From the IMG/VR virus record IMGVR_UViG_3300008050_000363, positions 1-22,265 of that record: a stretch of DNA of 22,265 nucleotides; one strand, written 5' to 3'. The translations under genes were made by a program, and so were the position numbers. Numbering within the stretch: position 1 is the first letter of the stretch; each line of letters begins with the position of its first letter. Below are positions 1-22,265 of this stretch, in pieces. The notes below the pieces were generated by a model, which searched no databases, was not told the DNA's origin, and saw only the letters and a list, made by a program, of their open reading frames with translations. This DNA comes from a virus.

Positions 1-227
1 CAATCGCTTTCCTTTAACACTCTTTTGAATGTTGGTGGGCGACCTTTACCTTCATATAGGGCTTTTTCTTTTTTACCTAATTTTTTCTTTAAATTATAAA
101 TTAAAGATTTTTTACCAATGTACCTTTTTCCAGTTGGAGTGTGAGTTGTTTGATAGATGAAACCAAATGCACCTTCTGGGAGGTCAGCGATTTCGTTGAT
201 GAGTTTGTTTTGATAGTACCATTGCAT
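1..227 (-). CDS. GIY-YIG (SegE-like) endonuclease, C-terminus cut by window edge
   Basis: Partial gene of which only the first 75 codons lie in the window. The translation from ATG at 227 contains GFIYQTTHTPTGKRYIGKKS, which matches the two half-motifs of the GIY-YIG nuclease fold (the first G-I-Y reads as GFIY, the second Y-I-G is exact), followed by a lysine-rich stretch. The YIGKK version is typical of the SegE-like endonucleases found free-standing in T4-type phages. The reading frame is closed upstream by a TAG at 246-248, so 227 is the first usable ATG; no Shine-Dalgarno sequence precedes it. It starts 23 nt after the stop of the LamG fibre gene. Such enzymes cut DNA and often spread their own gene into related phages. 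The missing part would hold the catalytic glutamate and any DNA-binding region, so activity cannot be judged here. Confidence 0.8.
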   Translation of the reverse strand, partial: MQWYYQNKLINEIADLPEGAFGFIYQTTHTPTGKRYIGKKSLIYNLKKKLGKKEKALYEGKGRPPTFKRVLKESD

Positions 228-250
228 AGTGGTAATGTACGAAGGCTATT

Positions 251-2308
251 TTAGGTATCCCAGCGAAGTATGAAAGTAGTGTCTGTTTCGTCACTACAAC
301 GAACAGGTTGTCCTAATTTACCCACAACTAATAATTCATTATCTTCATTATATAAACCTACTGTTGTGACATAAGGTTTAAAAAGTGAACCTGTTGCGAA
401 ATTTGCTAATTCTTGTGATTGATTTGATCTGATTTTTCTTGCTGAAATATTACATGTATCATTAAATTCATGTTCATCGATAGTGCATTGATATTCGTTT
501 TCCCATATCATGTGTGAACCCTGGAATTTAAGGTTTTGGATGGTTCCCGCTCCAGTGGATCCTGAGGTTATTGTTGTGTATTTAGGGTGAGTTATAGAAA
601 CCATTCCACTTGAATAAAATATATTACCTACGTAAGGTGAACCGTTTATACTATTGTAATGGTTTAGGACCTGAGTATCTGATAATGCTTCATCAAATAT
701 ATTTATTTGGCTTAATGACCCACTTAGATAATTTGATTTGCCTCCTTTATTACCAATATAAACATTAGCTTTATTTTGTGTTTGTGATATAGAATTATCT
801 GAGCCACTTATCCCACTCCCAACACCATTTATGAAGATTTCCATATCAGAAGAAGAAACCCTACAAGTAATATGTTGCATCGACCCTGTTGTGAAAGAAG
901 AACTTATAGTTGTAATTATATTCCCATCAGATCTTCCAAAAAATACCTCTTCACCTGTTGCATATACCTCAAAAGGGTATTGGGGTTCAGAAGGTGCATC
1001 TATTGCTTGTGAAGAACCTGTTGTGGTTGTAGTATATATTTCTGCTCCTTGGATGGGTGAAGGTACTGTTGTGTTAGTTGTTGATTTTGAAAGAAGGTAA
1101 GTTGTTTCATTTGCTGAATGTGATACTTCTGCGTGTAGAGATAATGTAAAATCATCTCCTGGGTTAAAGTGGTATTTCTCATTGTTACCTATTCTTACTT
1201 CAGAGGAGTTTCCATTAAAGTCTATTTGTGAGACCCTTGGGCCATCTACTTCTTTTAAAGATAAGTTGGAAATATTTATACTATCTCCATTATTAAAAAC
1301 CCCAACTCCTATGTCTATTCCACCAGTACCATCTGATGTAAATTCATGTGTATAAGTTCCTACTGAAGTTAAAGAATTATCAAGCACAAAGGTTTGTGAA
1401 TCACTATAATTGTATAAAGTAAGATAATTTGAAGTGGAGATATAAGTTACATCAAGTGTTAATACGTATTTTACGCCTGCAGTTAATGTTAATGCTTGTA
1501 ATAAATTACCACCACCAAATCCTCCTCCTGAATTGTAGCAAAGGAATGAACCGGGGATTATTACAGCATTTCCATCTCCACTATCATTTGTAGTCCAACC
1601 AGACGAACCATTAGTAAAATCCCCATTAATTATTAATTCAGGTGATATTGCTTTTTCCGAAAAGTTTACATCAGTGTATTTTATGATATTAAAGTAATAA
1701 CTGTCATCGAACTCATCCCCTTTACCTGGTGTGGAATATGATGAAATAGTATTTACTCTTTTTTCTCCTCTTTTATCAAAAACCCCTTCAACCATGTTGT
1801 TGTAGGTATTCAAATCATATCTTTCAAAACCTTTAATAGGACCAATATTTAAAACGTTAGCCCTAATATCAGTCATATAATCATCTAAATTAGTACCACT
1901 AACTATTAAGTTTCCTTTAGAATCGTCTACTATTTTGTAAATACTACTTGATAGATAAAAAGTACCTGGGTATATTTGATAACCATATAAACCCGCTGGT
2001 ATAGATAGGATATTTGCTTGTTTATATAGTTCTCTTTTTTGCCCCAAATAATCCACATCTCCAAACCTATTAGATAAATCTCTTTTGAAATTTCTATAAT
2101 AAAGATGATCTAATTGTTTGTACTTAAGAAAATTTATAGAATCAGTAGAGGCACTACTGTAAATATCTATAGATTCAGATGTCCATTGAGTATTGAAGTG
2201 GGAAACTTGATTAGAAGCTGCTGATCCGGATGTAAACTCATATTGTTTATGGGCATTAAATGGTATTACCGCTATATCTTGGGCTGTAAGTTTTTTGTAT
2301 ACTGACAT
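251..2308 (-). CDS. Tail fibre/adhesin with CBM-like and LamG-like domains
   Basis: A 685-aa virion protein, probably a distal tail fibre or adhesin. Residues 1-220 carry no domain I recognise. Residues about 223-353 (from PELIINGDFTNGSSGW) look like a carbohydrate-binding jelly roll of the CBM4/9 type. Residues about 362-552 form a LamG/concanavalin-like domain, including FTLSLHAEVS and the closing INIFDEALSDTQVLNHYN. The last 80 residues contain a module also present at the end of the 340-aa neighbour (TTVGLYN, then G/AKL-QPV). Two carbohydrate-binding-like folds in one virion protein suggest a role in recognising host surface glycans. It is the last structural gene before the GIY-YIG gene. 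The specific ligand and its place in the tail are inferred, not shown. Confidence 0.75.
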   Translation of the reverse strand: MSVYKKLTAQDIAVIPFNAHKQYEFTSGSAASNQVSHFNTQWTSESIDIYSSASTDSINFLKYKQLDHLYYRNFKRDLSNRFGDVDYLGQKRELYKQANILSIPAGLYGYQIYPGTFYLSSSIYKIVDDSKGNLIVSGTNLDDYMTDIRANVLNIGPIKGFERYDLNTYNNMVEGVFDKRGEKRVNTISSYSTPGKGDEFDDSYYFNIIKYTDVNFSEKAISPELIINGDFTNGSSGWTTNDSGDGNAVIIPGSFLCYNSGGGFGGGNLLQALTLTAGVKYVLTLDVTYISTSNYLTLYNYSDSQTFVLDNSLTSVGTYTHEFTSDGTGGIDIGVGVFNNGDSINISNLSLKEVDGPRVSQIDFNGNSSEVRIGNNEKYHFNPGDDFTLSLHAEVSHSANETTYLLSKSTTNTTVPSPIQGAEIYTTTTTGSSQAIDAPSEPQYPFEVYATGEEVFFGRSDGNIITTISSSFTTGSMQHITCRVSSSDMEIFINGVGSGISGSDNSISQTQNKANVYIGNKGGKSNYLSGSLSQINIFDEALSDTQVLNHYNSINGSPYVGNIFYSSGMVSITHPKYTTITSGSTGAGTIQNLKFQGSHMIWENEYQCTIDEHEFNDTCNISARKIRSNQSQELANFATGSLFKPYVTTVGLYNEDNELLVVGKLGQPVRCSDETDTTFILRWDT

Positions 2309-2320
2309 TCAAGTGACATT

Positions 2321-3343
2321 TTAGTAGTCTAATTTAACTCTTATAAGTGCTTCTTTTGTAAAGTCTTTAGCTACGGGTTGGCTTAATTTTGCAACAGCTA
2401 CTAAATCCCCACTATCATTATATAAACCTACTGTTGTAATGTATGTTTTAGGGTTATCAATCATAGATGTATAGTTTAGATTTCCATAAGTGTCTACGAA
2501 TGAGGGATTAGTAGTGTAGTTAAATTCGTTGTTTCTACACCTTGTAAAATAAAATTGTGAGCTTACTTTTTCTTCACTGTCTAATATAAACGAAGCCGCC
2601 CCCTTAATATTATCATATAATTTTTGAGTTCCATCAGGTGTAACATTAGCAGTTACAGTTGGTGATATTTCAGTGAATTCTTTTATTGCTTGGGCATTTA
2701 ATACCATACAACCAGCATCTGGATAAAAGAACCCATAAGATCCACTTCCTACTATTTGTGTTAAATTAGAACCTGACATAATACCATTAGATCCTGATAC
2801 TATATTAAACTGTCTACCCATATTTGTTGTTACAGCTGAGCCTGTTTTTGTAACTGAATCATCTGTTAGATGGAGTATTCCTTTTCCTGATCCTGAGATA
2901 TGTAAATTTAATGTTCCTGGTTTGAGGTTGTGTTTAAATCTTGATCTGTTTATATTGATTACATAAATATCATCTGGTGTATAATCATTGAATTGGAAAT
3001 ATGAATTTTCATCTCCGTATATTAATTGTCTATACTGATCATAGACACATTTAGTAGCACTATTACCATATGAGCCTGCGTCGTTTGTGAAGTCTAAAGA
3101 TCCAGATCCTAATTTATGACCATATCCTATTGCGTATTGTACTTCAGTAGAGGTGGATGAAGTTGCTTCATTATATATATTGATAAAAAAGGCACCTGAG
3201 CTTGTTGGTGTTGAAAAACTAGCTTGTGCCGATGATGTATGGGCTACTTGTAAATTGTTAGTGTTGTTAGACCATGTAGAGGTTACTACTTTTTGAGTAT
3301 CATTTACTATGTCTGTTTTTGAGTATCTTATTAATCCCGCCAT
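2321..3343 (-). CDS. Virion structural protein sharing the C-terminal module of the fibre protein
   Basis: A 340-aa protein rich in Ser, Thr, Gly and Asn, as in phage fibre and tail-tip proteins; no signal peptide or membrane segment is visible. Residues 260-340 parallel residues 604-685 of the downstream 685-aa protein: an EFNYTTNPS segment, then YITTVGLYND and AVAKLSQPV, ending in a short hydrophobic strand. I recall this C-terminal pattern from structural proteins of marine T4-like phages, where it occurs in several paralogues. The start ATG has the A-rich leader ACACAAAAATAAA and no Shine-Dalgarno. It lies 12 nt downstream of the 234-aa gene and 12 nt upstream of the 685-aa gene, so the three are probably co-transcribed. 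Its exact position in the tail is unknown. Confidence 0.6.
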   Translation of the reverse strand: MAGLIRYSKTDIVNDTQKVVTSTWSNNTNNLQVAHTSSAQASFSTPTSSGAFFINIYNEATSSTSTEVQYAIGYGHKLGSGSLDFTNDAGSYGNSATKCVYDQYRQLIYGDENSYFQFNDYTPDDIYVININRSRFKHNLKPGTLNLHISGSGKGILHLTDDSVTKTGSAVTTNMGRQFNIVSGSNGIMSGSNLTQIVGSGSYGFFYPDAGCMVLNAQAIKEFTEISPTVTANVTPDGTQKLYDNIKGAASFILDSEEKVSSQFYFTRCRNNEFNYTTNPSFVDTYGNLNYTSMIDNPKTYITTVGLYNDSGDLVAVAKLSQPVAKDFTKEALIRVKLDY

Positions 3344-3355
3344 TTTATTTTTGTG

Positions 3356-4060
3356 TTATGCTAATGTTATTCCTGTTTCACCTGAGGTTGCTGTTGTTGC
3401 TATTATTTCTTTAGATATTTCTAAAGGGATAGTTGTTCTAGCTCCTGAATCTATTCCTTCAAGTGTTATAGTAGTTAATAATTTTGAGTTTGTTCCAAAT
3501 AATGCTGTGCTATTAATAGCTGTTAAGCTAATACTGCCCCCTTGTACTGTTTCTGATACTGCTGTTGAGGTGAAAGGTCTTATTTTTCTTACATTTGATT
3601 TTTTATTACTACCTTTACCTGTTCCAAAGAATGCAGTTAGTAATCTTCTATCTGATATAGTAGCTAAATATCCTCCCGATTCTTTTGAGTTTGTAATGCC
3701 ATTAAAGTTTAAGGTTGTAGGGTTTATAATAGTAGTTGCACCGATTGTAAGGGTTATTTTAGCAACATTAGCTGTTACTACTGGAAGTTTTGAAGTTCCT
3801 CTTGGTAATGTAATTAATTTATGAAGCATCATAAGATTTTCATCAGGAAGGGCTTCTATTAAAGGCATATTTTCAAGTGCCTCCCCTGAATATTGAGAAC
3901 CATTTGGGTGGTTTTCATTAAATAAAGTATAATCCATTTCATCATCTGCTAATGCAAATTGTGTTATTTTAAAAGAACCATCATTTCTAGAAAGTAATTC
4001 GCGTCCTCTTTTTGTTAAAATTGCATCTACGGTAATGCTGCTGTTGTCTAAATATCCCAT
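3356..4060 (-). CDS. Conserved phage structural protein, function unknown
   Basis: A 234-aa protein. Its N-terminal half (MGYLDNSSITVDAILTKRGR, then a segment with FKITQFALADDEMDYTLF) looks like a conserved structural protein family that I associate with T4-like phages of marine bacteria; its role is unknown to me. The second half is rich in Thr, Ile and Ser and lacks motifs; short beta strands are likely. It has no cysteine. The gene is preceded by one of three copies of the ATATTTATAA leader element, so it may begin a separately initiated transcript for the distal 234/340/685-aa genes. Virion location is inferred from its neighbours. Confidence 0.6.
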   Translation of the reverse strand: MGYLDNSSITVDAILTKRGRELLSRNDGSFKITQFALADDEMDYTLFNENHPNGSQYSGEALENMPLIEALPDENLMMLHKLITLPRGTSKLPVVTANVAKITLTIGATTIINPTTLNFNGITNSKESGGYLATISDRRLLTAFFGTGKGSNKKSNVRKIRPFTSTAVSETVQGGSISLTAINSTALFGTNSKLLTTITLEGIDSGARTTIPLEISKEIIATTATSGETGITLA

Positions 4061-4086
4061 TTTGTTTGTGTTTTGTTATAAATATG
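4061..4086 (-). promoter_or_regulatory. Candidate late promoter/leader element, copy 1
   Basis: On the sense (minus) strand this reads CATATTTATAACAAAACA, then CAAACAAA before the ATG. The 18-nt plus-strand string tgttttgttataaatatg is identical at 4069-4086 and 19701-19718. The core ATATTTATAA is 15 nt from the start codon. It may be a late promoter -10 element with a short leader. Confidence 0.5.
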
Positions 4087-4090
4087 AATC

Positions 4091-5413
4091 TTATCTCCCT
4101 CTTGGTGGAGATTTGATTGTTACTGTTTTTGTTATTAATCCTGCTTTTTCTAAGTAGTAATCTATGTTGTCTTTAATTCGTGTATCTGTTTGTTCTGGTA
4201 TAATTACGAACCCTTTTTCACCAATGCCATCATATAATTCACTTTCTTTATCTATGTTGGAGATCAAAGTATGTGACCTGTCAAGCCAAGATAATTCATA
4301 TGAATATGAACCAGAGTAAGAGCCTGTGGGAGTTAATTCCCCCTTGGTATATATATCTTTGGTAGCATAACTAACAGTGGAGGAGGCTCCAACATCCAAA
4401 TTATAAGTATTAAAACTATCATGGGATGATGAAAATGTAGGGGTAAATCTTTTATCTACTCCTGAACCTTTTAAAGCTATAGAGGAGGGGTAAATATCCA
4501 TAGTTGATGATCCTTTATTACTATGTATTGCTCTTTTATCTATTTCAAAAGTACTTATACTTCTTTCATCATTCATTCCAGGAGCAAAGTCATAAGAGCC
4601 CTCATGTAAAGTTAGATGCATTTCATAATTTTTATCTATATTAGCCCCCAAATGTTGGGTACCCGATATTATAAAATGGGATACCCCTTGCCATGTAGGT
4701 TTAGGACTATGGATAGGGTCTGTTTCCATAAAGGTTGTAGAAGATGATAGGGGGTAATATTCGTCTACATACTTGTTTCGAGTTATACTGGAAGAAATAT
4801 AACTAGGACCGTACCCTTTAGTAGTATTTGATGTTGTTTTAGAAAGGAATATAAATTCCATTAATTTTGCCGATCCTGGTTCGCTTATAAAAAATAAATT
4901 ATCCCCCGCCCCTCCATCACTTTGAGAGTAATAAGGGGTATATTTTAAAGTCCTCAACAACCATCCCTTATTCATCTTAACATGATAAGGTCCTTTCAAA
5001 GAATTTTGAACAGCAAAATCAAGTAATTTAATATTAAAGGACCCCCCTGTTGGTAAATCGGTTGTTATAAATCTGTGGAAGGGCTCGAATTCCTCTTGAG
5101 AATCATCTATGATAGTTACTTCATCAGTGTATGGGTCAATCAATAGTATTCTATTAATATCAACATATGAGTGGTTTTTTATATAAACGTATTGTTCGTC
5201 TTCCTCCTCTGCTCCAATTAAGGTATTACCTATATATAAAGCTGTGGTTTTATTTGTTATTACCGGGTTTAAGCCATAGGTGGTGTCTCCTGCTGTGTAT
5301 TCGTTGATTTTTGCTGCTGTTAGTTTAGAACCTGCATATCTTGGGTTTTTCCACCCCTCTAAATCTAAGAGAGCATCATCAAACTCTACATCAAAACTTT
5401 GTGTTAGTGCCAT
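4091..5413 (-). CDS. Probable tail/baseplate structural protein, unrecognised family
   Basis: A 440-aa protein of unknown family. It is rich in Ser, Thr, Tyr and Gly, with alternating polar and hydrophobic stretches suggesting mostly beta structure, and has no signal peptide or transmembrane segment. The N-terminus (MALTQSFDVEFDDALLDLEG) is acidic. The C-terminus has a short helical-looking segment, DNIDYYLEKAGLI, followed by a basic tail ending SPPRGR. The start lies 3 nt after the stop of the 1286-aa gene, so the two are almost certainly translated from one transcript. Its context between a giant baseplate/fibre protein and other structural genes suggests a tail-tip or fibre-attachment role. 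This is inference from position and composition only. Confidence 0.55.
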   Translation of the reverse strand: MALTQSFDVEFDDALLDLEGWKNPRYAGSKLTAAKINEYTAGDTTYGLNPVITNKTTALYIGNTLIGAEEEDEQYVYIKNHSYVDINRILLIDPYTDEVTIIDDSQEEFEPFHRFITTDLPTGGSFNIKLLDFAVQNSLKGPYHVKMNKGWLLRTLKYTPYYSQSDGGAGDNLFFISEPGSAKLMEFIFLSKTTSNTTKGYGPSYISSSITRNKYVDEYYPLSSSTTFMETDPIHSPKPTWQGVSHFIISGTQHLGANIDKNYEMHLTLHEGSYDFAPGMNDERSISTFEIDKRAIHSNKGSSTMDIYPSSIALKGSGVDKRFTPTFSSSHDSFNTYNLDVGASSTVSYATKDIYTKGELTPTGSYSGSYSYELSWLDRSHTLISNIDKESELYDGIGEKGFVIIPEQTDTRIKDNIDYYLEKAGLITKTVTIKSPPRGR

Positions 5414-5416
5414 ATT

Positions 5417-8400
5417 TTAATAATCTAATTCTTTTCCTTTATCTAAACTCCTATAATAATTAGTAGATAATTTTCCTTTTGTTGCATTTCCCAATAAAGT
5501 ATTTGAAGTATATTTTTTATATCCTTCGGGTTTTGTTGTCGTATAGGGTTGGATAGGTGCTTGTGTCGCCTCTTGTTGTTCATCTAAGATATAATCATCT
5601 ATGTCTATTGTAACATTAGTTCCGATTTCTTTTTTAGGATTATTTTTTCCCCCAGAGAATTGGAATATTGATGGGTTTTGAATAGTTCCAGTGAGGACAT
5701 AAACTTGGGCCACATGGGTATCTCCCTTAGGCCCCCCTGCGTTTTGAGTAAGGGTTAATATATTAACACCATCATTTACCGTTGATATATTTTGGTTTTG
5801 ATAGGATATTGCTGAGCTTAATTGTTCCATTGAACCTGTAGGTCCTGATGGGAGATCACCTGACGCCGCATAAAAATAAACTACAGGGTGAGAGTTTAAT
5901 GTTGTTACATTACCTGGGCCGGGGCTATTTTTATAATCTAATGAGCTTGTTATTTGATAATATACTATATCTCCATTTGTTGATTCAAATAATATAGATG
6001 GGTTATTTGTTTCTGTGGCTGGGGATGGTAGGGGATTAAATGTAGTTGAGAGTGTTGATTGTATTCTTTCATCTTTGGATAAATTATTCGTAGTAATAAC
6101 AGCCGACCCATCCAAAGTAAATTGACGTTCAGGATCTATTTGGAAATCAAGAGTCGAATACGACCCTTGAGTCATTGTTTGACCATAATCTATTACTGGT
6201 ACCTCTCTTGCAAATTTATTTCTTTCAAGATAATGAGGTTCAATTAAAAGACCCGTTTTAAGATTAGCCTTCATTGGTACCCATTGTTCAATTAATTTGA
6301 ATAATGTGTGATCTATTTGTTGTATTAATTTAATATAGTCCCAGTAGTTGTATTTACGGTCTACTTTTTTAAAGTAAACGTCTCTTATATCTTTTAAATC
6401 ACTATAGTTATCTGCTGTTTGGGTTGAAGGTAAAGGCGAACCAATATAATCATCTAACCTAAAGGCCCCCAAAGTATAAATTATATCTTCATTTATTTCA
6501 GTTGTTGGTGAAAAGAATACACCTAAGTCTTCAAAATCCTGAGGTTGTCTATCTAATGTAGAGTTTTCTGATTTTATGGTTGACGATAAAATATCGTCGT
6601 TAATGGTACCCGTGTCGATTCTTACTTTTTCACTTGTCATCGAAGCACCTACTGTGTCTGGTGATGGTAGATGATGTGTTTCTATTACTTCTTCCCAAAT
6701 ATATGTTGTGTTAGTTACACCTGCAGTAGATGATCTTGCTGTTATGTTTTCATTAGGTGTATGAGAATTAAAATTTTCTTGATCATTAGATCCTAATGGA
6801 TATCTAGCTACTAAATTTTCATATGAAGAAGAAATTGTATTTCCTGCGTACATAAAAGGTTCAAGAGCTTGTTTTTTAAGTGTTGAATCTGATAATGTTT
6901 CCCCCCAATATGTTCTAAGTTCTTGAATTGCTCCTGTATAATGATAAGCTCCCGCAAATAAATAAGTTGATCCTTGTGAAGCATTTTTACCCCAACTGGT
7001 ATTAAATGGGCTTCCTCCCCAACCTCCTCCTTTTATATGATGTATATTTTTTAAATGATTAGCTTGAAGAGCACCAAATTGTAATTCTATACCATTTCCT
7101 TTATCTTCCTGTAAGTATATATTCCAAAATTCACCATTATAAAGTGGAAAATATGGGGATACTTCTCTAGAAGCTCCGTTTTGTTTTACATTTAATCTTC
7201 CGTATAAAGTATTATCTCCTACTTCATGTACATCTATTCCTGAGGAAGATGCTTCTAAATGAAGTTGAAAACCACCTACATCTGTTATTGTATCTCCTAG
7301 ACTTAAGGCTATAACATCATAATTTGTTGTTCTTTCTGGTTTTATTCTTAATGTTATTGCTTTATTTCTATCATCATTTGCACGAGCATGTGCTGCCCAA
7401 TCAGCTCTTATTAAATATTCAGATGCGCCTGCTGAACCTGATAAGGCTAAGCTTCCTTTTTCATAACTGAATGTTTTATAAGTTGTTTTATCAGATGTAG
7501 ACCCACCATACTCTTTTACATTTAAAAGTGTTGAAGGAACCCCATAACAACTCATAAGTGCTTTTAGTCCTCTTTCTGTTCCTTTTGTTTTTAAGAGGTA
7601 AGGTGCGTTATGGTATAATCTTTTCCAAATTGCTTTGGTAATATCTCCTTTAGGAATCGAACCTGCATTAGAAGCAGTTATATATGATTGGGAAACTGGT
7701 GTATCATAAAATACACTTCCTGTTGATCCTTCTCCTAAAATATATTCAATTAAGTTTGAATTTTCAAATTGATCGAAAGTATCTAAACCTAAACTTTTTA
7801 GTTGGTAATAAACTAAATCTTTTGAGATGCCCTTTGTGTGGTGGGAATCATTTATTTCTGTTAGGTGGTGGATATGGGTCCATATTTGATCAAAATGTTG
7901 ACCCACCATATTACAAAAAGTTTTATAAAAGTCATTATCTGTATTGTCTGTTATGTGTTTAGGTGTAAGGTTTGATAAAGAATGGTCATTTTGTCTATCA
8001 AATATTGAAGCGGATAATAATTGTCCCCCATATAAAGGGAAAGTATCTCTATCATCTCCTAACCATGTTTTTGCTTCTGATGATGTTACAGAGTATAGGG
8101 TATAGGGTTTTGTGTTATTCGTTTTAGGCCAGGCATATGTCCCTGAGGTATAATATAAATATTGTTCATACCCATCAAGACCTACAATTAGTTTTGATCT
8201 TTTGGAATTTATACTTTCTTTGTTATTTAAGACAGAAACAGATTCAGATGTTGGTCCTGTTATGTTACCTATGTCTTTTATTTGGTCGTCATATAATTCT
8301 ATTAATTTTAATTTATACTCGAAATTTCTTAACCTCTCAGTAGCACTACTAAAATGTACAAAATTTTCAAAGTGGGTTGGTATTTCTTCTGAGCTTTCTG

Positions 8401-9277
8401 ATACAGGTCTTATATAATCATAAGATATTTCTGGTATTTCTCTATTTTCTAATTGAGATAGGAGGTTGTTGTAAGATGAAGTTAGACTATATTCTAGTAT
8501 TTCATCATAGTTTTTAAAACCTGAGGGAACACTATTATTTAACCTAATATCTATTTTGAAATTAGGACCTTGTAAAGGTATACTTGTGTCTCTGATTTTT
8601 GGAGCCCCTAAATCAACATCTAATTGTATGGGGTGGGTTATTTCTTCTCTTATATTAAAAACACTTCCTTTTTTTATATTAGAAGGTAATGGGTTTGATA
8701 ATTTTATTAATATTTCAGTTTTGTCTCCTAATTTATTTAAAGCTATATTAATTCCTACTAAGTGTATATCTTTTTTAAAACTTATTATAAATTCCTTAAA
8801 AAATACAGAAGTCCCCATTTCAGATATAAATCCTCCCACAGACCTATTTACTGAATTATTGGATTTATCGGGGGCTATTACTCTTATTTCACTCCTTGAG
8901 GGGGATATTTCTATTATTTTAAAAGGAGAAGATTCGGTATTATATATTTTATTACGATGTATATTTACAATTAATCTATATTTACCTGAAGTTAATCCCT
9001 CTTTATTAAGGATTCCTTGGGGGTCTAGGTTAATTTCTGATGATAATGAATCAGTGAGGTGGTGGGGGAAGGTGTATTCAGTAAAATTGTAGTTGGAAGA
9101 TATTGGTGAATTTCCTTTTAAAGGATATATGTGGGTTTCTATAATATCTTCATCCCTACCAAATTTACGGTCTATAATTCTACTTTTCGCTAAGTTGTTA
9201 TCTGTTTTATTCCCTGGGATTAGTTCTCTTTCGTGTTTTTTAGAAGTAAAGGAGTTTGTATTTTTTATCTTAGCCAT
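5417..9277 (-). CDS. Giant baseplate/tail protein with gpI-like segment and LamG-like domain
   Basis: A 1286-aa structural protein, the largest in the window. Residues 1-430 are beta-rich with no family I recognise. Residues about 440-592 are helical and contain LLKTKGTERGLKALMSCYGV; a region of this kind, with K-GT--G---AL followed by a short GVP-turn and EYGG, resembles the core of tail protein I (P2 gpI type). Residues about 600-805 look like a LamG/concanavalin-type domain, closing with AIQELRTYWGETLSDSTL. Residues 975-1020 form a second helical segment (YWDYIKLIQQIDHTLFKLIE). The C-terminal 240 residues are Ser/Thr/Asn-rich. It follows the gp25 and gp6 genes with two genes between, roughly where T4 has gp7 and P2 has gpI. 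It may therefore be the wedge component linking baseplate to fibres. The gpI link rests on motif resemblance only. Confidence 0.65.
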   Translation of the reverse strand: MAKIKNTNSFTSKKHERELIPGNKTDNNLAKSRIIDRKFGRDEDIIETHIYPLKGNSPISSNYNFTEYTFPHHLTDSLSSEINLDPQGILNKEGLTSGKYRLIVNIHRNKIYNTESSPFKIIEISPSRSEIRVIAPDKSNNSVNRSVGGFISEMGTSVFFKEFIISFKKDIHLVGINIALNKLGDKTEILIKLSNPLPSNIKKGSVFNIREEITHPIQLDVDLGAPKIRDTSIPLQGPNFKIDIRLNNSVPSGFKNYDEILEYSLTSSYNNLLSQLENREIPEISYDYIRPVSESSEEIPTHFENFVHFSSATERLRNFEYKLKLIELYDDQIKDIGNITGPTSESVSVLNNKESINSKRSKLIVGLDGYEQYLYYTSGTYAWPKTNNTKPYTLYSVTSSEAKTWLGDDRDTFPLYGGQLLSASIFDRQNDHSLSNLTPKHITDNTDNDFYKTFCNMVGQHFDQIWTHIHHLTEINDSHHTKGISKDLVYYQLKSLGLDTFDQFENSNLIEYILGEGSTGSVFYDTPVSQSYITASNAGSIPKGDITKAIWKRLYHNAPYLLKTKGTERGLKALMSCYGVPSTLLNVKEYGGSTSDKTTYKTFSYEKGSLALSGSAGASEYLIRADWAAHARANDDRNKAITLRIKPERTTNYDVIALSLGDTITDVGGFQLHLEASSSGIDVHEVGDNTLYGRLNVKQNGASREVSPYFPLYNGEFWNIYLQEDKGNGIELQFGALQANHLKNIHHIKGGGWGGSPFNTSWGKNASQGSTYLFAGAYHYTGAIQELRTYWGETLSDSTLKKQALEPFMYAGNTISSSYENLVARYPLGSNDQENFNSHTPNENITARSSTAGVTNTTYIWEEVIETHHLPSPDTVGASMTSEKVRIDTGTINDDILSSTIKSENSTLDRQPQDFEDLGVFFSPTTEINEDIIYTLGAFRLDDYIGSPLPSTQTADNYSDLKDIRDVYFKKVDRKYNYWDYIKLIQQIDHTLFKLIEQWVPMKANLKTGLLIEPHYLERNKFAREVPVIDYGQTMTQGSYSTLDFQIDPERQFTLDGSAVITTNNLSKDERIQSTLSTTFNPLPSPATETNNPSILFESTNGDIVYYQITSSLDYKNSPGPGNVTTLNSHPVVYFYAASGDLPSGPTGSMEQLSSAISYQNQNISTVNDGVNILTLTQNAGGPKGDTHVAQVYVLTGTIQNPSIFQFSGGKNNPKKEIGTNVTIDIDDYILDEQQEATQAPIQPYTTTKPEGYKKYTSNTLLGNATKGKLSTNYYRSLDKGKELDY

Positions 9278-9305
9278 TTTATATTATTGATCTATTATTG
9301 TATCT

Positions 9306-9319
9306 AAAATCCGGATTTT
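9306..9319. repeat. Perfect 14-bp palindrome AAAATCCGGATTTT
   Basis: A perfect inverted repeat in the 48-nt gap before the 1286-aa gene, the longest internal gap in the window. As RNA it could form a 5-bp stem with a CCGG loop ending in UUUU, like a very weak terminator, or as DNA it could be a dimer binding site. The stem is AU-rich, so termination is uncertain. Confidence 0.6.
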
Positions 9320-9325
9320 GGAATA

Positions 9326-10027
9326 TTATATGATTTGAGGTCGTGGTTGAATCTGACCAATTTTTAATTTTTCCTCTAAAATTTGAGTTAACTGTATATG
9401 TTGTGCTTCGTTTAATTCTAATGCATCTAATGATGTTCTTATTTGGTAGAAGTCTTGTGTTTTTGTGAGTGCCTTATAATCATAATTGTTTAAGTCTTGT
9501 TCATTGTTTATTCTAGGACCCATAGGGATACCTGACATTGTTTCTGGTTCAATAGTCGTAACGCATTTCATTCTTGGTAGAGGTTCATGGTTCTCATCAA
9601 TAAAACCTAATATTTTTCTTAAAGGGTCGGATACAGTCCATTGCATGTGTCTTCGTACCCCATCCTTCATTAAACATAGAGCCGACCCATTATATAACAT
9701 TGTTCCATCAGGGAAGAAGGGATGTTCTTGATCTATCGTTTCTGCTAATTCTTCTTCTAGGTCTTCTATTCTTTCTATTAATGAATCTATTTGTTCATCT
9801 TTAGGATCTACATAATTTCGCACATATTCTGTGCTTCTTTCAATAAATGTTACGTGGGAATTATCTCCTTCTTTTTCCACATCAAAAAATAATTCATTAT
9901 ACATTTTAAAAAGTCTATCTACATTTATAGGGTCCCTAGATTTAGATAGTTCTGAAAAACTATTATCTATAGTTGCTTTGGTTTCTTTATCAGAATATAT
10001 TTTTTTCTTTAATTTTATAAGTTTCAT
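9326..10027 (-). CDS. Conserved hypothetical phage protein with coiled coil
   Basis: A 233-aa soluble protein that I do not recognise. A charged heptad-like stretch at about residues 78-99 (DEQIDSLIERIEDLEEELAE) predicts a coiled coil. It is followed by a compact segment with Pro, Gly and Trp (FFPDGTMLYNGSALCLMKDG, then MQWTVSDPLR) and a helical C-terminus ending in a Pro-Arg-rich tail. The start codon overlaps the stop of the upstream 390-aa gene by one base (TAATG), so translation is probably coupled. It sits between two structural genes of the wedge/fibre module and could be a small baseplate component or an assembly chaperone. Neither role is supported by a motif. Confidence 0.5.
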   Translation of the reverse strand: MKLIKLKKKIYSDKETKATIDNSFSELSKSRDPINVDRLFKMYNELFFDVEKEGDNSHVTFIERSTEYVRNYVDPKDEQIDSLIERIEDLEEELAETIDQEHPFFPDGTMLYNGSALCLMKDGVRRHMQWTVSDPLRKILGFIDENHEPLPRMKCVTTIEPETMSGIPMGPRINNEQDLNNYDYKALTKTQDFYQIRTSLDALELNEAQHIQLTQILEEKLKIGQIQPRPQII

Positions 10028-11199
10028 TATCTAATTACTTTAAAATTATATTCATTATCATATACTGTTGTTCCTTCGGTGTTTTTGTGTTTAAATAAAA
10101 TACGGTAGTATCTTTCTGGTTGTAAGCCTTTCATATATAATTTAAAATACATACCCTCATTATCCGCGCTCATTTTTGTAAAATCATCATCAAAAGGTAT
10201 TACCTCTTCTTCTGTGTGTGCGTCTCTTACACTATAATACGAGGACGTTGTAAAATATCCTGGGTTTAAGAAGTTAGAAGAAGAAGTGAACTGTCTTGTA
10301 GGGTATTTATCCCTTACATGGACTTTAATATGTGCTTCTTCATTTTGATTATATTTTTCTTTATTTTTATAAAGAGAAACACTTAATTCCCCACTTTGTT
10401 TAGATGATGATTGGTAATTATGAGTACTATCATCCCATTTAAAGGCTAATCTTGGAGGATATATTGTATGAGTATTAGATGAGAAATATTTCATTTCACC
10501 AAAACTGGTAACAGTGGATGTTTCTATTGAATCTGGTTTTTTGATTATAAAACCATGATTATATACCCCTAACGGGTATGTTTGGTTTGAAAATAAACTT
10601 GCACTATGTTTTTGTACTATTTCCTTTACTTCTAAATTAGTATCCATCATATCCCCATCCAGAAACTGTTGAGTACCAAAAAATCCACTAGATGTATACC
10701 AACTACCTCCTCCTGCTGTTATTTGGGATGAGTTTATAGAACCTGTTGTGCCTGCTGCGAAATTAGTTGTTTGCCATTCTGTTCTGAAATTTGTGTCATC
10801 TGTATATTTCCAACTTGCACCGTTTGAGCCCGTTACTCCGTGTTTGATATCTAAATATCTTTCTGACCCTTGTTGCCATGATTCAGATACAGCATAACAA
10901 TTTATATTAAGAACTGATGTTAAACTTTTATGTTCCGTAGACATTAATTGTAGAGCTACTGATGATTTTTCTATTAGGGGTTCATTAAAAGCAGAATGTC
11001 CTATAACATTTGATATTACGTCTTTAATTTCCTCATTTCTAAATTTTATAAGTATTCTTGAGGGGTAATATAATCCTGTTGTAGTTGATTTTTCTTTTGC
11101 TAATTCTAGGATTTCATCGTGTCCTGTATTAGCTGTAGTACGGTCGGGATGACTGTATAGGGTTGTGTCCTTTTCAGGATATATAAAATAATATGCCAT
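10027..11199 (-). CDS. Baseplate/tail structural protein with DNRLRE-like N-terminus
   Basis: A 390-aa protein directly after gp6. The N-terminal 120 residues show a pattern like DNRLRE-type beta domains: a KDTTLYS strand, then TGHDEIL, SRILIKF, and a later SESWQQGSERY. The middle is rich in Ser, Thr and Gly. The last 100 residues have alternating strands (SVSLYKNKEKYNQNEEAHIKV, then LQPERYYRILFKHK) like a fibronectin- or Ig-type fold. There is no membrane segment. The start ATG is 1 nt beyond the gp6 stop and its stop overlaps the next start, so it is embedded in the wedge operon. T4 has gp7 and gp8 here, but I see no clear similarity to either. A wedge or fibre-anchor protein is the best guess. 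Confidence 0.55.
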   Translation of the reverse strand: MAYYFIYPEKDTTLYSHPDRTTANTGHDEILELAKEKSTTTGLYYPSRILIKFRNEEIKDVISNVIGHSAFNEPLIEKSSVALQLMSTEHKSLTSVLNINCYAVSESWQQGSERYLDIKHGVTGSNGASWKYTDDTNFRTEWQTTNFAAGTTGSINSSQITAGGGSWYTSSGFFGTQQFLDGDMMDTNLEVKEIVQKHSASLFSNQTYPLGVYNHGFIIKKPDSIETSTVTSFGEMKYFSSNTHTIYPPRLAFKWDDSTHNYQSSSKQSGELSVSLYKNKEKYNQNEEAHIKVHVRDKYPTRQFTSSSNFLNPGYFTTSSYYSVRDAHTEEEVIPFDDDFTKMSADNEGMYFKLYMKGLQPERYYRILFKHKNTEGTTVYDNEYNFKVIR

Positions 11200-11200
11200 G

Positions 11201-13093
11201 TTAGTATGTTGTTACTTTTCCTTTAATATCTGTGTTAGGGTATTTTAATTCAAAAATGCTAGGATCGAGTGAGGGGTATATTACTTTGTTTCTAGTTGCT
11301 GATGCAAAATCATATTTATATTGAGAATAACCTAAAGCCATATTACTTTTGTTGTCTAATTCTAGGTTTTCAACTGTTTGTACCCCCGTTACTCCTCCTA
11401 TTAAATTTTCTATTTCAGACATTATAATAGGTTGATTTATCTGCCATCTATCTATATTGAAGTAGTTTTTTAATTCAGATATGCAATTTAATAGTACTTC
11501 TTGGTTGTTATAATTTTTAAAAGCCGTTATTTGAAAGTCTAATTTAAAATTAATAATAAATGCGTCTTTAATATTAATAGCGTCTGTTAGCATTCTGTGT
11601 TGTTCCAAATAGGTAGATAAGTTTGTCTTTGTTGCTGTATTTAAGGTTGTTAATTGTTTTTTTGCATTATATCCTAAAGTATATAAATTCAAAGCTAAAG
11701 GATTAGGTATACGATTTGGTTCTGTTGTTAGGGGTGATATTTGATCATCTTGCATTATATAAGCTTTAGCTACTCTACCAAATTTAGAAGGCATAGATAA
11801 AGTTCTAACTAAATAATCATTTTTGGTTACTGTTCTTTGTTGTGTAGAAAAATTGGCCATAGCGTTTAGTCTTAATTCTTCCGTTGTTTCCCCTGATCCT
11901 CCCCCCCTCGCTTTTTCTGAGTTTGTAGAGGCTACTGATGATTTAATAAATTTTAATAAACTAGGATTTAGATTAGGTTTGTTTTTTGAATATAAAGTTT
12001 CTACTTTAGTAATAGTATTAGAATTAACATTTGATTCTAATCCCCCTCCCGTTAAATACCTTACAGTTAGTAGAGTATTGGATGGTGCTCTTCCATATGC
12101 GCGAGTATATAAAAAATTTGAGGGATCATAAGCTGTGTTTAGTTTATTTCTTCCGTCTTTAATACCCAAACCAATATTATCTGGATTTGGGATAATTTCT
12201 TCATCTGCCTTGTCTGAGGTTCCTGATCCAAATTGGATTTCTAGTTCTCCTGTTGATTTAAAGCGAGATATAAATCTTCTTGGTACTTTTTTTAATTTTA
12301 AAAGATAAGGTGTTTGTTGATTAAAACCATGTAATTCAGGATCTTCTGCCCCTGTGTTTGTAGTTTCATCAAATATAGTATCCTGAGCTAAATAAGGTAC
12401 TTCATGCCAATTATTTCCTTCTGTGTCTGTGATAGATTCTATCGATATTATGTTTTTATCAAATAAAGTTAATGTTTTAAATTGTTCAACTGATCCTATA
12501 GTGAATTCTTTGTTTTTTATTGTTCCTGATATAGCGTTCCCTTTTTTCTTTAAAAGAAAATATTCAGGATTATTTGAAATATCGTATTGATATATGCTTG
12601 TATCTGTGGGGTTAAAGCTAGATGAAAAATTAAAATCTATTGGTTCCGTTAGGTAGAATGTTGGGCCTTCTGTTGATTTAAAAACTGAATTTTTGCTTAC
12701 TTCTAGGGCATATTCCCAATCAGGAGTGTAATTGCCCCCATTATTTGTTGCAGGTACTAATTGGTATACTTCTAGGGTTGTAGATGCTGCTGTTGTTGCT
12801 TTTGGTCTATAACCCATAGAATATGCTAAATTATATAGGTTTTCTTTCTCCTTTGCAGTGGCTAAGAAAGTTTCTTGTATTTGAGTATCAGTGTAGAAAG
12901 AGAGAACATCCCCTACATAAGACGCCATTTCCATAAACATCATTCCTGGATTTCCCTCACTAAAATCATTAAAATTATTTGGGAAGTATACTTCTGCAAA
13001 TTCCATTAAGTTGTTTTTAAAAGAATTATAGTCTTTAGAAAGATATTTTACTTCTTTATCTTGTGTTTTATTTGATACTTTGTTGTAAGCCAT
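11201..13093 (-). CDS. 6: Baseplate wedge protein gp6 (baseplate J-like)
   Basis: A 630-aa baseplate wedge subunit of the gp6/baseplate-J family, which links neighbouring wedges into the inner baseplate ring. The N-terminal signature is clear: residues 17-100 contain YLSKDYNSF, YFPNNFNDFSEGNPGMMFME, ASYVGDVLSFY and a GYRP motif, the same order as in T4 gp6. The middle (about 390-450, with ARGGGSGETTEELRLNAM and QRTVTKNDY) is typical of baseplate J proteins. The C-terminal segment with YFNIDRWQINQPIIMSEIEN is also family-like. Its length is close to that of T4 gp6. The ATG overlaps the gp25 stop by one base (TAATG), so the partner wedge proteins gp25 and gp6 are translationally linked, as their shared role predicts. 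Confidence 0.93.
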   Translation of the reverse strand: MAYNKVSNKTQDKEVKYLSKDYNSFKNNLMEFAEVYFPNNFNDFSEGNPGMMFMEMASYVGDVLSFYTDTQIQETFLATAKEKENLYNLAYSMGYRPKATTAASTTLEVYQLVPATNNGGNYTPDWEYALEVSKNSVFKSTEGPTFYLTEPIDFNFSSSFNPTDTSIYQYDISNNPEYFLLKKKGNAISGTIKNKEFTIGSVEQFKTLTLFDKNIISIESITDTEGNNWHEVPYLAQDTIFDETTNTGAEDPELHGFNQQTPYLLKLKKVPRRFISRFKSTGELEIQFGSGTSDKADEEIIPNPDNIGLGIKDGRNKLNTAYDPSNFLYTRAYGRAPSNTLLTVRYLTGGGLESNVNSNTITKVETLYSKNKPNLNPSLLKFIKSSVASTNSEKARGGGSGETTEELRLNAMANFSTQQRTVTKNDYLVRTLSMPSKFGRVAKAYIMQDDQISPLTTEPNRIPNPLALNLYTLGYNAKKQLTTLNTATKTNLSTYLEQHRMLTDAINIKDAFIINFKLDFQITAFKNYNNQEVLLNCISELKNYFNIDRWQINQPIIMSEIENLIGGVTGVQTVENLELDNKSNMALGYSQYKYDFASATRNKVIYPSLDPSIFELKYPNTDIKGKVTTY

Positions 13094-13497
13094 TATTTAA
13101 AATTTAATTGTATTGTATCTTCAGATTGATCAAGATTGAACATGTAAGTTATTGATATATAGAGTAGGTTTTCATCCTCTATAAATTGGACATCAGTATT
13201 TGTTAATTGTATTTCGGGAATATAAAATTCTATTTGTTGGGATATGGTTTCGTCAAGTTCCTCTTCGTCTACGTGCTGTTCAAATAGTAGGTTTTTTAGC
13301 CCCACACCATAGTTAGGGTGATTTATTCTTTCACCTTGATCAGTTAAAAGAAGGTTAAGTAAATTGGTTTTTATTTGATCTTTAACTGTTTTCGTTCCTT
13401 CAAAAAGATTGACTTCATCTATAGGGAAAGCCATCCCAATAGTAACGTTACTATTAATGCTTAAAGGGTGTATTCTTCTTTTTATAGGGATTGGCAT
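13093..13497 (-). CDS. 25: Baseplate wedge protein gp25 (gpW/gp25 family)
   Basis: A 134-aa member of the gpW/gp25 family, the small wedge protein that, with gp6 and gp53, forms the core on which sheath assembly begins. Residues 52-73 hold the family hallmark: GERINHPNYGVGLKNLLFE, with the conserved Arg57, Pro61, Tyr63-Gly64 and the closing Leu-Phe-Glu. An upstream FPID segment and a C-terminal ITYMFNLDQSEDTIQLNF strand pair complete the usual fold. The length matches T4 gp25 closely. It is directly followed by gp6 with a one-base overlap. The stretch AAGGAA lies about 8 nt before its ATG, but that sequence is also the lysine-rich end of the preceding gene, so its use as a ribosome-binding site is uncertain. 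Confidence 0.93.
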   Translation of the reverse strand: MPIPIKRRIHPLSINSNVTIGMAFPIDEVNLFEGTKTVKDQIKTNLLNLLLTDQGERINHPNYGVGLKNLLFEQHVDEEELDETISQQIEFYIPEIQLTNTDVQFIEDENLLYISITYMFNLDQSEDTIQLNFK

Positions 13498-13499
13498 GG

Positions 13500-13922
13500 T
13501 TATTTTCCTTTTTTCTTATTAATTGCTTTCATTAAACCACTATAATCTCTTGTTACTGCGTCTGCTACTTCTTTAGGCATACCATCAGTTGACATTGGTG
13601 TATCCATAGATGGTTTTCCACTTTCTAAATTAGTATCTCCTTGTGCTGTTTCATTTAAAAGGTCATTTAGTGCTGAATTTTGGGAGAATGCTCTCTTTTG
13701 GAAAGGTTTTTTACCCATGATTTTTTCTTTTAAAGAAGTTTTAGATTCCCCCGATACTGGTGTATTTGGTACTTCAACAAGTCTTTCAGTGTGTTCTGTG
13801 ATTGTTGGTTTAAGTTCGTTGCGTAAATCTTCTCTTAGAGATTTAAGTTCTCTACCTAAAGCGTAGTCGATTTCTTCTCTTACTACTTTTCTAATGAGGT
13901 TTTCGAATGTTTTTGCTTTCAT
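13500..13922 (-). CDS. Hypothetical phage protein, helical N-terminus
   Basis: A 140-aa protein without a recognised family. The first 45 residues are a charged amphipathic helix (MKAKTFENLIRKVVREEIDY and on). The rest is polar, apparently disordered, rich in Ser, Thr, Pro and Lys, and ends in KAINKKKGK. It has no cysteine, membrane segment or signal peptide. It lies 2 nt before gp25 and begins right after a copy of the ATATTTATAA leader element, so it may open the wedge transcript (140-aa, gp25, gp6). N-terminal helices of this kind also occur in small virion or assembly proteins of T4-like phages, but the function here is not supported beyond context. Confidence 0.5.
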   Translation of the reverse strand: MKAKTFENLIRKVVREEIDYALGRELKSLREDLRNELKPTITEHTERLVEVPNTPVSGESKTSLKEKIMGKKPFQKRAFSQNSALNDLLNETAQGDTNLESGKPSMDTPMSTDGMPKEVADAVTRDYSGLMKAINKKKGK

Positions 13923-13948
13923 TTTGTTTGTTGTTTATTATAAATATA
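13923..13948 (-). promoter_or_regulatory. Candidate late promoter/leader element, copy 2
   Basis: The sense strand reads TATATTTATAATAAACAA, then CAAACAAA before the ATG. It has the same length as copy 1 and differs at only 4 of 29 positions including the ATG. The core is again 15 nt from the start codon of the 140-aa gene that heads the wedge genes. Confidence 0.5.
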
Positions 13949-13954
13949 AATTTT

Positions 13955-14932
13955 TTAGACTTTATAACGTTTATATCCAATCATTTGGAAATTAGCATTA
14001 TATAGTCTTTCAATTACTTCTTCTTTTCCATCTGATCTTAATTCATCTATAAAGGCATGATATTCATCTGAATAAGGGTTTGTATAATCAAAAGGATTTT
14101 CTCCTAATTCTGCTGCTTTATTTGGGTCTATTTGGAGGATTTCATTTTCATCTAATATTTCCGCTAATTTTGATGGAAGTTGGTTTTCATTTATATCACC
14201 ACCACCACCACTATCTGAGGGGTCTTCTGGGCTAGCAGCACATCCTTGAATTAGTTTTAACATAATTAGTTCTAACATTCCTATTAAGAACATAATCTCA
14301 GCTAATAGTTTTGCTACTAAAGTTAATAAGGGTTTTAATACATCTACTATTTCGTATGCCTTACTCATATATTTACCTAATGATTTTCCTATACCTTTTA
14401 TGAGATTATTCAGATTACATATAAATTCTGCTGCTGCTAATATTTTCATTCTTAATCCACTAACTAACCCAGAGGTTCTTTTAAGAGATCCTAATATATT
14501 AACTACTATTGTTGCTACTTTTATTACTATATCTAAAACAATTACTATTTTTGCTGCTACTGCTAATATTTTTTTGATTTTAGGGATTATTCCATCTATT
14601 ATACCTTTTATTTTGTTGTAAATGGCATTTAGTTTTTTACTAATTCCCTCTATTATATTTTTAGCTTTATCCAATATAGATCTAAATTTCTCATAAAGTA
14701 GTTTTATTAAATCTTGAGCTATCTTATCACATCTATGTTCCATTAATAATTTTAAAGCATATGCAAGAAGTAATTCTTTTAACTCTTCCCTAGTAGGAAT
14801 CATATTTTTAACTCTTTCATACTGTTCGTTAAGCATTTCCCATATTTTGTCTTCTGCCTCACTTAATATTCTGTCTATCTTTTGCTCTATCATAAGCAGT
14901 ATAGAAGGTCCTATTTTTATTTTACATCCCAT
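13955..14932 (-). CDS. Hydrophobic all-helical protein of the hub region
   Basis: A 325-aa protein that is almost entirely helical for its first 230 residues. Residues 1-115 are charged amphipathic helices. Residues about 117-150 (IPKIKKILAVAAKIVIVLDI and on) and about 198-230 (VLKPLLTLVAKLLAEIMFLI and on) are very hydrophobic, enough for membrane or hub-channel insertion. A Gly-rich linker at 241-246 separates a polar C-terminal domain of about 80 residues. No signal peptide is evident. It lies between the spike gene and the wedge genes, next to the peptidoglycan-acting hub proteins. Possible roles are a hub component, a tape-measure-like or ejected protein that helps cross the inner membrane, or a hub-assembly factor. 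I do not recognise the family. Confidence 0.5.
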   Translation of the reverse strand: MGCKIKIGPSILLMIEQKIDRILSEAEDKIWEMLNEQYERVKNMIPTREELKELLLAYALKLLMEHRCDKIAQDLIKLLYEKFRSILDKAKNIIEGISKKLNAIYNKIKGIIDGIIPKIKKILAVAAKIVIVLDIVIKVATIVVNILGSLKRTSGLVSGLRMKILAAAEFICNLNNLIKGIGKSLGKYMSKAYEIVDVLKPLLTLVAKLLAEIMFLIGMLELIMLKLIQGCAASPEDPSDSGGGGDINENQLPSKLAEILDENEILQIDPNKAAELGENPFDYTNPYSDEYHAFIDELRSDGKEEVIERLYNANFQMIGYKRYKV

Positions 14933-14943
14933 TTTATATTATT

Positions 14944-15396
14944 TTATATTGTTCTTACGTTTTTGCTTTTTACGTCTTTGATTTTTTTTATTAAAGATTT
15001 AATTTTTGCTCTTCTTGTTGCTACCATTCCTTCATTACCTGGGCTAGATACCCCTCCTGGAAATGTAAATTTTACTACAATGTCTGTAATTAAATCATCA
15101 ACCATCTTCAGGATGGATGTTAGTAGGTCTCCTGTTTTATCTCCTAATAGTACTGGTTCTGTGGCTAAGTCCCCATCTGAAGTTAGTCCTAAATATATTT
15201 TAGGGGCATTTACTACAAATTTATTGCCTTCTCCTCTTGAGGTATCAAAATGGAAACTCCCATTAGTACTAAATCCTATTGCTTTATCTGAAAATAAAAG
15301 AATAGAATCTTTTTTGGCATTAAATAATAATCTATCTGAATTTATTATTACTTGTTTTCCTTGATAATTTCCTGGGGTGTCTGGTTTATAACTCAT
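14944..15396 (-). CDS. Central spike-like protein (gp5 C-terminal beta-helix type)
   Basis: A 150-aa protein that resembles the C-terminal beta-helix of T4 gp5 and related spike proteins. Short repeated strands run through residues 10-75: GKQVIINSDRLLFNAKKD, SILLFSDKAIGFS, then NAPKIYLG. A VLLGDKTGDLLTSILKMVDD segment follows, as seen at the end of such spike modules. The C-terminal 40 residues are lysine-rich. It starts 2 nt after the stop of the amidase hub gene. The T4 gp5 chain carries its lytic domain and spike helix in one polypeptide; here the spike seems to be a separate gene, which may assemble onto one or both hub proteins. The assignment rests on strand pattern and position, not a catalytic motif. 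Confidence 0.6.
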   Translation of the reverse strand: MSYKPDTPGNYQGKQVIINSDRLLFNAKKDSILLFSDKAIGFSTNGSFHFDTSRGEGNKFVVNAPKIYLGLTSDGDLATEPVLLGDKTGDLLTSILKMVDDLITDIVVKFTFPGGVSSPGNEGMVATRRAKIKSLIKKIKDVKSKNVRTI

Positions 15397-15398
15397 AA

Positions 15399-17435
15399 TT
15401 ATGCTGATGTTTTATTGGTTAAATTATATACATATTGAGCTGTATTTTGGTAAGTGGTCCCATAAAAAGAGGAGAAATTGGATAGGGTCTCATCTGTATA
15501 CTGGGAGTAGTCTTTTATTATATCTGCGTAGTCTTTTAATTTCTTTTTATCAGACATTGATAATTGGTGTATGTGGGTTTTATATATGTTTTTATCAGGT
15601 ATTCCTATTAACTCACAATATTTAACATTATCCCATGTAGGGCATGATTTACCATATCCTTTTTTTATTGTTATTTGATTGTGACCAAATATTTTTATAT
15701 CAGGAAAAGCTTTTATGAAATAACGGCATAAATTTTCTATAGCGTAGGCTTGTGCTTGGGTTATATTGGGGTTATTAGTTTTACCAGGAGATAAGTTAGG
15801 TTTTGATAATGTTGTTTTATTAGTTCCAATCCATGATATATTTATTGTCTTTGAATTAGGTGCAAGTAATCCATTAATTCTAGTGCTTGTATATCCATTC
15901 CCCCCTATCCCATAAGAATGCCCTTTTTTAATCAAATCTACATTATAATTACACCCTCCTTCATCATCTATTGATATATTATACCCATGTCTTGACCATC
16001 CACCTGTTTTGCTCGGAGCAAAATAAGCAAAGTAATTGGAAAGTCCTATATTATCTTGGAAATCAGTTGCTGTTACATGAATACATAGGTTTTCTATTTT
16101 AGATAATTTTGAAGAATTTACCCCATCAGATTTTAATTTAGATATTAATTCAGATACAGGGTAAGGGTCTATTATCATTACATCCCCTCTATGTGGGGAT
16201 ATGTGTATGGGGTAGTCTATTTTTCCATCTTTCCATTCATTATATGCGGTGGTTGTTTGTTCTTTATTTTTGCAAATAGTAGGTGTTCCCCCCTCTCCCC
16301 TAACAAATTCACCCTCCTGGGGGTTTTCAATTGTATTGGATTCAGTTTGTTTTTCTTCTTCACTTAATTCAGTACCTGATACTTCTATGTCTTCCGTTGA
16401 CATTATATATTCTCCTGTTTCTATATTCTCAGTATATTCATCAAAAGGATTGATTTCTGTTTCTTCTTCGTCATCTTTTTCAGGTTCAATTACAGGAGTA
16501 TCTACTATAGTCTCGGGGATTATTACTACTTCTTCATCATCATCATCAACCTTTGGTGGTACATTGGTTGGTTCTATTATTTCTGGGGAATCTATTATTT
16601 GTTTAAAAGTGTTAGTAGTTTTTAAGTTAGCGCCAAATGATTGATTATTTAAAGATGCAGGGGTGAATCCTGTTATTTGTTGGTTTGAAGTCATGTAAAT
16701 GGCAGAACTATCTTCATTTGAGTTTTCTGTTGTGGGTATCCATCCTTCACTATCTTCTTCTATTTTTTGTCCATTCCTGATAATAGTAATAGGGTCTCCT
16801 GTTTCTCCTGTTTTGCTCCATTGGTTTTGGTTTTTTTCTGGTATACTATCCCCTCTATTAGTTGAACCAAATCTTATAGAATTACCAAATCTTCCCTCTA
16901 AAATCATATCCCCCTCATAAGGTAGTAATGGTTTTATATTTAATTCTTCTTTGAAATATTTTCCTAAATTTATATCAGTGCTACCGTCTGTGACTTTTCT
17001 TGTTATTCCATTATCCCTTTTTTGGTAATCATTAGAAGTGGGTTCATCTTCTAATGCTTTAGATGTGGGTAAAGCATTGTGGTGAGGATGATTCCAAATA
17101 TTTATTTGAGATAAGTAATAAAATGATTTACTTGATTTTTTATCATATATGCCTTTATCATTAGCTGATAAAATTAATACTACTTCATTTATTAAAGGGT
17201 AATCTTTTATATATGAAAATAGAGGTTTAGCATGATCTGATGAATTTTTATTTTGATAATGATCATTTTTGTCTAGTATAGAAAAGAAAATAGTCCCTAT
17301 AGCATCATATTCTCCAAGTTCCTTAGCCTTAGGGTGATTTATATCTAAGATGACATCTAAGACTCTCGCCGCCACCAAACCTGAGGTGTTTGAATTATTA
17401 TTATTTCTATTTTTTCTATTTTTTAATATCCCCAT
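15399..17435 (-). CDS. 5: Baseplate hub protein with zinc amidase domain (gp5-like)
   Basis: A 678-aa gp5-like hub protein. Residues 23-271 (from ARVLDVILDINHPKAKE to SFGANL) are the gp5-type N-terminal block, including EGRFGNSIRFGST and GDPITIIRNGQ. Residues 272-385 are a long acidic, probably flexible linker with a run of Asp and Glu. Residues about 447-605 are an Amidase_2-type N-acetylmuramoyl-L-alanine amidase: the likely zinc ligands are His453 (CIHVTATD), His585 (FGHNQI) and Cys598 (GKSCPTW), with Tyr485 in RHGYNIS and Lys596 as likely catalytic helpers, as in T7 lysozyme. It would cut the amide bond between muramic acid and the peptide during entry. T4 gp5 uses a lysozyme domain at this step instead. 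The N-terminal block is almost the same as in the 620-aa gene just upstream. Confidence 0.88.
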   Translation of the reverse strand: MGILKNRKNRNNNNSNTSGLVAARVLDVILDINHPKAKELGEYDAIGTIFFSILDKNDHYQNKNSSDHAKPLFSYIKDYPLINEVVLILSANDKGIYDKKSSKSFYYLSQINIWNHPHHNALPTSKALEDEPTSNDYQKRDNGITRKVTDGSTDINLGKYFKEELNIKPLLPYEGDMILEGRFGNSIRFGSTNRGDSIPEKNQNQWSKTGETGDPITIIRNGQKIEEDSEGWIPTTENSNEDSSAIYMTSNQQITGFTPASLNNQSFGANLKTTNTFKQIIDSPEIIEPTNVPPKVDDDDEEVVIIPETIVDTPVIEPEKDDEEETEINPFDEYTENIETGEYIMSTEDIEVSGTELSEEEKQTESNTIENPQEGEFVRGEGGTPTICKNKEQTTTAYNEWKDGKIDYPIHISPHRGDVMIIDPYPVSELISKLKSDGVNSSKLSKIENLCIHVTATDFQDNIGLSNYFAYFAPSKTGGWSRHGYNISIDDEGGCNYNVDLIKKGHSYGIGGNGYTSTRINGLLAPNSKTINISWIGTNKTTLSKPNLSPGKTNNPNITQAQAYAIENLCRYFIKAFPDIKIFGHNQITIKKGYGKSCPTWDNVKYCELIGIPDKNIYKTHIHQLSMSDKKKLKDYADIIKDYSQYTDETLSNFSSFYGTTYQNTAQYVYNLTNKTSA
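16623..17369 (-). repeat. Hub-gene duplication, copy 2 (in the amidase hub gene)
   Basis: This is the N-terminal block shared with 18512-19236. The two translations are roughly 85% identical by eye. The main difference is a 7-residue (21-nt) indel after SIRFGST. DNA identity is patchy but very high in places: a 74-nt exact match at 16987-17060 corresponds to 18854-18927. Similarity starts sharply at ARVLDV and stops sharply after SFGANL. Confidence 0.9.
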
Positions 17436-17448
17436 TATTTATTCTTAA

Positions 17449-19311
17449 TTAAACCTGAGTTTGATTTCGTTTTTCTTCTAAATATGCAAAAAATTCATTA
17501 GAGTCAGTATGTATATTGAAATCTTGGGCCATTTCAAATTCTGTTACCCCATGTGTTCTGCCTTCAAAATGTTGTTCGTTTGTATATCTCCATTCTATAT
17601 CTTTTCTCCCAAAAAAGGACTTTACATCATCTATTAAGTCTCTAGATAAACCACCATATCCATGTTTTTCAAAATCAGCTTTATGAGAAACTTCCGCCCA
17701 TACACTATCTAATTGTATATGTCTTGCATATCTTATATGATAATCTTCTGTTTGTTCTTTCCACCAGGTTTCATCCTTATTTTCTTCCCAATATTTCTTG
17801 CTTCTTTTTATTAAGACCTCTAAAGTAGGAATATGGATACTGTTATTTACAGGGTTATAGTGGGGCCTTATATCTCCTCTTATACCCGTTGGGCTTCCCA
17901 TAAATTTCATGTACCAAGCGTTATTATGCATTACTTTTACATCATAAAAATCCATAATTTCTAGTAATTTATCTGGAGTTATATAATGAATATTCTCAAA
18001 TGTATCATCCATACCTGGATAAAAATATTTCCATTCTTCATCTCCAAATAATTTTAGGACAAATTCCTTTCTCTTAAGATCTCTACCTTTTCTTTCAGTT
18101 TCGGGAAGTTCTTCTGAATCTGTAGATGCTACAGGAGTTCCATCACAATTTAATATTGTTATTGTATATGTGGATATATTTTCTTCACGTCTTTTTGTCC
18201 ATTTACTACTTCTATCAATTGAATAATTTACATCTGCCCTGAGAGTATATTTCCCCCCTTCAGGAAATCCATTATCTGAGAGAGCTCTATTAAGTTTAAT
18301 TTTAGCCCTAAATTGGGCTTGAGTTGTTGATGAGTTATATGTGGGTCCACTTCCTTCACCTGTAAAGCTTTGACCTTGAAGGGCCTTCATAGCTGGGGGG
18401 AATAGTTTATTATTATTACACATCCCTTCTTCTTCAATAATTTCTTCTTCAATAACTTCTTCTTCAATAATTTCTTCTTCAGTAGGAATGATATATTTTT
18501 GTGGTTCTGTTAAATTGGCACCAAATGATTGCTGGTTTAAAGATGCGGGAGAAAATCCAGTTATTTGTTGGTTGTGGGTTAAATATATAGATGTGTGGTC
18601 TTCGTATGTATTTTCTGTTGTTGGTTTCCACCCTTCATCGTTTATACCTGTGTTGTGTCCATTTCTGATAATAGTAATGGGGTCTCCTTCATCCCCCACC
18701 CTACTCCATTGGTTTTTATTTTTATTAGTTGAACCAAATCTTATAGAATTACCAAATCTTCCCTCAAATATTCTGTCTCCCTCATAAGATAATAATGGTT
18801 TTATATTTAATTGTTCTTTAAAATATCTCCCCAACACAATATCTGTTCCCTCATCTGTGACTTTTCTTGTTATTCCATTATCCCTTTTTTGGTAATCATT
18901 AGAAGTGGGTTCATCTTCTAATGCTTTGGAGGTTGGTAAAGCATTGTGGTGGGGATGGTTCCAAAGGTTTATTTGTGGTAAGTAATAAAATGATTTACTT
19001 GATTTTTTACCATATATGCCTTTATCATTAGCTGATAAAATTAATACTACTTCATTTATTAAAGGATAGTATTTTAAGTGAGAAAATAATGGTTTAGCAT
19101 GATCTGATGAGTTTTTATTTTGATAGTGATCATTTTTATCTAATATAGAAAAGAAAATAGTCCCTATAGCATCATATTCTCCATGTTCTTTGGCTTTGGG
19201 GTGATTTATATCTAAGATGACATCTAAGACTCTCGCAGATGTTAAGGTGTGGTTACTTTTTAGAGAATTGGAATCCTCTGTGGTGATATTTTTTTCTTTG
19301 ATAACAGGCAT
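17449..19311 (-). CDS. Second gp5-like hub protein with zincin-like C-terminal domain
   Basis: A 620-aa paralogue of the adjacent amidase hub protein. Residues 26-267 are the shared gp5-type N-terminal block (ARVLDVILDINHPKAKE to SFGANL). Residues 277-295 are an acidic linker of Glu/Ile repeats. Residues about 320-400 form a beta-rich region of unknown kind. The C-terminal 130 residues show a zincin-like layout: SIHIPTLEVL, then DSVWAEVSHKADF with Glu540 and His543, then THGVTEFEMAQDF with Glu591/Glu593. This resembles a group of peptidases in which AE--H and a later E-E replace the classical HE--H, but the first ligand His is Ala539 here. It could be an active variant, a degenerate enzyme or only a look-alike. 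It ends 13 nt before the amidase hub gene. Being a hub protein is well supported; enzymatic activity is not. Confidence 0.75.
   Translation of the reverse strand: MPVIKEKNITTEDSNSLKSNHTLTSARVLDVILDINHPKAKEHGEYDAIGTIFFSILDKNDHYQNKNSSDHAKPLFSHLKYYPLINEVVLILSANDKGIYGKKSSKSFYYLPQINLWNHPHHNALPTSKALEDEPTSNDYQKRDNGITRKVTDEGTDIVLGRYFKEQLNIKPLLSYEGDRIFEGRFGNSIRFGSTNKNKNQWSRVGDEGDPITIIRNGHNTGINDEGWKPTTENTYEDHTSIYLTHNQQITGFSPASLNQQSFGANLTEPQKYIIPTEEEIIEEEVIEEEIIEEEGMCNNNKLFPPAMKALQGQSFTGEGSGPTYNSSTTQAQFRAKIKLNRALSDNGFPEGGKYTLRADVNYSIDRSSKWTKRREENISTYTITILNCDGTPVASTDSEELPETERKGRDLKRKEFVLKLFGDEEWKYFYPGMDDTFENIHYITPDKLLEIMDFYDVKVMHNNAWYMKFMGSPTGIRGDIRPHYNPVNNSIHIPTLEVLIKRSKKYWEENKDETWWKEQTEDYHIRYARHIQLDSVWAEVSHKADFEKHGYGGLSRDLIDDVKSFFGRKDIEWRYTNEQHFEGRTHGVTEFEMAQDFNIHTDSNEFFAYLEEKRNQTQV
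18427..18486 (-). repeat. Four-copy 15-nt tandem repeat encoding an acidic linker
   Basis: On the plus strand the unit ttcttcttcaataat occurs at 18427, 18442 (last base c) and 18457, with a degenerate fourth copy at 18472. In the minus-strand gene this encodes a Glu-Glu-Glu-Ile-Ile/Val type linker between the shared N-terminal block and the unique C-terminal part. Such a unit could change copy number by slippage, always in frame because it is 15 nt long. Confidence 0.85.
18512..19236 (-). repeat. Hub-gene duplication, copy 1 (in the zincin-like hub gene)
   Basis: First copy, in transcription order, of the shared N-terminal block; partner is 16623-17369. Both copies start at ARVLDVILDINHPKAKE and end at SFGANL. 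The flanking N-terminal 22-25 residues and everything downstream differ, so the shared block is a discrete module. Confidence 0.9.
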
Positions 19312-19698
19312 TTATTCCTCTATTTCTTCTTCTGTGGGTGCTTCTATTTGTTTTGGTTCTTCAACTGTTTTAGCTATTTCTTCTGCTAGTCCTTGAAGTT
19401 GTTCCATTTCGGCATCTGTTAATAATCCACCATCCCCCGAACTAGCAGATGATGTTGATAAACGTTGAACAATAGCCGCCATTTTTATTAATTGGTCGTC
19501 ATTTTTGACACTTATTTCTAAATATTCCTTAATAAGAGGAACTATAACGGTAGCGTCTCCTAAAGATTGGACTAAAGGTCTCAACTCTGCTATTAAAGCT
19601 GCGAGTTGTTTTGCTTTTTTTGTTTGATTGTTATGAATTTCTTTAAGAATGTCTGAGAAAGTCTTATCATCAAATAATATTTGATTTAATGGGTCCAT
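19312..19698 (-). CDS. Acidic helical hypothetical protein
   Basis: A 128-aa protein with no recognised family. Residues 1-80 are helical and fairly hydrophobic (KQLAALIAELRPLVQSLGDA, then VPLIKEYLEISVKN). A Ser/Gly-rich break (STSSASSGDGG) and a second short helix follow, and the tail is strongly acidic, ending EAPTEEEIEE. The gene is preceded by one copy of the ATATTTATAA leader element only 9 nt from the ATG, and its stop abuts the start of the 620-aa hub gene (TAA then ATG). The GAGGA in its last codons lies at a good distance for the hub gene's start and could act as a ribosome-binding site. It may be an adaptor or assembly partner for the hub; no motif shows this. Confidence 0.5.
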   Translation of the reverse strand: MDPLNQILFDDKTFSDILKEIHNNQTKKAKQLAALIAELRPLVQSLGDATVIVPLIKEYLEISVKNDDQLIKMAAIVQRLSTSSASSGDGGLLTDAEMEQLQGLAEEIAKTVEEPKQIEAPTEEEIEE

Positions 19699-19718
19699 AT
19701 TGTTTTGTTATAAATATG
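19699..19718 (-). promoter_or_regulatory. Candidate late promoter/leader element, copy 3
   Basis: The sense strand reads CATATTTATAACAAAACA directly before ATATG of the 128-aa gene, with the core 9 nt from the start. It is identical over 18 nt to copy 1 and sits just downstream of the sigma factor gene. Confidence 0.5.
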
Positions 19719-19724
19719 GAAAGC

Positions 19725-20495
19725 TTAGACTCTTATATACCCTGTTTTATCGAATTCGGCATATAAATCTTTATATAGGACTTTGAGTTTTTTGGTTACC
19801 TTAGTAATTACGGGGGTATCCACTTCTGTCATTTCACGAATATAAATGTATAGTGCTTTTTTGTTGAAGATTTCTAGGTTTTCTCTTCGTTTAAATAGAA
19901 TGTTAATTGCGTCACATACTTTACGATCCTTTTCTTTCTTAAACATTGTAAACATATGTTTATCTATATATTCTGTGAAAAAATCAATAAAATCCTTTAT
20001 TTCTTGTTTACGACCATCCCTACCTAATTGATGTAAAACGTTATCATCTTCGTCTGCTTTTAAAACATCCACAGTAGCTTTCATTTTCTTATAATTGTTA
20101 TTATTATATAAGATGAGGTAATTTTTACCCACAATCGAAAAATAACTGAATGCTTTTGAACCTCTTTCGGGTTTAAAGTAATCTAGTTTTTCTAATAAAA
20201 AACATATAACCTCGTGTTTAAGGTCTTCAAGTGAATCTACTTCTGTATAGTAGAATTTGAATGTATGTATTAAATTTTCCGCTAGTTTATAGAATGGATA
20301 CCATATTCTATCTTTGAATATCTTATCTCTATCATCTTGGTTGGATGAAGCTAAGTATTCAGCTATTGCTGCGTCTGTGTCTTCTGTGAAATATCTTTTT
20401 TTGGTTCTCTTACGGCCTCTTTTTTTAGGTTGACCTTCTTTCGGGGGCTCAAGAGAACCAGTGTTAACTGGTTCTTTTGGTATAAAATTTGTCAT
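19725..20495 (-). CDS. 55: Late-transcription sigma factor (gp55-like)
   Basis: A 256-aa divergent sigma-70-type factor like T4 gp55, which directs host RNA polymerase to phage late promoters. The N-terminus is proline-rich and then very basic (KKRGRKRTKKRYFT, residues 24-36). Residues about 60-130 hold the sigma region 2-like core: WYPFYKLAENLIHTFKFYYT, then SLEDLKHEVICFLLEKLDYF with KPERGSKAFSYFSIVGKNYL. This arrangement is very close to that of late sigma factors I know from marine T4-like phages. The last 60 residues are helical and basic. It lies 6 nt after the upstream gene and 26 nt before the next gene, whose leader contains a candidate promoter element. The window's structural genes are its likely targets. 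Confidence 0.88.
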   Translation of the reverse strand: MTNFIPKEPVNTGSLEPPKEGQPKKRGRKRTKKRYFTEDTDAAIAEYLASSNQDDRDKIFKDRIWYPFYKLAENLIHTFKFYYTEVDSLEDLKHEVICFLLEKLDYFKPERGSKAFSYFSIVGKNYLILYNNNNYKKMKATVDVLKADEDDNVLHQLGRDGRKQEIKDFIDFFTEYIDKHMFTMFKKEKDRKVCDAINILFKRRENLEIFNKKALYIYIREMTEVDTPVITKVTKKLKVLYKDLYAEFDKTGYIRV

Positions 20496-20501
20496 TAAGA
20501 T

Positions 20502-20753
20502 TTATTTGAGTGTGAATTCATTTAGTGATTCTTGTATTTCTTTAACTGATTTAAAAAACCACCCAATCTGATCATCTGATTCGAACCATCCTTTAGCGTC
20601 AATTTCTTTTAATTTCGTATCACAAGCTGTAATAGCGTCGCTTTGTGTTTCAATAAAATCCATTAACCTTTCATTTTTGATTAGTAAATTTCTAATTATA
20701 AAAATAGAAACTACAATAATTACAGTTAATGTTATGCTAAGTGTTAAAATCAT
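20502..20753 (-). CDS. Small single-pass membrane protein
   Basis: An 83-aa protein with one N-terminal transmembrane helix at about residues 2-21 (ILTLSITLTVIIVVSIFIIR), followed by a basic stop-transfer region and a charged soluble part. The segment GWFESDDQIGWFFKSVKEIQ is like a recurrent signature (F-SDD-VG--F--I) I recall in small membrane proteins of T4-like marine phages, function unknown. Orientation is probably N-out/C-in by the positive-inside rule (RNLLIKNER after the helix). It starts 2 nt after the HD-domain gene and ends 6 nt before the sigma factor gene. Confidence 0.65.
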   Translation of the reverse strand: MILTLSITLTVIIVVSIFIIRNLLIKNERLMDFIETQSDAITACDTKLKEIDAKGWFESDDQIGWFFKSVKEIQESLNEFTLK

Positions 20754-20755
20754 GA

Positions 20756-21547
20756 TTAGTCTTTAAAAAATGAATCTATAACATCTAATGTTGCTGATGC
20801 TAGTTTTGGGTTATTTGCTGTGTTGACTTTTTTTGCTGTTCTGAGTGCTTTATCACCTTTTGAAGCGTTAGCAGGTTTGGTTGATTTGGTTGTTGACTTT
20901 GGGTTAGCGGCATTATCCCATAACTCAAATTCAATTTGAGCAGCCATATGATCTGCTTGGTGCATTAATAAAGGTAAGTGTGTTCTTAATCTTGTTTCCT
21001 TTTGACCAGACATAAAGTAAAACTTATTTGATTCATCATATAAACCATCATGGATTTTAATTGTAATAAACTCGTTTTGAGTTACTTTACAACCAATTTC
21101 TTGAAGTAGAAATAATGAACGTTCCGGTATTTTCATTGCTGGGATGTCAGTATTGAATTTATAGATTTGACCTAATTTATCAATATGCCATTGTGAGTCG
21201 TTTGGAGTATAGTACTCGCCTTCTTGTTGACCCATCTTGCCTAAATCATGGAATAAAGCTGCGAAATGCATTTCTTCAATTGTATATGTGGATATATCAC
21301 CACCCATGTCTGTCCACGTTTCATATAATTTATTAGCACAATCAAAGACACGCAAAACATGGTCAGTATAACCACCTGCAAATGCTGAATGATGCCAATT
21401 TTTACTTGAAGCAGGCATCATCATCATTCTTTCTTTATATTTATCTAAGAATGGTAATAGTATGTCTGTTCGTTCTTTTGAGAAAGATGATTCTATTACA
21501 TTTATATAACGGTTCCAATTTGTTTGGATTTGTTCTGCTGATAACAT
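20756..21547 (-). CDS. HD-domain phosphohydrolase
   Basis: A 263-aa protein with a metal-dependent HD domain. The likely ligands are in order: His63 in GGYTDHVLRV, the His100-Asp101 pair in FAALFHDLGKMG, and Asp199 in LMHQADHMAA; His52/His53, His122 and His166 are additional candidates. HD enzymes remove phosphate or pyrophosphate from nucleotides or cleave cyclic nucleotides; the substrate cannot be read from this sequence. The C-terminal 50 residues (about 213-250) are rich in Lys, Ser, Thr and Ala and look disordered. The start is 1 nt after the previous stop. AGGA lies 10 nt before the ATG but belongs to the coding end of the upstream gene. Possible roles are nucleotide-pool control or turnover of a signalling nucleotide, both inferred. 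Confidence 0.85.
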   Translation of the reverse strand: MLSAEQIQTNWNRYINVIESSFSKERTDILLPFLDKYKERMMMMPASSKNWHHSAFAGGYTDHVLRVFDCANKLYETWTDMGGDISTYTIEEMHFAALFHDLGKMGQQEGEYYTPNDSQWHIDKLGQIYKFNTDIPAMKIPERSLFLLQEIGCKVTQNEFITIKIHDGLYDESNKFYFMSGQKETRLRTHLPLLMHQADHMAAQIEFELWDNAANPKSTTKSTKPANASKGDKALRTAKKVNTANNPKLASATLDVIDSFFKD

Positions 21548-21548
21548 A

Positions 21549-21764
21549 TTATATAATTCCTGTTGGTGATGTACCTCTAGCTCCTAAAGCGCCTGTAGAT
21601 GATAGAGTTATCATGTTTTGTAATTCTTCGTATCTTTCTTTTAACTCATTATCCATAAAATTAATTGCATCTTCATTGTGACCTTTTTTGATAAATCCGT
21701 TTAATCTAGCTAATGATTGATCTAATCTTTCCATAGCCATTGTAATTTGTTTTTCGTATTTCAT
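21549..21764 (-). CDS. Small hypothetical protein
   Basis: A 71-aa protein. It is mostly one charged helix (KYEKQITMAMERLDQSLARL, then NEDAINFMDNELKERYEELQ), suited to a helical bundle or coiled-coil partner. The C-terminus has a short Gly/Thr/Ser-rich tail ending in GTSPTGII. It starts 35 nt after the upstream gene, with an A-rich leader and a TATAATAC-like stretch but no Shine-Dalgarno. It is closely linked to the HD gene. Function unknown. Confidence 0.55.
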   Translation of the reverse strand: MKYEKQITMAMERLDQSLARLNGFIKKGHNEDAINFMDNELKERYEELQNMITLSSTGALGARGTSPTGII

Positions 21765-21799
21765 AACTTTTATTTTGTTAATTGTTGTATTATAATAAT

Positions 21800-22174
21800 T
21801 TATTTTGGGGTATCCAAGTATTTCTCATAGACTTTATTACACCATTCCATGTTTTCTTTAATCATGGCTTTTCTTTCATCGTCCATTGTAAAAAAATCGG
21901 TGGTTTCTATTAAAAGACCAAAAGCCCGTATACGGGTAAATTCATCTTTAGTTCCGTGTTCTGTAATAATTGTTTTGAGTAATTGGTGGGATTGAAGGTA
22001 TTCTTCCTTCTTTAATTCTGCTGCTGATTTTTGTTCTGCTAATTCGTGTTCTGCCTCATTATCATCAAAAAATGACATTATATTAGAGGATGAACGATGG
22101 ATACCTTTTAATGTATCCATTTTTTCCATTCGTTTAAGTGCCTTATCTATATTATGTGGATCGTATTTTTCCAT
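21800..22174 (-). CDS. Hypothetical protein, charged and helical
   Basis: A 124-aa protein, rich in Lys, Glu, Asp and Met, with no membrane segment. The first part (KALKRMEKMDTLKGIH) and the middle (AEHELAEQKSAAELKKEEYL) are helical; the C-terminus has TRIRAFGLLIETTDFFTMDD and a final helix. I do not recognise a family. It is the first gene after the palindromic non-coding region. The ATG at 22174 has no clear ribosome-binding site; AAAAGAGAA lies about 16 nt upstream, too far for typical use. Its position next to the sigma factor cluster suggests a regulatory or auxiliary role, but nothing in the sequence shows it. Confidence 0.5.
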   Translation of the reverse strand: MEKYDPHNIDKALKRMEKMDTLKGIHRSSSNIMSFFDDNEAEHELAEQKSAAELKKEEYLQSHQLLKTIITEHGTKDEFTRIRAFGLLIETTDFFTMDDERKAMIKENMEWCNKVYEKYLDTPK

Positions 22175-22210
22175 GGTTCGCGGACCGGTGTTCTCTTTTA
22201 CCTATAAACC

Positions 22211-22238
22211 CCTACAGTTGTAGGATAATACTATTATC
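22211..22238. repeat. Two abutting perfect palindromes upstream of the first gene
   Basis: CCTACAGTTGTAGG (22211-22224) and GATAATACTATTATC (22224-22238) share one base. The first has 6-bp arms around GT, the second 7-bp arms around a single C. A further pair, ACCCC at 22208-22212 and GGGGT at 22240-22244, could enclose both. The arrangement fits an operator or a structured 5' leader. Confidence 0.7.
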
Positions 22239-22265
22239 TGGGGTAACCAAGTTTTTTTATTAAGA

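Follow-up and report, generated by a model that had tools for sequence, protein, structure and literature searches.

Tandem gp5/VgrG-type hub genes with a shared N-terminal module and different C-terminal domains in a phage tail locus

Two adjacent genes for gp5/VgrG-type hub proteins, which share an N-terminal module (N-module) and then continue into different C-terminal domains, were found in an IMG/VR virus record of 22,265 bases (32% GC), here called the window and analysed over its full length. The phage is described as marine, and the long ORFs of the window are on the minus strand. The arrangement is real and unusual, and the family to which it belongs stands out for an effector-swapping locus. 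We consider it rather probable that the tail tip encoded by the window is a split one of the gp5/VgrG type, with two hub paralogs and both effectors on one tip, most likely in mixed trimers. A fuller version is offered only tentatively. In it, a single needle would be a mixed trimer of both paralogs that delivers two different envelope-acting domains together, and gene conversion would maintain the similarity of the shared module. Such a needle, encoded at an effector-swapping locus found across the lineage, would be the phage version of a VgrG heterotrimer. The features on which the analysis draws are as follows.

19312–19698, minus strand: conserved 128-aa gene, also located ahead of the hub in relatives, that bounds the effector slot upstream
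17449–19311, minus strand: HUB_A, 620 aa; hub N-module (residues ~24–267), acidic linker and C-terminal domain without family
18511–19242, minus strand: N-module of HUB_A, residues 24–267
18854–18927, minus strand: 74-nt exact repeat, HUB_A copy (codons ~129–152)
15399–17435, minus strand: HUB_B, 678 aa; hub N-module (residues 21–272), acidic linker and predicted amidase (about residues 408–621)
16620–17375, minus strand: N-module of HUB_B, residues 21–272
16987–17060, minus strand: 74-nt exact repeat, HUB_B copy
~16440, minus strand: NPFDEY motif in the acidic linker of HUB_B, residue 329
14944–15396, minus strand: spike gene, 150 aa, gp5C-like; the family HMM matches residues 239–375 of the immuto hub (E = 1.6e-30)
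13093–13497, minus strand: gp25-like baseplate wedge protein, downstream (PF04965, E = 7.7e-13)
11201–13093, minus strand: gp6-like baseplate wedge subunit (phrog_219, E = 2.1e-21)

The gene order is the 128-aa gene, HUB_A, HUB_B, the 150-aa spike gene, genes of 325 and 140 aa, gp25 and gp6. The 128-aa gene abuts HUB_A without a gap and only 2 nt separate HUB_B from the spike gene, a single copy of which is shared by both hubs in the window. The initial annotation, made from the sequence by eye, had described two adjacent hub genes, and both are indeed intact ORFs on the minus strand, 13 nt apart. Elsewhere in the window, a 256-aa gene (19725–20495), located two genes upstream of the hub here and in relatives, has weak similarity to sigma-70 (NCBIfam sigma70-ECF, E = 0.0024, short of its cut-off). 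A 263-aa HD-type metal-dependent phosphohydrolase (20756–21547; phrog_28876, E = 2.8e-13) is very highly conserved across relatives, at about 77–92%, and the 685-aa product of 251–2308, which contains a concanavalin A-like (Laminin_G_3) domain (E = 5e-12), is likely a tail fibre or adhesin. Many relatives (L015, L029, L047, L051 and L060) have a pair of neighbouring homologues in place of the downstream 233-aa gene at 9326–10027, and hence this is another tail gene that has been tandemly duplicated in this family.

The block shared by HUB_A and HUB_B spans ~252 residues that are 82% identical, and 617/748 nt (82%) are identical at the DNA level (E = 0). The length of ~245 residues first given for this block was close (about 250–252), and the identity of ~85% was an overestimate. 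The N-module comprises an OB fold followed by downstream beta segments, and residues ~20–115 were modelled by AlphaFold2 with pLDDT mostly 70–94. The best matches to the OB fold were the P1 baseplate (9vzk_q), the cyanophage A-1(L) baseplate (8kea_D), Salmonella VgrS (9mlp_C), the Streptomyces coelicolor injection system (9gtr_q) and phage SN Orf41 (4ru3), with Z 5.6–7.1 over 68–86 residues. As unrelated OB folds follow closely in Z, the modelled OB match taken by itself would be moderate evidence for a hub. Fusion to a spike domain in other phages is stronger evidence. Flavobacterium phage immuto encodes the N-module and the spike domain in one gene (spike HMM E = 1.6e-30), and the two are likewise fused in Microcystis phage Mel-JY01 (2.6e-26) and in the 484-kb phage LR756508 (1.3e-10). 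Since the N-module is fused to the spike family elsewhere, the gp5 of the window's family is split after the effector. From the OB fold matches, the spike fusions in other phages and the baseplate genes nearby, we conclude that the N-module is a gp5/VgrG-type hub piece, in agreement with the gp5-like identity first proposed. Gp5_OB (PF06714) had no match in the window in a search that also left the controls unmatched, and a direct Pfam scan was silent. A search of bacterial genomes for the hub module found none.

Scans of viral contigs, together with three isolate or annotated phage stretches, yielded 158 distinct module-bearing extracts and 117 distinct hub protein sets; this sample consists of the best 80 matches per query and may lack records that are very close to the window, and frequencies are indicative only. 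In 96/97 distinct loci flanked by the 128-aa gene on one side and the spike family on the other there is exactly one hub, and the window is the lone exception. A separate M15 gene is present in 31 of these 97 loci, a fused amidase in 23, a fused M15 domain in 16, a fused domain of the type found in HUB_A (A-type) in 5, a separate amidase in 4 and a fused C39 domain in 1, while 8 have no effector; the window has an amidase and an A-type domain, and the rest are others or unassigned. The Pfam names of slot representatives are Amidase_2, Peptidase_M15_3, Peptidase_C39_2 and Phage_lysozyme2. The effector state changed at least 19 times on a tree of 68 hubs, and the closest neighbours of the window pair on it have a C39 (L007) and an M15 (L103) effector. 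Judged from these gene arrangements, the locus is best described as an effector slot, in which the hub is usually single and the effector is fused or separate. Hubs without an effector between module and spike (L040, L055 and L081–L085) imply that some lineages can dispense with the effector. Large hub-slot effectors without a Pfam match were seen at L150:9020-11056, L151:2131-4350, L163:7932-10535 and L185:939-3017; those of L150 and L151 are separate genes (679 and 740 aa), and that of L185 is GH19-like by eye. The hub C-termini of L207, L215 and L220 consist of an NCxxCxFHxxxxCxxWNA-like Cys-rich segment and a small domain, with no recognisable enzyme and no confident Pfam match.

Two hubs were found only in the window and in L065 among the 158 extracts. 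A comparison of one- and two-copy states in related genomes, suggested at the outset, thus returned mostly one copy. The L065 contig ends within its second hub copy, and the first copy has a Phage_lysozyme2 domain. The L065 copies are 87–88% identical, with the next best hub at 60%, and are sisters (100/98) placed far from the window pair on the tree; their dS is 0.78 and their dN/dS 0.09, which marks this pair too as not recent and as under purifying selection. The window and L065 pairs would represent either two independent events or independent homogenisation, and the rare two-copy state may be transient.

The C-terminal part of HUB_B matched phrog_822 (E = 2e-13), and its modelled fold places it among LysC, AmpD, T7 lysozyme and PGRPs. 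LysC (6ssc) was retrieved with Z 9.6 (133 residues aligned, rmsd 3.3), and ranks 1 to 45 were all amidases or PGRPs. By family motif, we take the zinc ligands to be H453 (in CIHVTA), H585 (in FGHNQ) and C598 (in KSCP). The family match, the fold and the His/His/Cys ligands bear out the zinc amidase that had been noticed in one copy, and the C-terminus of HUB_B is assigned as a predicted Amidase_2/PGRP-type N-acetylmuramoyl-L-alanine amidase with all three zinc ligands. No close relatives of this amidase were found among the viral contigs searched. An acidic-flanked motif ([ST]PFD.L or SVYDLLxxxDNF-like) precedes the enzyme and moves with it. It is at residue 329 in HUB_B, and was also seen, in linkers or separate amidase genes, in L001, L007, L009, L026, L065, L146–L149 and L163. 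Overall, it accompanies 14/15 fused M15 domains, 2/2 C39 domains, 4/4 separate amidase genes and 7/17 fused amidases, and is found in 0/6 A-type hubs, HUB_A being without it, and in about 6.5% of shuffled linkers. This motif may be a docking segment.

HUB_A and HUB_B are sisters in a tree of 59 hubs (support 100/100) and in trees of the two module parts (100/100 and 97/82), and their C-terminal parts sort into different clusters or families. Duplication followed by domain replacement, as first proposed, is supported by these results, and the 100/100 sisterhood rules out two ancient separate families, the outcome named as a refutation. The duplication is not a recent one, as had been suggested, because dS over the shared block is 0.71. 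With dN/dS 0.17, both copies are under purifying selection, and comparison of the coding sequences indicates that they are old or imported. The low dN/dS and the lack of stops also rule out a decaying or dead gene.

Divergence between the two modules is mosaic. The 74-nt exact match reported initially was located in both genes, and a run of this length was significant in a permutation test (p = 0.0004) and in its synonymous-only version (p = 0.007). Similarity ends at SFGANL (residues 262–267 in HUB_A and 266–271 in HUB_B), beyond which it is nil. The initial annotation saw a sharp edge here, and while the end of similarity was placed correctly, it is less sharp than described, as identity is already lower from residue ~165. 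HUB_A and HUB_B are 91% identical over residues 24–165 and 75% identical over residues 166–267, with a nucleotide identity of 0.66–0.72 over the last ~65 codons of the module. SFGANL is the end of the alignment and not necessarily the exchange point. The tree distance between HUB_A and HUB_B is 0.08 over residues 24–165, where the nearest other hub is at about 0.57; over residues 166–267 it is 0.35, HUB_A is 0.42 from the nearest other hub and HUB_B is nearer to L001 than to HUB_A. Other hub pairs are better conserved in their 3′ part (the difference averages -0.09, s.d. 0.06), as opposed to +0.16 in the window pair, and a contrast of this kind, high in the 5′ part and low in the 3′ part, was seen in 0/6778 control pairs, which are not independent of one another.

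Synonymous sites differ at 19/120 up to residue 155 versus 28/82 after it (p = 0.004, with the cut chosen post hoc), a contrast that depends on where the cut is placed (p = 0.057 at residue 165). Local synonymous constraint was rejected as the cause of the identical patch, because between-genome controls have no synonymous deficit at residues 81–155 (control mean 0.005, window pair -0.18; 2/1499 pairs as low, pairs not independent). The mosaic likely reflects gene conversion or a crossover within the module, with an edge around residues 155–170, and the identical patch is consistent with the gene conversion raised initially, given the mosaic identity and the synonymous contrast. Three origins could be envisaged: an older split was followed by gene conversion that homogenised the 5′ two thirds, or the 3′ part of HUB_A arrived with the new effector via an in-module crossover, or the 3′ part of HUB_A evolved fast (end branch 0.23 versus 0.11).

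The C-terminal domain of HUB_A could not be placed in a family. Residues ~430–620 resemble only hub C-termini such as those of L053, L063, L070 and L092 (about 31–34% identity over the aligned parts). Queries of viral contigs, phages, bacterial genomes and the PDB with the A-type domain returned nothing beyond known A-type hubs, and the HUB_A C-terminus gave no significant E against pfam, phrogs or ncbifam. The AlphaFold2 model of the C-terminus was mostly below pLDDT 60; Foldseek and VIA-align searches with the HUB_A model matched the OB part alone, and a BFVD search yielded proteins of uncultured phages at low TM, of which one carries a GH19 annotation. The domain had been called zincin-like. 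However, the supposed motif is WAEVSH in HUB_A, WSQIAH in L070 and WAQTAH in L092, HExxH is absent from every A-type domain, and the putative catalytic Glu (E540 in HUB_A) is Gln in both L070 and L092. With neither a family match nor a usable fold, the zincin assignment is not supported. R482, H484, an NSIHIP segment with H493, W538, H543 and D546 are conserved in the A-type domains compared, and a metal site built on the conserved His residues is possible. On visual inspection, the main domain of HUB_A is preceded by a GEG...A...A domain (residues ~310–370), which in L053-type hubs comes after the main domain instead, as though the two had been permuted.

As the HUB_A domain is without an assigned fold or function, the term two effectors rests on one recognised enzyme, and HUB_A could instead be a structural or binding variant, a decoy or pseudo-enzyme that tunes the number of amidases per trimer. 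The missing HExxH, the Gln substitutions and the lack of an enzyme family match would all suit such a protein, but every A-type domain compared retains His484, His493, His543 and Asp546, as would be expected of a metal site, and the A-type hub is the sole hub in L053, L063, L070 and L092, so the domain acts by itself. A decoy copy had been suggested initially; in the sense of a dead gene it is contradicted by the selection results above, and as a catalytically inert domain we regard it as an unlikely candidate.

In the split tail tip carrying both effectors, the reading we prefer, the N-module would mount on the hub, the product of the separate downstream gene would form the needle spike, and each effector would sit on a flexible acidic linker between the two. 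The pair would have arisen by duplication, or by uptake of the hub of a close relative; the effector would have been replaced by recombination within the conserved module, part of which was later homogenised. Both hubs are probably made, and both should be able to mount on the same single spike. The resulting tip would have two effectors, most likely in mixed trimers, which are favoured because the module is nearly alike in HUB_A and HUB_B and there is a single spike gene. Precedents among the VgrG paralogs of T6SSs include both mixing and non-mixing cases. On contraction the effectors would enter the periplasm, where HUB_B would cleave peptidoglycan and HUB_A would target some envelope component.

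Each particle might alternatively carry a homotrimer of either HUB_A or HUB_B, giving a mixed virion population with two wall activities. The last third of the module is the most divergent (75%) and is where trimer contacts could have specialised, and VgrG1 and VgrG2 of Serratia marcescens form no heterotrimers (PMC4924876). Against such alternative tips, both proteins come from one hub locus and share one spike gene, and the 91% identity at residues 24–165 argues against specificity in the OB part; we think them improbable. It is also doubtful, and slightly more so, that the pair is a recombination intermediate without a selected joint function, in which a second hub bearing a new effector joins in tandem and recombination between the shared modules then reduces the locus to a single hub with one effector or the other. 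The numerous effector changes, set beside only 2 two-copy loci in 158 extracts, and the mosaic module with its likely crossover or conversion edge would be expected of such a process, but the dS (0.71 and 0.78) and dN/dS (0.17 and 0.09) of the window and L065 pairs point to long constraint, unless the second copy arrived already diverged. An assembly artefact, in which two related phage genomes were misjoined at shared sequence, is very improbable: the 74-nt exact match is a typical short-read misjoin site, but an in-module misjoin would produce one chimeric hub and not two complete ones, the 13-nt junction between the end of HUB_A and the start of HUB_B is ordinary unique sequence, and L065 is an independent second tandem from another sample.

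The tip with two hub paralogs can be compared with several known systems. T4 gp5, the tail lysozyme, taken together with gp27 and gp5C, has the same order of OB module, enzyme and beta-helical spike. It is cut between lysozyme and spike (Ser351/Ala352) to give gp5* and gp5C (PMC3004832), and this proteolytic cut lies at the boundary where the window's family has separate genes. In the window, by contrast, the division is made at the gene level, the enzyme can be exchanged for others and there are two hub paralogs per spike gene. The hub genes of immuto and Mel-JY01 share the N-module, the spike family and the baseplate order with the window, but have module and spike in one gene with no effector between them; in Mel-JY01 an annotated chitinase is the separate next gene. 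In Bacillus phage 0305phi8-36 (gp147) and its relative BtI1, hub cell-wall domains have been remodelled between related contractile phages, and the parts of that report consulted describe no gp5-type tandem hub duplicate with swapped effectors (PMC2147016); the peptidase domains of gp147 differ in being on a gp27-type hub. In the titles and abstracts surveyed, tandem hub duplicates of the window kind were not described.

The evolved VgrG paralogs of T6SSs are similar in having a near-identical N-terminal mounting region and different C-terminal effectors in one genome, and VgrG2b carries a metallopeptidase (PMC6899460). A heterotrimeric VgrG complex was reported to be required in Vibrio cholerae, and later work found that the requirement depends on the effectors (PMC8668125). 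The VgrG effector follows the spike, whereas that of the window precedes it, as in T4 gp5, and VgrG is a gp27 and gp5 fusion in a T6SS cluster whereas the window is a phage baseplate locus. Evolved VgrG is the closest functional analogue of the window pair, which by membership is a gp5-type phage hub. Tail-tip enzymes help to decide whether a phage breaches a given envelope, and a fixed mount with a repeatedly swapped effector, sometimes with two hubs, makes heteromeric phage spikes and the trade in entry enzymes testable. The family also connects phage gp5 with those VgrG spikes of bacterial secretion systems that carry several effectors.
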